DNA of 64,000 nt from Humidesulfovibrio sp. (GTDB lineage Bacteria > Desulfobacterota > Desulfovibrionia > Desulfovibrionales > Desulfovibrionaceae), in the NCBI RefSeq assembly GCF_031082295.1, contig NZ_JAVHLD010000006.1, positions 1 through 64,000 of the forward strand. The letters run 5' to 3'. Position 1 is the first letter of the stretch, and each line of letters starts with the position of its first letter. The notes under the pieces are model-generated. The model had not been told where the DNA came from and made no database searches. It worked only from the letters and a program-made list of their open reading frames with translations. This document shows positions 1-64,000 of the stretch, one piece after another. A program made the translations under genes and the position numbers.

Positions 1-43
1 CCTCAGGCCCTTTGGCGGGGGTCCAGGGGGCGGCGCCCCCTGG
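1..43 (-). repeat. GC-rich palindromic repeat at the 3' end of cbiA
   Basis: Positions 23-43 are a perfect palindrome with 10-base arms (CCAGGGGGCG and CGCCCCCTGG). On the minus strand it is followed by ACCCCC and by CCAAAGGGCC-TGA-GG (1-15), where TGA is the cbiA stop. The unit continues past the window edge. Confidence 0.7.
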
Positions 44-1436
44 CTCCCGAGGCGCACGCCTCCACGAAGGCCCTTGCAGCGTCGGGGTTGGAGGAGAGGT
101 GCGCGTGGAAGTACCCGCCGATGACGTTGTGCGTGGCCGCGCCGTCGCGGGTGGTGTTGCCGTCGGAGGCCGTGAGCGTGAAGGCGGCGTTGTCGGCGTG
201 GGGTTGTTCCAGTTCGGAGTAGTGGAACTCGTGCCCGCGCAGGGTGGTTCCGGCGGGGCCGAGCGGCCCCGGCGCGAGGGTCTGCGCCTGCCGGTAGCCC
301 AGTGCGGCGCGGCGCGCGCGCATCACGGCCCGGCCGGGGAGCACGCCGCAGAGCGCATGCTCCCTGCCCTCGGCGTCGACGAGCGCGCGCTGGAGGTACA
401 TGAACCCGCCGCATTCGGCCCACACGGGCTGGCCGGAGTCGCAGAAGGCGCGCACGGAGGCCAGCATGGTGGTGTTGGCGGCGAGGGCGCTCGCGGCGAG
501 TTCCGGGTAGCCGCCGGGCAGGTACAGCCCGTGGAGGCCGTCCGGCAGGGCGGCGTCGGCCAGGGGCGAGAAGGGCACGATCTCCGCCCCGGCCTGTTCG
601 AGCAGGCGCAGGTTTTCGGCGTAGGTGAAGCAGAAGGCGCGGTCCCGCGCCAGGCCAATGCGCACCGTGCCACATCGCTTGCCGCTGGCGACCTGTTCGG
701 CGGCAGGCGGGGCGAGCCGCGCCGCGTCCAGCTCCGGCAGCGCGGAGAGAAGCGCCGGGACGTCCACGCCCTGCTCCACCCAGTCGGCCAGGGCCTCCAG
801 GCGGGCGTCGAGTTCGGTGATGTCGTCGGCGGTGACGAGCCCCAGGTGCCGCGAGGCCAGCCCCAGGCCCTCGGCCCGGGGCAGGCAGCCCAGCAGCGGA
901 ACGTCGGCCAGGGGGGCCAGGGTCGCCAGGGCCTGGCGCAGCAGCGTTTCATGGCGCGGGCTGGCGATGCGGTTCAGCAGCACCCCGGCCAAGGGCAATT
1001 GCGGGTCGAAACTGGCGAAGCCCAGGGCCACGGCGGCGGCGGACCGCGCCTGGGACGAGGCGTCCAGCACTAGCGCCACGGGCAAGCCCAGGAGCTTGGC
1101 CAGGTGCGCGGTGGAGCCTTCCTCGTCATCCCCGGTGCGGCCGCCCCCCCTGCCATCGAACAGGCCCATGACGCCCTCGACGAGGACCACGTCCGCGCCC
1201 GCGGCAGCGCGGGCGAAGCACGAACGCAGGGCGTCCGGCGGCATCATCCAGGTGTCGAGGTTGTGGCTGTCGCGCCCGGCGGCGGCGGCATGCAGGCCGG
1301 GGTCGATGAAGTCCGGCCCGGCCTTGAAGGGCTGCACGCGAAGCCCCCGGCGCGCGAGCGCGCGCATGAGCCCCAGCGCCACGGAGGTCTTGCCGCAGCC
1401 GCTTCTGGTCCCGGCCAGCACAAGGGCTTTGGGCAT
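3..1436 (-). CDS. cbiA: Cobyrinate a,c-diamide synthase
   Basis: ATP-dependent amidation of cobyrinate side chains a and c with glutamine, in anaerobic cobalamin synthesis in the cytoplasm. The 477-residue protein has the family length. It carries a P-loop (GTRSGCGKTS, residues 9-18), a VEGVMGLFDG block near residue 86, and a C-terminal class I glutaminase domain with AECGGFMYL (nucleophile Cys near 340) and GGYFHAHL. It starts 6 bases after the stop of a TPR gene, so the two are probably co-transcribed. The last residues and the TGA stop lie inside a GC-rich palindromic repeat also found at 20863-20885, so the natural C-terminus may have been changed by that element. Confidence 0.93.
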   Translation of the reverse strand: MPKALVLAGTRSGCGKTSVALGLMRALARRGLRVQPFKAGPDFIDPGLHAAAAGRDSHNLDTWMMPPDALRSCFARAAAGADVVLVEGVMGLFDGRGGGRTGDDEEGSTAHLAKLLGLPVALVLDASSQARSAAAVALGFASFDPQLPLAGVLLNRIASPRHETLLRQALATLAPLADVPLLGCLPRAEGLGLASRHLGLVTADDITELDARLEALADWVEQGVDVPALLSALPELDAARLAPPAAEQVASGKRCGTVRIGLARDRAFCFTYAENLRLLEQAGAEIVPFSPLADAALPDGLHGLYLPGGYPELAASALAANTTMLASVRAFCDSGQPVWAECGGFMYLQRALVDAEGREHALCGVLPGRAVMRARRAALGYRQAQTLAPGPLGPAGTTLRGHEFHYSELEQPHADNAAFTLTASDGNTTRDGAATHNVIGGYFHAHLSSNPDAARAFVEACASGARGRRPLDPRQRA

Positions 1437-1442
1437 GGCGGG

Positions 1443-2198
1443 CTAGCCTCCGGCCGGTTTTTTACGCTTCAGGAAGTCCTGAAACTGCTTGGCCTCGGCG
1501 TGGTCCGGGTTAAGCGTGAGGCAGTAGGCCAGGCGCAGCGAGGCCACCTCGGTGTCGCCCATGGCGTGGGAGGCCCGGGCCATGTTGTAGTGCAGGTTCT
1601 CATCATTGGGGCAGAGCTCCACGGCCCTGCCGTAGTAGGCCAGCGCCTCGGCATGCATGCCGCTTCTGCGCAGGGAGATGCCGAACTCGTTGAACAGGTG
1701 CTTGTGCTGGGCCTCGAAGGCCGCCTCCAGCCGCAACAGCCGCTCCAGCACCGCGCGGGCCTTGTCCTGCTCGCCTCGGAGGATGTAGCACTGGCCGATG
1801 CCGAAGGTGGCCCGGACGCACTCCTCATCCAGGCTCAGGGCCTTGCCGTACTCAAACTCGGCGGAAAAGGTCTTGCCATTCTTCAGGAACTTGTCGCCTC
1901 TGGCCACGGCATGCAGGACATCCCTCTGGCGGTCCGCGTCTTCTCTCGCGCGGCGCAGCGACAGTTCGGGCTCCGACTGGTACGTCTTCAGGAACTCGTC
2001 GAGACTGACCCTCTCGACCGGGCCAAAAACCACCTCTTCCCCCAGGTGCTGGACATCAATAATGCCGTCCTCATTCTCCCGGGCAAAGAAGTAGAGCACT
2101 GTCTCCATCTTCCGCGCCGTGGCCCCGGAGCCGATGACAGTGGTCTTGGTTTGGGAGAAAATGCCGCGGATGGGCGGTCGATTATGCTTGGAGTCCAT
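1443..2198 (-). CDS. TPR protein, copy 2 of a tandem pair
   Basis: A cytoplasmic 251-residue protein, probably a protein-interaction scaffold. The N-terminal part (about 1-90) opens with an IRGIFSQ/KTTVIGSG block and has no recognised domain. Residues from about 90 to 240 form tetratricopeptide repeats, for example the segment HLFNEFGISLRRSGMHAEAL. It is clearly homologous along its length to the next gene upstream (2251-3012), with the same opening block and the same repeats, so the pair arose by tandem duplication. It lies 6 bases upstream of cbiA. Partners are unknown and nothing in the protein itself indicates a role in cobalamin synthesis. Confidence 0.85.
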   Translation of the reverse strand: MDSKHNRPPIRGIFSQTKTTVIGSGATARKMETVLYFFARENEDGIIDVQHLGEEVVFGPVERVSLDEFLKTYQSEPELSLRRAREDADRQRDVLHAVARGDKFLKNGKTFSAEFEYGKALSLDEECVRATFGIGQCYILRGEQDKARAVLERLLRLEAAFEAQHKHLFNEFGISLRRSGMHAEALAYYGRAVELCPNDENLHYNMARASHAMGDTEVASLRLAYCLTLNPDHAEAKQFQDFLKRKKPAGG

Positions 2199-2250
2199 TG
2201 GTTTGGCTGCCTGGAGTCGATTTGTGAGGAGAATAGCGAATTCCGCTGGT

Positions 2251-3012
2251 TCAGGCGCCCACGACCATCTTCCGCTTCAGAAAGTCCACGAACAGGAGGG
2301 CCTCCTCATGCTGTGGGTTTATCCCCAGGCAGGACTTGAGGTAGACCATGGCCATGCCGGGGTCGCCCTTGTCGTAGGAGGCGCGCGCCATGTTGTAGTG
2401 CAGGTTCTCGTCTTCCGGGGAGAGGTCGAGCGCCCGGCGGTAGTAGTCCATGGCCTCGGCATGCATGCCGCTCTTGCGCAGGGAGATGCCGAACTCGTTG
2501 AACAGGTGCTTGTGCTCGTCCTCGAAGGCGGCGTCGATCTTGACCACGCGCTCGAAGACTTCCTTGGCCTTTTCGCCCTCGCCCCGGGAGATGTAGCACA
2601 GGCCGATGCCGAAATTGGCGCGCACGTTGCGCTCGTCCATGGCCAGGGCCTTGTTGTACTCGTACTCGGCGGTGAAGCTCTCGCCGCGCTTGCGGAACTT
2701 GTCGCCCCGGGCCACGGCCTTCTGGACCTCCATCTCCTGCGGGGTCATGGCCGCGCGGGATATGGCCAGGGTCTTCTGGGGCTCGGGCAGGTAGTTTTCC
2801 AGCAGCTCCTCACGCGTGATCTCGGTCTTGGGGCCGAAGGGTACGTCGCTGGCGGTGAGGGCCTGCACCTCCATGACGCCGTCCTCGCGCTCGCGCACGA
2901 AATAATAGGATACGATCTCCGGCCTGCGGGCGGTGGTTCCAGTGCCGATCTTGGCCGTTTTCTTTTGGGAAAAGACGCCGCTTAAGCGCTCAGGAGCGGA
3001 ATTCTGACTCAT
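2251..3012 (-). CDS. TPR protein, copy 1 of a tandem pair
   Basis: A 253-residue paralogue of the following gene, with the same architecture. A conserved start (LSGVFSQKKTAKIGTGTTAR) and a roughly 90-residue leader (EDGVMEVQALTASDVPFGP) precede TPR units over about residues 95-245, including HLFNEFGISLRKSGMHAEAM. There is no signal peptide or membrane segment, so a cytoplasmic scaffold is likely. The gap to copy 2 is 52 bases. The leader is the most conserved part between the copies outside the repeats, so it may be the specific binding element. Function unknown. Confidence 0.85.
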   Translation of the reverse strand: MSQNSAPERLSGVFSQKKTAKIGTGTTARRPEIVSYYFVREREDGVMEVQALTASDVPFGPKTEITREELLENYLPEPQKTLAISRAAMTPQEMEVQKAVARGDKFRKRGESFTAEYEYNKALAMDERNVRANFGIGLCYISRGEGEKAKEVFERVVKIDAAFEDEHKHLFNEFGISLRKSGMHAEAMDYYRRALDLSPEDENLHYNMARASYDKGDPGMAMVYLKSCLGINPQHEEALLFVDFLKRKMVVGA

Positions 3013-3101
3013 TTTCTGGCCTGCCTGGATGTGGGTGCCTGAAACTTCAGGACACCTACATCATTTCCAGGCGGCAGGAAAGGGGGCGGCGGGCGGCGGA
3101 C

Positions 3102-3362
3102 CTAGCCGCGCTCCTGCTCGTGGAGCACCAGCAGGCACTCCGCGCACACATAGCCGCCGTATTCCCCGGCCTGGGTGATCATTCCAGCCTTGCTCAGGCA
3201 CATGCAGCCCTCGACCCCGGTGGTGACCGCCGTGTTGGCCGGCTGGCACAGGGACTTGGGCAGGCAGATGCAGCCCTTGCCAGCGCCTGGCTTGGCCTCG
3301 AAAATGTGCGATTCCACCAGCTTGCTGTCCTTCTTGGGCATGCGCAACGTGTAGAGGGGCAT
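3102..3362 (-). CDS. Small cysteine-rich protein, unknown
   Basis: An 86-residue protein starting MPLYTLRMPK. The start at 3362 is preceded by a GGAGAAG ribosome site. It has three Cys clusters: CIC then C (near residues 31-39), CMC (near 53-55) and CAEC (near 73-76), which could hold zinc or an iron-sulfur centre. There is no signal peptide. The open frame continues upstream of this methionine, but the Shine-Dalgarno site and the change from low-complexity residues to a normal composition place the start here. I do not recognise the family. It lies between the TPR genes and the GGDEF/EAL gene on the same strand. Confidence 0.72.
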   Translation of the reverse strand: MPLYTLRMPKKDSKLVESHIFEAKPGAGKGCICLPKSLCQPANTAVTTGVEGCMCLSKAGMITQAGEYGGYVCAECLLVLHEQERG

Positions 3363-3451
3363 GGGCTTGCTTCTCCGAACGGGTTTGGTGCGTCCAGGCG
3401 GCGGGAGTGCCGCCCGGAGGGGAAAAGGACACGGGGCAAGAGCCTGGGGCG

Positions 3452-6400
3452 CTAGCCCTTGCCGCGGCCGGGGAAGTCCGGCCAGGACTCGGCGGCGCCG
3501 GATTGGATGAGCCTGAGCGCCTCGGACTCGGGCAGGGCCGGGGCGAAGAGGTAGCCCTGGGCGTAGCGGCAGCCCAAGCTGGAGAGATAATTCAGCTGCT
3601 CGACCGTTTCCACGCCCTCCGCCACCACCTTGAGGCGCAGGCCCGAGCCCAGGGTCACCAGGGTGTTGATGATGGCCTCGCTGCCGCCCTCTTCCCCCGC
3701 CCGGCCGATGCCGGCCACGAAGTCCCTGTCGATCTTGATGGCGTCCACGCTGAAGCGCTGGATATAGTTGAGCGAGGAATAGCCGGTGCCGAAGTCGTCG
3801 ATGCACAGGCCCAGGCCCAGCTCGCGGATCTTGGCCGCCACCTCTGTCGCGCTGCCCACGTTGTCCAGCAGCACGCTCTCGGTGATCTCCAGGGCGATGC
3901 TTTGCGGCTTGACCCCGCAGTTGCGCACCGTCTGCTCCAGATGGCCCACCAGCATGGGGCTGCGGAAATGCTTGGCCGAGATGTTGATGTTTGTGGCGAA
4001 GCCCTGGTGGCCGAAGGGCGAGCGGGCCTCGAGCGCCTTGTCGAACTCGCGGATGGCGCAACAGGCCTGGGCGAAGACCCAGTAGTCCAGCGGGTAGATG
4101 ATGCCCGTTTCCTCGGCCAGGGGGATGAACTCCCCGGGCAGCATCTCGCGCCCGCCCTCGCGCCGCCAGCGCAGCAGCACCTCGAACCCGGCCAGGCGGC
4201 CCTGCTTGATGTCGAGGATGGGCTGGTAGAGCAGGGTCAGCTCGTCCAGCTCGTGGTTCAGGTCGAGCGCCCGGCGCAGGGCGATCTCGGTCTCCATGGT
4301 CTCCAGGGCCTTGGTGTGCATCTTCTTGTTGAAGACCTTGAAGCGGCTCTTGCCCATGGCCTTGGCGTGGTACATGGCGGTGTCCGCGTCGCGCAGGAGC
4401 GCCTCGGGCCTCTCGTAGGCCTCGGTGCGCAGCACGATGCCCAGGCTGCCGGAGGTGACGACCTCGCGCCCGTCCAGGTCCATGGGCTGGGCGATGTCCT
4501 CCAGCACGCGGCGGCAGAAGAGAATGGCGTCGCGGTGGGCGGTGATGTCTTCAAGCAGGATGGCGAACTCGTCGCCGCCGAAGCGGGCCACGGTGTCCGT
4601 GCTGCGCGCGCAGGCCATGAGCGCCTGGGCGACGTGGCGCAGCAGCTGGTCGCCGATGTCGTGGCCAAGGCTGTCGTTGATGACCTTGAAGCGGTCCAGG
4701 TCCATGTACAGGACGGCGAAGCGGAAGTTCGGGCGGCGGCGCGCGCGCTCCATGGCCATGCGCAGGTGGTCCATGAACAGCAGGCGGTTGGGCAGGCCGG
4801 TGAGAGAGTCGTGGAAGGCCTGGTGCATCAGCTTGTTTTCGGCCTGCTTGCGCAGGGTGATGTCGCTGACGAAACCTTCATAGAAAAGGACGCGGCCCGT
4901 GTTGTCCACGACCTTGCGCGCATTCTCGGATATCCACAACACCGAGCCGTCGCGCGTGCGCACCTGGGACTCGAAGTTCTGCACCCGGCCCGACTCCTCC
5001 ATGAGGGCCAGGAACTCCTGGCGCCTGTTGGGCTCCACGTACGGGCTCTTGACCGAGAGCTCGGCGATGAGATCCTCCGGGGTATCGTAGCCGAGGATGT
5101 GGGCCATGGCCGGGTTTGCGGAAAGGTAGCGGAACTCCGGCGTGATCTGGAAGATGCCTTCGGCGGCGTTCTCGAAGATGCCGCGGAACTTTGCCTCGGC
5201 CCGGCGCAGGGCGTCGCCCACCACCTTGCGCTCGGCCACCTCGATCTTCAGCTGGGTGTTGGTGCGCGAGAGGTCGCGGGTGCGCTCGGCCACCATGCGC
5301 TCCAGCAGCACGCGCGACTGCTCGCGCTCCTGCTCGATCTTCTTGGCCACGGAGATGTCTCGCAGGATGCAGACCTGCACCGGGCCGTCGGTGAGCGCCA
5401 CGCGAGAGACGGTGATCTCCGCCGGGAACTGCGAGCCGTCGGGCCTGGTGGCCAGCACCTCGTGCAGCACCGCCGCGGAGCCCATGGATTCCTCCCGCGA
5501 GCGGGTCACCACCTCTCCAGTCTGTGCGCCGAACACCTCCGCACAGTTGCGCCCGGCGATGTCCTGGCCCTCCATGCCGTACATGCGCAACAGCGCCGGG
5601 TTGTGCCGCACGATGACCCCGTCTGCGTCCACCACGAGCAGGCCGTCGGCGATGTTGCCAACGATGGCCGAGAGCGCGCCCAGGGCGTCCTGAAGCTCGC
5701 AGGTCGCCTCGGCCACGCTGCGCTCAAGCTGGGTCACGTGGCCCGAAATCTGTCCGGCCATGGTGCGCATGGCCTCCGCCAGGGAGCCGATCTCGTCGCC
5801 GGAGCGCACGTCGCAGGTGGCGGTGAAGTCGTGGTTGGCCACGCGCTGGGCATAGGCCGCGAGCTGGCGCAACGGGCCGGTGATGCCCCGGATGAAGAAG
5901 AAGGCAACGGCCACGAAGGCCAGAAACACGCCCAGGGTCAGCATCTGCTGGCGGAAGATGGCCTTGCGGATGGCCTTGCGGATGGGCTCTTTGTCGAGCC
6001 CGATGTGCACGCAGCCGCCCTTGCCGCCCAGGATGGGCTGGGCCACGTGGATGACCTCCACGTCCCCGGGCAGGATCAGGGTGCGGGTCTCGTGCCCGGC
6101 GCCGAAGTGGGCCTTGCCCGGAGCCTCCCGCACGATGGCCATGACCTCCTCGGGCACCACCGGGGCGAAGGTGTGCGCCACCACGTCGCCGTGGGGATCC
6201 AGCACAAGGATGTAGGACAGCCCGCCCATCTCCTGGTGCAGGTCGATGGCCGCCTGGATGGCCCCGGCGTTCCTGCTGAGCAGGATCTCCGTGTTGCCGT
6301 CGGCGATGGAGCGGGCCAGGGCCACTGCCCGGCCCTCGTACTCGCGCACCATGGACTCGTTCAGCTCCCGGCCGGACAAAAGCGACGTGGCCAGGGCCAT

Positions 6401-6460
6401 GACGCCGAAGGCCGCCACCACGAACAGCAGCAGGCGCGCGAACAGTCCCCTGAACCTCAT
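3452..6460 (-). CDS. Membrane PAS-PAS-GGDEF-EAL c-di-GMP signalling protein
   Basis: A 1002-residue inner-membrane sensor. A first membrane segment at about residues 8-28 and a second near 175-195 bracket a periplasmic sensing region. Then come a HAMP domain, a PAS domain (about 255-375), a short coiled coil, a second PAS domain (about 425-545), GGDEF (about 560-720) and EAL (about 730-990). The cyclase motif FGGDEFAIL near residue 627 is intact. The phosphodiesterase motif reads FEVLLRW near 760, the E-V-L variant of EAL, so either activity is possible. Its ATG overlaps the TGA of the upstream binding-protein gene (ATGA), which suggests the periplasmic binding protein presents a ligand to this sensor. 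The ligand is unknown. Confidence 0.95.
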   Translation of the reverse strand: MRFRGLFARLLLFVVAAFGVMALATSLLSGRELNESMVREYEGRAVALARSIADGNTEILLSRNAGAIQAAIDLHQEMGGLSYILVLDPHGDVVAHTFAPVVPEEVMAIVREAPGKAHFGAGHETRTLILPGDVEVIHVAQPILGGKGGCVHIGLDKEPIRKAIRKAIFRQQMLTLGVFLAFVAVAFFFIRGITGPLRQLAAYAQRVANHDFTATCDVRSGDEIGSLAEAMRTMAGQISGHVTQLERSVAEATCELQDALGALSAIVGNIADGLLVVDADGVIVRHNPALLRMYGMEGQDIAGRNCAEVFGAQTGEVVTRSREESMGSAAVLHEVLATRPDGSQFPAEITVSRVALTDGPVQVCILRDISVAKKIEQEREQSRVLLERMVAERTRDLSRTNTQLKIEVAERKVVGDALRRAEAKFRGIFENAAEGIFQITPEFRYLSANPAMAHILGYDTPEDLIAELSVKSPYVEPNRRQEFLALMEESGRVQNFESQVRTRDGSVLWISENARKVVDNTGRVLFYEGFVSDITLRKQAENKLMHQAFHDSLTGLPNRLLFMDHLRMAMERARRRPNFRFAVLYMDLDRFKVINDSLGHDIGDQLLRHVAQALMACARSTDTVARFGGDEFAILLEDITAHRDAILFCRRVLEDIAQPMDLDGREVVTSGSLGIVLRTEAYERPEALLRDADTAMYHAKAMGKSRFKVFNKKMHTKALETMETEIALRRALDLNHELDELTLLYQPILDIKQGRLAGFEVLLRWRREGGREMLPGEFIPLAEETGIIYPLDYWVFAQACCAIREFDKALEARSPFGHQGFATNINISAKHFRSPMLVGHLEQTVRNCGVKPQSIALEITESVLLDNVGSATEVAAKIRELGLGLCIDDFGTGYSSLNYIQRFSVDAIKIDRDFVAGIGRAGEEGGSEAIINTLVTLGSGLRLKVVAEGVETVEQLNYLSSLGCRYAQGYLFAPALPESEALRLIQSGAAESWPDFPGRGKG

Positions 6461-7776
6461 GGCCGCACCCCGTGCCGGGGCTTCAGCGTCTGGAAGCCCC
6501 CGTCGCGGTAGACCATGAGATAGGTCTGGTGCAGCCCCTGGTTGTGGTCCGCCTCGAAGTTGATGTTCTCGCCAAGGCCGATGTCCAGGTTCTTCTGGTT
6601 CAGCAGCACTCTCGCCAGACCCGCGCGCGTGGGCGCGCCGCCCAGGCGCTTCACGGCCTCGACCAGGACCTGCCCGGCCAGGAAGCCCTCGAAGCTCAGG
6701 CGGTTGGGCACGTACTCCTCACGCATCAGGTGGGCGGGCAGGGCCGCGTGCGACTGGGACATGGCCTGGCGGTAGAGCTTCGCAGCGGGCAGGGACGGGT
6801 CGTCGTAGCTGGGCACCACCTCGGAAAAGATGAGCTCCGTGGTGTAGTCGCGCCCGGTGACGCGCCCCTGGGCCAGCAGGAACTTCACCAGGTTGTCGGC
6901 GTCGGCGAAGGAAAGGGTGGCTATGGGCGCGGCCAAGCCCGCGTTGCGGGCGTCGCGGATGAAGCCCGCGCAGGCCGGGGCCGTGCCCACGGTGACGATG
7001 GCGTCGGGCTGGGCCGCCATGAGCAGGCCGACCTCCTGGCGAAAGTCCTGGGTGTAGGGCGCGCCCCGGCGGTAGGTGACGTCGGCGACGATGGACAGGC
7101 CGAAGCCCTTGAGCGCCCGGCGCACGCCGTCCCAGCCGTTGCGGCCGTAAATGTCGCCCTGGTGGAACACCGCGATGCGCCGCTTGCCGGAGGCGACCAG
7201 GGCCTCCACCACGCCGCGCGTCTCGTCGAAATAGGAGGCCCGCAGGTTGAACACGTAGGAGTTGTAGGGAGGCTCGCGCAGGAGGTCCGCGCCGGTGAAG
7301 GGAAAGAGCAGGATCATGCCCTCGGCCTCGTAGTGCTTGAGCAGCGGCAGCACGCGGGCCGTGGTGGGCGTGCCCACGTAGCCGAGAAGCGCGAACACGC
7401 GCTCCTGCTCCACGAAGCCGATGGTGTTGGCCAGCGCGGGCAGAGGGTCGTAGCCGTCGTCGCGCAGGGAGAGCACCAGCCGCAAGCCTCCGGCTCCGCC
7501 CTGGGCGTTGGCGTGCTCGAAGCTGGCCATGAGGCCCCGGTAGTACTCCATGCCCAGGCCGCGCGCCGGGCCGGTGAAGGCCGCCGACATGCCGAACACC
7601 AGCTCACGCTCCGCCGCCCGCGCAGGGCTCAGCCCGGCCAGGACAAGGCACAGCGCCAGACAGAGCACCGGGCGCAACGCCACCCGCCAGGCCGGACGGG
7701 ATGTCAGGCTCAGGGCCGCTCGACGGGCGCGGCAGGCGGCACTCGCAAGGCTGACCGGTTTGCCGTGACGAAACAT
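6457..7776 (-). CDS. LivK-like periplasmic substrate-binding protein
   Basis: A type I periplasmic binding protein of the branched-chain amino acid/Leu-Ile-Val receptor family (Peripla_BP_6 type). After a positively charged start and a hydrophobic signal segment ending at a probable Ala-x-Ala site (SPARAAE), the mature part begins ELVFGMSAAFTGPARGLG, typical for the family. I chose ATG 7776 because GGAGAAG lies just upstream; the frame stays open to 7848. No permease or ATPase gene is nearby. Instead the stop overlaps the start of a GGDEF/EAL sensor, so it probably serves as a ligand-sensing partner rather than in uptake. Confidence 0.88.
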   Translation of the reverse strand: MFRHGKPVSLASAACRARRAALSLTSRPAWRVALRPVLCLALCLVLAGLSPARAAERELVFGMSAAFTGPARGLGMEYYRGLMASFEHANAQGGAGGLRLVLSLRDDGYDPLPALANTIGFVEQERVFALLGYVGTPTTARVLPLLKHYEAEGMILLFPFTGADLLREPPYNSYVFNLRASYFDETRGVVEALVASGKRRIAVFHQGDIYGRNGWDGVRRALKGFGLSIVADVTYRRGAPYTQDFRQEVGLLMAAQPDAIVTVGTAPACAGFIRDARNAGLAAPIATLSFADADNLVKFLLAQGRVTGRDYTTELIFSEVVPSYDDPSLPAAKLYRQAMSQSHAALPAHLMREEYVPNRLSFEGFLAGQVLVEAVKRLGGAPTRAGLARVLLNQKNLDIGLGENINFEADHNQGLHQTYLMVYRDGGFQTLKPRHGVRP

Positions 7777-7838
7777 GCTTCTCCAGAGCCGCGGGCGTAA
7801 CAACCCGCAACGGTAACAATCAATTCTAAACTTTCGCC

Positions 7839-8648
7839 CTATTCGCAAGAAAAATCAACACCCGGCGCAACGCCCTTGCCATGGCACTCCCCGGCCGGGG
7901 GCTTGCGCTCCCCGGCTTGCGACGCCACCCAGCGCACCTGCCTGCACACGCCCATGAGCAGGTTGAACTCGTTGCGCCGCAGGCGAAACCGCCCGAAAAA
8001 GCGGCGCACCGGGAGCATCCAGTAGTCCTGGTTCTGGTCCTTCAGGTAGCCGATGTCGGAAAGCGCGCCCTGGAGGCTGGTGAAGAGCGCCTCGCGCTCC
8101 TCAAAGGAGGCGTCTCGCTCCCCGGGGGGACCCTTGGGCTCGAACGGCGCGTCCAGCGACCTTTGAAAACACTCGTAGAGCAGGATCAGCACCGCCTGGG
8201 AGAGATTGAGCGAGGTGCAGTCCGGGTGCGCCGGGATCATCACCAGCCGGTCGCACAGGCTGGTCTCGGCGTTGGTCAGGCCGCGGTCCTCCGGCCCGAA
8301 GACCAGGGCCACGCGGCCGCCTTCGGCCAGGCGCGGGAGCACGTCGTCCTGCGCCGCGAGCGCCGGGGTGAGCAGCCCCTTGCGCCAGCCCCCGGTGCGC
8401 GCCGTGGTGCCGATGCATAGCGCCGTTCCGGCCAGCGCCTCGCGCAGGGTGGGCAGGACGCGCGCGCCCTCGAGGATGTGCCGGGCGTGGAAGGTGGCCA
8501 GGGGCTCGGCCTTGGCCAGGTCGAAGTCCGCGGGATCGACCAGGACAAGGTCCTTCACGCCCATGTTGAGCATGGCCCGGGCCACGGAGCCGATGTTCTC
8601 CGGGTACTTGGGCCGAAACAGGACGACGCTTAGGTTGGACAAGGGCAT
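7839..8648 (-). CDS. trmJ: TrmJ-type tRNA 2'-O-methyltransferase (SPOUT family)
   Basis: A 269-residue SpoU/TrmH-family RNA methyltransferase. Family blocks are FRPKYPENIGSVARAMLNMG near the start, VFGPEDRGLTNAE in the middle and SLNLSQAVLILLYE near residue 155, which form the trefoil-knot SAM site. The C-terminal extension fits TrmJ, which methylates ribose 32 in the tRNA anticodon loop. The start at 8648 has a CGGAG ribosome site. The stretch around it stays open far beyond the gene on this strand, opposite the malic enzyme gene, but that longer frame has no support. The malic enzyme gene diverges from it. Confidence 0.9.
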   Translation of the reverse strand: MPLSNLSVVLFRPKYPENIGSVARAMLNMGVKDLVLVDPADFDLAKAEPLATFHARHILEGARVLPTLREALAGTALCIGTTARTGGWRKGLLTPALAAQDDVLPRLAEGGRVALVFGPEDRGLTNAETSLCDRLVMIPAHPDCTSLNLSQAVLILLYECFQRSLDAPFEPKGPPGERDASFEEREALFTSLQGALSDIGYLKDQNQDYWMLPVRRFFGRFRLRRNEFNLLMGVCRQVRWVASQAGERKPPAGECHGKGVAPGVDFSCE

Positions 8649-8687
8649 TGCGCTCTCCGGCGGTTCGTTTCCTTCCCGGCGCCGCTC

Positions 8688-8716
8688 TTGACGGGGGCTT
8701 GCGGGCCAACTAATGT
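8688..8716 (+). promoter_or_regulatory. Sigma-70 promoter of the malic enzyme gene
   Basis: TTGACG at 8688-8693, a 17-base spacer and TAATGT at 8711-8716. Transcription would start near 8723, about 50 bases upstream of the ATG, which rules out an upstream-extended coding start. Confidence 0.7.
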
Positions 8717-8774
8717 TCTGACCCGTGCCGTATGGCGCAACCCCGGAATCCACCCTAAAACAGGAGAACCCCAC

Positions 8775-10091
8775 ATGGCGCTGATCACCAAGGAAGAATC
8801 CCTCAAGTACCATTCGATGAAGCGCAAGGGCAAGCTTGAGGTCGTGTCCATAAAACCCTGCGAGACGCAGCGGCACCTCTCCATGGCCTACACCCCCGGC
8901 GTGGCCGATGCCTGCAGGGCCATCCACGCCGACGTGGAAAAGGTCTATGAATACACCAACAAGGGCAACCTCGTGGCCGTGGTGAGCAACGGCACGGCAG
9001 TGCTCGGCCTGGGCAACATCGGGCCTGAGGCCGGCAAGCCGGTCATGGAAGGCAAGGGCGTGCTCTTCAAAATTTTCGCCGACATCGACGTCTACGACCT
9101 GAACATCCGCCAGCTCGACCCGGACAAGGTCATCGAGTTCTGCAAGATGCTGGAGCCCACCTTCGGCGGCATCAACCTTGAGGACATCAAGGCCCCGGAA
9201 TGCTTCAAGATCGAGCAGACGCTCATCAAGGAAATGGGCATCCCCGTCTTCCACGACGACCAGCACGGCACGGCCATCATCTCCGGCGCGGGCCTCATGA
9301 ACGTGCTTGAGATCAGCGGCAAGAACATCAAGGACCTCAAGGTCGTGGTCTCCGGAGCCGGGGCCGCCGCCATCTCCTGCTCGCGCTTCTACGAGGCCAT
9401 GGGCATGGACAAGAGCCAGATCCACATGTTCGACTCCAAGGGGCTGCTGCACACCGGCCGCACCGACCTGAACCCCGAGAAGGCCTACTACGCCCAGCCC
9501 AAGGCCGGCACCATGGACGACGCCATGAACGGCGCCGACCTGTTCCTCGGCCTCTCCGGCAAGGACGTCATCAACGCCGCCCAGGTCAAGACCATGGCCA
9601 AGAACCCGGCCATCTTCGCCTGCGCCAACCCCGACCCGGAGATCGCCTACCCCGTGGCCAAGGAAGCGAGAGCCGACCTCATCATGGCCACCGGCCGCTC
9701 GGACTTCCCCAACCAGATCAACAACGTGCTGGGCTTCCCCTACATCTTCCGCGGCGCGCTCGACGTGCGCTCCAAGGTCATCAACGAGGCCATGAAGCTC
9801 GCCGCCGCCCAGGCCCTGGCCGCCCTGGCCAAGGAGCCGGTGTCGCCCGAGGTCTGCGCCATCTACGGCGTCAAGGAGCTCAAGTTCGGCATGGATTACA
9901 TCATCCCCAAGCCGCTGGACCCGCGCGTGCTCGAATGGGTGGCCCCGGCCGTGGCCAAGGCCGCCATGGACTCCGGCGTGGCCACCATCCAGCTCGACAT
10001 CGACCAGTACAGGAAGGACCTGAACGAGCGCATGACCGCCTCCCAGGCCCGCACCAAGATGATGGTCGACTCCTTCGGCTACGACATGTAG
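8775..10091 (+). CDS. NAD(P)-dependent malic enzyme (oxaloacetate-decarboxylating)
   Basis: Oxidative decarboxylation of malate to pyruvate and CO2 in the cytoplasm, joining the C4 and C3 pools. The 438-residue protein is the short form, without a phosphotransacetylase-like extension. Motifs are [22 protein letters not shown] (metal and substrate site) and the Rossmann block [10 protein letters not shown] near residue 190. The start at 8775 follows AGGAGA and lies inside the transcript predicted from the promoter at 8688-8716. A strong terminator follows at 10120-10147, so it is a single-gene unit. Cofactor preference cannot be read safely. Confidence 0.95.
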
Positions 10092-10119
10092 CCCGGACCG
10101 CGACATCGCTGAAACACAT

Positions 10120-10147
10120 GGCCCGGGGGAGACTCCGGGCCTTTTTT
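10120..10147 (+). terminator. Rho-independent terminator after malic enzyme
   Basis: GGCCCGG and CCGGGCC arms (10120-10126 and 10135-10141) close a hairpin followed by TTTTTT. Confidence 0.9.
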
Positions 10148-10167
10148 GTAGACTGGGGGAGGGACGC

Positions 10168-10671
10168 ATGAAGAAGGCCAGCACCATTCCGGCCAAGAGC
10201 ACCTCGGCGCAGATCATTCCGGCCGATCCGGCCGATGCCCCGGCCATCCTGGCCCTGCAGCGCCTGGCCTATCAGGCCGAGGCCAGACTGTACGACGAAT
10301 GGAGCATCCCGCCGCTGACCCAGACCCTGGAAGAGCTGCGCGCGGAGTTCGCCACGCTCGCCGTGCTCAAGGCCATGTGCGGCGGGGAGCTTGTGGGCTC
10401 TGTGCGGGCAGGCCTGGGCACAGGCCCGGAGGCGGACCTCTGCTTCATCGGGCGGCTCATCGTGCACCCGGAGCGCCAACGCCAGGGCATAGGCACGGCC
10501 CTTCTGCGCGCTGCCGAGGCCTCCTGCCCGTCCGCCAGGCGCTTCCAGCTCTTCACAGGGCACAGGAGCGCGGGCCCCCTGCGCCTCTATGAACGCATGG
10601 GGTACAGGCCCGTGCGCGACGAGGCAGTAAGCCCGAGGCTGACCCTCGTCTTCCTGGAGCGCGCGGCCTGA
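10168..10671 (+). CDS. GNAT-family N-acetyltransferase
   Basis: A 167-residue single-domain acyl-CoA N-acyltransferase. The acetyl-CoA-binding motif A is IGRLIVHPERQRQGIGTALL (about residues 93-112), with the Q/R-x-x-G-x-G/A pattern reading RQGIG. The C-terminal motif B region has LYERMGYRPV. The start ATG follows GGGAGGGACGC. It is flanked by terminators on both sides, so it is transcribed alone. The substrate cannot be predicted. Confidence 0.88.
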   Translation: MKKASTIPAKSTSAQIIPADPADAPAILALQRLAYQAEARLYDEWSIPPLTQTLEELRAEFATLAVLKAMCGGELVGSVRAGLGTGPEADLCFIGRLIVHPERQRQGIGTALLRAAEASCPSARRFQLFTGHRSAGPLRLYERMGYRPVRDEAVSPRLTLVFLERAA

Positions 10672-10686
10672 CCCACCGCACAAGAT

Positions 10687-10719
10687 AAGGCCGGAAGGGG
10701 AAACCCTCCCGGCCTTTTT
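10687..10719. terminator. Rho-independent terminator, probably bidirectional
   Basis: AAGGCCGG (10687-10694) pairs with CCGGCCTT (10709-10716), followed by a T run. It serves the GNAT gene on the plus strand and could also end the SPFH gene, which converges from the minus strand. Confidence 0.85.
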
Positions 10720-10746
10720 CTTTGCGCAGCCGGCGGGGGCCGCAGG

Positions 10747-11616
10747 CTAATTGGCAGAGGCGGGACGCTGCAGGTTGCCCAGGCCGATGAGCGGCATGGC
10801 CCCCGAGCCCGTCACCTGGGGCATCACGCCGTCCCACTTGTCGATGGCCTTCATGTTGGCCTCGATGCGCCGCAGCTCCAGCAGGTCCGGGGAGATGTTG
10901 GCCTTCTGCAAACGCAGGGACTCGGCCTCGGCCTTGGCCGCGGTGATCTTCTGCTCGGCCTCGATCTTGATGCGGTCAAGGTCGCGCCTTGCCTTCAGGG
11001 CCAGCTGCTCCGCCGTCTGCTTGGCCTCGATGGCCTCGGTGAAGACCTTGGAGAAGCTGAAGATCACGATGGAGAAGGCGTCCACGGCGATGTTGTTGTG
11101 TCCCAGGCGCTCCATCAGGGTCACGCGCATGGCCTCGCTCACCGCCGGGCGCTTGGTGATGAGCTCCTCCGCCGTGTACTTGGCCGTGACGGCCTTGACG
11201 ACCTCCAGGATGGCCGGGTCGATGATGCGCTCCCGGAAGTTGATGCCGATCTTCTGGAAGACCACGTTGGCCTTGTCGGGAATGATGTGGTAGTTCAGGG
11301 CCACGCGCGAGCTGACGTCCTGCAGGTCGGCCGAGGCCGCGGCCGCGTCGGTTTCGACCTTCTGGACCTTCACGTCCATGAGCACGATCTCCTGCATGAT
11401 CGGAATGCGCGGGTGCAGGCCTTCGTCCAGCACCTTGTCCTGCACGGCGCCGAAGTTCAGCACGATGCCCCTCTGCCCCGCCCCCACCTGCACCCACGGG
11501 GTGAAGAACACAAGCAGGATCACGGCCCCCACGACCAGCGCGATGACGCCGGAGGGCACCTTCCTCAGTAGGGAGTCGAAAAATTCCTTGGGCCTTTCCT
11601 GGTACACTTCGTTCAT
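10747..11616 (-). CDS. Prohibitin-like SPFH/Band 7 membrane protein
   Basis: A 289-residue inner-membrane protein. One membrane segment (about 22-45) is followed by a prohibitin-type SPFH domain (about 50-215: GAGQRGIVLNFGAVQ, EGLHPRIP, YHIIPDKANVVFQKIG). A charged coiled coil comes next (about 215-265: AEQKITAAKAEAESLRLQKA). Such proteins form large rings or scaffolds that often modulate membrane proteases such as FtsH. The start at 11616 is set by an AAGGAG site; the same frame stays open upstream without support. No protease gene is adjacent. Confidence 0.9.
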   Translation of the reverse strand: MNEVYQERPKEFFDSLLRKVPSGVIALVVGAVILLVFFTPWVQVGAGQRGIVLNFGAVQDKVLDEGLHPRIPIMQEIVLMDVKVQKVETDAAAASADLQDVSSRVALNYHIIPDKANVVFQKIGINFRERIIDPAILEVVKAVTAKYTAEELITKRPAVSEAMRVTLMERLGHNNIAVDAFSIVIFSFSKVFTEAIEAKQTAEQLALKARRDLDRIKIEAEQKITAAKAEAESLRLQKANISPDLLELRRIEANMKAIDKWDGVMPQVTGSGAMPLIGLGNLQRPASAN

Positions 11617-11992
11617 GTGCTGCTCCTTCTGGTTCAGGGCGCCCGCGCAAGTCAGGCGACCAATGTTTGTGGAGGAAACTGAGGGACGCGGCTGTCCTTC
11701 GTCCGCAGGCTGAAGGGGGCGACTTGCTTGTGTCTCGGCTTGGCCGCGGGCCGGAGCGAAGCCGGTGCGCTCGTGCCGTTTTCGGGGGGAAAGCCAGGAC
11801 GGGTCGCCATGCCCGGAGGCCTGGACGACGTGCAGCCGGACGCCTTGGACGCCTGGCCTGACCGCAGCAAATCGATCAGGCCAAGTCTCACCATCGCCTA
11901 TGCGGAGCAAAGTGTCCAGCCGTAGCGCCGGATTCGCCGTTTCCGGCGCGAAATCGTGCTCAGCCGCCCCAGGGGGCGGAAAAGGCAGGGGG
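11617..11992. other. Intergenic stretch without a supported gene
   Basis: The 376 bases between the SPFH gene and the EVE gene, both on the minus strand. Open frames exist on both strands but none has a ribosome site or a recognisable product. It probably holds the SPFH promoter, but I found no convincing -35/-10 pair. Confidence 0.5.
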
Positions 11993-12472
11993 CTAGCCGG
12001 GGGTCTCGGCCTCGCCCATGGCGCAGAGGGTGTCGAACTCGCCCTTGGTGATGGGCAGCACCGAGAGCCGGGAGCCCTTGCGCAAGAGCTCCATGCCCGA
12101 CAGCGACGGGACCACGCGCATGGCCGCCAGCGGCACCGGGGTGGCGAACTTGCGCTTGAGGCGGACATCCACCGCGAACCAGAGGGGCGCCTCGGGCGTG
12201 GAGCGGGGGTCGAAATGGCTGTCGTCCGGGTCGAAGGCGGTTTCGTCGGCATGGCCCGCCCGCACCACGCGCATGACGCCCACGGCCGAGGGGGCGGTCA
12301 CGCTGTGGTAGAAGATGGCGAGGTCGCCCACGGACATCTGGTCGCGCAGGAAGTTCCGGGCCTGGAAGTTCCGCACGCCGGTCCAACTGGTGGTCTGGTC
12401 CGGCTCGCCCGCCAGGTCGTCGATGGAGTAGCAGCCCGGCTCCGACTTGAGCAGCCAATAGTTCGTTCCCAT
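11993..12472 (-). CDS. EVE-domain protein
   Basis: A 159-residue single EVE (PUA-like) domain protein of the thymocyte nuclear protein 1 type. The start motif NYWLLKSEPGCYSIDDL and the block SWTGVRNFQARNFLRDQM are diagnostic. EVE domains bind modified bases in DNA or RNA. The open frame runs further upstream, but MGTNYWLLKSEP is the natural start. It stands alone between a gene-free stretch and the tRNA-Pro terminator, with no restriction genes nearby, so a role in modified-base recognition is only inference. Confidence 0.92.
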   Translation of the reverse strand: MGTNYWLLKSEPGCYSIDDLAGEPDQTTSWTGVRNFQARNFLRDQMSVGDLAIFYHSVTAPSAVGVMRVVRAGHADETAFDPDDSHFDPRSTPEAPLWFAVDVRLKRKFATPVPLAAMRVVPSLSGMELLRKGSRLSVLPITKGEFDTLCAMGEAETPG

Positions 12473-12586
12473 GTGCGCCCCCTGATGCGGCGTGGTTGTG
12501 GCCCGGCAGCCCGGCCGCGGCCTTTCCCGACTACCAGGATGCGCGGCGCATTGGAAGCCGTGGGCCGTGTCCTGGCGCGGCCGCGC

Positions 12587-12622
12587 AAAAGAAAAGGGCC
12601 GGAGAGAATACTCTCCAGCCCT
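12587..12622 (-). terminator. Terminator of tRNA-Pro
   Basis: On the minus strand AGGGCTGGAGAG and CTCTCCGGCCCT form a 12-bp stem with a TATT loop, followed by TTTTC. It lies just past the tRNA 3' end. Confidence 0.85.
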
Positions 12623-12631
12623 GCTGTTTTC

Positions 12632-12708
12632 TGGTCGGGGCGACATGATTTGAACATGCGACATCCTGCTCCCAAAGCAGGCGCGCTACCGAGCTGCGCT
12701 ACGCCCCG
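12632..12708 (-). tRNA. tRNA-Pro (anticodon TGG)
   Basis: A 77-base cloverleaf with encoded CCA. The acceptor starts CGGGGCG, the anticodon stem CCTGC/GCAGG encloses loop TTTGGGA (anticodon TGG), and the T arm contains GTTCAAAT. A terminator follows directly. Confidence 0.96.
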
Positions 12709-12750
12709 ATTGTCTTGAGCGCTCTTCCCTACGGGAATTCCCCGCCACTA

Positions 12751-12963
12751 TCAAGGCTGAAGCGTCGAGGCGGGCGGCTGGCTGCCGGTCCACTTTCCGA
12801 GCTCGCAGGCCTCGTCCACCAGCATCACCGGGATGCCCCCGCGCACGGCGTAGACCACCGCGCAGGCCGCGCAGTAAAGTCCGTCCTGCGCGGGCAGCAC
12901 AACCAGCCCGCCCAGGCACTTGGGGCAGGCCAAAAGCTGCGCCAGTTCCGTGTTCAATGTCAT
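12751..12963 (-). CDS. Trm112/UPF0434-family zinc protein
   Basis: A 70-residue protein with the Trm112 pattern: LLACPKCLGGL, then YCAACAVVYAVRGGIPVML, giving two CxxC pairs for one zinc. Bacterial members of this family (YcaR type) are small partners or chaperones of other enzymes, sometimes methyltransferases. The start is fixed by GGGAGG upstream. It lies 42 bases upstream of tRNA-Pro on the same strand and diverges from the PHP gene. Confidence 0.88.
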   Translation of the reverse strand: MTLNTELAQLLACPKCLGGLVVLPAQDGLYCAACAVVYAVRGGIPVMLVDEACELGKWTGSQPPASTLQP

Positions 12964-13045
12964 GGCATCCTCCCGCTAAGTTGACGCACAGCATACCCGA
13001 GGCCCGCCCCGGGCACAAGTTCGGAAATCCCCCCGCAGAGCGGCC

Positions 13046-13076
13046 TTGACGCGCCGACGGGAAAAGTGTCTATCCT
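13046..13076 (+). promoter_or_regulatory. Candidate sigma-70 promoter of the PHP gene
   Basis: TTGACG (13046-13051) and TATCCT (13071-13076) with a 19-base spacer, longer than ideal. It overlaps an in-frame GTG at 13066, which argues that the real start is the later GTG at 13138. Confidence 0.45.
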
Positions 13077-13137
13077 GGGGGCGTTGGCCTCCTGCGCCAG
13101 CGAGCCACGTAACGACAAGCAACCGGAGCAAGCTCTA

Positions 13138-13986
13138 GTGCAGCCGCGCATCGACCTCCACACCCACTCCACCGCCTCGGACGGGACGCTCCCGCCCGCG
13201 GAGCTCATGCGCGCAGCCAAGGAGGCCGGCCTCTCCGCCATCGCCCTCACCGACCACGACACGCTGGAGGGCCTGCCCGAAGCCCGCGCCGAGGCCGAGA
13301 GGCTCGGCCTGGAGCTGGTGCCCGGCTGCGAGCTGTCGCTGGATTACGCCGGGCTGCCCACGCACATGCTGGCCCTGTTCGTGGACTCGCCCGCCGGGGC
13401 CGTGGCCGGGGAGCTTGCCCGCGTCAAGCAGGCGCGCGTCAGCCGCAACGAGCAAATGGTCGAGAAGCTACGCACGGTGGGCGTGCACCTGGACATGGAC
13501 GACGTGGTCCGCCGCGCCGGCGGGGTGGTGGGCCGCCCGCACATTGCCCAGGCCATGCTGGCGGCGGGCGTGGTGAGGTCCTTCGACGAGGCCTTCGGGC
13601 GCTTCCTGGGCACGGGCGGCCTGGCGCACATCCCCAAGGAGAAGCTCACGCCCAGGCAGGCCATCGACGCCGTGCACGCCGACGGCGGCCTGGCCATCCT
13701 GGCCCATCCCTGCCTCATGTCCATGCACGCGCGCCACCTGGAGACCATCCTGACGGACCTGAAGAGCCAGGGGCTGGACGGGGTCGAGGTCTACTACACC
13801 GAGCATTCCGAGCGCTTCACCGTGGAGGTGGCGCGCCTGGCCGACGCCCTGGGGCTGCTCAAGAGCGGCGGCTCGGACTTCCACGGGGCCGTGAAGCCCG
13901 GCGTGCGCCTGGGCCGCGGCCGGGGCGGCCTCTTTGTACCGGGCGGCGTGCTGGACGCCATGAAGACGGCCCTCGACAGGGCATAA
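13138..13986 (+). CDS. PHP-domain phosphoesterase (RNase AM/YciV-like)
   Basis: A 282-residue metal-dependent phosphoesterase. Motif 1 is IDLHTHSTASDG at the very start, followed by LTDHDT, the GCELS block, and the late motifs ILAHPC and GGSDFHG. This matches the 3',5'-nucleoside bisphosphate phosphatase / 5'-3' exonuclease (YciV, RNase AM) branch. I chose GTG 13138 (GGAG nine bases upstream) because it puts the catalytic HTH at residues 8-10 and the longer frame overlaps the promoter. It is transcribed in the same direction as the PilZ gene 79 bases downstream. Confidence 0.88.
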   Translation: MQPRIDLHTHSTASDGTLPPAELMRAAKEAGLSAIALTDHDTLEGLPEARAEAERLGLELVPGCELSLDYAGLPTHMLALFVDSPAGAVAGELARVKQARVSRNEQMVEKLRTVGVHLDMDDVVRRAGGVVGRPHIAQAMLAAGVVRSFDEAFGRFLGTGGLAHIPKEKLTPRQAIDAVHADGGLAILAHPCLMSMHARHLETILTDLKSQGLDGVEVYYTEHSERFTVEVARLADALGLLKSGGSDFHGAVKPGVRLGRGRGGLFVPGGVLDAMKTALDRA

Positions 13987-14065
13987 GCCCGGCCCGGCTT
14001 GCCAGCAAAGCGCGCCGGGTGGTATCCACACGGCATACCCCACACCCAAAACCGGGACGCGACGC

Positions 14066-14806
14066 ATGACAGATCAGCCAGACGCACCAGCCAACGCGGC
14101 AGAAACCCGACCGGCCATGGACATTCCCGCGCCGGAACCCCCGCGCGAGGAGCCCCGCCGCGTGGAGCGCCTGCCCGGCGTCCACCTGGACGTGAAGGTC
14201 GGCGGCTCTATCGTCGTGCACTTCCCCATGCTCGGCAAAAAGTACGAGGGCAAGGTGGTGGGCTTCGAGCCCTTCTCCTTCCTCATCGTGCTGGCCAGGC
14301 TGCCGCAGGACGTGCTGGCCCAGGCCTCCTCCGGCACCAGCATGGTGGCCCAGCACCACTCGGGCGGCGTGGTCTTCGGCTTCCGCACCGAGCTGCTGAA
14401 GCACATCACCAGCCCCGCCGCGCTCCTGTTCCTGGGCTTCCCGGACAGCGTGGACCGCATCGTGCTGCGCAAGGACGAACGCGTGAGCGTCAACCTGCCC
14501 GGCACGCTGAGCGGCAAGTACGGCGACCAGAAGGTCATGGTGCAGGACCTGACCCCCACGGGCTGCCAGCTCACGGCCAAGATCGACCTCAAGAACCCGC
14601 TGCGCGAGGCCCAGAACGGCGACCGGCTCGTGCTGAACCTGGAGATGGCCTGCCAGTTGCCCATCGTCTCCCCCATCGAGCTGCGCCGCGTGGTGGCCGA
14701 AAAAGGGCTGCTGCAAATGGGCGCGCAGTTCGTGGAGATGTCTCCCGAGACGAGGGAACAGCTGCACAGCTACATCGGCGGCCTGCTGGAGTTCATGGAC
14801 CACTAG
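14066..14806 (+). CDS. YcgR-like PilZ c-di-GMP receptor
   Basis: A 246-residue cytoplasmic protein. A flexible Pro/Glu-rich start (1-35) leads into a YcgR-type N-terminal beta domain (about 36-130) and then a PilZ domain (about 130-240). The c-di-GMP-binding residues are present as RKDER (RxxxR) and DLTPTG (D/N-x-S/T-x-x-G). This family brakes or steers flagellar motors, or acts on other c-di-GMP outputs. A candidate -35/-10 (TTGCCA, 18 bases, TATCCA; 13999-14028) lies upstream, and a strong terminator follows at 14826. Confidence 0.88.
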   Translation: MTDQPDAPANAAETRPAMDIPAPEPPREEPRRVERLPGVHLDVKVGGSIVVHFPMLGKKYEGKVVGFEPFSFLIVLARLPQDVLAQASSGTSMVAQHHSGGVVFGFRTELLKHITSPAALLFLGFPDSVDRIVLRKDERVSVNLPGTLSGKYGDQKVMVQDLTPTGCQLTAKIDLKNPLREAQNGDRLVLNLEMACQLPIVSPIELRRVVAEKGLLQMGAQFVEMSPETREQLHSYIGGLLEFMDH

Positions 14807-14825
14807 CCCGCGCGCCGACAAGATG

Positions 14826-14861
14826 AAACGCCGCCAGAGGCTTCCCCTCCGGCGGCGTTTT
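14826..14861. terminator. Rho-independent terminator after the PilZ gene
   Basis: AAACGCCGCC (14826-14835) pairs with GGCGGCGTTT (14851-14860), followed by T. A run of A on the other side means it may also end the convergent YedE operon. Confidence 0.85.
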
Positions 14862-14882
14862 CTCGTTAAGCCGGGCGGTCCG

Positions 14883-15407
14883 TCACAGCCCGCGCTTGTG
14901 CAGCCAGCGCAACAGCGCGTAGCCCAGCAGGCAGAACCAGGGAATGAGCACCCAGTGGTGCCGGTCCATGAGCTGGGGCAGCGTCACCTTGCCGTAAACG
15001 CCCCAGGTCAGCACCGAAGTCTTGAGCATGGGATAGGCCTCGGCGAACAGGCCCGCGCCCACCAGCATCCCGGCGATGCCCGCCAGGGCGTCCAGGCGTC
15101 CCTCGCCCAGCGCCCCGCCGGAGGTGCCCGGACAGTATCCCAGAAGCCCCCAGCCCGCGCCGAAGAGCAGCCCGCCAAGCACAGTGCCGCCCAGTATCAG
15201 CGGCTTGATGGACAGCTTGGCCAGCCCCAGGTCCACCAGGATATGCACACCCACCATGCCCACCAGCACTGTGGTCAACATGAACTTGACGATGGTCATG
15301 TCCTTGAGAAGCAGCGCGCCCAGCTGGCGGTCATAGCGGATGACCTCCGAGCGCTGCAGGAGCACGCCGAAAAGCACGCCGGTGACGATTCCGTAGATGA
15401 GGTCCAT
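14883..15407 (-). CDS. YeeE/YedE-family transporter, second half
   Basis: A 174-residue membrane protein with four or five hydrophobic segments, belonging to the YeeE/YedE (DUF395, PF04143) sulfur or selenium transport family. It holds the second family motif GYCPGTSGGALGEGRLDAL, with Cys near residue 93. In two-gene versions each half supplies part of the pore, and the upstream gene (15411-15950) is the other half. The start lies 3 bases after that gene's TAG stop, with GGGAGG inside the upstream coding end, so the two are translationally linked once the UGA in the first is read through. The substrate (thiosulfate or another sulfur/selenium compound) is inferred from the family. Confidence 0.88.
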   Translation of the reverse strand: MDLIYGIVTGVLFGVLLQRSEVIRYDRQLGALLLKDMTIVKFMLTTVLVGMVGVHILVDLGLAKLSIKPLILGGTVLGGLLFGAGWGLLGYCPGTSGGALGEGRLDALAGIAGMLVGAGLFAEAYPMLKTSVLTWGVYGKVTLPQLMDRHHWVLIPWFCLLGYALLRWLHKRGL

Positions 15408-15410
15408 GCG

Positions 15411-15950
15411 CTACCTCCCTTCCGTCTTGCCGACGGCCTTGCCATAAAGCAGCCGGGCCACCACGACCCCGCCGATGAAGAAACACACCAATGCCACATA
15501 CCCGCTCGCAGCCAGCTGAAGCGACCCGCTCAGCCCATGACCGCTGGGTCAGCCATCCGCCAGGCGCGCGCCGAACATGGCCACCACGCCGCCCACGAAG
15601 GCCACGCCGAAGCGCCTGCCGACGCCCGGACCGAAGCGCGCGGCGAAACGGTCCGGCACGGCCTGGACCTTGAAGGTGCCGCTCAAGAGCGACGCCGCGC
15701 ACGAGCCGAGCACGATGCCGACCACGAACATCCACTGCCAGTCGACCTTGGGCGTCTCCTTCATGAAGTAGGGCATGGTCGCCACGCGCTCCGCGGCGAC
15801 GGTCTGCTCCACCATGCCCGCGGCGCGCACGAAGGTTGTCGAGGCGCCGAAATACTTGCCGGCGACCCACACGGACAGCACCAGCAGAAGTCCGGCCAGC
15901 GCCCCCGCGATGTATGGGTTCCAGGGTTTTCCACGTGTGCCTTCGCTCAT
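15411..15950 (-). CDS. Probable selenoprotein: YeeE/YedE transporter, first half (Sec at UGA codon 134)
   Basis: A 179-residue membrane protein when the in-frame TGA at 15549-15551 is read through. The codons around it give GARLADG-(TGA)-PSGHGLSG, where the family has a Cys in this GC(T/P)SGHG motif, so UGA stands exactly where the reactive Cys belongs. After the TGA, 45 more residues follow with a further hydrophobic span (YVALVCFFIGGVVVARLLYG) up to TAG at 15411, just 3 bases from the next gene. A hairpin at 15516-15533 with a GGGUC loop and a bulged U fits a bacterial SECIS. The start MSEGTRGKPW follows AGGAGG. Stopping at the TGA would remove the motif and leave 141 bases of unexplained open frame. 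A plain nonsense mutation is the alternative. Confidence 0.83.
15516..15533 (-). promoter_or_regulatory. Candidate bacterial SECIS hairpin
   Basis: On the minus strand CTGAGC, loop GGGTC, GCTTCAG: a 6-bp stem with one bulged U on the 3' side, extendable by two weaker pairs. The loop begins 22 bases after the UGA, inside the usual 16-37 base window, and contains the GGU expected for SelB recognition. Confidence 0.65.
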
Positions 15951-15997
15951 GGGCAATCCTCCTGTTGTTAACAATTCATGCGGAAAGGGGGTATATC

Positions 15998-16026
15998 CAT
16001 AGAACGCAAATCCGCCCAAGCGTCAA
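15998..16026 (-). promoter_or_regulatory. Candidate promoter of the YedE operon
   Basis: On the minus strand TTGACG (16021-16026), 17-base spacer and TCTATG (15998-16003). The -35 is strong and the -10 weak. Confidence 0.4.
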
Positions 16027-16157
16027 GCGTGGCAGCCGCTCAAAGCGGCACAGCGTGTTCTTCAGAAATGTGCGCCCTGCCCGCTTGCATTTTGATGAGA
16101 ACACGGGCAAAAAAATAAGTATCTTTTGCAAAACCTTTCACATGCTCCGAGGATCCC

Positions 16158-18674
<2,517 letters not shown>

Positions 18675-18703
18675 CCGCCGCGCGTCCTGTCCCGGCACAA
18701 CGC

Positions 18704-18738
18704 AAAGGCCGCCTTCGGACAACCGGGGCGGCCTTTTT
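18704..18738 (+). terminator. Rho-independent terminator after glgP
   Basis: AAAGGCCGCC (18704-18713) pairs with GGCGGCCTTT (18727-18736), within a T run ending at 18738. Confidence 0.88.
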
Positions 18739-18768
18739 GCTGGCGTGCTCCCCGAGCCAAGCCATTCC

Positions 18769-18797
18769 TTGACGTCACCGGCCGCAGGGCGTTACAG
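18769..18797 (+). promoter_or_regulatory. Sigma-70 promoter of the histidine kinase gene
   Basis: TTGACG (18769-18774), 17-base spacer, TTACAG (18792-18797). The predicted start of transcription near 18804 leaves a short leader before the coding start. Confidence 0.55.
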
Positions 18798-18850
18798 CGA
18801 GAATGAAGGCACCCCCCGAAGGCCTGGCTGGTTCTCGGACATGAGCGGCG

Positions 18851-20875
18851 GTGAGCCCGATGACCGTATCCATCCGAACCCGACTGATCTCCCTTGTGTT
18901 CGCGGCGGCCCTGCCCGCCGTGGTCATCATGGTTGTCACCGGCCGCGAGCTCGAGGAGAACGCGGTCAGCGCCGCCGAGCAGAACGCCCTGCGGCAGGTG
19001 CAGCACATGGCCACCAACCACGAGCGCATCGTGGACAACGCGCGGCTCCTCTTGGCCACCCTGGCCAAGTCCTCCGAGGTCCGCGGCCTCGACCGCCCCG
19101 CCTGCCAGGAACTGCTGCGCGACATCCAGCAGCGCAACCCCGTCTACGTGACCCTGGCCCTGGCCGATGCCTCGGGCGTGGTCGTGGCCCGCGCCCCGGA
19201 CACGGCCTCAACCGGTCTGGCCGAGTCCCTGGCCGAGGCCTCCTACTTCAAGGACGCCATGGCCCGTGGCGACTTCGTCACCGGCGACTACGTCTACCTG
19301 CGCGACGCCAGGCACGTGATCCTCAACTTCGCCCAGCCCGTGGCCGACGCGCCGGGCAGGGTCCGGGGCGTGCTGGTGGCGGCCTTTGACCTGAACCACT
19401 TCGGCAGCCTGTTCGCCGAGGCCAGGCTGCCCGCGGGCTCGGTCTTCACCCTCACCGACGCGAAGGGCATGCGCCTGACGCGCTTCCCGGAAACCGAGAA
19501 GTACACCTGGGTCAGCGATCTGCCGCGGATGATCGAGAGGATGTCCGGCGCCAAGGACGAGGGCACCTTCCGCGAGGTCGGCGTGGACGGAGTGCTGCGA
19601 CTCTACGCCTTCAAGCGCCTGCACTTCGAGGGGGCGCCGTTCCCGCACCTGATGATCCGCGTCGGCATGCCCGCTGGCGAGGCCTTGGCCAGCGCGCGCG
19701 GCGTGGTTCTGCGCAACCTGGCCCTGCTGCTTGTGGTCGCCCTGCTGGCCACGGGCTCTGCCTGGGCCCTGGGCGAGGTGGCCGTGGTGCGCAAGCTCAA
19801 GGGGCTCCTCGCCGCCGCCGCGCGCCTGGGGGCTGGAGAGCTCGGCGCGCGCAGCGGCCTGGAAGGCGGCAGCGACGAGATCGGCCAGCTGGGGCAGGCC
19901 TTCGACGCCATGGCCCAGGCGCTGCAAGAGCGCGAGCAGGAACGCCAGGCCTTTGAGAACGAGGTCTGCAACCTGAACGAGTTTTTGGAGGAGCGCGTGG
20001 AAAGCCGCACCAAGGAGCTGGCCGCGGCCAACAAGGAGCTCACCGAGGCCATGGAGCGCTTGTCCCAGGCCCAGAAGCAGCTCATCCAGTCCGAGAAGAT
20101 GGCCTCGCTCGGCGCTTTGGTGGCGGGCGTGGCGCACGAGATCAACACCCCGGTGGGCATCGGCGTCACCGCTGCCTCGCACCTGGAGGACAAGACCAAG
20201 GCCATGCTGGAGGAGTTCCAGGCCGGGCAGCTCAAGCGCACCAGCCTGGAGCAGTTCCTCGGCACCTGCGACGACTCCACGCGCATGATCCTGACCAACC
20301 TGCGCCGCGCCTCGGACCTCATCCGCAGCTTCAAGCAGGTGGCCGTGGACCGCTCCACCGAGGAACGCCGCGTGTTCCGCCTGCGCGAATACCTGGAGCA
20401 GGTGCTGCTCTCGCTGCGGCCCTACCTCAAGAAGACCAGCATCGCCGTGGAGCTCGACTGCGACCCAGCGCTCGAGCTCGATTCCTACCCCGGCGTGTTC
20501 TCCCAGATCCTGACGAACCTGGTGCTGAACTCCCTGCAGCACGCCTACGACCCCGGCCAGGCCGGGCGCATCGGCATCTCCCTGGCCCGGGAGCAGGACC
20601 GCCTGCGCCTCACCTTCAGCGACGACGGCAAGGGCATCGCCCCGGAGCACCTGGGTATGATTTTCGAGCCGTTCTTCACCACCTACCGGCAGAAGGGCGG
20701 CAGCGGGCTCGGCCTGTCCATCGTCTACAACCTCGTCTCGCGCACCCTGGGCGGCACCATCCTGGTGGCCAGCGCGCCCGGCCAGGGCACGACCTTCAAC
20801 ATCTCCGTGCCGCTGGACAGGCCGGGCCTGCAGACCGGGGAGACCGGGACTGCCTCCGGCGGCCAAGGGGCCTGA
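18851..20875 (+). CDS. Membrane sensor histidine kinase (Cache-HAMP-HisKA-HATPase)
   Basis: A 674-residue hybrid-free histidine kinase. The N-terminal membrane segment (about 12-30), a double-Cache-like periplasmic domain (about 35-285), a second membrane segment (near 290-310) and a HAMP domain lead to a coiled coil. The dimerisation helix follows with MASLGALVAGVAHEINTPVG (phospho-His near 428). The ATPase domain has LTNLVLNSLQHA, DDGKGI and GSGLGLSIVYN. The H-E-I-N-T-P box is typical of one-component-style kinases in Desulfovibrio-type bacteria. No response regulator is adjacent. The start may be GTG 18851 or ATG 18860. The TGA stop lies in the loop of a palindromic repeat (20863-20885). 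Confidence 0.92.
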   Translation: MSPMTVSIRTRLISLVFAAALPAVVIMVVTGRELEENAVSAAEQNALRQVQHMATNHERIVDNARLLLATLAKSSEVRGLDRPACQELLRDIQQRNPVYVTLALADASGVVVARAPDTASTGLAESLAEASYFKDAMARGDFVTGDYVYLRDARHVILNFAQPVADAPGRVRGVLVAAFDLNHFGSLFAEARLPAGSVFTLTDAKGMRLTRFPETEKYTWVSDLPRMIERMSGAKDEGTFREVGVDGVLRLYAFKRLHFEGAPFPHLMIRVGMPAGEALASARGVVLRNLALLLVVALLATGSAWALGEVAVVRKLKGLLAAAARLGAGELGARSGLEGGSDEIGQLGQAFDAMAQALQEREQERQAFENEVCNLNEFLEERVESRTKELAAANKELTEAMERLSQAQKQLIQSEKMASLGALVAGVAHEINTPVGIGVTAASHLEDKTKAMLEEFQAGQLKRTSLEQFLGTCDDSTRMILTNLRRASDLIRSFKQVAVDRSTEERRVFRLREYLEQVLLSLRPYLKKTSIAVELDCDPALELDSYPGVFSQILTNLVLNSLQHAYDPGQAGRIGISLAREQDRLRLTFSDDGKGIAPEHLGMIFEPFFTTYRQKGGSGLGLSIVYNLVSRTLGGTILVASAPGQGTTFNISVPLDRPGLQTGETGTASGGQGA

Positions 20876-20885
20876 GGCCCCCTGG
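20863..20885 (+). repeat. GC-rich palindrome carrying the kinase stop codon
   Basis: CCAAGGGGCC (20863-20872), loop TGA (the stop codon) and GGCCCCCTGG (20876-20885), with one mismatch, followed by ACCCCCC. The same unit, CCAAAGGGCC-TGA-GG, forms the 3' end of cbiA at the left edge of the window, and a related one lies at 21155-21173. Confidence 0.75.
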
Positions 20886-21095
20886 ACCCCCCATCGGCCT
20901 GGGCCGGGGTGGCTGGGGCGGAGGCCTCGGTTGGGCTGGCCTTGGCAATGTGCGCGGGTTTTTTGTCGAAGACGACAAAAAGCCCCGCGCACGGTTGGCC
21001 GCCCTTCGGGCGTTTCAAGGGTGTCGCGCCCGCGCCCAACCTGCGCATCACGGCTGCTGCCGCCTGCTTCATGACTCTCCCCTGCCCCACACAAG

Positions 21096-21138
21096 CCGAA
21101 AGGGCTGCTTCAGGTTCCTCCTGAAACAGCCCTTTCGG
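21096..21138. repeat. Long near-perfect hairpin
   Basis: Arms CCGAAAGGGCTG and CAGCCCTTTCGG (12 bp), one C/A mismatch, then TTCAGG and CCTGAA (6 bp) around a 5-base loop (TTCCT). There is no T run on either strand, so it may be a repeat element or an RNA-stabilising hairpin rather than a standard terminator. Confidence 0.7.
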
Positions 21139-21154
21139 CGCCATGGGGGGGTCT

Positions 21155-21173
21155 GGGGGGCCTCAGGCCCCCC
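21155..21173 (-). repeat. GC-rich palindrome after the aminotransferase gene
   Basis: On the minus strand GGGGGGCC-TGA-GGCCCCCC followed by AGACCCCCCC, just past the TAA stop of the aminotransferase. It matches the core of the repeats at 1-43 and 20863-20885 in opposite orientation to the latter. Confidence 0.7.
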
Positions 21174-21182
21174 GGTCGCATC

Positions 21183-22376
21183 TTATTTCTTCGCCTTCTC
21201 GATGGCCCTTTTGAACCCGTCCGCGGCGCGGCGGATGACGTTCTCGCCCACGCAGAAGGCCAGGCGGAAGTGCCCCGGGCAGCCGAAGCCCTTGCCGGGC
21301 ACGGCCAGGATGCGCTCCTCCAGCAGCAGTTGGACAAAGGCCACGTCGTCGCCCCCGGGGGCCTCGGGGAAGAAGTAGAACGCCCCGCGCGGCAGGGGGT
21401 AGGTGTAGCCCGCGGCGTCGAGGACCTGCTTCATGGCGTCGCGGCGGCCGGCGTAGATCTGCGCGTCCACCTGGGAGCCGAGGGTCTTGGCGAGCAGCTT
21501 CTGGGCCAGCGCGGGCGCATTGACGAAGCCCAGGATGCGGTTGGCCAGAATGATGCCGCCCACGAGCTCCGCCTTGCCCGGCATCTGCGGGTTGACCAGG
21601 GCGTAGCCCACCCGCGCGCCCGCCAGCGACAGGTTCTTGGAGAAGGAGCTGACCACCACCGTGTGGTCGTACATGGGCAGCAGCGAGGGCACCTCCGCGC
21701 CGTCAAAGGCCAGGAAGCGGTAGGGCTCGTCGGCCAGGAGGAAGATGGGGCGCTTGCGGCCCTCGCTCTTGCGCTTCAGCATCTCGCACAGGGCCACGAG
21801 GCTGGCGCGCGGGTACACCACGCCGGTGGGGTTGTTGGGCGAGTTGATGAGCACCACGGCGGTCTTGTCGGTGATGGCGGCCTCAAGGGCGTCCACGTCG
21901 AGGTCGAAGGTGCCGGGCTTGGCCGGAGCGGTCTTGAGCACGCCGCTGTGGTTCTCCACGTAGAAGCCGTACTCCACGAAATAGGGCGAGGGGCAGAGGA
22001 CCTCGTCCCCGGGTTCGAGCACAGCGCGGTAGAAGGCGTTGATGGCCCCGGCCGCGCCGCAGGTGATGACCAGGTCCGTGGGCTCCACGGTCATGCCCTG
22101 CTCGACGCTCACGACCTTGGCCAGCGCCTCGCGCACGAAGGGGTAGCCGAAGTTGGGCATGTAGCCGAAGGCGAAGGGGGCGTCGGCCTCGTCCGCGATC
22201 TCGTGCAGGCCCTGGCAGACGCAGGCCGGGGGCGGCAGGTCGGGGTTGCCCAGGCTGAAATCGCAGACCTGGTCCTCACCAAACTGCTTCTTGAGCTCGA
22301 TGCCCGCCTCGAACATGCGGCGAATCCACGACGAGCGCTCCATGTAGCTTGAGACCTGGGCGGAAAGTAGGGTCAT
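21183..22376 (-). CDS. PLP-dependent class I/II aminotransferase
   Basis: A 397-residue fold-type I aminotransferase. Landmarks are CDFSLGNPDLPPP near residue 40, TCGAAGAINAFYRA, SPNNPTGVVYPR, LADEPYRFLAF and the PLP-lysine site SSFSKNLSLAGARVGY (Lys near 245). The length and AspC/AlaA-like motifs support transamination of an amino acid such as aspartate, alanine or an aromatic residue, but the substrate is not determined. It is preceded by the promoter at 22423-22451. The gene faces the histidine kinase gene and is not part of the LegB cluster upstream. Confidence 0.9.
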   Translation of the reverse strand: MTLLSAQVSSYMERSSWIRRMFEAGIELKKQFGEDQVCDFSLGNPDLPPPACVCQGLHEIADEADAPFAFGYMPNFGYPFVREALAKVVSVEQGMTVEPTDLVITCGAAGAINAFYRAVLEPGDEVLCPSPYFVEYGFYVENHSGVLKTAPAKPGTFDLDVDALEAAITDKTAVVLINSPNNPTGVVYPRASLVALCEMLKRKSEGRKRPIFLLADEPYRFLAFDGAEVPSLLPMYDHTVVVSSFSKNLSLAGARVGYALVNPQMPGKAELVGGIILANRILGFVNAPALAQKLLAKTLGSQVDAQIYAGRRDAMKQVLDAAGYTYPLPRGAFYFFPEAPGGDDVAFVQLLLEERILAVPGKGFGCPGHFRLAFCVGENVIRRAADGFKRAIEKAKK

Positions 22377-22422
22377 GTGGTTGCTCCTTCAAGCGTGGCC
22401 CTGGGGCCGATGTGTGGGCGCG

Positions 22423-22451
22423 AGAGTAGCCAAACCGGCGGCGAAAGCCAA
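22423..22451 (-). promoter_or_regulatory. Promoter of the aminotransferase, beside a C8 tract
   Basis: On the minus strand TTGGCT (22446-22451), 17-base spacer, TACTCT (22423-22428). It is immediately preceded by eight C (G on the plus strand, 22452-22459). The arrangement repeats almost unchanged at 22891-22919. Confidence 0.6.
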
Positions 22452-22490
22452 GGGGGGGGCACCCGCCCGCGCTTCCTGGCGTCCCCGCCC

Positions 22491-22859
22491 CTACTTCTCC
22501 ACGCGCTCGGCCTCCCAGACCAGCATGAATACGCTCTTCTGGTCGCAGTTCTTCTGGAGGTAGCCGCGTATCTCCCGTGCGACGTTTTTCGGCGCGGAGA
22601 CGATGTAGCTCAGGTTCTCCGGGCTGTAGTCACGGCCCAGGCTGTCCATGGCACCGCCCGTGCTGCGCGAGGCCGTGAAGCCCCCGGCGGTGGTGATGAG
22701 GAAATCGTTGAGCTTGTTCAACTGCTCGGCGGGGATGCTGGCCGGGATGACGAAAAAGTGCACCGTGGCCTTGCGCGCGTGCGCGGCGGGCGCGAGCAGC
22801 AGCACGAGGCCCAAGGCGAGCGACAGAAGCAGGAGTTTGCGGGGTGTGGTGTAGGACAT
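22491..22859 (-). CDS. Small exported protein, unknown
   Basis: A 122-residue protein with a clear Sec signal peptide (MSYTTPRKLLLLSLALGLVL, ending APAAHARK) and a soluble mature part of about 95 residues: ATVHFFVIPASIPAEQLNKL, then a C-terminal LQKNCDQKSVFMLVWEAERV with a single Cys. I do not recognise the family. The start at 22859 follows AAAGGAG. It has its own promoter (22891-22919) that closely matches that of the next gene on the strand. Confidence 0.78.
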   Translation of the reverse strand: MSYTTPRKLLLLSLALGLVLLLAPAAHARKATVHFFVIPASIPAEQLNKLNDFLITTAGGFTASRSTGGAMDSLGRDYSPENLSYIVSAPKNVAREIRGYLQKNCDQKSVFMLVWEAERVEK

Positions 22860-22890
22860 GGGGCGCTCCTTTGCGAAAATGTTTGGCGCG

Positions 22891-22919
22891 AGAGTAGCCG
22901 CAGCCGGGCCGCTTGCCAA
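22891..22919 (-). promoter_or_regulatory. Promoter of the small exported protein, beside a C9 tract
   Basis: On the minus strand TTGGCA (22914-22919), 17-base spacer, TACTCT (22891-22896), preceded by nine C (22920-22928 as G). Sequence GGCTACTCTCGCGCC is shared with the promoter at 22423-22451. Confidence 0.62.
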
Positions 22920-22949
22920 GGGGGGGGGCCAGCGCCAGCGGGCCGCGCC

Positions 22950-22978
22950 TTGCAATTCCGGCCCGCATTCTCTATTGA
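22950..22978 (+). promoter_or_regulatory. Candidate promoter of the nucleotide-sugar operon
   Basis: TTGCAA (22950-22955), 17-base spacer, TATTGA (22973-22978), 64 bases before the LegB-like start. Confidence 0.45.
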
Positions 22979-23042
22979 TCGTGCCACCGCTGGATGAATT
23001 CATCGCCTGTCAGGGCATACTGCATGGCGGGAGGAGCAGGAC

Positions 23043-24053
23043 ATGGAGCTTCTGGGCAAAAAGATTCTGGTCACCGGCGCGGGCGGGTTCATCGGCTCGC
23101 ACCTCGTGGAGCGGCTGCTTCGTCAGGGGCATGACGTCCGCGCCTTTGTGCACTACAACGCTTTCTCCTCGTGGGGCTGGCTGGACAGCTTCGAGCCCGA
23201 GCTGAAGAAGAGCCTGGACGTGTTCCAGGGGGACATCCGGGACGGCAACGGCGTACGCACGGCCATGCGCGGCTGTGACGTCGTGCTGCACCTGGCCGCC
23301 CTCATCGCCATACCGTATTCCTACCACTCGCCCGACACCTACGTGCAGACCAACGTCACTGGCACGCTGAACATCGTTCAGGCGGCGCGCGACCTGGACG
23401 TGGAGCGGGTGGTGCACACCTCGACGAGCGAGGTTTACGGCACAGCACGCTTCGTGCCCATCACCGAGGAGCACCCGCTCCAGGGCCAGTCTCCCTACTC
23501 GGCGACCAAGATCGGGGCGGACCAGCTCGCCCTGTCCTTCCACGCAGCCTTCGGCACGCCAGTCGCCGTCATCCGGCCCTTCAACACCTACGGCCCCCGG
23601 CAGAGCGCCCGCGCCGTCATCCCGACCATCATCACGCAGATCGCCGCTGGCAAGCGCTGCATCAAGCTTGGCGCGCTCTCCCCCACGCGCGACTTCAACT
23701 TCGTCAGCGACACCGTCGGCGGGTTCATCGCCGTTGCCCAGGCCGACGCGGCCCTGGGCGAGGTCATCAACGTGGGCAGCGGGTTCGAGGTCAGCATCGG
23801 CGACACGGCAAAGCGCATCGCCCACGTCATGGGCGCCGAGATCGAGATCGAATGCGACCGGGAGCGCCTGCGCCCCGAGAAAAGCGAAGTGGAACGCTTG
23901 TTCGCAGGCAACGCCAAGGCGGCGGACCTCTGCGGCTGGCGCCCGACTTACGGCGGGCTGGAAGGCTTTGACCGGGGGCTCCACGAAACCGCGCAGTGGT
24001 TCGCCGATCCGGAGAACCGCAAGGCCTACAAGGCCGACCAGTACAACATCTAG
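23043..24053 (+). CDS. legB: LegB-like NAD-dependent sugar 4,6-dehydratase
   Basis: A 336-residue extended short-chain dehydrogenase. The NAD-binding GAGGFIG is at residues 12-18, the active site TSTSEVYGTA is followed by YSATK (Tyr near 151, Lys near 155), and RPFNTYGPRQSARAVIPT is typical of the LegB branch that dehydrates GDP- or UDP-GlcNAc. In legionaminic acid synthesis it makes the 4-keto-6-deoxy sugar. It heads a run with an epimerase, a NeuC/LegG-like enzyme and a CBS-nucleotidyltransferase, which supports the GDP-GlcNAc route. The aminotransferase, synthase and CMP-transferase of the full route are not in the window. GGAGGAG precedes the ATG. Confidence 0.85.
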   Translation: MELLGKKILVTGAGGFIGSHLVERLLRQGHDVRAFVHYNAFSSWGWLDSFEPELKKSLDVFQGDIRDGNGVRTAMRGCDVVLHLAALIAIPYSYHSPDTYVQTNVTGTLNIVQAARDLDVERVVHTSTSEVYGTARFVPITEEHPLQGQSPYSATKIGADQLALSFHAAFGTPVAVIRPFNTYGPRQSARAVIPTIITQIAAGKRCIKLGALSPTRDFNFVSDTVGGFIAVAQADAALGEVINVGSGFEVSIGDTAKRIAHVMGAEIEIECDRERLRPEKSEVERLFAGNAKAADLCGWRPTYGGLEGFDRGLHETAQWFADPENRKAYKADQYNI

Positions 24054-25040
24054 GTGTCGGCCTTGCCCGTCGATCAATCACCCCAGCCCGCCCCCCGCTA
24101 TGCCCGCGCCGTGGTCTTCGGTGCCTGCGGGTTCCTTGGGCGGGAGGTTGTGAGGCTGTTGCTGGCCTCCGGGGCGAGCGTGCTCGGCATCGACACCAAG
24201 CCCTGGCCCGGCGCGCAGCCGAGAGAGTACCGTCACAGCGCAGAAGGGGCTGGCGCCCTTGCCGAGGCCGCGGAATTTCTTCGCCAAACCGACGAGCCCG
24301 CGGGCTTCTTCCACTTGGCGGGGCTGGCAGACGCGCAGGTTTGCCAGCGCGAACCGGCCCTGGCCCAGCGGCTGAACGTGGACCTGGTGGCCGAGACCCT
24401 GGCCCGGCTTGCCGACGTGCCTTGCGCCTTTGTTTTCCCGTCCACTGGCATCGTCTATGGCGATGGCCTGGACCGCCCGGCGCTTGAGGATGACCCGCTC
24501 CTGCCCGCGGCGGAGTACGCGCGCGGAAAAATCGAGGCCGAGGGGCTGGTCCGGGCGGCCTGCCAACCCGGCGGCGGCGTCCTGCGGGGGGCCGTGGCGC
24601 GCCTGTCCAATATTTACGGCTACGGCGGTGGAGAAAACACCGTGCTTGGGCGCATTCTTGCGCAGGCGAAGTCAGGCGGCCCCATCCAGGTCTGGGACGA
24701 GAGCCCGGTGCGGGACTTCCTGTTCGTCGGCGATGCCGCAGAAGGCCTGCTGAAGCTCGGGCTTGCCGCGCTCTCCCTGCCGGAGAAGCCCGGGAACTTC
24801 CTCATCGCCAACCTGTCCACGGGCTTGGGCACATCCGTGGGGGCGCTCGTTGACCTTTGCGCCGAACTTTTCCATACTTCCCGTCTCCCGCAGGAGCGGG
24901 TTCCCGGTCCGGACGGCCGACTGTCGAGCCTAGTGCTCGACAACAGTCGCCTGACGACCCTCACCGGCTGGCGGCCGGAAACGGATCTCCGGACAGGCCT
25001 CACCTTAAGCATCCGCGGCGAGGGCGCCGCACAGGAATAG
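24054..25040 (+). CDS. NAD-dependent epimerase/dehydratase
   Basis: A 328-residue extended SDR enzyme of the nucleotide-sugar epimerase type. The dinucleotide site is GACGFLG near residue 25, the catalytic Ser/Thr lies in FPSTGIVYGDG and the YARGK pair near 155. RPxxxYGPG is replaced by ARLSNIYGYGG. The start is GTG directly abutting the preceding stop (TAG-GTG) without a good ribosome site, so translation probably depends on the upstream gene; TTG 24063 is an alternative. It is followed after one base by the NeuC-like gene. The sugar substrate is unknown. Confidence 0.82.
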   Translation: MSALPVDQSPQPAPRYARAVVFGACGFLGREVVRLLLASGASVLGIDTKPWPGAQPREYRHSAEGAGALAEAAEFLRQTDEPAGFFHLAGLADAQVCQREPALAQRLNVDLVAETLARLADVPCAFVFPSTGIVYGDGLDRPALEDDPLLPAAEYARGKIEAEGLVRAACQPGGGVLRGAVARLSNIYGYGGGENTVLGRILAQAKSGGPIQVWDESPVRDFLFVGDAAEGLLKLGLAALSLPEKPGNFLIANLSTGLGTSVGALVDLCAELFHTSRLPQERVPGPDGRLSSLVLDNSRLTTLTGWRPETDLRTGLTLSIRGEGAAQE

Positions 25041-25041
25041 C

Positions 25042-26232
25042 ATGACCCAGAAGCGCAAAATCGCCATCTTCACCGGCAACCGGGCAGAGTACGGCCTGCA
25101 GTTCCCCATCATCAAGGCCATCAACGCGCACCCGGCTCTTGAAGGGTATCTCTTCGTGGGCGGCGCGCATCTGGACGAGGACTTTGGCGCCACCAAGAGC
25201 GAAATCGAACGCGACGGCTTCGCCATCCACGCTGAAGTGAAGATGACCATGCACCACGACACCCTCGCGGCCACCGCCCAGGCCATCGGCACGGGCATCG
25301 TCAGCCTGTCCGAGAGCCTGGACCGGCTGCGGCCCGACTTTTTCGTGGTCTACGCCGACCGCTTCGAGGGCCTTGCCGCCGTTGTTGCGGGCACGCAAAT
25401 GGGCATCCCCACCGCGCACATCGAGGGTGGCGACATCACCGAGGGCGGCGCCCTGGACGATTCCGTCCGCCACGCCATGACCAAGCTTTCGCACCTGCAC
25501 TTCACCACCAACGAGGAAGCCGCCGAGCGCGTGCGCAAGCTTGGCGAGGAGCCCTGGCGCGTGCATAACGTTGGCTTCCCTGCGCTCGACCTGATCGCGG
25601 CGGGAAATTTCGCCAGCCCCGAGGAGTTGCGAGAGCGCTACGGCCTTGACCCGGCGAAACCCGTGGTCATCTTCACCCAGCACAGCGTGACCACGGAGTT
25701 CGAGGACGCCGGCGCACAGGTGCGCCCGGCGCTGGCGGCCATGCGCCGCCTGGCCGCCGAGGGCGTGCAGATCATCCTCACCTACCCCAACAACGACGCG
25801 GGCGGAAAAGCCATCATCGGCGAACTGGAAAAGGTTGCCGCCGAGAACCTGCCCAACATCCAGGTCCACAAGAGCCTTGGGCGGCGCAACTATCACGGCG
25901 TCCTGCACCTCTGCGGCAAGGCTGGCCGCGGGGTCTACGCGGGCAATTCCTCCAGCGGCATCAAGGAAACGGCCATCTTCGGCTGCCCAGTGGTGAACAT
26001 CGGGTCGCGCCAGCAGGGGCGCCTGCGCGCTGACAACGTGGTGGACACCGGTTACGACGAGCAGGCCATTTACGATGCCTGCGCGCGCGGCATTTTCGAC
26101 GACGCCTGGCGGGCCAAATGCGCCAGCGTCACCAACCCATACGGTTCTGGCAACGCCGGGCCGCGCATCGCCGACATCCTGGCGACCATTGCCCTTGGCC
26201 CCGCCCTGGTGCAGAAGAAGATGACCTTCTAG
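25042..26232 (+). CDS. NeuC/LegG-like sugar 2-epimerase (hydrolysing)
   Basis: A 396-residue enzyme of the UDP-GlcNAc 2-epimerase family (GT-B fold). It has NRAEYGLQFPIIKAI at the start, HIEGGDITEGGALDDSVRHA in the middle, and the late block GNSSSGIKETAIFGCPVVNIG-like. The arrangement fits the hydrolysing subgroup (NeuC, LegG), which frees a 2-epimerised sugar from its nucleotide. It is linked to LegB-, epimerase- and LegX-like genes, so a legionaminic-acid-type sugar is the best reading; a ManNAc-forming NeuC is possible. AGGA lies 10 bases upstream of the ATG. Confidence 0.87.
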   Translation: MTQKRKIAIFTGNRAEYGLQFPIIKAINAHPALEGYLFVGGAHLDEDFGATKSEIERDGFAIHAEVKMTMHHDTLAATAQAIGTGIVSLSESLDRLRPDFFVVYADRFEGLAAVVAGTQMGIPTAHIEGGDITEGGALDDSVRHAMTKLSHLHFTTNEEAAERVRKLGEEPWRVHNVGFPALDLIAAGNFASPEELRERYGLDPAKPVVIFTQHSVTTEFEDAGAQVRPALAAMRRLAAEGVQIILTYPNNDAGGKAIIGELEKVAAENLPNIQVHKSLGRRNYHGVLHLCGKAGRGVYAGNSSSGIKETAIFGCPVVNIGSRQQGRLRADNVVDTGYDEQAIYDACARGIFDDAWRAKCASVTNPYGSGNAGPRIADILATIALGPALVQKKMTF

Positions 26233-26273
26233 CCGTGACGAATCGGCCGCACACCCAAAGGGAGCTACCCGCC

Positions 26274-27320
26274 ATGGAAAAGTGGAAATCCGTTCTGGTC
26301 ACGCCAGACACCCCTTCCCTGGAGGTCCTTCGCGTCATTGATTCCACGCGCCTTCAGATCGCCTTGGTCGTGGACGAGAACAGGCGGCTGCTCGGCACCG
26401 TCACCGATGGCGACGTGCGCCGGGTGCTTCTGGCAGGCAAGTCGCTGGCCTGCCCTGTGTCAGAGTTCATGAACTGCAAGCCCACCACGGCGCCGCTTGA
26501 GGCCGACCCCGCGACCCTGATGGGCCTGATGCAGGCCAAGACGCTCCGGCAGATTCCCATCGTCGATGCCGAAGGCCGCGTCATGGGGCTGGAGACCATG
26601 ATGAGCCTCATGGCCCGCGCAGAGTTGGAAAACCCCGTCGTGCTCATGGCCGGTGGCCGGGGCGAGCGATTGCGCCCTCTCACGGACACCTGCCCGAAGC
26701 CGCTGCTCCGCGTGGGGGGCAAGCCGATTCTGGAACGCATTCTGGAAACCTTTCTGGCCCAGGGCTTCCGCAATTTTTATATTTCCGTGAACTACAAGGC
26801 GGAGATGGTGGAGTCGCATTTTGGCGACGGATCAAAATTCGGCGCGTGCATTACCTACCTGCGCGAAGACAAGCCCCTGGGCACGGCCGGGGCGCTTGCC
26901 CTGTTGCCGCAGTTCGAGCTGCCTTTCCTGGTGATGAACGGTGACCTGCTCACCAACGTGAATTTCGCCCACCTGCTGGAGTTCCATGCGGAACAGGAGG
27001 CCGTGGGCACCATGTGCGTGCGCGACTACACCACGCAGATTCCCTTTGGCGTGGTGCGGACGGAGGGACACCGCCTCCTGTGCATCGACGAGAAGCCCAG
27101 CCGGACCGTCTTCGTCAACGCGGGCATCTACGCCCTGTCGCCGCAGGTGCCGCAGTTGCTCCCCTCCGGCGAGGCCTACGACATGCCACGGCTGTTCGAA
27201 GCCATCGTCGCCAGCAATCAGAAGGCCGCGGTATTCCCCGTGCGCGACGCTTGGCTGGACATCGGCCGCATGGACGACTTCGAGCGCGCGCAGCAGGACT
27301 GCCTGTCTTCGGACTCCTGA
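26274..27320 (+). CDS. CBS-domain sugar nucleotidyltransferase (PtmE/LegX-like)
   Basis: A 348-residue protein. A CBS pair (about 8-60 and 68-120) is followed by a nucleotidyltransferase (about 122-348) with the pyrophosphorylase signature AGGRGERLRPLTDTCPKPLL and DLLTNVNF, then VNAGIYAL. This CBS-NTP_transferase fusion is the known architecture of PtmE, the glucosamine-1-phosphate guanylyltransferase that opens the GDP route to legionaminic acid. AAGGGAG precedes the ATG. It is the last plus-strand gene of the run. The nucleotide preference is inferred from the architecture. Confidence 0.87.
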   Translation: MEKWKSVLVTPDTPSLEVLRVIDSTRLQIALVVDENRRLLGTVTDGDVRRVLLAGKSLACPVSEFMNCKPTTAPLEADPATLMGLMQAKTLRQIPIVDAEGRVMGLETMMSLMARAELENPVVLMAGGRGERLRPLTDTCPKPLLRVGGKPILERILETFLAQGFRNFYISVNYKAEMVESHFGDGSKFGACITYLREDKPLGTAGALALLPQFELPFLVMNGDLLTNVNFAHLLEFHAEQEAVGTMCVRDYTTQIPFGVVRTEGHRLLCIDEKPSRTVFVNAGIYALSPQVPQLLPSGEAYDMPRLFEAIVASNQKAAVFPVRDAWLDIGRMDDFERAQQDCLSSDS

Positions 27321-27376
27321 CACACCCACCGGCCTGAGGGCCTGTCCCCCCCCTGGCGCCGCGGCGTGCCCGCCAG

Positions 27377-28660
27377 TCAGCACAGACCGCGCAACAAGCG
27401 GCCGACAGAGTAGCGCAGCCGACGAACGGGCCTGAGGGAACGTTTGAGCTCCGGCGTCACGTGGGGATCGTAGAGCTTGCGCAGCCCCGCCTGCGAGCCC
27501 TGAACCCCAGCGGCTCGCCCCTCCAGAATGCCTGCCAGCGCCGTGGTCGTCAGCGCGTAGGCGTCGCTCCCCGGATCAAGGCGCACCTGGGCGCGCGCGG
27601 CGGCATAGGCCGCCGGAGCATAGGCTGGCAAAGGCTTGCCGAGAAACGCCGGCAGCTCATCAGGACCCGAGAGCGGCGTTGAGCAGCTGCGGACCATACT
27701 CGCCTGGGCCACGAAAAGCCCCGGCTTGTTCGCCGAGGGCAGGGTCACAGAGGGCTTGTCCCAGAAGGGCAGCTCCAGGCTCATGGCCGAGGCGCGCAGG
27801 ATGGCTGCGTCGCAGAAGAGGTAGGCCCAGGTGGTGTCGGCCTCGTCCACGGCGGTGACACCCCAGAGCGCGTCCGAGGAGTCCTCAAGACCCCAGGGGT
27901 GCGGCGGGCCGTGCTTCTTGAAGGCGTACTCCCAGGGGTGCAGCTTCACCGCCAGGTTGTGCCCGGCGTTGCGCACCGCCCGAACCACCTGGCCGTAGCT
28001 TTCGTCGCGCACGTCCGGCGCGCTGGGCAGCCACAGGCACAGCGGCCGCTTGGGGTCAAAGCCGTACTTCCCGAAAAAATCCTCCCGGGTGGCATACCCG
28101 CCGTGCAGCCGGTTGAGCGTGGGCTCAAAAAAGATGTTCCCGGTGAAGGTGATGCTCGCCGCCTCGAAAAACCGGCGCGACTCCGCCGTGCGGTTGAACT
28201 CCAGCTCGAAGAACAGGGTCAGCGGATGCTGCAGGAGCAGGTGTTCGGCCCCGTGGCAGGTGAAGTCGCCCAGGAGGGTGGCCATTTGGGCGGTTGCGAC
28301 GCCGCGCGCCCGGACCTTGGCGATGAGTCCCGGCAGGTCGGGGTCGTGGTGCGCGTCGACGAGCAGCAGCCGCGCCTTTGAACTTTCGGCCCGGCGCAGC
28401 ACTTCCTGGCGCGGCAGCAGGAACACCCCCCGCCGCTCCAGGTCCGCAATGGCGTCTGTTGGAACATCCGAGCCTGGCCCGGCACCGGCCTTGAGCCCGT
28501 GCGGCGGGCTGGTGGAAAAGAGCAGCTCGCTGCTGATCCCGCTGGCGCTCAAAACGTCACGCAGGTGGATGAGCTTGTGGAACGCTCCCCCGTGGACGTT
28601 GAGCCAAGCGATGCAGATGTCTGGCGTGCTTCTCAAGAACTTTCCTCGTGACGTGCGCAT
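27377..28660 (-). CDS. Glycosyltransferase-like protein, unknown
   Basis: A 427-residue soluble protein of GT-B shape. The N-terminal half starts IAWLNVHGGAFHKLIHLRDVL, and the C-terminal half has VKLHPWEYAFKKHG and TVDEADTTWAY-like segments. The HPWE block resembles glycerophosphotransferase/capsule-type transferases, but the match is weak. There is no membrane segment. It converges on the LegX gene and is downstream of the SGNH gene with a 48-base gap, so the two may act together on a surface or flagellar glycan. The function is not established. Confidence 0.6.
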   Translation of the reverse strand: MRTSRGKFLRSTPDICIAWLNVHGGAFHKLIHLRDVLSASGISSELLFSTSPPHGLKAGAGPGSDVPTDAIADLERRGVFLLPRQEVLRRAESSKARLLLVDAHHDPDLPGLIAKVRARGVATAQMATLLGDFTCHGAEHLLLQHPLTLFFELEFNRTAESRRFFEAASITFTGNIFFEPTLNRLHGGYATREDFFGKYGFDPKRPLCLWLPSAPDVRDESYGQVVRAVRNAGHNLAVKLHPWEYAFKKHGPPHPWGLEDSSDALWGVTAVDEADTTWAYLFCDAAILRASAMSLELPFWDKPSVTLPSANKPGLFVAQASMVRSCSTPLSGPDELPAFLGKPLPAYAPAAYAAARAQVRLDPGSDAYALTTTALAGILEGRAAGVQGSQAGLRKLYDPHVTPELKRSLRPVRRLRYSVGRLLRGLC

Positions 28661-28708
28661 GAGCTTGATGCGCGTTCGCTCCGTAGGCGGATTGCGCGCC
28701 CCGGCGGC

Positions 28709-29821
28709 CTAGCGCTTGCCCGGCAGCTTTGCGGCAAGGATGCCCGGCAGCTTCGCCGCCACAATGTCTGCCACAAGGCTCGATCCCTTGGGGTTCAGGT
28801 GCACCACATCGTACATGTATTCCTTGGTCTTGGGCACCAGGGCGTCCAGGTCGATGAACGCCACCTTCTGCTCCGCGGCCACCTTGCGCATGGTGTCCTG
28901 CAAGGTCATGTAGGCAGAGCGGTAGCTCGCGAAATCAATGCCCCAGTCGGCGATGGCTTTCATCTGCCGGAGCAGATTCTCTTCCGGGTGCTCGGTAAAG
29001 CGGTTGAACTGGGTCATGAGCACAGGGGTGATGCCCTGCTGGCGGCAGACAAAGACGAACAGTTCCAGGTTCTTGCGGTAGGCCTGTGCCAAGGCGGCCA
29101 TATCTGCCGCACTCTTATTCCCGCGCTGAGCCACGAATTCGTCCTCGACTGTACTCTCAATCACTTCGCGTTGCATGAAATGCTTGATGAGAAAGGACTT
29201 GACCAGGCCGTATTGCTTGTCGAAGACGATGCCCCGGGAAGGGTGGTTGGCCCAGTAATCGCCCACCAGCATCAAGTAGTTCACATCGTTGATGCACTCC
29301 ATGAGCACCACGGCCTGGGGCTTTCGCGGAACCACCTTGCCCTGGAGGGCCAGCACGCAGTGCAGGGTGTTGTTGCCAGCGGTGCCGCCATTGAGGGTAT
29401 TCACCTTGAGGCCCAGGGCCTTCTCCATCTCGCGGCCCACCAGGTAGGGGAAGCGCTCCTCCTCCTGCATGTACATGCACTCCGTGGTGGAGCCGCCCAG
29501 GAAGACCACGGTCACGTCCGGCTTGTCGTGCACGGCCGAGGGCATGAGGTAGCCGTCGGCATCCACGCGGAAAGGGTACGCCTTGTTCTCAACGCCGTCG
29601 GCCACGGCCACCAGGTCCGCGGCGGGCCGCTGCGGGATATCCGAGGAGGGCCTGCGCTCGCGCAGGACGATGTAGCGCTCGACTCCACGCTTAACCTCGT
29701 CGCGCAGGGCCTTGCCGATGAAGAACACGCCCAGGCACACGGCCAGGGCCATAATCCCCCACAGCACGGCCAGCACCTTGCGGGGGGCCTTCTCGAATCT
29801 GTTCTCGCGGCGTTCGGACAA
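28709..29821 (-). CDS. Membrane-anchored SGNH/GDSL-type hydrolase
   Basis: A 370-residue protein with one N-terminal membrane segment (about 15-38) and an extracytoplasmic SGNH domain. Blocks are FLGGSTTECM (nucleophile Ser near residue 110), NGGTAGNNT, ECINDVNYL and DVVHLNPKG with the catalytic His. Such anchored SGNH proteins often transfer or remove O-acetyl groups on surface glycans. I prefer TTG 29821, which has TAGGAG seven bases upstream, over ATG 29896, which has no ribosome site. It precedes the glycosyltransferase-like gene and neighbours the nucleotide-sugar genes. Confidence 0.75.
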   Translation of the reverse strand: MSERRENRFEKAPRKVLAVLWGIMALAVCLGVFFIGKALRDEVKRGVERYIVLRERRPSSDIPQRPAADLVAVADGVENKAYPFRVDADGYLMPSAVHDKPDVTVVFLGGSTTECMYMQEEERFPYLVGREMEKALGLKVNTLNGGTAGNNTLHCVLALQGKVVPRKPQAVVLMECINDVNYLMLVGDYWANHPSRGIVFDKQYGLVKSFLIKHFMQREVIESTVEDEFVAQRGNKSAADMAALAQAYRKNLELFVFVCRQQGITPVLMTQFNRFTEHPEENLLRQMKAIADWGIDFASYRSAYMTLQDTMRKVAAEQKVAFIDLDALVPKTKEYMYDVVHLNPKGSSLVADIVAAKLPGILAAKLPGKR

Positions 29822-30032
29822 TTTCGGGCTCCTAGGGAGGAATGTGCGCGGCCCGGGCCAGACCTGCCTCAGCGTGCCGCATTCAACAGCGTGCATAGTC
29901 GGGCGGGCAAGGTCGTGTCAATGCGCGGCGGAGTTCGGCTGCCCTCTCCAACGGGCCGGGCAGGCGTTTCGCCCGGAGCAGGTGGCCGCTCAGGAGGGGC
30001 TTGCGGCGCTCATTGCCCGCTGACGGCCCGAC

Positions 30033-31274
30033 CTACCAGGGCAGCGACAGCTTGTAGCCGCCCAACGTGGGGCCGCCTGCTCCGTCGTTCACGTTGAGCC
30101 GCCAGAAGCTCTTGCCGCTGGTGGCGCGGTCCTGGCTGCCCGGCGCGGCGAGGAAGTAGCGGGCGCTGTCCGGGCAGATGTACTCCTGCAGGATCTTGCC
30201 CGCGTAACGGTCGCAACCCTCGGTGAGCACGCAGCGCAGGTCGGTCAGCACGGAGCGGCTGTCGGCGATCCACGAATGCCCGAGCAGGTCTGTCTTCACG
30301 TCGGAGACGTCGGTGACGGACAGTCCGGGGATGCAGACCACGTTCTTGCCCAGGCGCTCGTAATCGCCGCCCTGGACCAGGGCCGAGGCCGCCAGCGCCA
30401 TGTCCGAACGCGAGGCGTAGAGCACGATGCGCGCGCCCTGGCTCATGAGCTTCAGCGCGTGCTGGTCGAGGAAGATCTCGCGGTCCACGTCCGGCGCGGC
30501 CAGCACGATGTTCCGAAGCTTCTTCAAGTCGCCCCTGCCCGCCCGGGCGCACTCGTCGGCCAGCTCGGCGTAGGCGCGGATGAACACCTCGTTGCCCATG
30601 CTGTGCACCACCACGCTCACCCGGTCGATCCACTGGTCGGACAAGACGTCGGACAGAAGCTGCTTCAGGTAGTGCACGGCCCAATAGGCGTTGTTGCGGT
30701 CGGTGAGGTAGCCGGTGGGGCTGGCGGCCGAGGGCCAGCTGTACATGAGCGCCGCGCCCTGGAAGCCCACCCCGTGGCTGATGCGCGTGGCGGTCTTGGC
30801 CGCGTCCTCGAAGCTGTTGTCGAAGCCGTGGACGAAGAGCAGCACCTCGCGCCGAGGGGTGCGGGCGGCGGCGCGTTCCAGTTCGGACAGGAAACGGGCG
30901 CGGGTCATGCGGCTGGTGGACTCCAGGCCGACCTTAACGTCCATGCGGTCCGCCGCGCCGGCGCCCGTGCCGGACAGGCTCATGCGGTTCTCGCCGTAGG
31001 ATGTCTCGCGCGAGCGCGTGCCGCCGTAGCGTGCGCTTTTGGTCTTGGAGCCCGCGTCGAGCACGTTGCGGCTGGTGGCGTAGAAGATGGTCGGGCGAAA
31101 CCAGTTCTGGGGCTCTGCGGGCTGCGGGGGCTGCGGCAGGGTGGGCGCGAGCACGCCGACGCCCTGCGAAGGCGGCGGCAGGGTTTTGTCGGCGCAGGCC
31201 GGGAGCAGCGCCATGAGCGCCAACAGCACGACAAGGGGCAAGGGCAGGCGGCGGGTTCGGACGAAGATGCTCAT
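30033..31274 (-). CDS. DUF900 alpha/beta-hydrolase lipoprotein
   Basis: A 413-residue esterase-like protein. The signal peptide ends in the lipobox LLPAC, so it is probably a lipoprotein. A proline-rich linker precedes the DUF900 hydrolase domain with VLLFVHGFDNSFED, nucleophile elbow VVHSMGNE (Ser near 224), AAPDVDREIF and GHSWIAD for the catalytic Asp and His. It starts 86 bases after the Csd4-like gene on the same strand and may belong to that operon. The substrate is unknown. Confidence 0.85.
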   Translation of the reverse strand: MSIFVRTRRLPLPLVVLLALMALLPACADKTLPPPSQGVGVLAPTLPQPPQPAEPQNWFRPTIFYATSRNVLDAGSKTKSARYGGTRSRETSYGENRMSLSGTGAGAADRMDVKVGLESTSRMTRARFLSELERAAARTPRREVLLFVHGFDNSFEDAAKTATRISHGVGFQGAALMYSWPSAASPTGYLTDRNNAYWAVHYLKQLLSDVLSDQWIDRVSVVVHSMGNEVFIRAYAELADECARAGRGDLKKLRNIVLAAPDVDREIFLDQHALKLMSQGARIVLYASRSDMALAASALVQGGDYERLGKNVVCIPGLSVTDVSDVKTDLLGHSWIADSRSVLTDLRCVLTEGCDRYAGKILQEYICPDSARYFLAAPGSQDRATSGKSFWRLNVNDGAGGPTLGGYKLSLPW

Positions 31275-31360
31275 GGGCTGGGGAGATACACCCGCCTGAA
31301 GCGGTCCGCAAGGGGTCGGGCGGGGGGATATTGCGTGCCCCGGCGGCCCGGGCGCGGCGA

Positions 31361-33556
31361 CTAGAAATGGTCGGGGCGGTCGGGATTGGCTGAGAGGCGC
31401 TTGGCGGTGGCCAGGGGCTTGGCGGCGAGCTTGGCGTCGGGCTTGGCGTCGGCTTTCGCGTCGCTGGACTTGTGGTCGGCCTTGGCAAGAGGCTTGGCCG
31501 CGGGCTTGAGGTTGTCCTTGGCCTTGGCCACGGGCTTGGCCTTGGCTTTGGCGTCGGACTTGCTGTCGGGCTTGGCGTCGGCCTTGGCAAGGGGCTTGGC
31601 CGCGGGTTTGGCTTGGGGCTTGGCCTTGGCCGCGGTCTTCACGACGGGCTTGGCCTTGGACTTGGCGACGGACTTGGCGACGGACTTTGCATCGGACTTG
31701 GCGTCGGGCTTGGCGTCGGGCTTGGCGTCGGCTTTCACCTCGGCCCTGAACTCGGACTTGCCCTCGGGCTTGGCAGTCGGCCTGGCAGTGGACCGGTCGT
31801 GGTCCTTCTCGGCGCTGCCGTGCGCCCCGGCAGTCACCAGGGTCATGGCGCCCAGCCCGGCGAAAGTTGTGGCCTGGCGCAGGGTCAGCATCTGGGGCTT
31901 GCCGGACTCCACGCGGAACTTCTCCCCGGTCTTGAGCGGCCGGTTGCCGAGCACGGGCAGGAGCCTGTTCACCGGTCCGTTGCTCAGCACGTCGATCACG
32001 GAATATTCGCCAGGGGCGAGCGCCACCTCGCCGCCGGAGCCCCAGCGCACGTTCACGTGCTGGCCCTTGGCGTCCACCAGCTTGAGCCCCTGGACGTGGC
32101 GCGGTTCGACATCCACGAAGAAGCTGGCCGGGCGCGCGCCCGCGGTCTCACGCGTCACCTGGTAGCGCGCCGTGTCCTTGTCCGGTCCGGGCAGGCGGTA
32201 CCTGTCGATGAAGCTCTCGGGGTCGAGGATGATCTCGTAGCCCATGTCCTGGCCGTCGTTGGACCAGGGCCGCGCGGCGTAGCCCTTGAAATTCAGCACT
32301 TCCTTCCACTTGCTGCCAAGCACCCCGTCAATGAGCAGCTGGTCGCCCACGACGGCCTTGAGCACGCCGCCGTGCTTCACCTGCACCGCCTTGCCGTTGA
32401 GCCAGCAGACGAACACCGGCGGGCCGTCGGGCAGGGGCGGCGGCATCTCTCCGGCGAAGCGCACGGTGGTGGTGGAGACCTTGCGGCCGTCCACGCGGGT
32501 TTCCAGCTCCTGGAAACGCTCCAGGGCCATGCGCGGGGTGTCCACGAGGTTCACGCCCTGGCGGTCGGAGGCGAACACCGCCACCACCTGGCCGTGGGCG
32601 TCCTTGCCCGCGCTGCCGGGGTCGACCTTGAGGGTGCCGCCTGGGGGCACGGCCAGGGCCTGGCCGTCCAGGGGCTTGCCGTTGATCTTCACGCGGTGGT
32701 CGCGCTCGTGCAGGCGCTGGATCTCGCTGGCGTCCACGTGCGGCGGAACGATCTCCACGCCGCAGTGCTTGAGCAGCACGCTGGTGGCGTAGACCTGATG
32801 CTTCACCTTCCAGCCCAGCTCGCCGATGTTCTTGCTGACCTCCACGGCCATGGCCGGGATGTTCAGGTTGGCCAGGGCGTAGAAGGTCAGCGACTTGCGC
32901 ATCTCCTTGGCGTACTGGCTGTCGGGCTCGAAGGTGCGGGTGTTGAAGAGCTTGAACTTCAGGTCCTGCTCCTTCACCCCGCCGTTGATCTCCACCAGGG
33001 CCGAGTTGACCAGCCGGGCCAGGTCCAGGCGCTCGTGGGTGTTGGCGTCGATGATGATGGACTGGCCCCAGCGCGAGGGGTTGCGCAGGGGGCTCACGTA
33101 CTCGGGGTCGTAGAAGCCGCTGCCCTCGTGCAGGTGGATGAAGGCGCTGGACTGCGACAGGAGGAAGCGCACCACGCGGGCCAGGCGGTCCTCGTAGAAC
33201 TGGTTGTAGTCGCGGTCGAAGCGGCGGTTCATGTCCACGTTGACGGAGCGCTGGTGAGCATGGATGGAAGGCACGTTGGCCCGGGGCACCACGATGAGGT
33301 TGCCCTTGAGCACGCGGCTCTCGGCCAGGATCTGCGCGGAGAGGAAGCCGGTGGGCTCGTCGCCCTGGATGCCGCCCTGGATCATGACCGTCGGGCCGGG
33401 GGCCTCGCCCTGGATGAAGACCACGCCAAGCGGATACTGCGTGCCCTCGAAGAACACGAAGCCGCTTCTCGCGGAGGCCAGGCACCGCCCCGCGGGCAGA
33501 AGAATTATGGCCGCGAAGAGGAGGAGGCTAGTTGCCCAGTGCGTAAGTCTCGCCAA
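31361..33556 (-). CDS. Csd4/Pgp1-like M14-family peptidoglycan carboxypeptidase with Lys/Ala-rich tail
   Basis: A 731-residue exported zinc peptidase. After a signal peptide (residues 1-28), the M14-type domain carries GGIQGDEPTGF and FIHLHEGSGFYDP, giving Gln, Glu and His ligands near residues 62, 65 and 141. A Gln in place of the usual first His is the hallmark I recall for Helicobacter Csd4/Campylobacter Pgp1, which trims peptidoglycan tripeptides to dipeptides to curve the cell. Two beta-type domains follow to about 585. The last 145 residues are a low-complexity tail of A-K-P-D repeats (DAKPDAKP, AKPLAKAD), perhaps a wall- or DNA-binding cationic tail. TTG start, with an AGGGGAG site; it overlaps the upstream gene by 29 bases. 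Confidence 0.85.
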   Translation of the reverse strand: MARLTHWATSLLLFAAIILLPAGRCLASARSGFVFFEGTQYPLGVVFIQGEAPGPTVMIQGGIQGDEPTGFLSAQILAESRVLKGNLIVVPRANVPSIHAHQRSVNVDMNRRFDRDYNQFYEDRLARVVRFLLSQSSAFIHLHEGSGFYDPEYVSPLRNPSRWGQSIIIDANTHERLDLARLVNSALVEINGGVKEQDLKFKLFNTRTFEPDSQYAKEMRKSLTFYALANLNIPAMAVEVSKNIGELGWKVKHQVYATSVLLKHCGVEIVPPHVDASEIQRLHERDHRVKINGKPLDGQALAVPPGGTLKVDPGSAGKDAHGQVVAVFASDRQGVNLVDTPRMALERFQELETRVDGRKVSTTTVRFAGEMPPPLPDGPPVFVCWLNGKAVQVKHGGVLKAVVGDQLLIDGVLGSKWKEVLNFKGYAARPWSNDGQDMGYEIILDPESFIDRYRLPGPDKDTARYQVTRETAGARPASFFVDVEPRHVQGLKLVDAKGQHVNVRWGSGGEVALAPGEYSVIDVLSNGPVNRLLPVLGNRPLKTGEKFRVESGKPQMLTLRQATTFAGLGAMTLVTAGAHGSAEKDHDRSTARPTAKPEGKSEFRAEVKADAKPDAKPDAKSDAKSVAKSVAKSKAKPVVKTAAKAKPQAKPAAKPLAKADAKPDSKSDAKAKAKPVAKAKDNLKPAAKPLAKADHKSSDAKADAKPDAKLAAKPLATAKRLSANPDRPDHF

Positions 33557-34211
33557 AGATGAGCTCCCCTTCGGAGGTCTTGATCTCGATGCGCAGACCC
33601 AGAGCCTCCCGGCGGGTCAGGCCTTCGGGGACAGGGGCGCTGGTGGAGATGCGTTTGAAGCGCTGGATCTGGTAGGTCAGGTCCTGGGCAGGAACGTCCA
33701 GCGGGGTGAGGCTGCCGTCGTTGCGCAGGAGCAGCAGGCGTATCTCGCCGGAGAGCGCTCCGCTGGCGCGGTTGTTCAGGTCGAAGGTGACGCTCACGGA
33801 CTGCGAGCCCACCTGGCCGCGGAAGTTCTCCACGGTCATGGCCCCGGTGTTGACCTGGGCGAAGGCGCGCTGGGCGGAGGCGGGCTGGGCGGAGGCGGGC
33901 GAGGACTTTTCCGCGGCCTGGCCCTTGCCGGAGTCCTTGCCCTGGGCCTTCTGAATCTTGTCGAGGTTGCCCAGGCGCTCCAGGTTGACCTGGGCCTCCG
34001 CCAGGCTGGACTCCAGGCTGCGGCGCTCGTTCAGCAACAGGCGGTAGCCCACGAAGGAGCGCAGGCCCACGGCCAGGGCGATGGTCACCAGCAGGCCCAA
34101 GATTCCGGCTATCCAAAGCAGCAGTTTCAAACGCCTGGGGCTGACCCGGAAGGATTTCACATCCGAGCCATCGCGCATGAACAGGACGCTGAAGTTGCTG
34201 TCCTTGGTCAC
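33528..34211 (-). CDS. Bitopic membrane protein with M23-type N-terminus, no peptidase domain
   Basis: A 227-residue protein. The short cytoplasmic start FSVLFMRDGSDVKSFRVSPR resembles the cytoplasmic leader of M23-family shape peptidases. It is followed by one membrane segment (about 28-50), a coiled coil (about 55-90), an Ala/Ser/Gln-rich linker and a beta-rich domain (about 115-225: SVSVTFDLNNRASGALSGEI). There is no LytM active site. The start is GTG, overlapping the stop of the Csd6-like gene (GTGA), and the end overlaps the Csd4-like start, so all three are translated together. It probably scaffolds or tethers the two peptidases; this is inference. Confidence 0.78.
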   Translation of the reverse strand: MTKDSNFSVLFMRDGSDVKSFRVSPRRLKLLLWIAGILGLLVTIALAVGLRSFVGYRLLLNERRSLESSLAEAQVNLERLGNLDKIQKAQGKDSGKGQAAEKSSPASAQPASAQRAFAQVNTGAMTVENFRGQVGSQSVSVTFDLNNRASGALSGEIRLLLLRNDGSLTPLDVPAQDLTYQIQRFKRISTSAPVPEGLTRREALGLRIEIKTSEGELIFGETYALGN

Positions 34212-35503
34212 ATCTTGCTCCAGGTTTCGCTGAGGATGACGTAGGAGTCGCCCTTGGGCGCGATGACGAGGGTCTTCAGGCCCTTGTCCGACTGCCCGGC
34301 GGAGTCTTCATAGGTCTGCACGAAGCTGACCTTGAAGCCCTTCTGGTGCATGGCCACCTCGACCTTGTCGGCGGCGATGCGCGTGGGGGTCTTGGCTGTC
34401 CACAGCGCGGCCTTGTAGTCGCGCATGGCCTTGGCGTTGCTCTGTTTGCCGTTGCTGGCGTCCTCGGCGTAATAGGCGATGTACTTGTCCACGTCCGCCG
34501 CCAGCCAGGCTTCGAGCCAGCCTTTCAGCAGGCGCTCCACGTCGGCGCGCTTGGTGGAGAGGTAGCGCGCCTCCAGCCCGGGCGAGGCCTCGGTGTACTC
34601 TCCGCCCACGATGCGCCAGGCGCCGTCCTTGTCCTTCTGCCAGTAGAAGCGCTTGCCCACGGCCGAGATCAGGTCCTGGGTGCGGTAGTACTGCTCGAAG
34701 GTGGTGACCCAGTAGTCCGGCCCCTGGATGACGCGCACGTTGTCCACCATGACATGGATCCACGGCTGGCGGCTGAAGATGCCCAGCTTGTTGTTCTTGA
34801 AGGCGGAGAAGCTCACGCCCTCGGTCTGGGCGAACTTCTCGGGCTGGAAATAGTCGAAGAAATGGTCGCTCTTCTTCTGCCAGTCGCTGGCCCAATGGCG
34901 CACGCGCTCGGCCAGCAAATGCGCGGTCTGCTCGCTTGAGCCCGCGTCCTTGGTCCAGGAGAGCTTCTTGGCTATGACCACCGGCGTGCCGAAGGGGATG
35001 TGGCCGTTCAGGGCGGAGATGTCCTGGGCAGTCAGGGCCACGCAGCCGCGCGTGTCGTTGGACACGAACTGCTTGCCCCGGCCGTGGATCCAGATGCCGT
35101 GGCCGGTCTTGCCCTTCAGGCGGTCGATGGGGTTCGGGTAGTTCAGGCTGAAGGCGTGGTCGCCGTAGAGGCCGAAGTCCAGCTTGCCCGGGACCTTCTC
35201 CTCCACGAAGTAGACGCCCTCGGGGGTGCGCATGTCGCCCTCGCGCATCTTGTCGCCCGGGGCGGAGCCGGTGGTGCAGGGCAGCTTGCGCGACACCTCG
35301 AGCGGACTCTTCTTGGTGAACATGAAGAAGGTCTGGGAGTCCTTGTCGATGGCGATCATGAGCTCCGGCACCGCCGTGTGCGAGGAGATCTGCGTGACCC
35401 AGCCGGGAGCGCCCGACGCCGCGGACGAGCCGGAAGCGGCCAGGCCGAGGCTGGGCAGAAGCGCCAGTGAGGCGAGGAGTGTTGCGATGCGTACGACTTT
35501 CAA
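34208..35503 (-). CDS. Csd6/Pgp2-like L,D-carboxypeptidase (YkuD + NTF2-like)
   Basis: A 431-residue exported protein. Signal peptide (1-22); YkuD domain (about 45-190) with GIWIHGRGKQF (His near 137) and SNDTRGCVAL (catalytic Cys near 153); and a C-terminal NTF2-like domain (about 305-430), the layout of Helicobacter Csd6 and Campylobacter Pgp2, which cut the terminal D-Ala from tetrapeptides. That product is the substrate of Csd4/Pgp1, whose homologue lies two genes downstream. The final TGA overlaps the next start. Its gene follows pyrE by 72 bases, so it may share the purB-pyrE transcript. Confidence 0.87.
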   Translation of the reverse strand: MKVVRIATLLASLALLPSLGLAASGSSAASGAPGWVTQISSHTAVPELMIAIDKDSQTFFMFTKKSPLEVSRKLPCTTGSAPGDKMREGDMRTPEGVYFVEEKVPGKLDFGLYGDHAFSLNYPNPIDRLKGKTGHGIWIHGRGKQFVSNDTRGCVALTAQDISALNGHIPFGTPVVIAKKLSWTKDAGSSEQTAHLLAERVRHWASDWQKKSDHFFDYFQPEKFAQTEGVSFSAFKNNKLGIFSRQPWIHVMVDNVRVIQGPDYWVTTFEQYYRTQDLISAVGKRFYWQKDKDGAWRIVGGEYTEASPGLEARYLSTKRADVERLLKGWLEAWLAADVDKYIAYYAEDASNGKQSNAKAMRDYKAALWTAKTPTRIAADKVEVAMHQKGFKVSFVQTYEDSAGQSDKGLKTLVIAPKGDSYVILSETWSKM

Positions 35504-35575
35504 GGCTCTTCCACGTGGTTTCGGCGTCCCGTCATATTGGTCCCGCGCGAGCGGGGACGCCCGTTTGGTTGGAAG

Positions 35576-36139
35576 CTAGCCCCTGGCTGCGGCCAAAAGC
35601 TCGTTGCGCGTAAAGATGGACTGCAATGTCAGACCGGCCTTGGCCAGGCGTTCCGGCCCGCCCTCCTCCCGGTTCAACACGCAGAGCACCGCCCCGACCT
35701 TGAAACCGGCGGAGCGCAAGCGCTCGGCCGAGGTGATGAGCGTGCCGCCGGTGGTGACGACATCCTCCAGCAAGGCGACGGTATCGCCCACCTGAAAATT
35801 CTTCAGACCCTCGAGGTACTGGTCCGTCCCGTGGCCCTTGGACGCCTTGCGGATGATCATGGCCGGAAGCGGACAGCCCTCCAGGTGCGAGAGCAGGCTC
35901 ACCGCGGCCACCAGCGGGTCGGCGCCCAGGGTCATGCCCGCCACGCCGCGCGCGTCGGTTCCCTTGAGCATTTCAAGGAACAGCTTGCCGATGAGGTAGC
36001 CGCCCTCCGGGTGGAGCGCGGTCTGCTTGCAATCGAAATAATAATCGCTCTTACGGCCCGAGGTGAGGGTCACCTCGCCCTGAACGTAGGACAGCGCCAT
36101 CAGATGACGCGCCAGCTTCGCCTTTAGATCATTCACCAT
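35576..36139 (-). CDS. pyrE: Orotate phosphoribosyltransferase
   Basis: Pyrimidine synthesis: orotate + PRPP to OMP. A 187-residue protein with the PRPP motif VALLEDVVTTGGTL (about residues 118-131), the start VQGEVTLTSGRKSDYYFDCK and the GADPLVAAV loop. It starts 11 bases after purB, so the two are in one transcript. Length and motifs are normal. Confidence 0.94.
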   Translation of the reverse strand: MVNDLKAKLARHLMALSYVQGEVTLTSGRKSDYYFDCKQTALHPEGGYLIGKLFLEMLKGTDARGVAGMTLGADPLVAAVSLLSHLEGCPLPAMIIRKASKGHGTDQYLEGLKNFQVGDTVALLEDVVTTGGTLITSAERLRSAGFKVGAVLCVLNREEGGPERLAKAGLTLQSIFTRNELLAAARG

Positions 36140-36150
36140 TCTCTCCTGGC

Positions 36151-37443
36151 CTAGCCGAAGACCCGCGCCATTACAGTAGACACGTGCCGCAGGTAATAGC
36201 AGGGGTCAAACAATCTTTCAAGAGTTTCTAGACTTAAGTTTTGGCGAATCTCGGGGTCGTTCAGCACCTCGTCCCTGAACGGGCGGCGCTGGTCCCAGGA
36301 GCGCATGGCCGCGGCCTGGACCATCTCGTAGGCCTTCTGCCGGGGCAGGCCCAGGTCCAGCAGGCCCACCAGCACGCGCTGGGAGTAGAACAGGCCGAAG
36401 GAGCTGTCGAGGTTGCGCGCCATGTTCTCGGGAATCACGCGCAGGTTCTTCAGGAGCCCGGCCAGGCGGTTCAGGATGTAGTCCGCCAGGATGGTGGAGT
36501 CGGGCATGATGACGCGCTCCACGCTGGAATGGCTGATGTCGCGCTCGTGCCAGAGCGGCATGTTCTCCATGCTGGCGATGGCGTTGGTGCGCAGCAGGCG
36601 AGAGAGCCCGCAGAGGTTCTCGGCGCTGATGGGGTTCTTCTTGTGCGGCATGGCGGATGAGCCCTTCTGGCCCTTGGCGAAGCCCTCCTCCACCTCCAGC
36701 ACCTCGGTGCGCTGCAGGTGCCGAAGCTCCGTGCACAGGCGCTCCACCCCGCCGCCCAGAAGCGCCAGGCTGGTGAAGTAGTGGGCGTGGCGGTCGCGCT
36801 GGACGATCTGCGTGCTCACCGGGTCGACGGCCAGGCCGAGGATCTCGCAGGCCATGGCCTCCAGCTCGGGCGAGAGGTGGGCGTAGGTGCCCACCGCGCC
36901 GGAAATCTTGCCCACGCGGATGTTCTCCACGGCGCTCGCGAAGCGCTCCTTGTGGCGGGCGAACTCCGCGTAGAAGCCGGTCATCTTGAGGCCGAAGCTG
37001 GTGGGCTCGGCGTGGATGCCGTGGGTGCGGCCCATGCACAGAAGGTCCTTGTGGGCCAGCGCCATGTCCTTCAGCACAGAGAGCACCTTGTCGATGTCGG
37101 CCAGGATCATCTTGCCCGCGCGCACCAGGAGCAGGGCGTTGGCGGTGTCGACGATGTCCGAGCTGGTGCAGCCCAGGTGGATGAACCGGGCGGCCGGGCC
37201 GACCTTCTCCTCCACCGCGGTCAGGAAGGCGATGACGTCGTGGCGGGTCTTCTCCTCGATCTCGAGGATGCGGTCCACGTCGAAGGCGGCCTTGGCGCGT
37301 ATCTCGGCCAGCTCCGGCTGGGGGATGACGCCAAGCTTGGCCCAGGCCTCGCACACGGCCAGCTCCACTTCGAGCCAGGAGCCGAAACGGGCCTCCATGG
37401 TCCACAGGGCTGCCATTTCAGGGCGGGAGTAACGTTCGATCAT
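36151..37443 (-). CDS. purB: Adenylosuccinate lyase
   Basis: Two steps of purine synthesis: SAICAR cleavage and adenylosuccinate to AMP. A 430-residue fumarase/aspartase-superfamily lyase. Conserved parts are FIHLGCTSSDIVDTANAL, MGRTHGIHAEPTSFG and the signature GSSAMPHKKNPISAENL near residue 264, with the catalytic Ser in the flexible loop. The downstream order with pyrE is compact (11 bases). A bidirectional hairpin with T runs lies just upstream (37489-37518). Confidence 0.96.
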   Translation of the reverse strand: MIERYSRPEMAALWTMEARFGSWLEVELAVCEAWAKLGVIPQPELAEIRAKAAFDVDRILEIEEKTRHDVIAFLTAVEEKVGPAARFIHLGCTSSDIVDTANALLLVRAGKMILADIDKVLSVLKDMALAHKDLLCMGRTHGIHAEPTSFGLKMTGFYAEFARHKERFASAVENIRVGKISGAVGTYAHLSPELEAMACEILGLAVDPVSTQIVQRDRHAHYFTSLALLGGGVERLCTELRHLQRTEVLEVEEGFAKGQKGSSAMPHKKNPISAENLCGLSRLLRTNAIASMENMPLWHERDISHSSVERVIMPDSTILADYILNRLAGLLKNLRVIPENMARNLDSSFGLFYSQRVLVGLLDLGLPRQKAYEMVQAAAMRSWDQRRPFRDEVLNDPEIRQNLSLETLERLFDPCYYLRHVSTVMARVFG

Positions 37444-37488
37444 CGGTCTCTTCCTGTTGGGTGCTTATGTTCGCGCCTGCGCGCACAT

Positions 37489-37518
37489 GAAAAAGGCAGC
37501 CGGGGGGCTGCCTTTTTT
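37489..37518. terminator. Strong terminator, probably bidirectional
   Basis: AAAAAGGCAGCC, a short G loop and GGCTGCCTTTTTT. On the minus strand it ends the FmdB gene, which lies upstream of purB. Confidence 0.88.
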
Positions 37519-37525
37519 CTCTGGT

Positions 37526-37834
37526 CTAGCTCGCCACCGTCGCGGGTGCCGGGGGCGCTTTCTCGGCAGGCTCGGCCTTGCCGGGACAGGCGCACGCGGC
37601 CTTGGGGGCCGGAGCGCCGCCCGCAGCCGCCGAGGCGGTCTCCGGGGGGGCGGGCCTGTCGGTGTAGCCGCTGGCATACCAGCCGCCGCCCTTGAGCACG
37701 AAGTTCGTGCTCGAGATGAGCCTGCTGGCCTGGCCGTTGCAAACCGGGCAAGGGATGTCCCGCTCCTCGTAGTCCTTCTGCCAGTCCTCGAAGATCTGCT
37801 TGCAGTCCTGGCAGCTGTACTCGTAGATGGGCAT
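37526..37834 (-). CDS. FmdB-family zinc-ribbon protein
   Basis: A 102-residue small protein. The FmdB zinc ribbon (residues 1-43: MPIYEYSCQDCKQIFE, then CPVCNGQ) is followed by SSTNFVLKGGGWYASGYT and a Pro/Ala-rich tail with CACPG. Members are putative regulators or metal chaperones. The start has a TTCCTCC complement upstream. It is followed by a terminator before purB. Confidence 0.88.
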   Translation of the reverse strand: MPIYEYSCQDCKQIFEDWQKDYEERDIPCPVCNGQASRLISSTNFVLKGGGWYASGYTDRPAPPETASAAAGGAPAPKAACACPGKAEPAEKAPPAPATVAS

Positions 37835-37917
37835 GTTTCTTCCTCCAGAGGGGGTCTGCCCGCCTGCGCGGGCCCTGAAAGGATGAGGCGGCCCGAGAGC
37901 CGCCCGCCAAACTTTGC

Positions 37918-38034
37918 CTATTTGCCCTTGGCCGCAGCCTTGGCCTCGCGGATGCGCTCCTTGAGACGCTCTTCGCGACGCTTGCGGCGACGATCGATTT
38001 CCTTCATGCGTTCAACTTTCTTGTGCTTGCCCAT
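37918..38034 (-). CDS. Short, very basic protein (38 residues), unknown
   Basis: MGKHKKVERMKEIDRRRKRR, followed by EERLKERIREAKAAAKGK: a highly charged single helix. The AGGAGG ribosome site at normal spacing supports translation from this ATG rather than the longer open frame. Such short Arg/Lys-rich proteins often bind RNA. It is the first of the minus-strand genes here and diverges from the 38224 gene. Confidence 0.7.
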   Translation of the reverse strand: MGKHKKVERMKEIDRRRKRREERLKERIREAKAAAKGK

Positions 38035-38144
38035 GTTTCCTCCTGGGAAATGCGCGTCTGGCGCGCCTTGGATGCGAGGGTTCCTAGCGCACATCGCGGC
38101 CCTTGTAAAGCGCCTGCGCACTCCCGCAGGCCGCCGGGTTCCAC

Positions 38145-38173
38145 TTGACGGGCGCGGATTTGATGCCCATTAT
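38145..38173 (+). promoter_or_regulatory. Sigma-70 promoter of the 38224 gene
   Basis: TTGACG (38145-38150), 17-base spacer, CATTAT (38168-38173), with the ATG 51 bases downstream. Confidence 0.65.
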
Positions 38174-38223
38174 CAAGGCAGCGGCCAAGTCCGCGACAAT
38201 CAATCCACTTTGAGGAGAACTTC

Positions 38224-38724
38224 ATGGCAGGCGACCAATACGCCTCGGCGGTGGCAGACATCGCCCAGGTGTTCATGTTTGAGCAGTGGCTGCGGCATTA
38301 TTTCGTTGTCGAGAAAGACGGCAAGCTGTTCATCGAGATCCCCCAGGACGACCTGACGGAGATCCACGGCAAGCTGGAGGGCCTTGGCGGCCTGGCCGAC
38401 ATGTTCAACAACAGCGAAATCACCTACGAGAAGTGCCAGGCCATGGTCTGCGCCTACGTCGGCGCGCGCTTCGACGGCTCCAAGTACGGCCCAGACGTTG
38501 TTGCCCGCACCCTGGACAGCAAGGCCTTCAAGATCGAGATGTACGTCTTCGGCGTGTGGCTCAAGGGGCACGAGTCCTTCCTCGATGCCGAGAAGCTGCC
38601 CTTCACCGAATGGATGGAGATGTACGAGGGCTGGAAGACCATGGACCAGGTCAAGGAATACCGCCGCAAGCTGGAGGCCGGCGGGGCCGACCCCAACACT
38701 TCTCCCAGCTCCTGCGTGCACTAA
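38224..38724 (+). CDS. Conserved-looking soluble protein, unknown
   Basis: A 166-residue acidic cytoplasmic protein without signal or membrane segment. Distinctive parts are MFEQWLRHYFVVEKDGKLFI, the block LGGLADMFNNSEITYEKCQA, and VFGVWLKGHESFLDAEKLPF. The tail GADPNTSPSSCVH ends in a Cys-Val-His. The family is not recognised. ATG at 38224 follows TGAGGAG. It has its own promoter and is followed within 12 bases by the sigma-54 site of the PilZ gene. Confidence 0.78.
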   Translation: MAGDQYASAVADIAQVFMFEQWLRHYFVVEKDGKLFIEIPQDDLTEIHGKLEGLGGLADMFNNSEITYEKCQAMVCAYVGARFDGSKYGPDVVARTLDSKAFKIEMYVFGVWLKGHESFLDAEKLPFTEWMEMYEGWKTMDQVKEYRRKLEAGGADPNTSPSSCVH

Positions 38725-38736
38725 AAACACTTGCCA

Positions 38737-38753
38737 CTGGCCCGGGGCTTGCA
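38737..38753 (+). promoter_or_regulatory. Near-consensus sigma-54 promoter of the PilZ gene
   Basis: CTGGCCCGGGGCTTGCA has GG and GC exactly 10 bases apart and differs from YTGGCACGrNNNTTGCW only by C for A. Transcription would start near 38764. A sigma-70 reading (TTGCCA 38731, 17 bases, TAAAGT 38754) overlaps and is weaker. Confidence 0.65.
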
Positions 38754-38771
38754 TAAAGTACAAAATTGACA

Positions 38772-38793
38772 AGGACCTGTTTCGACAGGTCCT
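38772..38793 (+). repeat. UUCG-tetraloop hairpin in the 5' leader of the PilZ mRNA
   Basis: AGGACCTGT and ACAGGTCCT form a perfect 9-bp stem around TTCG. It would sit at the very 5' end of the transcript from the promoter at 38737 and may stabilise it; there is no T run. Confidence 0.6.
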
Positions 38794-38823
38794 GACCTTT
38801 CATTTCACTCCAACCCGGCGAGG

Positions 38824-39708
38824 ATGTCTGCTGTGTGTGCACTATGGGCCAAGGCTGACGACGATTCCGCGCGCAAGCGCAAGCTCGTCATGGACTTGCT
38901 GGAGGACATCCGCGACCAGCGCGCCAAGCTCAAGCTCGACTTCGAGGACAGGATCACCAGCATCAAGGACATCACGGCCACCCTGCTCGACTACGACGCC
39001 ACGGGCATGACGCTTGAGGTGTCCGCCCTGAAGGGCGCCTCCGGCACCTGGATCGGCTCGGAGGTCTCCTGCTTCTTCCGCATCCGCGACCGGGAGACCA
39101 AGGGCCGCGAGCAGTTCCTGACCTTCGACGCGCGCATAAACGGCGTGGAGAAGCGTCCAAGCGGCATGGTCCACTTCATCCTGGCCCTGCCGGAAACGGT
39201 CAAGAGCGCCCAGCTTCGCCGCAGCGTGCGCGTCAGCGTGGATCAGCGCAAGGTGCCCACGCTCAAGTTCTGGCGCGAGCTGCCCTCAGGCATCATGGTT
39301 TCCGACGCCAAGCCCCTCATGGACAGCGCGACCGACGCCGCGCGCGGGCTCAAGGTGGACAATTTTTCCGCCAACGGCATGCGCCTGCTGGTGTCGAACT
39401 CCCTGATGAACTCGGTTTTGCCGGAGCAGCGCAAGGGCGAGCACTTCTCCTTCCACTTCGAGGCCGTGGCCGAGCCCGGCAGCCCGGCGGCGTCCTTCTG
39501 GGTCAACGCCGTGCTGCGCAACGTCTTCATGGACTCGCAAAAGGGCGAGACGGCGCTCGGCTTCGAGTTCATCTCCGAGGGCTTCATCGACGAATCCAGG
39601 CGTCTCGTCTGGCGGCCGCTCAAGTTCGACGAAGTCAGCGGCCTGGGCAAGTTCGTCTTCAAGTGGAATCTCGACCTGTACCGCGAGAAGGGCATCGGCG
39701 GGGCCTAG
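38824..39708 (+). CDS. PilZ-domain c-di-GMP-binding protein
   Basis: A 294-residue protein with an N-terminal regulatory region (LLEDIRDQRAKLKLDFEDRI) and a central YcgR-like beta fold (about 60-130). The PilZ domain covers about 135-270, with RRSVR (RxxxR) and DNFSANG matching the c-di-GMP site. A second PilZ protein is encoded at 14066. The start is uncertain: ATG 38824 has GAGG too close, while GTG 38833 has it at nine bases. Its sigma-54-type promoter suggests co-regulation with motility genes, since sigma-54 serves flagellar genes in many deltaproteobacteria. Confidence 0.83.
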   Translation: MSAVCALWAKADDDSARKRKLVMDLLEDIRDQRAKLKLDFEDRITSIKDITATLLDYDATGMTLEVSALKGASGTWIGSEVSCFFRIRDRETKGREQFLTFDARINGVEKRPSGMVHFILALPETVKSAQLRRSVRVSVDQRKVPTLKFWRELPSGIMVSDAKPLMDSATDAARGLKVDNFSANGMRLLVSNSLMNSVLPEQRKGEHFSFHFEAVAEPGSPAASFWVNAVLRNVFMDSQKGETALGFEFISEGFIDESRRLVWRPLKFDEVSGLGKFVFKWNLDLYREKGIGGA

Positions 39709-39738
39709 GCTCCCCGGCGCACGCGCCCCAATAGCCCC

Positions 39739-40152
39739 CTAGAACCCACGGATGATCGGCCTGACCTCGATGGGCGTATTGGCGTAGGGATCCGCCTGGG
39801 GCTTCTTCTTGCGCGGGGTGGTGCCCATGATGGTGTCGCCCGTCTCCTCGTCTCGGCCCAGGCGAATGCCGTCGGCATTGGGCGTGCTGATCTCGTAGTC
39901 GCGCCGGTTCTTGGCCGTGTCGATGTTCGGGAACTTCGACGGCCTGGGCTCCTCCGCCTGGGTCGTGTTGCCCGGCTGGGGCGCTGGCTGGGCCTTGGGC
40001 TTGAACTCCATGCGCACGGGCGGCGGCCCCGGCTCTGGCTCCTGGGGGGGGCTCACCGGGGCGCGCACCGCATTGGCCTGGGCCAGCGCCAGGACCGGAA
40101 CGAGCAGGACAAAAGCCGCCGCCAACACGAGCCTGCCGGTTTTCTGACGCAT
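39739..40152 (-). CDS. Proline-rich exported protein, unknown
   Basis: A 137-residue protein with an N-terminal signal peptide (MRQKTGRLVLAAAFVLLVPV, ending LALAQA). The mature part is Pro/Lys/Arg-rich (PPVRMEFKPKAQPAPQPGNT) and ends in a more ordered segment (NADGIRLGRDEETGDTIMGT). No domain is recognised. The start at 40152 has GGAGG upstream; the longer frame has no ribosome site. It converges on the PilZ gene. Confidence 0.75.
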   Translation of the reverse strand: MRQKTGRLVLAAAFVLLVPVLALAQANAVRAPVSPPQEPEPGPPPVRMEFKPKAQPAPQPGNTTQAEEPRPSKFPNIDTAKNRRDYEISTPNADGIRLGRDEETGDTIMGTTPRKKKPQADPYANTPIEVRPIIRGF

Positions 40153-40196
40153 GGTGCCTCCAGGGCTTCCGGGCCGCCAGGCCCGGGAATTAGGAT

Positions 40197-40225
40197 TTGA
40201 ATTGCGCGACGATTCAGTATATGCT
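40197..40225 (+). promoter_or_regulatory. Sigma-70 promoter of purM
   Basis: TTGAAT (40197-40202), 17-base spacer, TATGCT (40220-40225) in an AT-richer stretch 64 bases before the ATG. Confidence 0.55.
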
Positions 40226-40288
40226 TTATGCTCACAGTAACGCAACGGCCCAGGCCCGGGCCGGGCACCAAACAAAGGATCACGGAGC

Positions 40289-41350
40289 ATGTCCACCAAC
40301 CGCGCCGATGCCTACAAGGCCGCCGGGGTCAACATCGACGAGGCCAACCAGTTCGTGGAGCGCATCAAGGCCCTGGCCCAGAGCACGCACGGCAAGGGAG
40401 TGCTCTCCGGAATCGGCGGCTTCGGCGGCCTGTTCAAGCCTGACCTCAGCAACATTCATGCCCCGGTGCTCGTTTCCGGCACGGACGGCGTGGGCACCAA
40501 GCTCAAGCTGGCCTTCGCCTTCGCCGGGCACGACACCATCGGCATAGACCTGGTGGCCATGAGCGTCAACGATGTGCTGGTACAGGGCGCAAAGCCCCTG
40601 TTCTTCCTCGACTATTTCGCCACCGGCAAGCTCGACTCCGATGTCGCGGTGCGCGTTGTGGCGGGCATCGTGGAGGGCTGCAACCAGTCCAAGTGCGCGC
40701 TCCTGGGCGGAGAAACCGCCGAGATGCCCGGCTTCTACGCCGACGGCGAGTACGACCTCTCCGGCTTCTGCGTGGGCCTGGTGGACATGGACCGCATCGT
40801 GGACGGCTCCCAGGTCGGCCACGGCGACGTGATCATCGGCCTGGCCTCCACCGGCCCGCACGCCAACGGCTACTCGCTCATCCGCAAAATTTACAACGCC
40901 TCCGGCCTCAAGGGCGACGACCCGCTGCCCGGCGGCGACGGCGCCACCGTGGCCCAGGCCCTCATGGCGCCCACGCGCATCTACGTGCAGCCGGTGCTGA
41001 ACGTCCTGCGCGACCTGCCTGTGAAGGGCATGTGCCACATCACCGGCGGCGGCTTCTACGACAACCTGCCGCGCGTGCTGCCCAGCAGCGTGAGCGCGCA
41101 CGTGCGCTTCGGCTCCTGGCCGGTTCCGCCCGTGTTCAACTGGCTGAAGGACCAGGGCAAGCTGTCCTGGCCGGAGATGCTGCAGATCTTCAACACCGGC
41201 ATCGGCTACGCGCTCATCGTCAAGAAGGACGCCGTGGACGACGTCATGGACCGCCTCCAGGCAATGGACACGCCCGCCTTCGTCATCGGCGAGATCGCGC
41301 CGCGCGTGGGCGACGAGGAACAGGTGCAGGTGATTTTCCCGGAAGCCTAG
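40289..41350 (+). CDS. purM: Phosphoribosylformylglycinamidine cyclo-ligase (AIR synthetase)
   Basis: Purine synthesis: FGAM + ATP to AIR. The 353-residue protein has the PurM/ThiL-type fold with GIGGFGGLFKPD, VSGTDGVGTKLKLAF, GIDLVAMSVNDVLVQGA, LGGETAEMPGFY and THITGGGFYDNLPRVL-like blocks at the usual places. It is a single-gene unit with a promoter at 40197 and a terminator at 41377. Confidence 0.97.
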   Translation: MSTNRADAYKAAGVNIDEANQFVERIKALAQSTHGKGVLSGIGGFGGLFKPDLSNIHAPVLVSGTDGVGTKLKLAFAFAGHDTIGIDLVAMSVNDVLVQGAKPLFFLDYFATGKLDSDVAVRVVAGIVEGCNQSKCALLGGETAEMPGFYADGEYDLSGFCVGLVDMDRIVDGSQVGHGDVIIGLASTGPHANGYSLIRKIYNASGLKGDDPLPGGDGATVAQALMAPTRIYVQPVLNVLRDLPVKGMCHITGGGFYDNLPRVLPSSVSAHVRFGSWPVPPVFNWLKDQGKLSWPEMLQIFNTGIGYALIVKKDAVDDVMDRLQAMDTPAFVIGEIAPRVGDEEQVQVIFPEA

Positions 41351-41376
41351 GCCGCCCGCCTGACCCCCCGCACGCC

Positions 41377-41406
41377 AAAAGGCCCCGGTTGCCCGGGGCC
41401 TTTTTT
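41377..41406 (+). terminator. Rho-independent terminator after purM
   Basis: AAGGCCCCGG and CCGGGGCCTT with a TTGC loop, followed by a T run. Confidence 0.9.
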
Positions 41407-41424
41407 GTTGCGGTGAAGGGAGTC

Positions 41425-42081
41425 TTAAAACCCCAAATCCTCGCCCACCAGCACCACGTGGATGCGGTCCTTCACGCTGGAGCCCTCGATGACCGACCAG
41501 ATGTTGCAGATCTTGGTCTCGCTCATGCACTGGTGGCAGCGGCCGTCCTCCAGGCAGGGGTTCTTCAGGCCGTAGGCCTCGGCCAGGCGGATGTTGTTGG
41601 CCGGGGCGGCCACCGTGCGCACGCGGGCGTACGCTGCCTCCAGGTCCCAGGCCACCTTGTTCATGCCCACCACCAGGATGACCTTGGCCGGGCCGAAGGT
41701 CATGGCCGCCACGCGGTTGCCCGTGCCGTCCAGGTTCACCAGCCGCCCGTCCAGGGTGATGGCGTTGGTGCTGGCCACCATGACATCGGCCAGGAGCCCC
41801 TTGCGGCGCACATCCATGGCCGCCTCCTTGCCCAGGCCCGGGGCATAGGGGTCCATGAGGGTCACGCCGGGCTTCGCCGCGATGGCGGCCCACAGGCCCA
41901 GGCCGCCCACGGACTCCGAGCCGCAGCGGATGACGCTGGCCGGGCTGGGGATGAGGGAAAGCACCTCGGCCTTCGCCTCCTCCGCCGTGGCCACATAGCT
42001 GCCCGCCATCTTGCGGCGGTTCAGGTTCTTGATGAGCTTGTCGGCCTGCTTGGCGCGGTGCGCCAGTAGGTTCCTGTCCAT
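41425..42081 (-). CDS. LUD-domain protein (lactate utilisation type)
   Basis: A 218-residue LUD_dom (DUF162) protein of the LutC/YkgG kind: AAEEAKAEVLSLIPSPASVI-like start, GSESVGGLGLW, ASTNAITLDGRLVNLDGTGN (the family core), and VNLDGTGNRVAAM. A Cys cluster NPCLEDGRCHQCMSETKIC near the C-terminus may bind a metal. The ribosome site GAGGAG fixes the start at 42081. LUD proteins occur in lactate oxidation modules; no lutAB partners are adjacent here, so the role is inferred. Confidence 0.87.
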   Translation of the reverse strand: MDRNLLAHRAKQADKLIKNLNRRKMAGSYVATAEEAKAEVLSLIPSPASVIRCGSESVGGLGLWAAIAAKPGVTLMDPYAPGLGKEAAMDVRRKGLLADVMVASTNAITLDGRLVNLDGTGNRVAAMTFGPAKVILVVGMNKVAWDLEAAYARVRTVAAPANNIRLAEAYGLKNPCLEDGRCHQCMSETKICNIWSVIEGSSVKDRIHVVLVGEDLGF

Positions 42082-42187
42082 GCGCTTCCTCCTCAAGGTG
42101 TGCGGAATACTTGCTGAGGCGACTGTGCAGCCTGTCCCTCGCCGCGTCAACGCCGGGGCCACGCACACGGCTGACCGTCACGCAAGC

Positions 42188-42226
42188 AAAAGCCCCCGGC
42201 GCAAACTCTCGTCCGCGCCGGGGGCT
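42188..42226 (-). terminator. Terminator after amtB
   Basis: On the minus strand AGCCCCCGGCGC and GCGCCGGGGGCT form a 12-bp stem with a T-rich 3' side (TTTTGC). Confidence 0.85.
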
Positions 42227-42246
42227 GATTTTCGCAGGAGCCGCAG

Positions 42247-43509
42247 CTACATGCGCGAGCCCGCGTTGAGGCTGTCGGAGTAGGCCGTCTCGGTGTGCTC
42301 GGCCTGGTCCATGCCGGTGTTCTCGGCCTCGGCGCTGAGGCGCAGGCCCATGGTGGCGTTGATCGCCTTGAGCAGCACCCAGCTGACCACCAGGGCGTAC
42401 GCGCCCACGGCCAGCACGCCGATGGCCTGCGTGGTGAACTGGGCGGCGTTGCCGTAGAACAGGCCGTCCACGCCGTTGGGGTTCACGGCCTTGGTGGCCA
42501 GCAGGCCGGCCAGCAGCGTGCCGATGAGCCCGCCCAGGCCGTGGATGCCGATGACGTCCAGGGAGTCGTCGTAGCCCAGGCGCGCCTTGGCCATGACGCC
42601 CAGGTAGCAGGCGCCTCCCGCGATGAGCCCGATGACGATGGCCGAGGGCGCGGTGACGAACCCGGCCGCCGGGGTGATGGTGGCCAGGCCCGCCACGGCG
42701 CCGGAGGCCGCGCCAAGCGTCGTGGGCTTGCCCCGGTGCCACCACTCCACGATGATCCACATGGCCATGCCGGCCATGCCGCCCATGTGCGTGGCCACAA
42801 AGGCCGTGGCCGCGACGCCGTCGGCCGCGAGCGCGCTGCCGCCGTTGAAGCCGAACCAGCCGAACCACAAGAGCCCGGTGCCGAGCAGGGTCATGGGCAG
42901 GTTGTGCGGAAAGAACTGGCGCCTGCCGTACTCGCGGCGGGGGCCGATGACGAACACCGCGGCCAGGGCCGCCACGCCGCAGGTCAGGTGCACCACCAGC
43001 CCGCCCGCGAAGTCCACCACGCCCATGAGCTTGAGCCAGCCGCCCGCGCCCCAGACCCAGTGACAGACCGGGTTGTAGACCAGCACGGCCCAGAGCAGGC
43101 TGAACACCAGAAACGGCGCGAAGCGCACGCGCTCTGCAAAGGCGCCGGTGATGAGCGCCGGGGTGATGACCGCGAACATGCACTGGTAGATCATGAACAC
43201 CGAGTGCGGGATGGTGGCGGCGTAGTCGGCGTTGGGGGCGGCGCCCACGCCCGTGACCCAGGCCCAGGCCAGGTTGCCGGTGAGGCCCGCCACGTCCGGC
43301 CCGAAGCTCATGGAGTAGCCCAGGGCCACCCACTCCATGCTGATGAGGGCGATGAGGAAAAAGCTCTGCATGATGGTGCCGAGCACGTTCTTGCCGCGCA
43401 CCATGCCGCCATAAAACAGGGCCAGGCCCGGCGTCATGAGCAGCACCAGCGCGGCGCTGATGAGGATGAATGCGGTGTCACCCGCCTGGACCGTGGGCGC
43501 CTGGATCAT
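42247..43509 (-). CDS. amtB: Ammonium transporter
   Basis: A 420-residue inner-membrane channel of the Amt/Mep/Rh family with about 11 membrane segments. Landmarks are DTAFILISAALVLLMTPGLALFYGGM, DFAGGLVVHLTCG (pore His), GFNGGSALAADG and GALGGLIGTLLAG-like HxLGG sequence near the C-terminus (IHGLGGLIGTLLAG). I start at ATG 43509 (GGGAG eight bases upstream); two more in-frame starts exist up to 43536. No glnK is adjacent, unusual for amtB. The promoter probably lies in the AT-rich region 43612-43740. Confidence 0.94.
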   Translation of the reverse strand: MIQAPTVQAGDTAFILISAALVLLMTPGLALFYGGMVRGKNVLGTIMQSFFLIALISMEWVALGYSMSFGPDVAGLTGNLAWAWVTGVGAAPNADYAATIPHSVFMIYQCMFAVITPALITGAFAERVRFAPFLVFSLLWAVLVYNPVCHWVWGAGGWLKLMGVVDFAGGLVVHLTCGVAALAAVFVIGPRREYGRRQFFPHNLPMTLLGTGLLWFGWFGFNGGSALAADGVAATAFVATHMGGMAGMAMWIIVEWWHRGKPTTLGAASGAVAGLATITPAAGFVTAPSAIVIGLIAGGACYLGVMAKARLGYDDSLDVIGIHGLGGLIGTLLAGLLATKAVNPNGVDGLFYGNAAQFTTQAIGVLAVGAYALVVSWVLLKAINATMGLRLSAEAENTGMDQAEHTETAYSDSLNAGSRM

Positions 43510-43914
43510 GAGGGAGTCTCCCATTGCGTGGGGCACGGTGAACAGCTCCCGGCGCAAACGCCGCCGGAAATGGAGGGATGCCGCCTGCCCCTCGTGGCGG
43601 CGGAATCTTCTTTAGCCACAATTTTGGCCCCTGAAAAGCTAAAATTAGCACTAATTCTGACAATTTTGTATTAACATCCGGACAATCACGGAAATGACAC
43701 GAAATTTTCTTGTCGAAATTGACACAGGTGGAACAACAGGCCGCTGACATTTGCTCGTTTCTTGCCAATTACGGCACCTCGGCGCCAGCGCCGACAACCC
43801 GGTTGCCCGGGGAGCGCGGGTCTGGTATCTCTCGACATCGGCCGGGTTCGCCTGCCTGCCGCTCCATCACCCAAAGAGGTTCGCCAGAACGCTCCAAAGC
43901 CAAGCGAGGACGCC
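43510..43914. other. AT-rich divergent control region
   Basis: The roughly 400 bases between amtB (minus) and the HATPase-operon gene (plus) have no supported gene. The part 43612-43740 is clearly AT-rich for this genome and has a small palindrome (GCTAAAATTAGC). A sigma-70-like promoter for the plus-strand operon lies at 43803-43831. Confidence 0.55.
43803..43831 (+). promoter_or_regulatory. Candidate promoter of the HATPase/HisC/MFS operon
   Basis: TTGCCC (43803-43808), 17-base spacer, TATCTC (43826-43831). Confidence 0.5.
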
Positions 43915-45324
43915 TTGCCCGCAACCGCCCAGTCCGCCAACGCCCCTTCGGCTCAAGGCCTGCGCCAGCTTGTGCTGGAACTGCCTCCTGAAACGTCCTT
44001 TCTGCCCGCCGCCGCAGCCGCAGCCGAAAACGCCGCCCAGGCCTTCGGCCTCGACCAGCGCGGCGCGTTGCGCCTGTCCCTGGCCGTGGAGGAGTTCTTC
44101 GCCTACCTCTGCAGGCACGGCGGGCACGACGAGCCCATCCGCCTTACCCTGTCCGACGGCGGCACCTTCACCCGCGCCGACTTCCGCTTCCTGGCCGGGG
44201 AGGTCAGCCTGCGCGCGCTCAACTTCGCCGCCAGCGTGGACCTGGAGTCGGACTCCGGCGACGACGCCGAGCTGGGCCTGCTCGTGGCAGCCCGCACAAC
44301 CGACCGCTGCAGCCTCTCGCGCTCCGGCCCGGACGTGTTCCACCTCTACGCCGAAGTCGACCGCGCCTATTCCGAGGCCGAGGGCATCGCCACGCCCCAG
44401 CGCCTGACCCCGCCCCTGCGCCTGGAGCCGGCCCCCAGCTCCGGGGCGCTCCAGCACGCCGCGCTGCTGGCCGCCGGGCGCTATCCCGCGCGCCTGCGCC
44501 CCCATAGCTTCACCCGGCCCGAGCGCTTCGCGGACATGGTGGACTCCCACCAGTACCAGGCGCTGCTGGCCCTGGACGCCGCCGACCATCCCGCCGGGCT
44601 CATCTGCTGGCGCGCCTCCGGCCGCCGCGCCGTGGTGTTCTCCGGCCCCTACGTTTTTTCCCAGGGCGCCTCCCAGAACGTCTCCGACAACCTGGGCGCG
44701 GACATCGCGAAGCTGCTCACCGAGGGCTTCCTGGCCCGGGTGGCCCGCACCGAGACCTTGTGCGCCTTCAGCGAGCGGCCCACCGCCGACCTGCCGCGCG
44801 GCTGGTTCGAGGCCCTGGGCAGCCTGACCCTGCACGGCCCGGATCCCGATGGCGACGGCAAGACCGGCGTCGAGCAGCCAGCCTTCTACCGCCACCTGCG
44901 CGAGGACGCGGGCGCGGCGGTCTGGGCCCACGCCGAGCTGGTGCCTTTCCTTGAACGCGAGTACGACCGCCTGGCCTTTTCCCGCGACTTCCTGTCCGCC
45001 AAGCCCGCGGACCCCGCGCGCCTGCCCGCGCACTCGCTCTTGGCGACCAACCTCGACCGCCAGCGCTCCATGGCCCTGCTGCGGCCGCTGCTGGACGGCC
45101 GCGACTTCGAGGCCAACCTGCGGGCGCACGTGGAGGCCATCCGCGAGCAAGGCGCCGAGGAGCAGGGCGGCGTCGACATCCTGCTGCACCTGGACCTCTC
45201 CGAACCCTGGCAGGGGGCGCTGGCTCCCATCCTGACCGCCTGCGGCTTCGCGCCCAGGCTCGTGCTGCCCAACGCGGGCGCCTCCGACATCCTGGTGTGC
45301 CAACATGTCCCCGGCAATAGCTGA
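43915..45324 (+). CDS. HATPase_c_2-like domain protein with GNAT-like C-terminal part
   Basis: A 469-residue cytoplasmic protein. Residues about 18-150 look like an anti-sigma/serine-kinase-type ATPase fold (LRQLVLELPPETSFLPAAAA, then GALRLSLAVEEFFAYLCRHG). The ATP-lid motifs are weak, so it may not hydrolyse ATP. The rest (about 180-460) is not firmly assigned; it contains LLALDAADHPAGLICWRASG and a late domain that could be acyltransferase-like. I take TTG 43915, with GAGGA upstream and after the promoter at 43803; the frame is open further up. Its end overlaps the HisC-like start by 20 bases. The function is unknown. Confidence 0.68.
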   Translation: MPATAQSANAPSAQGLRQLVLELPPETSFLPAAAAAAENAAQAFGLDQRGALRLSLAVEEFFAYLCRHGGHDEPIRLTLSDGGTFTRADFRFLAGEVSLRALNFAASVDLESDSGDDAELGLLVAARTTDRCSLSRSGPDVFHLYAEVDRAYSEAEGIATPQRLTPPLRLEPAPSSGALQHAALLAAGRYPARLRPHSFTRPERFADMVDSHQYQALLALDAADHPAGLICWRASGRRAVVFSGPYVFSQGASQNVSDNLGADIAKLLTEGFLARVARTETLCAFSERPTADLPRGWFEALGSLTLHGPDPDGDGKTGVEQPAFYRHLREDAGAAVWAHAELVPFLEREYDRLAFSRDFLSAKPADPARLPAHSLLATNLDRQRSMALLRPLLDGRDFEANLRAHVEAIREQGAEEQGGVDILLHLDLSEPWQGALAPILTACGFAPRLVLPNAGASDILVCQHVPGNS

Positions 45325-46432
45325 GCTCGTCCCGGAGTACATCCGGGCCTTTGAGGCATACACCCCGAGCCGCCCGGACCCGGTGCTCATGCGCCAGTAC
45401 GGCGTGGACCACCTGCACCGGCTGAACAACAACGAGAACGCGCTCGGACCGCCGCCCGCCGCCCGCAAGGTCATCGAGGCTTTCCAGTGCGACCGCTCGG
45501 CCATCTACCCCAGCGGCGACTGCTACGCCCTGCGCCTGGCCCTGGCAGAACGCTTCGGCAAGGACCCGGAGCGCTTCCTGGTGGGCAACGGCTCCTGCGA
45601 GGTCATCGCCAGCGTCATCAAGGCCTTCTGCGAGAAGGGCGACAACATCATCACCGCGGACAAGACCTTCGCGGTGTACGAATGGGTGGCCGAGTTCTCC
45701 GGCTTCGAGGCCCGGCTCATCCCGCTCAAGGACTGGGGCTTCGACCCCGACGCCATGCTCGCGGCCATGGACTCGCGCACCAAGATCCTCTTCGTGTGCA
45801 ACCCCAACAACCCCACAGGCACCTGGTGGGACCGCGACACCATGGAACGCTTCCTGCGGGGCGTGGCCGGCCGCGCCCTCGTGGTCATCGACGAGGCCTA
45901 CTGCGAATACGTGGAGGACGACCGCTTCCCCGACGCCATGGAGCTCATGGAGCGCCACCCCAACGTGGTGGCCTTCCGCACCTTCTCCAAGATGTACGCC
46001 CTGGCCGGGCTGCGCGTGGGCTACGTCTGCGGCCAGCGGGAGGCCATCGACTACATCCGGCGCACGCACATCGTCTATTCCGTCAACTCCATGGGCCAGC
46101 CCGCCGCCGCGGCCGCCCTCTCCGACGACGCCGAGCACATCCTGGCCACCCGGCGCATGGTGGCCGACGCCAAGGCCCTGCTGCTGCCCGCCTTCGACGA
46201 ACTGGGCCTGCACTACGTCTCAAACGAGGGCAACTTCATCATGGTCGAGACCCCGGCCTCGGACTCGCTCATATACCGCCAGCTCATGCGGCGCGGAATC
46301 ATGGTGCGCACCATGACCGGCTTCCGCTTCCCCAACTGGATCCGCGTGAGCCTGGTGCAGGAGCCCGTCATGCGCGACTTCCTCACCGCCTTCCGCGACG
46401 TCATCGCCGTGGTCGCGGGCGGAGCGTCATGA
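45305..46432 (+). CDS. HisC-like PLP-dependent aminotransferase
   Basis: A 375-residue fold-type I aminotransferase of the histidinol-phosphate aminotransferase subgroup. It has RLNNNENALGPPP, NGSCEVIASVIKAF, NPNNPTGTWW, VIDEAYCEYV and the PLP-Lys site RTFSKMYALAGLRVGY (Lys near 228). It is coupled to the ATPase-fold gene (20-base overlap) and to the MFS gene (ATGA overlap), so it is probably not the housekeeping hisC. It may make an amine or amino acid exported by the MFS protein. The substrate is unknown. Confidence 0.85.
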   Translation: MSPAIAELVPEYIRAFEAYTPSRPDPVLMRQYGVDHLHRLNNNENALGPPPAARKVIEAFQCDRSAIYPSGDCYALRLALAERFGKDPERFLVGNGSCEVIASVIKAFCEKGDNIITADKTFAVYEWVAEFSGFEARLIPLKDWGFDPDAMLAAMDSRTKILFVCNPNNPTGTWWDRDTMERFLRGVAGRALVVIDEAYCEYVEDDRFPDAMELMERHPNVVAFRTFSKMYALAGLRVGYVCGQREAIDYIRRTHIVYSVNSMGQPAAAAALSDDAEHILATRRMVADAKALLLPAFDELGLHYVSNEGNFIMVETPASDSLIYRQLMRRGIMVRTMTGFRFPNWIRVSLVQEPVMRDFLTAFRDVIAVVAGGAS

Positions 46433-47673
46433 ATCACGACAACGCCCCGGCGGACGCCCCAGACAGCCCCTCCGCAGGCAGGCACCCCAACGGCAACGAG
46501 CGGGGAATCTGGAGCTTCGAGTTCTTGTCCCTGTGCGGCATCAGCGTGCTGGCCTTCTGCAACATCGCCATCTTCTACAGCTTTTACGCCTACCTGACGG
46601 AACTGGGCATCGACCCGGCCTGGCGCGGCCCCCTGCTCTCCCTGGAGCCCCTCACCGCGCTGCTCGTGCGGCCGTTCCTGGGCCGGTTCCTGACCCTCGG
46701 CAACAGCGTGCGGTTCATGCGCGCGGGCCTCTGCCTGGCCGTGCTGGCCCTGGTCTGCTACCCCTTCACCACCGCCATCCCCGCCCTGGCCGTGGTGCGC
46801 GTCATGCACGGCCTGGGCTTCGTCACCCTCGTCGGCGGCGTCATGGGCGTGCTCACCAACGTGCTCCCGCGCGAGAAAAGCGCCCAGGGCTTCGGCCTGT
46901 TCTCCGTCAGCGTGCTCATTCCCTACGCCATCATGCCGCCCTTCGTGGAAATGGTGCTGCCGCACCTGCCGGGACACGGCTACGCCTACGCCCTGGCCGC
47001 GCCGCTCATGCTCCCCGCCTTCCTTCTGATGCGGCCCCTGAGCCGACGCACCAGCGCCCTGGCCAAGAACCTGCACCCCGCGCACCTGATCAAGCCCACC
47101 TGGGCCGAGGTGCACGCCGGACTGCGCCACCCCGGCGTGCTGCGCCTGCTCCTGGGGAACCTCTTCCTCGTGGCCGCGCACTCCATCGTCTTCTTCTTCA
47201 TGCGCGACTTCGCCGTCATCCTCGGCGCGGGCAACCCCGGCATGTTCTTCACCTGCGCCAACGCCGCCACCATCACCGTGCGCGTCGCAGGCGGACACCT
47301 GCTCGACAAGATCGACAAGGGCCGCATGCTCACCTACGCCTTCGCCGGACTCGCGATCCTCCTGCCGCTCTTCGGCCACGCGCCCAATGTCGCCCTGCTC
47401 CTGAGCATGGCCGCCCTCTACGGCACCGGCATGGCCCTCACCATGCCCCTGCTCAACGCGGGCATGCTCATCGTCTCGCCACCAAAGCTGCGCGCCTTCA
47501 ACGCCAACCTCATGATGGTCGCCGTCGACGCCGGCTTCTTCGCCGGACCCTTCCTCGGCGGCGCGCTGCTGGCCGCAGGCTGGACACACCCCGCGCTCTT
47601 CACCCTCGGCGGCGGCGTCATGCTCCTCGCCGGGCTCTGCGTCCTGCCCGTGGGCAAGCTCCTGCGGCGATAA
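46429..47673 (+). CDS. MFS transporter
   Basis: A 414-residue inner-membrane permease with about 12 membrane segments of the major facilitator superfamily. The N-terminal half has YLTELGIDPAWRGPLLSLEP and VRVMHGLGFVTLVGGVMGVL; the loop after segment 6 is HLIKPTWAEVHAGLRH. The final segments include MALTMPLLNAGMLIVS. It overlaps the HisC-like stop by ATGA. The pair suggests export of the aminotransferase product or related compound. The stop at 47671 lies directly before an rhs fragment in the same frame. Confidence 0.88.
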   Translation: MNHDNAPADAPDSPSAGRHPNGNERGIWSFEFLSLCGISVLAFCNIAIFYSFYAYLTELGIDPAWRGPLLSLEPLTALLVRPFLGRFLTLGNSVRFMRAGLCLAVLALVCYPFTTAIPALAVVRVMHGLGFVTLVGGVMGVLTNVLPREKSAQGFGLFSVSVLIPYAIMPPFVEMVLPHLPGHGYAYALAAPLMLPAFLLMRPLSRRTSALAKNLHPAHLIKPTWAEVHAGLRHPGVLRLLLGNLFLVAAHSIVFFFMRDFAVILGAGNPGMFFTCANAATITVRVAGGHLLDKIDKGRMLTYAFAGLAILLPLFGHAPNVALLLSMAALYGTGMALTMPLLNAGMLIVSPPKLRAFNANLMMVAVDAGFFAGPFLGGALLAAGWTHPALFTLGGGVMLLAGLCVLPVGKLLRR

Positions 47674-48597
47674 GCCGGAACCAGGGGCAAAAGCATCCAG
47701 TACCTCTACGACGCCAACGGCCTGCGTCTGGAAAAGCGCGTGACTGTCAATGGCGTCGGGCGGCTGGCCGAGGCCTTCCGCTGGCTCGACCCGTTGCGCC
47801 TGGAGGAATTCCACGACGGGCGGCAGTGGTGGATGTTCGCCTATCTGGAAGGGCGGACGCCCATCGGCCTGACCAACGGCCAGGACATGTACTTCATCCT
47901 CGCGGACCAGCTGGGCACGCCGGTTGCGCTTGCCACCACAGACGGCCATGTTGTACAGACAATGCAATACGACAGTTTTGGAAACCTGTTGCAGGTGCGG
48001 GGCGATGTTGTGCGCCTGCCCATCGGCTTCGCGGGCGGGCTGTTCGACGCCGACACCGGCCTGACCCGTTTCGTCTGGCGCGACTACGACGCCGACACCG
48101 GGCGCTTCACGGCGCTGGACCCGCTGGGAAAGAAAGGCGGCGACAGCGACTGGTACGGATACTGCGTCGATGACCCGGTGAACCGGGTGGACGTGCGGGG
48201 GCTGGCAAACTCGTTTTGGGACGGGCTGCAGAAAATCGGTGACGGCTTTGGCCAGCTCTTTGACAAGGCCCCCGATGGAATCGGCCAGGCGGTGTCCGAG
48301 GGGACCAAGGGCGCGGGAGAGGCGCTGGGCAAGACGGCGGAGGCATACGCCACAAACGAGGACTTGCAGAAATACACTGGGCTTGCCCTCGGCGCAGGAG
48401 CCGTGCCCATCGTCGCCGCAGCGGGAGCGGAGGCAGCGCCAGCGATCATCGCCACCGCGATGAGGAATCCGGACAAGATCGAGAAGGCCTATGATTTCCT
48501 GTCAGGCGCTTTTGTGCCGGGGCCGCCGACCATGACAGGAGCAGGTGGGGCTGGATATATTGGAAACTGGGCATATGACAAATGGAGTGGAAGATGA
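47674..48597 (+). pseudogene. 5'-truncated rhs core and C-terminal tip (copy 1)
   Basis: A fragment of a YD-repeat (RHS) protein that begins, without a start codon, directly after the MFS stop and in the same frame: YLYDANGLRLEKRVTV. The usual core end follows (FVWRDYDADTGRFTALDPLG, then WYGYCVDDPVNRVDVRGL). After that comes a tip of about 115 residues that varies between rhs proteins and often holds the toxin. No toxin family is recognised here. GTG 47740 could start translation. Its last codon overlaps a small membrane-protein gene (ATGA). A 446-base stretch (48091-48536) is repeated at 48863-49308. Confidence 0.8.
48091..48536 (+). repeat. Direct repeat unit A, copy 1
   Basis: Rhs core end and tip, aligned without gaps to 48863-49308 (offset 772 bases), with high identity by eye. 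It covers the GADTGRF-like core end up to FVPGPP. Confidence 0.85.
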
Positions 48598-48779
48598 GAG
48601 TGAGATTGGGTGAAATCTATTGGGGGCAGGCTCTCGTTTTCATGGGAGCATTACAACTTGGCGAGGGCAAAGCGTATGTGCGAGGTTATCCAGTCCCAGT
48701 GTGGACCTCATACGTCCTTATCGCCGCCGGAGTGGCCATCCCCTTACTTGCATGGTATCTGAGAAGGCCCCAACAATAG
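48594..48779 (+). CDS. Small membrane protein, possible immunity partner 1
   Basis: A 61-residue protein with two hydrophobic segments (VFMGALQLGEGKAYV and TSYVLIAAGVAIPLLAWYL). ATG overlaps the TGA of the rhs tip (ATGA), the layout expected for an immunity gene of an rhs toxin. Base composition is visibly more AT-rich than the genome. A terminator follows (48801-48838). It has no detectable similarity to the 67-residue protein at 49381 beyond size and topology. Confidence 0.7.
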   Translation: MRVRLGEIYWGQALVFMGALQLGEGKAYVRGYPVPVWTSYVLIAAGVAIPLLAWYLRRPQQ

Positions 48780-48800
48780 GTTGAATACTTAAACACTAAC

Positions 48801-48838
48801 AACAGGGCGACCTTGATACTCGCGAGGTCGCCCTGTTT
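48801..48838 (+). terminator. Terminator after small membrane protein 1
   Basis: AACAGGGCGACCT (48801-48813) pairs with AGGTCGCCCTGTT (48825-48837), followed by T. Confidence 0.82.
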
Positions 48839-48859
48839 CGTTCGGAAACGCGTATTCCC

Positions 48860-49384
48860 TTCGCCGACACCGGGCGCTTCACGGCACTCGACCCGCTGGG
48901 CAAGAAAGGCGGGGACAGCGACTGGTACGGCTACTGCGTCGATGATCCGGTCAATCGGGTGGACGTGCGGGGGCTGGAATATTCGTTGTCGGACGTGTTC
49001 CAGAAAATCGGCGACGGCCTGGGCCAGCTCTTTGACAAGGCCCCCGATGGAATCGGCCAGGCCGTGTCCGAAGGAGCCCAGGGTGCGGGCGAAGCGCTGG
49101 GAAAAACCGCAGAGGCTTACGCCACAAACGAGGACCTGCAGAAGTACACCGGCATTGCCCTCGGCGCGGGAGCCGTGCCCATAGTAGCAGCAGCGGAAGC
49201 GGAGGCAGCGCCAGCGATCATCGCCACCGCGATGAGGAATCCGGACAAGATCGAGAAGGCCTATGACTTCCTGTCCGGCGCTTTTGTGCCTGGCCCGCCG
49301 AACATGACACCGGCGGGAAGGCTTGGAGGCGCCTTAACATATGGATATGATAGCATTATGGAAATGATGAGGACGAAGCGATGA
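48860..49384 (+). pseudogene. rhs core-end and tip fragment (copy 2)
   Basis: In frame from 48860: FADTGRFTALDPLGKKGGDS, then WYGYCVDDPVNRVDVRGL and a tip close to copy 1 (GQAVSEGAQGAGEALGKTAE) but ending differently (NMTPAGRLGGALTYGYDSIM). No start codon of quality exists; GTG 48959 is the only candidate and has no ribosome site. It therefore looks like an orphan tip cassette that needs recombination with a full rhs gene. Its TGA overlaps the next small gene (ATGA). Confidence 0.75.
48863..49308 (+). repeat. Direct repeat unit A, copy 2
   Basis: Partner of 48091-48536. The two copies differ at scattered bases and diverge sharply after the GPP codons, where the tips differ. Confidence 0.85.
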
Positions 49385-49584
49385 AGGAACATACTGTTTG
49401 GGAAATTGCAACGGGAGTAGCACTCGCCTTCTTGGGATGGATTGGCGTTCATAGCGGCGTGATGTATAATTGGGGCGTCCCCATCATGTACCCCAGGATA
49501 TTTGGGTGGGTCCTCATTGTGATTGGCGTCGGCATACCCGTTGAGGGGTATATTAGGCGTTCTCGCCAAGGTAATGACAAATAG
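49381..49584 (+). CDS. Small membrane protein, possible immunity partner 2
   Basis: A 67-residue protein with two membrane segments (VWEIATGVALAFLGWIGVHS and IFGWVLIVIGVGIPVEGYI). ATG overlaps the stop of the second rhs tip. It is AT-richer than its surroundings, a sign of foreign origin. Together with the preceding tip it resembles an orphan toxin-immunity cassette. A GC hairpin ending in TTT follows (49608-49642). Confidence 0.7.
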   Translation: MKEHTVWEIATGVALAFLGWIGVHSGVMYNWGVPIMYPRIFGWVLIVIGVGIPVEGYIRRSRQGNDK

Positions 49585-49607
49585 CTAACGCTGCCAGTTG
49601 ATAACCA

Positions 49608-49642
49608 GCCCCGGCCCGGCCTTCTCCCGGGTCGGGGCGTTT
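49608..49642 (+). terminator. Terminator after small membrane protein 2
   Basis: GCCCCGGCCCG (49608-49618) pairs with CGGGTCGGGGC (49628-49638) with one G-U pair, followed by GTTT. Confidence 0.7.
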
Positions 49643-49648
49643 CAATCT

Positions 49649-49708
49649 GACGCCGACACCGGGCGCTTCACGGCACTCGACCCTCTCGGCAGGAAGGGCG
49701 GCGGCGAC
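49649..49708 (+). pseudogene. Third rhs core-end remnant
   Basis: Twenty codons, DADTGRFTALDPLGRKGGGD, identical in layout to the two copies above. After it the similarity stops, so the core end is fused to unrelated sequence. Confidence 0.7.
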
Positions 49709-49751
49709 TGTCCACAACATCAACCACGCGCCTCGGCCTTTGGAGGAAGCC

Positions 49752-49907
49752 ATGTGGAGCCATGTGCACGCCAGGGACATCCCCGCAGCCGCCATTCTGC
49801 TGGCGGTGCTGACCATTTCGTTCGACCTGACAATGGCCATCGTCCTCGTGGCTGCGTTGGCCGTCGGCGTCGCCGCCGCGCGCAGAAACGCCGGAACGAG
49901 GCTCTAG
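49752..49907 (+). CDS. Small one-span membrane protein (51 residues)
   Basis: ATG after GGAGG. The product has one hydrophobic segment (AAILLAVLTISFDLTMAIVL, then VAALAVGVAAARR) and a basic end. The FDLTMAIVL run resembles the last helices of SulP-type transporters, so it might be a transporter remnant, but the short length and good ribosome site allow a real small protein. It occupies the place of the third small gene of the rhs array. Confidence 0.55.
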   Translation: MWSHVHARDIPAAAILLAVLTISFDLTMAIVLVAALAVGVAAARRNAGTRL

Positions 49908-49928
49908 CCGCCTCCCCGCGCCTTCCCT

Positions 49929-50132
49929 TTACTTTCCGCTTTGGCGCCGCACGGTCACGGTCTCCCCGCCGATGCCCCAGTTGTCCGTGTCCACCTCGTC
50001 GATGACCACCACCGTGGTGGCCGGATTCTTGCCAAGGGTGTCGCGCAAAAGCTCCGTAACGCCCTTGATGAGCGCGGCTTTCTGTTCGGCGGTGGCGCCG
50101 TCGCGGGTGATCCTGATGTTCACGTAGGGCAT
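49929..50132 (-). CDS. 4-oxalocrotonate tautomerase-family protein
   Basis: A 67-residue protein. The start MPYVNIRITRDGATAEQKAA places the catalytic Pro directly after the initiator Met, as in all active 4-OT enzymes. GVTELLRDTLGKNPATTVVV follows, then the usual end. The longer open frame would hide the Pro, so ATG 50132, with GGAGG upstream, is the start. It diverges from hisS. The natural substrate of such small tautomerases is often unknown. Confidence 0.92.
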   Translation of the reverse strand: MPYVNIRITRDGATAEQKAALIKGVTELLRDTLGKNPATTVVVIDEVDTDNWGIGGETVTVRRQSGK

Positions 50133-50167
50133 GCGTTCCTCCAAGGGATTCGGGTGGATGCGCTGTT

Positions 50168-50196
50168 TTGACAATGCTGTTGCCGGAAGGTATATT
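50168..50196 (+). promoter_or_regulatory. Strong sigma-70 promoter of the hisS operon
   Basis: TTGACA (50168-50173), 17-base spacer, TATATT (50191-50196): consensus -35 and near-consensus -10, 36 bases before the hisS ATG. Confidence 0.85.
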
Positions 50197-50232
50197 CCCC
50201 GCCTTTCCGAACCTCAACATGAATTGGAATAC

Positions 50233-51474
50233 ATGAGCGCCATCCAGAAAATCAAAGGTTTTGCCGACCTGTTCCCCGAGGACGCGAGAAGCTTCACCCA
50301 CATGGAGGCGCAGGCCCGCGAGGTCTTCGGCCGGTTCGGCTTCGGCGAGCTGCGCACGCCCGTGCTGGAGCGCACGGAGCTGTTCGCCAAGGGCATCGGC
50401 GAGGACACCGACGTGGTGGGCAAGGAGATGTACACCTTCACCGACCGCGGCGACCGCTCCCTGACCCTGCGCCCCGAGGCCACGGCCGGAGTGCTGCGCG
50501 CCGCCATCGAGGCCGGGAGCATAGAGCCGGGCCGCGCCACCAGGCTGTACACCTTCGGCCCCATGTTCCGCTACGAGCGCCCGCAAAAGGGCCGCATGCG
50601 CCAGTTCCACCAGATCAACGCCGAGCTCCTCGGCTCGCCCGAGCCCCAGGCCGACGTGGAGGTCATCCTCATGCTGGAGGACTTCCTGAAAAGCCTCGGC
50701 ATCGCGGAGCTCTCGTTCGAGCTGAACTCGCTGGGCTGCCGCGAGTGCCGCCCCGACTACCGCGCGGCCCTGACCAAGTATTTCGAGGCCCTCGACCACG
50801 AGAAGCTCTGCGAGGACTGCCGCCGCCGCATGCACACCAACCCCCTGCGCGTGCTGGACTGCAAGGTCCCGGCGTGCAAGGCCCTGGTGGCCGACGCGCC
50901 CGAGATCGGGCAGCACACCTGCGCGGGCTGCCGCGACCACTTCGCCGCGGTGCTGGCCCTGGTGGACAAGGCGGGCCTGAAGTACACGCTGAACCCGCGC
51001 CTGGTGCGCGGGCTGGACTACTACCAGCGCACCACCTTCGAGGTGACAAGCGGCGCCATCGGCTCGCAGACGGCGGTGGCCGGAGGCGGGCGCTACGACG
51101 GCCTGGTGAAGCTCCTGGGCGGCCCGGACGCCCCCGGCGTGGGCTTTGCCTGCGGCATGGAGCGCCTGGCCATGCTCATGGAAAAGCCCGAGGCCCCGCG
51201 CCCGGACTTCTTCCTGGCCGTGACCGATACGCGCGAGGGGACAGATGCCGTCAACACAGCCATCCTGCTGGCGCACAAGCTGCGGCAGCGCGGCATGACG
51301 GGCGAGTGCGACTACGCCCCCGGCAGCATGAAGAGCCGCCTGCGCCACGCGGGCCGCATCAAGGCCAAGAAGTGCTACATCATCGGGGCCGACGAGCTTG
51401 ACTCCGGCCAGGTGACGGTGAAGGACATGGAGGACGGCGAGCAGCTTAAGCTCGACATCGCCGCTTTCGACTAA
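50233..51474 (+). CDS. hisS: Histidyl-tRNA synthetase
   Basis: Class II synthetase charging tRNA-His. The 413-residue protein has IKGFADLFPEDARSFTHMEA, motif 2 MFRYERPQKGRMRQFHQINA, the histidine loop GRYDGLVKLLGG and the C-terminal anticodon-binding domain (LLAHKLRQRGMTGECDYAPG). The ATG at 50233 follows the promoter directly. It precedes aspS by 54 bases, the common hisS-aspS pairing. Confidence 0.97.
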   Translation: MSAIQKIKGFADLFPEDARSFTHMEAQAREVFGRFGFGELRTPVLERTELFAKGIGEDTDVVGKEMYTFTDRGDRSLTLRPEATAGVLRAAIEAGSIEPGRATRLYTFGPMFRYERPQKGRMRQFHQINAELLGSPEPQADVEVILMLEDFLKSLGIAELSFELNSLGCRECRPDYRAALTKYFEALDHEKLCEDCRRRMHTNPLRVLDCKVPACKALVADAPEIGQHTCAGCRDHFAAVLALVDKAGLKYTLNPRLVRGLDYYQRTTFEVTSGAIGSQTAVAGGGRYDGLVKLLGGPDAPGVGFACGMERLAMLMEKPEAPRPDFFLAVTDTREGTDAVNTAILLAHKLRQRGMTGECDYAPGSMKSRLRHAGRIKAKKCYIIGADELDSGQVTVKDMEDGEQLKLDIAAFD

Positions 51475-51528
51475 CGACACGGCATATTCCGCCACTTTCG
51501 GCGAGTTTGTTTTTGAAAAGGAACGACA

Positions 51529-53397
<1,869 letters not shown>

Positions 53398-53402
53398 AGC
53401 AC

Positions 53403-53906
53403 ATGACGAAACTCCGCATCCTGACCTACCCGGACCCGGTGCTGGCCAAGAAGGCCGAGCCCGTGGCCGAGATCACGCCCGAGATAAAGCAGCTCATCGA
53501 CGACATGGTGCAGACCATGTACGAGAGCGACGGCGTGGGCCTTGCCGCGCCCCAGGTGGGCCACAGCATCCGGCTCATCACCCTGGACGACACCGGTCCC
53601 AAGGAACGCAAGAACCCCATGGTCATCCTGAACCCGGTGTTCTCCGACTGCACGGGAAAGAAGGAGTCCGAGGAGTCCTGCCTCTCGCTCCCCACCTTCA
53701 CGTGCAAGGTCAACCGCTTCGACAGCGTCACGGTGAAGGGCATGAACGAGAAGGGCGAGGACATCGAGGTCAAGGCCGAGGGGCTGCTCGCCATCATCCT
53801 GCAGCACGAGTGCGACCACCTGGAGGGCAAGACCCTGGTGGACCACGCCAGCCGCCTCAAGCGCACCATGTACGACACCAAGGTCAAGAAATGGCAGAAG
53901 GACTAG
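53403..53906 (+). CDS. def: Peptide deformylase
   Basis: Removes the formyl group of nascent proteins. The 167-residue enzyme has motif 1 GVGLAAPQVGHS, motif 2 ESCLSLP (EGCLS variant with Ser) and motif 3 QHECDHLEG holding the metal ligands near residue 134. It starts 5 bases after aspS and overlaps fmt by 16 bases, as expected for the formylation operon. Confidence 0.96.
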   Translation: MTKLRILTYPDPVLAKKAEPVAEITPEIKQLIDDMVQTMYESDGVGLAAPQVGHSIRLITLDDTGPKERKNPMVILNPVFSDCTGKKESEESCLSLPTFTCKVNRFDSVTVKGMNEKGEDIEVKAEGLLAIILQHECDHLEGKTLVDHASRLKRTMYDTKVKKWQKD

Positions 53907-54907
53907 AGATCAAGGATCTGCGTCTCGGCGCCCCGCCAGACCCCCCGCTGCGCGTGGTGTTCATGGGCACGCCGGACTTCGCGGCGGTGAGCCTGCGCGC
54001 GCTGCTCGGCTGGCCCGGCGCCAAGGTGCTGGCCGCCTACACCCAGCCAGACCGCCCCTGCGGCCGCGGCCGGGAGTGCAAGCCCTCGCCGGTGAAGGTC
54101 GCCGCGCTCGAGGCCGGCATCGAGGTCCGCCAGCCGCTCAACTTCAAGGACCCCGCCGACGTGGACGCCCTGCGCGCGTTGGAGGCCGACGTGCTGGTCG
54201 TGGCGGCCTACGGGCTCATCCTGCCCCAGGGCGTGCTCGACGCCTGCAGGCTCATGCCCATCAACGTGCACGCCTCGCTGCTGCCGCGCTGGCGCGGGGC
54301 CGCGCCCATCCAGCGGGCCATCGAGGCCGGAGACTCCGCCACCGGCATCACCATCATGCGCATGGTGCTGGGCCTGGACGCCGGACCCATCCTGCTCCAG
54401 CGCGCGCTGCGCATCGCCGACACCGACCACGCCGGGACCCTGCACGACGAGCTGGCCGAGATGGGCGCGGACGCGCTGCTTGAGGCCCTCACCCGTTTGC
54501 CCCAGGGCCGCCTGCTGAACATGGCCCAGGACGAGTCCCGCGTGACCTACGCCCCAAAGCTCCTGAAGGACGAGGGCCGCATCGACTGGAATGCGGAGGC
54601 GCAGACCCTGCACAACCGCATCCGGGCCATGCACCCCTGGCCGGGCGCATATTTTGACTGGACTCCAACATACCGCAACAGCTCCCTTGTCCTGACCATC
54701 GAGCCGGGCAGGGTGGGCGAGGAGCTGCCGCCGGGCACCGCGCCGGGCACTATCCTGGGCGTTGTGGAGGCCGAGGGCGGCAAATATCTCGCCATCGCCT
54801 GCGCGGACAAGGCCTACCTGACCCCCCGCGTGACGCCCCAGGGCAAGAAGCCCCAGGACGCCGCCGCCTTTGCCTGCGGCTACCTTAAAAACACCAGCCA
54901 GGCCTAG
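53891..54907 (+). CDS. fmt: Methionyl-tRNA formyltransferase
   Basis: Formylates initiator Met-tRNA with 10-formyl-THF. The 338-residue protein has LRVVFMGTPDFAAVSL, INVHASLLPRWRGAAPIQRA (catalytic Asn/His near residue 121) and DAGPILLQ. The C-terminal domain has the usual positively charged fold. ATG 53891, inside the def coding end, is the start that includes the needed LRVVFMGTPDF strand; ATG 53963 would cut it. Confidence 0.95.
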   Translation: MAEGLEIKDLRLGAPPDPPLRVVFMGTPDFAAVSLRALLGWPGAKVLAAYTQPDRPCGRGRECKPSPVKVAALEAGIEVRQPLNFKDPADVDALRALEADVLVVAAYGLILPQGVLDACRLMPINVHASLLPRWRGAAPIQRAIEAGDSATGITIMRMVLGLDAGPILLQRALRIADTDHAGTLHDELAEMGADALLEALTRLPQGRLLNMAQDESRVTYAPKLLKDEGRIDWNAEAQTLHNRIRAMHPWPGAYFDWTPTYRNSSLVLTIEPGRVGEELPPGTAPGTILGVVEAEGGKYLAIACADKAYLTPRVTPQGKKPQDAAAFACGYLKNTSQA

Positions 54908-54911
54908 CCCC

Positions 54912-55679
54912 ATGACCGAAGCCTTGCAGGGCACCGTGCGCAAGCGCCTGTTCATCGGCCTTATCGCCGGGACGTGCCTGCTCGTCTGCGCCCTGCTGGC
55001 GATGCTCTGGGTGGTGCCCTACGTGGGTCTGCGGAACATCCACCCTTCCGCGCCGTGGGTGCTGGGCGTCATTCTGGGCGCGTTGCTGCTGCTGGTGCTC
55101 TGGGCCAGCGCGGGCCTGCTGCTGAGCGTCGTCCTGCCCTGGCCCCTGCCCCTGGCGCGGCGCGTGCGCGGGGTCACGGTGAAGCTGCTGGTGCCCATGA
55201 TGAGCCTCTTGGGCCGCACGCTCGGCTTCTCCAAGGAGGACATCCACACCTCTTTCATCAAGGTCAACAACGAGATGGTGCTGCGCGAGCTGGGGCGCTA
55301 CGAGCCCTCGCGCATCCTGCTGCTCGTGCCGCACTGCCTGCAGAACAGCCGCTGCGAGATGCGCCTGACCCACGACGTGGACAACTGCAAGCGCTGCGGC
55401 CTGTGTCCCATTTTCGGCCTGCTGGAGCTGCGAGACCGCTACGGGGTGCACCTGGCCGTGGCCACGGGCGGCACCATCGCCCGGCGCATCGTTGTGGAGA
55501 AGCGGCCCAAGGTCATCATCGCCGTGGCCTGCTACCGCGACCTGTCGAGCGGCATCCAGGACGCCTACCCCTTGCCCGTCTTCGGCGTGTTGAACGAGCG
55601 CCCCTTCGGCCCCTGCCTGGACACCACAGTGCCGCTGGACAACCTTGAGGCAGCGCTGTTGCGGTTTCTCAAGGCCTGA
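54912..55679 (+). CDS. DUF116-family membrane protein with Cys motif
   Basis: A 255-residue protein with two N-terminal membrane segments (about 12-36 and 46-72) and a cytoplasmic DUF116 domain. Its metal-type cluster is LLVPHCLQNSRCEMRLTHDV followed by CKRCGLCPI. The late GGTIARRIVVEKRPK block is typical. DUF116 genes often follow fmt in deltaproteobacteria, as here (4-base gap). The function is unknown. Confidence 0.88.
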   Translation: MTEALQGTVRKRLFIGLIAGTCLLVCALLAMLWVVPYVGLRNIHPSAPWVLGVILGALLLLVLWASAGLLLSVVLPWPLPLARRVRGVTVKLLVPMMSLLGRTLGFSKEDIHTSFIKVNNEMVLRELGRYEPSRILLLVPHCLQNSRCEMRLTHDVDNCKRCGLCPIFGLLELRDRYGVHLAVATGGTIARRIVVEKRPKVIIAVACYRDLSSGIQDAYPLPVFGVLNERPFGPCLDTTVPLDNLEAALLRFLKA

Positions 55680-55866
55680 GCCTTTCTCTCCCGCCACCTG
55701 TTTTGCCGGATGGCCAACGCGGCGCCTGGTCTGGCCAAGTCGCTCCCAGTGGCGAACGCGCTCCTTTCAGGAATGATTCTTTTCACCTTGACCCGCCATG
55801 GGGCGTGGCCTATTGGCTACGTAGTTGCCATGCAGCTTTACCAGGACAGCCCGAACGAGGTTTGGA

Positions 55867-56304
55867 ATGCTGAATGATATTGATGAAATAAACAGCATAT
55901 TGGATGAGCACGCGGCTGCCGAGGCGCTCCGCAGAAGCGAGGAGCTGCTGCGGGCGGTGTTCAACACAAGCCCAGAGCTCACCTGCGTGACCAACATCTT
56001 CGGGGATTTCGTCGAGGTCAATGATGCCTTCTGTTCGGCCTGCGGCCTCACTCGGGAGGAGATCATCGGCAAGCCGGGCAACGCCATCAACCTTTGGGCG
56101 AACCTGGACCGCCGCCACGTATTTCTGACGCTGCTGGGCAAGCACGCCCGCGTGAGCTGCTTCGAGGCGGAGATGCGCCACCACAGCGGCGAGGTGCGCG
56201 CCTGCCTGCTCTCCGCGCGGGTCATCAAGGCCGGGGGAACTGCGCTGGTGGTCACCACGGCCAAGGACATCTCCGACGCCTGCCCGGTCACGGCGTATTT
56301 GTAG
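55867..56304 (+). CDS. Stand-alone PAS-domain protein
   Basis: A 145-residue cytoplasmic protein made almost entirely of one PAS domain (about 18-140): LRAVFNTSPELTCVTNIFGD, EVNDAFCSACGLTREEIIGK. There is no kinase, cyclase or DNA-binding part. ATG 55867 has GAGG six bases upstream. It could sense a ligand and act on a partner, or be a piece of a larger lost gene. It is followed by the tRNA terminator on the opposite strand. Confidence 0.75.
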   Translation: MLNDIDEINSILDEHAAAEALRRSEELLRAVFNTSPELTCVTNIFGDFVEVNDAFCSACGLTREEIIGKPGNAINLWANLDRRHVFLTLLGKHARVSCFEAEMRHHSGEVRACLLSARVIKAGGTALVVTTAKDISDACPVTAYL

Positions 56305-56360
56305 CTGGCGCTGGTGGGGCTAGGCCTCCTGCGGTTCGCCTTTACGAAAACCCATCAATG

Positions 56361-56393
56361 AAAAAGGGCCGAACCCTTTCGGATTCGACCCTT
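56361..56393 (-). terminator. Terminator of the tRNA-Val/tRNA-Asp unit
   Basis: On the minus strand AAGGGTCGAA pairs with TTCGGCCCTT (with G-U pairs) followed by TTT. Confidence 0.78.
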
Positions 56394-56402
56394 GTTGCGT
56401 GC

Positions 56403-56479
56403 TGGCGGAGTGGACGGGACTTGAACCCGCGGCCTCCGACGTGACAGGCCGGCGTTATAACCAACTTAACTACCACTCC
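56403..56479 (-). tRNA. tRNA-Asp (anticodon GTC)
   Basis: A 77-base cloverleaf starting GGAGTGG with encoded CCA. The anticodon loop is CTGTCAC, between CCGGC and GTCGG. The T arm has GGTTCAAGTCC. Confidence 0.95.
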
Positions 56480-56496
56480 GCACTATATGAGAACCG

Positions 56497-56572
56497 TGGT
56501 AGGCGGAACAGGGCTCGAACCTGTGACCTCCGGCTTGTAAGGCCGATGCTCTTCCAGCTGAGCTATCCGCCC
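56497..56572 (-). tRNA. tRNA-Val (anticodon TAC)
   Basis: A 76-base cloverleaf starting GGGCGGA with encoded CCA. The anticodon loop is CTTACAA. It lies 17 bases from tRNA-Asp and is probably transcribed with it. Confidence 0.95.
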
Positions 56573-56715
56573 GGAGGGATCTGAGCGCCTTTTCCAGCAG
56601 CGTTTCGGGGTCTGGCCCGGTGCGCTTCTGGTGGCTGCCCGCCACGGAGAGAATGCATTGCCATGAGAGGGGCCGACTGTCAAACGGTTTTTGCAGAAAT
56701 TTTTCGCCCGGGCAT

Positions 56716-57984
56716 TTAGCCCCCGCCGCGCAGGGCCGCGATGGGGTCCAACTGGGCCGCCTGGCGCGCGGGCTTCAGGCCGAACACCACCCCGATGCCC
56801 ACGGCGCTAGCCAGCGAGAGGAAGAAGACCTTCCACGAGAACAGGATCTGCAGCATGCCCAGCCGCGTGAGCAGCTGGCCCAGGCCCAGGCCCAGCCCCA
56901 GTCCCACCAGCCCGCCCAAAGCGGTCAGCATCGCCGCCTCCATGAGAAATTGCAGCAGGATGGCGTTGTTGGTGGCGCCAACGGCCTTCTTGAGCCCGAT
57001 CTCGCGGCTTCTCTCGCTCACGCTGATGGAGAACAGGTTGGCCAGCACGAAGCCGCCCACGGTCATGGCGCTAGCCGCCGTGACGCCCAGGAAGGCCATG
57101 AGCCCGCCCTTGAAGGCCGACAAGAACTTCAGCACCTCGTCGGCGGTGATGATGCTGAAGTCGTCGTCCTGGCCGGCCGTCAGCCCATGGGACATGCGCA
57201 GGTAGGAGCGCAGGTTCTCCACGTGGGCGGCCATGCGCTCCGGCTCCAGGAACTTGATGCGCATGGCGCGGTAGTAGCGCCGGTCCATGTTGAAGCGCGC
57301 GGTGAGCGTGGTGATGGGTATGATGATGCGGTCGTCGATGTCGCCGCCGCCGCCGGAGGCCCCCCGGTACTTGAGCCGCCCGATGACCTGCACCTGGAAC
57401 TTGTCGACCATGAAGGTGCGCCCGATGGGCGAGCCTTCGCCAAAGAGCTCGCGCGCGGGCTTGTCGCCCAGGATGGCCACGCGCGCGCCCAGGCGGACAT
57501 CCTCCTCGGAGAGGTCGCGGCCCTCAACCAGGGGCCAGTTCCAGGCCCCGGCGTAGCCCTCGGTGGCGCCGATGACCAGCGTGCCCGGCGCGGAGGAGTC
57601 CTGGTACTTGAGCGGCACGTCGGGCTTGGCGCGCATGGGCACCACCAGGTACGCCCCCGGCAGCGACTGCCGGATGCCCCGGATGTCGTCCTGGGTGAGG
57701 GTGTTGGTGCGGGCGCCCACGGCCTGCTTCTTGATGTTCCCGCCGAACACCAGGGCCGCGTCCGGCCCGAACCAGTCCACGATCTCCACGGCCTTGCGCT
57801 CGGTGCCGTCCACGGCGGTGACGATGAGCGTGAGCGAGGCCACGCCGAAGCCCACGCCCAGGATGACGAAGAAGGAGCGCACCTTGTACGCCCAAATCGC
57901 GGCCAGGGCCATGTGCCGCAGGTGCGAGAGCTGGCGCAGCAAGGGCGCCAGTCCCGTGCGTTGTTCGGCGCGTCGTCCTGTCAT
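56716..57984 (-). CDS. MacB/FtsX-type ABC transporter permease
   Basis: A 422-residue inner-membrane protein. N-terminal segment (about 33-55), a periplasmic MacB-core domain (about 60-290) and three C-terminal FtsX segments (about 300-410) with SVSERSREIGLKKAVGATNN, the family signature. No ATPase or MacA-type adaptor gene is adjacent in the window, so the transporter's other parts lie elsewhere or are missing. It starts 10 bases after the aminotransferase gene. The substrate is unknown. Confidence 0.88.
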   Translation of the reverse strand: MTGRRAEQRTGLAPLLRQLSHLRHMALAAIWAYKVRSFFVILGVGFGVASLTLIVTAVDGTERKAVEIVDWFGPDAALVFGGNIKKQAVGARTNTLTQDDIRGIRQSLPGAYLVVPMRAKPDVPLKYQDSSAPGTLVIGATEGYAGAWNWPLVEGRDLSEEDVRLGARVAILGDKPARELFGEGSPIGRTFMVDKFQVQVIGRLKYRGASGGGGDIDDRIIIPITTLTARFNMDRRYYRAMRIKFLEPERMAAHVENLRSYLRMSHGLTAGQDDDFSIITADEVLKFLSAFKGGLMAFLGVTAASAMTVGGFVLANLFSISVSERSREIGLKKAVGATNNAILLQFLMEAAMLTALGGLVGLGLGLGLGQLLTRLGMLQILFSWKVFFLSLASAVGIGVVFGLKPARQAAQLDPIAALRGGG

Positions 57985-57994
57985 GGGCCTCCTG

Positions 57995-59182
57995 TCAGCT
58001 CTTGCGCCCGCGCGCCAGCTCGGCCTGCATGCACTCCGCCAGCCGGCGGATGCCCTCGTCGATGGTGGCTGCGTCGGCGTTGGAGTAGTTGAGCCTGAGC
58101 GTGTTGTCGCCGGTGCCGTCCACAAAGAACGCCGCGCCGGGCACGAAGGCCACCTTCCGCTCCACGGCCAGCTTCAGGAGTTCCAGCGAGGACAGCCCCT
58201 CGGGCAGGGTGGCCCAGAGGAACATGCCGCCCTCGGGCTCGGTCACGGCCACGTCCTTGGGGAAATGCCGCGCGATGGCCTCCTGCATGGCCCGGCACTG
58301 GTCTCCGTAGAGCTTGCGGATGCGCAGCACGTGCGCCTCGAAGTCGTTGTCCTTCAGGAAGCGGTGCACCACCATCTGGTCCAGCGAGCCGGTGTGCAGG
58401 TCCGCGGCCTGCTTGGCGATGACCAGGCGCTCCATGACCTCGCCCTTGGCCACGATCCAGCCCAGGCGGAAGCCCGGCGCCGCGATCTTGGAGAAGGTGC
58501 CGAGCAGCAGCGAGTGCTCGGGGCGCTCTTTGTACACCGGGGGCAGGTCGCGCCCGGCGAAGCGCAGCTCGCCGTAGGGGTCGTCCTCCAGGAAGAAGCT
58601 GTCGTGGCGGCGCAGGAGTTCCGCCACCTGGGCGCGCTTTTCCTCGGAGTACGACAGGCCCGAGGGGTTCTGGAAGCTCGTGACCGCGTAGAACAGCTTG
58701 GCCCCGGCCAAGGCCTTGTCCAGCGCCTCCAGGTCCGGGCCGTCCTCATGCAGGGGCACGCTGCGCCAGTGGGGCCGGAAGATGGACAGGGCCTGAATGG
58801 CGCCCAGGTAGCCGGGCTTCTCGATGACCACGGGGTCCCCCGCGTTGACGAGCACCTTGGCGGCCAGGTCCAGCGCCTGCTGGGAGCCGGTGGTGATGAG
58901 GATGTCGGCGGGGTCCACCTCCATGCCCTTCTTGGCGCGGTAGCGCTCGGCGATCCATTGGCGCAGGGGCAGGTAGCCCTCGGTGGGCGAGTATTGCAGC
59001 GCGCTCGCGCCGGACTCGGCCAGCACGGCCTGGGCCGCGGCGGCGACCTCGGTCACCGGGAAGGAGGCCGGGTTGGGCAGGCCCCCGGCAAAAGAGATGA
59101 CGGACGGGTCGGCGGTGATTTTCAGGATCTCGCGGATGAACGAGCGCTGTGCGCCCTGCATGCGCTCGGCGAACTGTGGCAT
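57995..59182 (-). CDS. PLP-dependent aminotransferase (2-aminoadipate/LysN-like)
   Basis: A 395-residue fold-type I aminotransferase of the group related to MocR and LysN. Motifs: SFAGGLPNPASFPV near residue 30, YSPTEGYLPLRQWIAERY, TTGSQQALDLAAKVL, FQNPSGLSYS and the PLP-Lys site GTFSKIAAPGFRLGW (Lys near 231). The start follows AAGGAG at 10 bases. It shares a transcript with the MacB-type permease. The substrate is unknown; aromatic or aminoadipate-type acids fit the family. Confidence 0.9.
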   Translation of the reverse strand: MPQFAERMQGAQRSFIREILKITADPSVISFAGGLPNPASFPVTEVAAAAQAVLAESGASALQYSPTEGYLPLRQWIAERYRAKKGMEVDPADILITTGSQQALDLAAKVLVNAGDPVVIEKPGYLGAIQALSIFRPHWRSVPLHEDGPDLEALDKALAGAKLFYAVTSFQNPSGLSYSEEKRAQVAELLRRHDSFFLEDDPYGELRFAGRDLPPVYKERPEHSLLLGTFSKIAAPGFRLGWIVAKGEVMERLVIAKQAADLHTGSLDQMVVHRFLKDNDFEAHVLRIRKLYGDQCRAMQEAIARHFPKDVAVTEPEGGMFLWATLPEGLSSLELLKLAVERKVAFVPGAAFFVDGTGDNTLRLNYSNADAATIDEGIRRLAECMQAELARGRKS

Positions 59183-59338
59183 GGCAAAGGTCTCCTTGGC
59201 GTGGTTTGAGCGCGCAGTCTAGGCCCGGGCCTCTCCGAGATCAAGTCCGGCGGGGTGTGAAATGGCAGACGGCCTTGACATTCCGTGTCTTGGAAGCGAA
59301 CTTGCGAGCAATCACTTTCCCAAGGAGCCTCCATCGCC

Positions 59339-60151
59339 ATGACCGCAGCCCATTCCCTCGCAGAGAGCGTCCTGCGCGACCTCACGGCCATCCGCGCCAA
59401 GAACCCGGTGGTGACCTCCATCACCAACTACGTCGTCACCAACACCACGGCCAACGCGCTGCTGGCCATCGGGGCCTCGCCCATCATGAGCCACGCCGCT
59501 GAGGAGATGGCCGAGCTGATGGTTTTCAGCGGGGCGCTGGTCATCAACCTGGGCACCGTGGCCCCGGAATACATCGCGGCCATGGACCCGGCCTGGGCCG
59601 CGGCCGACAAGGCGGGCGTGCCGGTGATCCTCGACCCCGTCGGGGCTGGTGCGAGCAAGCTGCGCACCGAGACGCCGCTGGCGCTCCTGGCCAGGCACAA
59701 GGCCTTCATCGTCCGGGGCAACGCCTCGGAGATCATGACCCTGGCGGGGCAGAGCGGAGAGACCAAGGGCGTGGACAGCACCGCCAAGTCCGACGACGCG
59801 GCGGGCTTCGCCCAGACCCTGGCCAAGCGCCTGGAGTGCGCCGTCGTCGTGAGCGGCGAGGCGGACCAGGTCTGCACCGGCCAGGCATCCGCGCGGGTGC
59901 TGGGAGGCAGCGCGCTGATGCCGCGCGTCACCGGCCTGGGCTGCACGGCCACGGCCATCTGCGGCGCCTTCGCGGCGGTGAACAAAAACCCCTTCGAGGC
60001 GGCGCTCCATGCCTGCGCGGCCATGAAGGTGGCCGGCGAGATGGCGGCCGAGAAGGCCTCCGGCCCCGGCACCCTGCAGCTCTATTTCTACGACGCGCTC
60101 TACGCCATGGGCGAAGAAGACATCCGCCAGCGCCTCAAGGTGGAACTCTAG
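59339..60151 (+). CDS. thiM: Hydroxyethylthiazole kinase
   Basis: Thiazole salvage for thiamine. The 270-residue ribokinase-fold protein has TSITNYVVTNTTANALLAIG, GTVAPEYIAAM, ILDPVGAGAS and the C-terminal catalytic GLGCTATAICGAFAA (Cys). The start ATG 59339 has AAGGAG 11 bases upstream. ThiE follows after 2 bases, giving a two-gene thiazole-pyrimidine coupling unit. thiD is not in the window. Confidence 0.94.
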   Translation: MTAAHSLAESVLRDLTAIRAKNPVVTSITNYVVTNTTANALLAIGASPIMSHAAEEMAELMVFSGALVINLGTVAPEYIAAMDPAWAAADKAGVPVILDPVGAGASKLRTETPLALLARHKAFIVRGNASEIMTLAGQSGETKGVDSTAKSDDAAGFAQTLAKRLECAVVVSGEADQVCTGQASARVLGGSALMPRVTGLGCTATAICGAFAAVNKNPFEAALHACAAMKVAGEMAAEKASGPGTLQLYFYDALYAMGEEDIRQRLKVEL

Positions 60152-60153
60152 CC

Positions 60154-60819
60154 ATGCCGCCGCGCCCTGTGTCCCGCCCGGACTTCAATCCCTCGCTGTA
60201 CCTGGTCACGGACCAGCGCCTGTGCGGCGAGAGGAGCATCTTCGACGTGGTGGGCTTGGCCGTGCGCGGGGGCGTGACCATGGTCCAGCTGCGCGAGAAG
60301 CGCATGAACATGCGCTCCCTTGTGGACCTGGCCCGGGCCCTCAAGGGCCTGCTCACGCCCTTCGGGGTGCCGCTCATCATCAACGACCGGGTGGACGCGG
60401 CCCTGGCCGTGGGCGCGGATGGCGTGCACCTGGGGCAAAGCGACATGCCCGCGGAGCTGGCCCGGCACCTGCTGGGGCCGGACGCGATCCTCGGGCTGTC
60501 CGTGGAGCGGCTGGAGCACCTGCGCGAGGCCGAGCGCCTGGACGTGGACTACTTTGGGGTGAGCCCCATCTTTCCCACGGACACCAAGCCCGAGCTGGAC
60601 AACGCCTGGGGGCTGAGCGGACTTGAAGCCGTGCGCAGGATAGCCACGAAACCGCTGGTGGCCATCGGCGGCATCAACGCCGAAAACGCCGAGGCCGTGG
60701 TGCGCGCCGGGGCGGACGGGCTGGCCGTGGTGTCGGCCATCTGCGCCGCCTCCGATCCGTTGCGCGCCGCGGAGGAGCTGACAACGGCCCTGCGCCGGGC
60801 CCGCAACATTCTTCAATAG
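60154..60819 (+). CDS. thiE: Thiamine-phosphate synthase
   Basis: Joins HMP-PP and thiazole phosphate to thiamine phosphate. The 221-residue TIM-barrel protein has SLYLVTDQRLCG, VTMVQLREKRMNM, INDRVDAALAVGADGVHLGQ and AIGGINAENAEAVV with the phosphate-binding glycines. It is directly downstream of thiM. Confidence 0.95.
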   Translation: MPPRPVSRPDFNPSLYLVTDQRLCGERSIFDVVGLAVRGGVTMVQLREKRMNMRSLVDLARALKGLLTPFGVPLIINDRVDAALAVGADGVHLGQSDMPAELARHLLGPDAILGLSVERLEHLREAERLDVDYFGVSPIFPTDTKPELDNAWGLSGLEAVRRIATKPLVAIGGINAENAEAVVRAGADGLAVVSAICAASDPLRAAEELTTALRRARNILQ

Positions 60820-60850
60820 ACCACAACAACAGCACTACCGGAGGGCGTCC

Positions 60851-62464
60851 ATGCCTGCCACACGCCGCCGCATACCGCCGCGCTCCCCCATCGCTTCCTG
60901 GCGGTTCTTCTGCCTTGCCTTGGGGCTCGCGTCGGTCCTGGCAATGGTCGGCGCGGCCCCTGCCCGCGCGGCCCTGTCCGCCACCTCCGAGGCCTGCCTG
61001 CGGCGTTGCCTGTCCAGCTGCGCGGACAAGGGCCGGGCTGAAGACGAGGCCTGCCTGCGCCCATGCCTCAAGGAATGCCCCGTGCATTGCGGCACCGTGG
61101 ACACGGACTGCGCCCTGGCCTACCTGAAGAAGAATCCCCCCGGCCCTGAAGCCAAGACGCCCGAACCCCTCGGCGATCCCTGGGAGGCCAGCAGCCGGCG
61201 CAGCCCCCTGGCGGAGCGCGTGGGGCTGTGCGCCGAGGCCTGCCTGGTCAAGCCGGTCTGCCTGCCCTCGGCCTACGACCAAGGCCCGCCCGAACTCACT
61301 TCCTCGCCCAAGAAGCCCCAGCCGCCCGCGCCCGCGCAGCAGAAGCGCTACGAGCCCAAGGGCCGGTATTTCAGCCTCGACCTGCCCCAGGGCTGGACGG
61401 TGCAGGAGCAGGACACCCTCGCCAAGGGCGGGGACTTTGAGCTGACGCTCCTGGCCAAGGGCCAGGCTTTCCTCGACTACTCGCAGATGCGCGTGCGCTA
61501 CGTGCCCGGTCCCCACCGCACCGCCGCGCGCTTCCGTTTCGACCTGGAGCACCCGGCCCACGGCCCGGCCAACGCGACAGCCCCGGTCATGACCCGGGCG
61601 GACGTGGGCGGGGAGCCGGGCTGGAGCGCCGAAACCCGCGGCGAGCGCAGCCTCCTCGGCCAGGAGGACAGCGTGCCCCTGCGCACGCGCACCCTGCTGC
61701 TGCCCCGGGACTCCGGCTACTTCGTGCTCAGCCTGGACACGCCCGAGGCCGCCGCCGAGGCCAACGCGGAGATCTTCGAGCGCATGATCGGGAGCTTTCG
61801 CCCCCAGGCGAAGGCCGGCCCGCGCGCGCCGGAACTCTCGGCGCACGAGCGCGCCGTGTGGGCGGGATTCTTCGGCTCCGGCGGCAAGCTGGAGCAGGCA
61901 TCCGCGCCGGACGCCCCGCCCTTCGACCCCGGCTTGAGCCAGCAGCGGCAATACCTCACGGACACGGCCAGGACTCGGCTGGTGGCGGGCCGGACCCTCG
62001 CCGCTCCGGGCATCCACAAGGACGCGCTTGCGGAGCTGCTGCGCGGCTGCGGGGCGCAGGACACGGACAAGGCCGTCGCCGACCTCACCAAGGGCTGGGA
62101 CGCCGTGCGCGGGCAGCAGGTGCTGGTCACGGACGAGATCCTCCTGCCCGGCGCTGGTCAATACGGCCTGAGGGTGTTAGAGGACACCAAGCCCGAAAGC
62201 CCGGGCGAGGCCCAGCCGGAACTCATGGGCGGGCCGGGCCGCCAGGGCAGGCTGACCAGGCCAAGCGGCCCGGAGGCACTCGCCCTGCGCTCCAGCCTGG
62301 CCCTGCTCTCGCGGGTGGCCCTAAGCCCCGGCGGAGACCTGGCCCTGGCCTACGTGGCCCACCGCCAGAGCAGCCCCGGCACCAGCCATTTCGTGCTGCT
62401 GCGGCGCGTGGACGCGGGCTGGGTGCTTTGCGGCGCGGCCCAGAAGGACATGATCATCTATTAG
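60851..62464 (+). CDS. Cys-rich exported protein, unknown
   Basis: A 537-residue protein. A long basic start and signal segment (about 18-42, ending APARAA) are followed by a Cys-rich part (about 43-145) with CLRRCLSSC, CLRPCLKECPVHC and later CAEACLVKPVC. These resemble paired CxxxC units that form disulfides. The rest (about 175-535) is probably two beta-rich domains (KGRYFSLDLPQGWTVQEQD; FVLLRRVDAGWVLCG). The family is not recognised. It lies 31 bases after thiE on the same strand, but no link with thiamine is visible. Confidence 0.72.
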   Translation: MPATRRRIPPRSPIASWRFFCLALGLASVLAMVGAAPARAALSATSEACLRRCLSSCADKGRAEDEACLRPCLKECPVHCGTVDTDCALAYLKKNPPGPEAKTPEPLGDPWEASSRRSPLAERVGLCAEACLVKPVCLPSAYDQGPPELTSSPKKPQPPAPAQQKRYEPKGRYFSLDLPQGWTVQEQDTLAKGGDFELTLLAKGQAFLDYSQMRVRYVPGPHRTAARFRFDLEHPAHGPANATAPVMTRADVGGEPGWSAETRGERSLLGQEDSVPLRTRTLLLPRDSGYFVLSLDTPEAAAEANAEIFERMIGSFRPQAKAGPRAPELSAHERAVWAGFFGSGGKLEQASAPDAPPFDPGLSQQRQYLTDTARTRLVAGRTLAAPGIHKDALAELLRGCGAQDTDKAVADLTKGWDAVRGQQVLVTDEILLPGAGQYGLRVLEDTKPESPGEAQPELMGGPGRQGRLTRPSGPEALALRSSLALLSRVALSPGGDLALAYVAHRQSSPGTSHFVLLRRVDAGWVLCGAAQKDMIIY

Positions 62465-62546
62465 CCGAGCGCTAACCGGCGATACCCGCGCGACAACCGT
62501 TCGACAGTCGCGGGTGATGTCGACGAAAGCGGGGGGAGGGACAGGC

Positions 62547-63434
62547 ATGGCGGACGCAGTGGGCGGATACGTTATCCGGCGCATGGAGCGCGACGAGCTG
62601 GACTACGCCGTGAGCCAGGCGGCGGGCGAGGGCTGGAACCCCGGCCTGAACGACGCCGAGGCCTTCTGGCAGGCCGATCCGCAAGGCTATTTCCTGGGAC
62701 TGCTCGACGACCGGCCCGTGGCCACCATCTCCGCCGTGGGCTACGGCAACGAGGGCAGCGGCCCCGGCTACGGTTTCGTCGGCCTCTACATCGTGGCGCG
62801 GGAACAGCGCGGACTCGGCCTGGGCTACCGCCTGTGGGACGCGGCGCTCAGCACCCTCACCGCGCCGACCATCGGCCTGGACGCGGTCCTGGCCCAGCAG
62901 GACACCTACCGCAAGAGCGGCTTTGAACTGGCCATGCGCAACTGCCGCTACGAGGGCAGCTCAAAAGGCAAGGCCCTGAGCCCCATGTCGGCGGGCCTGT
63001 CGCCCCTGGCGGAGTTTTCCCTGGACGAGGTGCTGGCCTATGACCGGCGCTGCTTCCCTGCCCGGCGCGAGGCCTTCCTGCGGCCCTGGCTGAGCCTGCC
63101 GGGCCACGTGGCCCTGGGACTGCGGCGCGGCGGCGCCCTTGCCGGGTACGGCGTGATCCGGCCCTGCGGGCAGGGCAGCAAGATCGGGCCTCTTTTCGCC
63201 GATGACGACGCGGCCGCCCACGCCCTTTTCCACGGCCTGTGCGCCAGCTCGCCGCTGGCCGCCAAGGGCGCGCCGGTGTACCTGGACGTGCCCATGCCGC
63301 ACGCCGGGGCCGTGCGCCTGGCCGAGTCCCACAACATGCGCCCGGTGTTCGAGACAGCGCGCATGTATCGCGGCCCGGCACCGGACGTGGACCTGGGCCG
63401 CACCTTCGGCATCACCAGCTTCGAGCTGGGCTAG
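62547..63434 (+). CDS. Double-GNAT acetyltransferase (YitH/Acetyltransf_18-like)
   Basis: A 295-residue protein with two GNAT-type domains. The first (about 5-140) has YGFVGLYIVAREQRGLGLGY, the acetyl-CoA motif QRGLGLG. The second (about 160-290) lacks a clear motif A (VALGLRRGGALAGYGVIRPC) and probably shapes the substrate site. ATG 62547 follows GGGGAGGG. Substrate unknown. Confidence 0.85.
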   Translation: MADAVGGYVIRRMERDELDYAVSQAAGEGWNPGLNDAEAFWQADPQGYFLGLLDDRPVATISAVGYGNEGSGPGYGFVGLYIVAREQRGLGLGYRLWDAALSTLTAPTIGLDAVLAQQDTYRKSGFELAMRNCRYEGSSKGKALSPMSAGLSPLAEFSLDEVLAYDRRCFPARREAFLRPWLSLPGHVALGLRRGGALAGYGVIRPCGQGSKIGPLFADDDAAAHALFHGLCASSPLAAKGAPVYLDVPMPHAGAVRLAESHNMRPVFETARMYRGPAPDVDLGRTFGITSFELG

Positions 63435-63519
63435 CGCCCACGCGCAAAGGCCGCCTGACGAAGAAGACCGGAGCCCCCTTTCGGAAGCCCCGGCCCGTGG
63501 TGGTCGTTCTGTGTGACGG

Positions 63520-64000
63520 CTAGTCGCGGTCGCCGTGGCCGTACTTCTTGGCCTGGCCCGGAGGCATGCCGTTCTTCCAGCCCTTGTGCTTGCCCTTGTT
63601 CTTGTGCCACTTTTCGAAGCGCTCGTCGTCGTCGTGGTCATGCCCGCGGCGGTAGTCGCGCTCGCCATAGTGGCCGGTGGCCACGCCGACCACGAAGGGG
63701 TTTACGTGCAGCTCATGGGCGATGCGGCCCCAGCTGATGCCCCGGGCGCGCATGCCCTCAACGACCTTGCGCGAGACGTTGGCGGCCTCGCTCATGGCGC
63801 GGACGCGCTCGCGCTCAAGCTCCGCTTCCTTGCGCAGCAGCCGCTCTTTCGCGCTGTCGATCTCATTCGGCCTGTCCTTCATGATGCGCTGGATCTGCTC
63901 CACGTCGTCGAGCACGCGCTCGATGCGGTCCAGGGCCACGTCGGTGCTGGTGCTGGCCTGGGCCGGGGCGGCCAGAAGCAGTCCGGTCAGGCCCACGGCG
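63520..64000 (-). CDS. Exported coiled-coil protein with His/Lys-rich end (partial)
   Basis: The 5' end lies beyond the window. The visible part begins within a signal peptide (GLTGLLLAAPAQAST). It continues as a coiled coil (IERVLDDVEQIQRIMKDRPN, then ERLLRKEAELERERVRAMSE) and a segment SWGRIAHELHVNPFVVGVAT. It ends in an Asp/His/Lys-rich tail (HDHDDDERFEKWHKNKGKHK) closing with PGQAKKYGHGDRD. It may bind metal through the tail. Function unknown. Confidence 0.72.
   Translation of the reverse strand, partial: AVGLTGLLLAAPAQASTSTDVALDRIERVLDDVEQIQRIMKDRPNEIDSAKERLLRKEAELERERVRAMSEAANVSRKVVEGMRARGISWGRIAHELHVNPFVVGVATGHYGERDYRRGHDHDDDERFEKWHKNKGKHKGWKNGMPPGQAKKYGHGDRD

Follow-up and report, generated by a model that had tools for sequence, protein, structure and literature searches.

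A UGA codon predicted to encode selenocysteine in the PmpA-like half of a split YeeE/YedE transporter from Humidesulfovibrio sp.

In a stretch of 64,000 nucleotides from Humidesulfovibrio sp. (contig NZ_JAVHLD010000006.1, positions 1 to 64,000, hereafter the window), comparison with related genes indicates that an in-frame UGA is very probably decoded as selenocysteine (Sec), and that the gene carrying it, one half of a split YeeE/YedE transporter, encodes a selenoprotein. The strong comparative evidence described below suggests that SelB and tRNA-Sec would decode this UGA under the direction of a hairpin located just downstream (Table 1). The frame of the PmpA-like gene runs from an ATG at 15948-15950, through the TGA at 15549-15551 (codon 134), to a TAG at 15411-15413, and the ATG of the next gene (PmpB-like, 15405-15407) lies three bases beyond. 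The original prediction had placed the TGA at the reactive Cys of the family, within the motif DG-U-PSGHGLSG, followed by 45 codons that end three bases from the next gene. The frame and the alignment, in which this column holds Cys or UGA, bear out the first statement and the coordinates the second. Against the read-through protein the PF04143 profile scored 83.2 bits (curated cut-off 27) over residues 6-162, including part of the protein after the UGA, so the family homology continues past this codon; a search of the whole genome with the same profile matched the same gene, with one TGA inside. A gene caller that took the UGA as a stop would end the protein at residue 133 and miss its last quarter. 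Structure prediction gave too poor a model to use (mean pLDDT 51.7). The same genome contains a further PF04143 match (G000 contig C43, 777-1109, locus L003), lying in a 371-residue open frame without inner stop.

Table 1. Features of the split transporter locus in the window.
Feature	Coordinates	Strand	Basis or remark
PmpA-like half of split YeeE/YedE (PF04143) transporter, 179 residues, Sec at residue 134	15411..15950	-	PF04143 match; alignment with 21 relatives
UGA codon (Sec134), at the Cys293 column of Spirochaeta thermophila TsuA	15549..15551	-	Alignment; UGA or Cys in 53/53 motif-bearing loci
SECIS-like hairpin, stem +15..+34 after the UGA, with a single unpaired base in the 3' arm (15519 or 15520)	15515..15534	-	Folding, conservation, covariation
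Apical loop GGGUC of the hairpin, +22..+26 after the UGA	15523..15527	-	Folding; the computed minimum pairs the outer G and C, leaving GGU
PmpB-like partner half (PF04143 / DUF6691), 174 residues	14883..15407	-	Starts three bases downstream of the PmpA-like gene; Cys codon 15132-15134 aligns with TsuA Cys91

To compare the residue at this position we have scanned 55 loci, namely the window gene, 29 loci of relatives and 25 on named genome contigs, with some genomes counted twice. The SGHG motif was found in 53 of them, and the residue preceding the Pro was Cys in 32 and UGA in 21; the remaining two were a Cys form with a GLAG variant of the motif and a contig ending before it. Once identical proteins were merged, 45 were left, 18 with Sec and 27 with Cys. 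The search among relatives had produced 53 matches in 43 of 59 genomes, of which 23, all weaker, stand outside this residue count. The in-frame UGA falls in a GUxSG motif (GUPSG here) aligned with the Cys of homologs, as described for YeeE/YedE selenoproteins.

A degenerate DNA pattern for G-U-P-x-G-H-G, which would miss forms with another motif, was found at 59 places (including the window) in 54 of 395 genomes of the phylum, while the same pattern written backwards as a control matched seven times. Among the 58 places besides the window, 40 loci in 39 genomes were homologs at E < 1e-30 by a profile of the 45 proteins, and 18 were not (17 without a profile match and one at 14 bits). These data bear on the possibility that the UGA is a true stop, created by a point mutation in a gene now truncated or dying. 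In favor of such an event, the UGA is one base away from the UGC/UGU Cys codons of close relatives and is preceded by a 133-residue frame starting from the ATG at 15950. However, all 40 homologous loci carry a UGA at this very codon and continue with family sequence beyond it, and the codons after the UGA in the window are mostly identical or synonymous to those of the two UGA forms from the genus (35/40 and 34/40). Close relatives were also inspected for an ordinary stop without homology downstream, and what they have instead is UGA or Cys at this codon and conserved sequence beyond. We consider a true stop very improbable.

In a tree of the 45 proteins (four of them on long branches, with unsure placement) seven changes between Sec and Cys are required, four or more of them forced by well-supported branches, compared to about 14 for shuffled labels. 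Sec and Cys have been interchanged more than once, also within the genus of the window. One UGA form (L049) comes from a contig titled Selenomonadales, a Bacillota MAG, and reflects either gene transfer or a misbinned contig.

The hairpin downstream of the UGA was where the original prediction had put it, with the GGGUC loop at +22 (loop +22 to +26, stem about +15 to +34). A bulged U, on the other hand, had been named as something a bacterial SECIS needs, and this part was not sustained. The base left unpaired lies in the 3' arm (+29 or +30, which are equivalent) and is C in 20, U in 11 and G in 6 of the 37 distinct relatives with the bulged form, and 14 further UGA sequences are better fitted by a form with a six-base loop and no bulge. 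Since the base is variable and these 14 sequences fit the bulge-free form, a bulged U is not a conserved requirement here. In the SECIS of E. coli fdhF the bulged U lies in the 5' arm.

Two forms of the hairpin were scored. The first has the pairs +16/33, +17/32, +18/31, +19/29, +20/28 and +21/27, a five-base loop and a single unpaired base in the 3' arm; the second keeps these six 5' bases but pairs them with +28 to +33, giving a six-base loop without bulge. The 61 UGA rows were reduced to 51 distinct sequences (one short row dropped and duplicates merged) and compared with 26 distinct Cys sequences. All six pairs were complete in 45 of the 51 UGA sequences (33 in the first form and 12 in the second) versus none of the 26 Cys sequences; the six incomplete ones kept four or five pairs, and four of these six can pair +18 with +30 instead. 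Random synonymous recoding with the codon usage of the Cys rows gave complete hairpins in a mean of 2.33 of the 51 sequences (maximum 10 in 1000 trials), and sliding the 3' partners lowered the paired fraction from 0.97-0.98 to 0.14-0.42. Within the stem, the first base of a Leu codon and the third base of a Gln codon also covary. In 46 UGA rows (five with another residue in place of the Leu were left out) the combinations were CG 30, TA 13, TG 3 and CA 0, and in the 26 Cys rows CG 16, CA 6, TA 2 and TG 2. For the Gly of the loop, the codon GGU is used in 48 of 51 UGA rows versus one of 26 Cys rows, the window (GGGUC) being among the three exceptions. The conservation and covariation of the hairpin in the UGA forms and its absence from the Cys forms support recoding, and are a further argument against a true stop. 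A tree-aware sign test found three pairs in agreement and one neutral (p 0.25) and was unable to reach significance, because the rows are related and only four supported independent Sec/Cys pairs are available.

Fold energy alone is weak evidence for the hairpin. The 25 hairpin bases by themselves fold at -10.7 kcal/mol, with 5 of 200 shuffles as stable, but longer stretches are unremarkable, both for the fold of 41 bases that includes the UGA (25/200) and for a longer stretch of a relative, L043 (24/200). By hand check, the hairpin falls within the four published bSECIS constraints, with a loop of five bases (three in the computed minimum; 3-9 published), seven to nine pairs (4-16) with one unpaired base, a G in the first two loop positions, a distance of 21-22 bases from the UGA (16-37) and the above energy (MFE <= -7.5). 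It resembles the bSECIS consensus given in the Fig. 2 legend of PMC13188914 in loop size, early loop G, spacing, stem length and energy, and departs from what that legend gives in having a variable unpaired base on the 3' arm and, in the second form found in the family, a six-base loop without bulge. An Rfam search of the hairpin returned no SECIS family up to E 10, although membership in Rfam is not among the published bSECIS constraints. A Cys form from Desulfovibrio sp. A2 (L042, just after position 4379), located in the tree beside a UGA form (L048), preserves five of the six hairpin pairs and the GGGUC loop, perhaps as a relic SECIS left after a change from Sec to Cys.

A way to locate the constraint is to compare different stretches of the locus within a single genus. 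Over the 36 bases after the codon, the identity of the window is 1.00 and 0.97 with the two UGA forms of the genus and 0.72-0.83 with the nine Cys forms. No such separation is seen in the other stretches compared. Over 360 bases upstream of the codon, the window is 0.88 identical both to a UGA form (L006) and to a Cys form (L005), and 0.81 to the other UGA form; at the protein level it is 84-89% identical to three Cys forms of the genus. For the 23 codons after the hairpin, identity is 0.86 with both UGA forms and 0.83-0.84 with the three nearest Cys forms; for pmpB the values are 0.83-0.90 and 0.86-0.88, respectively. Since neither of these last two stretches separates UGA from Cys forms, we rejected recombination of the whole 3' end as the cause of the likeness among UGA forms. 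Judged from these identities, the constraint among the stretches compared sits in that of the hairpin, as a SECIS predicts, unlike what a recombined 3' end would give.

The machinery for selenocysteine was looked for in the genome, and all of it was found: one selA (584 bits, cut-off 268), one selB match above its cut-off, a tRNA-Sec with anticodon UCA and one selD (G000 contig C3, 61675-62604, locus L076). The selD has itself an in-frame UGA, in the motif AAGUAAK, and is likely a second selenoprotein of this genome. The co-occurrence of selA with the UGA form is uninformative, because at E 1e-60 selA is found in 37 of the 40 genomes with the UGA form versus 355 of the 395 genomes of the phylum overall (p 0.78). 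The three genomes off this count are G126 and G329, without selA match, and G209, with a selA fragment; selB is over its cut-off in all three. G126 and G329 are rated 98-99% complete.

Read-through of UGA codons is known in general, but reading by a near-cognate tRNA (e.g. Trp) or leaky termination, without selenium, is very improbable here, considering that the non-UGA forms scanned all have Cys (32/32) and none Trp, that tRNA-Sec, selA, selB and a selD with its own UGA are present in the genome, and that the downstream hairpin fits the published bSECIS constraints. A true stop, a pseudogene and read-through without selenium were all rejected on the recurrence of the UGA, the conserved sequence downstream, the hairpin, the Cys column and the Sec machinery.

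Regarding the protein itself, the PmpA-like gene corresponds to the C-terminal half of TsuA from S. thermophila, with Sec134 on Cys293 (residues counted in the alignment), and the PmpB-like gene matches the N-terminal half, with Cys92 of its CPGT on Cys91. In the solved TsuA (YeeE; PDB 6LEO, 8K1R) these two cysteines lie in a relay, and both are given as indispensable in the TsuA passages of PMC11582611. By the alignment, Sec would replace the "first" relay cysteine (Cys293) and PmpB would supply the second (Cys91). TsuA differs in being a single chain that has YeeD as a partner and Cys22 as a third cysteine of the relay, whereas here the transporter is split and without Cys22. Of 91 loci whose sequence extends far enough, with some genomes counted more than once, 88 have a PmpB motif at the right distance after the PmpA-like gene. 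The Cys22 column holds Leu, Ile, Val or Ala in all 80 distinct PmpB rows, which have Cys91 by construction as they were chosen by its motif, and the TsuA mechanism therefore cannot carry over unchanged. The TsuA models NF052577 and NF041049 remained below their curated cut-offs (47.5 of 400 and 33 of 645 bits for PmpA, 50.9 and 24.7 for PmpB).

Here two short genes lie side by side, the first corresponding to the C-terminal half of YeeE and holding the Cys293 column, the second to the N-terminal half and holding the Cys91 column. This arrangement is that of the half-transporters PmpA and PmpB of Serratia and Hyphomicrobium, for which a heterodimer has been proposed in the part of PMC11582611 that describes them. 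The differences with that description are the Sec in place of Cys293 and the length of the proteins (179 and 174 residues versus about 130). Along these lines, the PmpA-like half may work with its PmpB-like neighbor as a two-subunit transporter of the YeeE family, most likely passing a reduced form of sulfur, for instance thiosulfate or sulfane sulfur, a role in sulfur transport that we regard as fairly probable.

The same pair, with Sec inserted, might instead move a selenium compound, like the YedE selenium transporters. YedE relatives are tied to selenium metabolism in the relevant part of PMC5322559, a YedE-like protein linked to selenium transport is cited in PMC11582611, and the NCBIfam models of selenium YedE do match, weakly. 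Their scores are however far below cut-off (TIGR04112, 27.4 of 200 bits for PmpB; NF033796, 28 and 26 of 350 for the two halves) and the neighbors scanned include no selenium gene, so that selenium transport seems unlikely. These neighbors were ten genes picked by hand in eight relatives (clustering is confounded by shadow frames in this G+C-rich DNA), with matches to PilZ, DnaJ, HTH, response regulator, Na/Pi cotransporter or epimerase, or none, and three in the window; neither sulfur nor selenium genes were seen among them. The part of PMC13293266 dealing with sulfate reducers places a YeeE-like gene together with tusA and dsrEFH in many of them; no such genes were seen among the thirteen neighbors scanned. 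In the window the pair is flanked on the + strand by genes for a PilZ-domain protein and a carbohydrate phosphorylase (14066-14803 and 16158-18671). Two Desulfobulbaceae loci (L043 and L050) likewise have PilZ genes upstream of the pair, which may be chance.

The Sec form of the YeeE/YedE family is already in print. The catalog in PMC13188914, which mentions several transport proteins predicted to contain Sec, includes a YeeE/YedE thiosulfate transporter family selenoprotein (PF04143, motif GUxSG, WP_012471001.1), and a list in PMC9312934 has the family too. The present gene adds a member and is not a new kind of selenoprotein, because the family is already listed with this motif; its likeness to WP_012471001.1, in Pfam family and Sec motif, is by description and not by sequence. 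The words YeeE and YedE are absent from the main text of the two papers that the review cites for the family (PMC2398784, PMC5029168) and also from PMC12013277. In the literature searched, whose coverage leaves out most subscription journals, we found no functional study of the Sec form and no paper on Humidesulfovibrio and selenocysteine.

The literature searched likewise offered no test of the role of selenium in the family. With natural Sec/Cys pairs available within one genus, at a residue reported to be indispensable in a homolog of known structure, what selenium does to transport is directly testable. The original prediction had suggested that a change from Cys to Sec could alter the chemistry of uptake. 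A selenolate at the outer position of the relay would be a stronger nucleophile than a thiol. A more speculative idea, which we hold as doubtful, is a covalent chalcogen relay, with the selenolate attacking an external sulfane sulfur donor to form a Se-S bond and then passing the sulfur on to the PmpB cysteine. If this were true, uptake would be coupled to redox chemistry and not to hydrogen bonding alone, and bacteria would gain or lose this mode of relay by changing one codon and a short hairpin.
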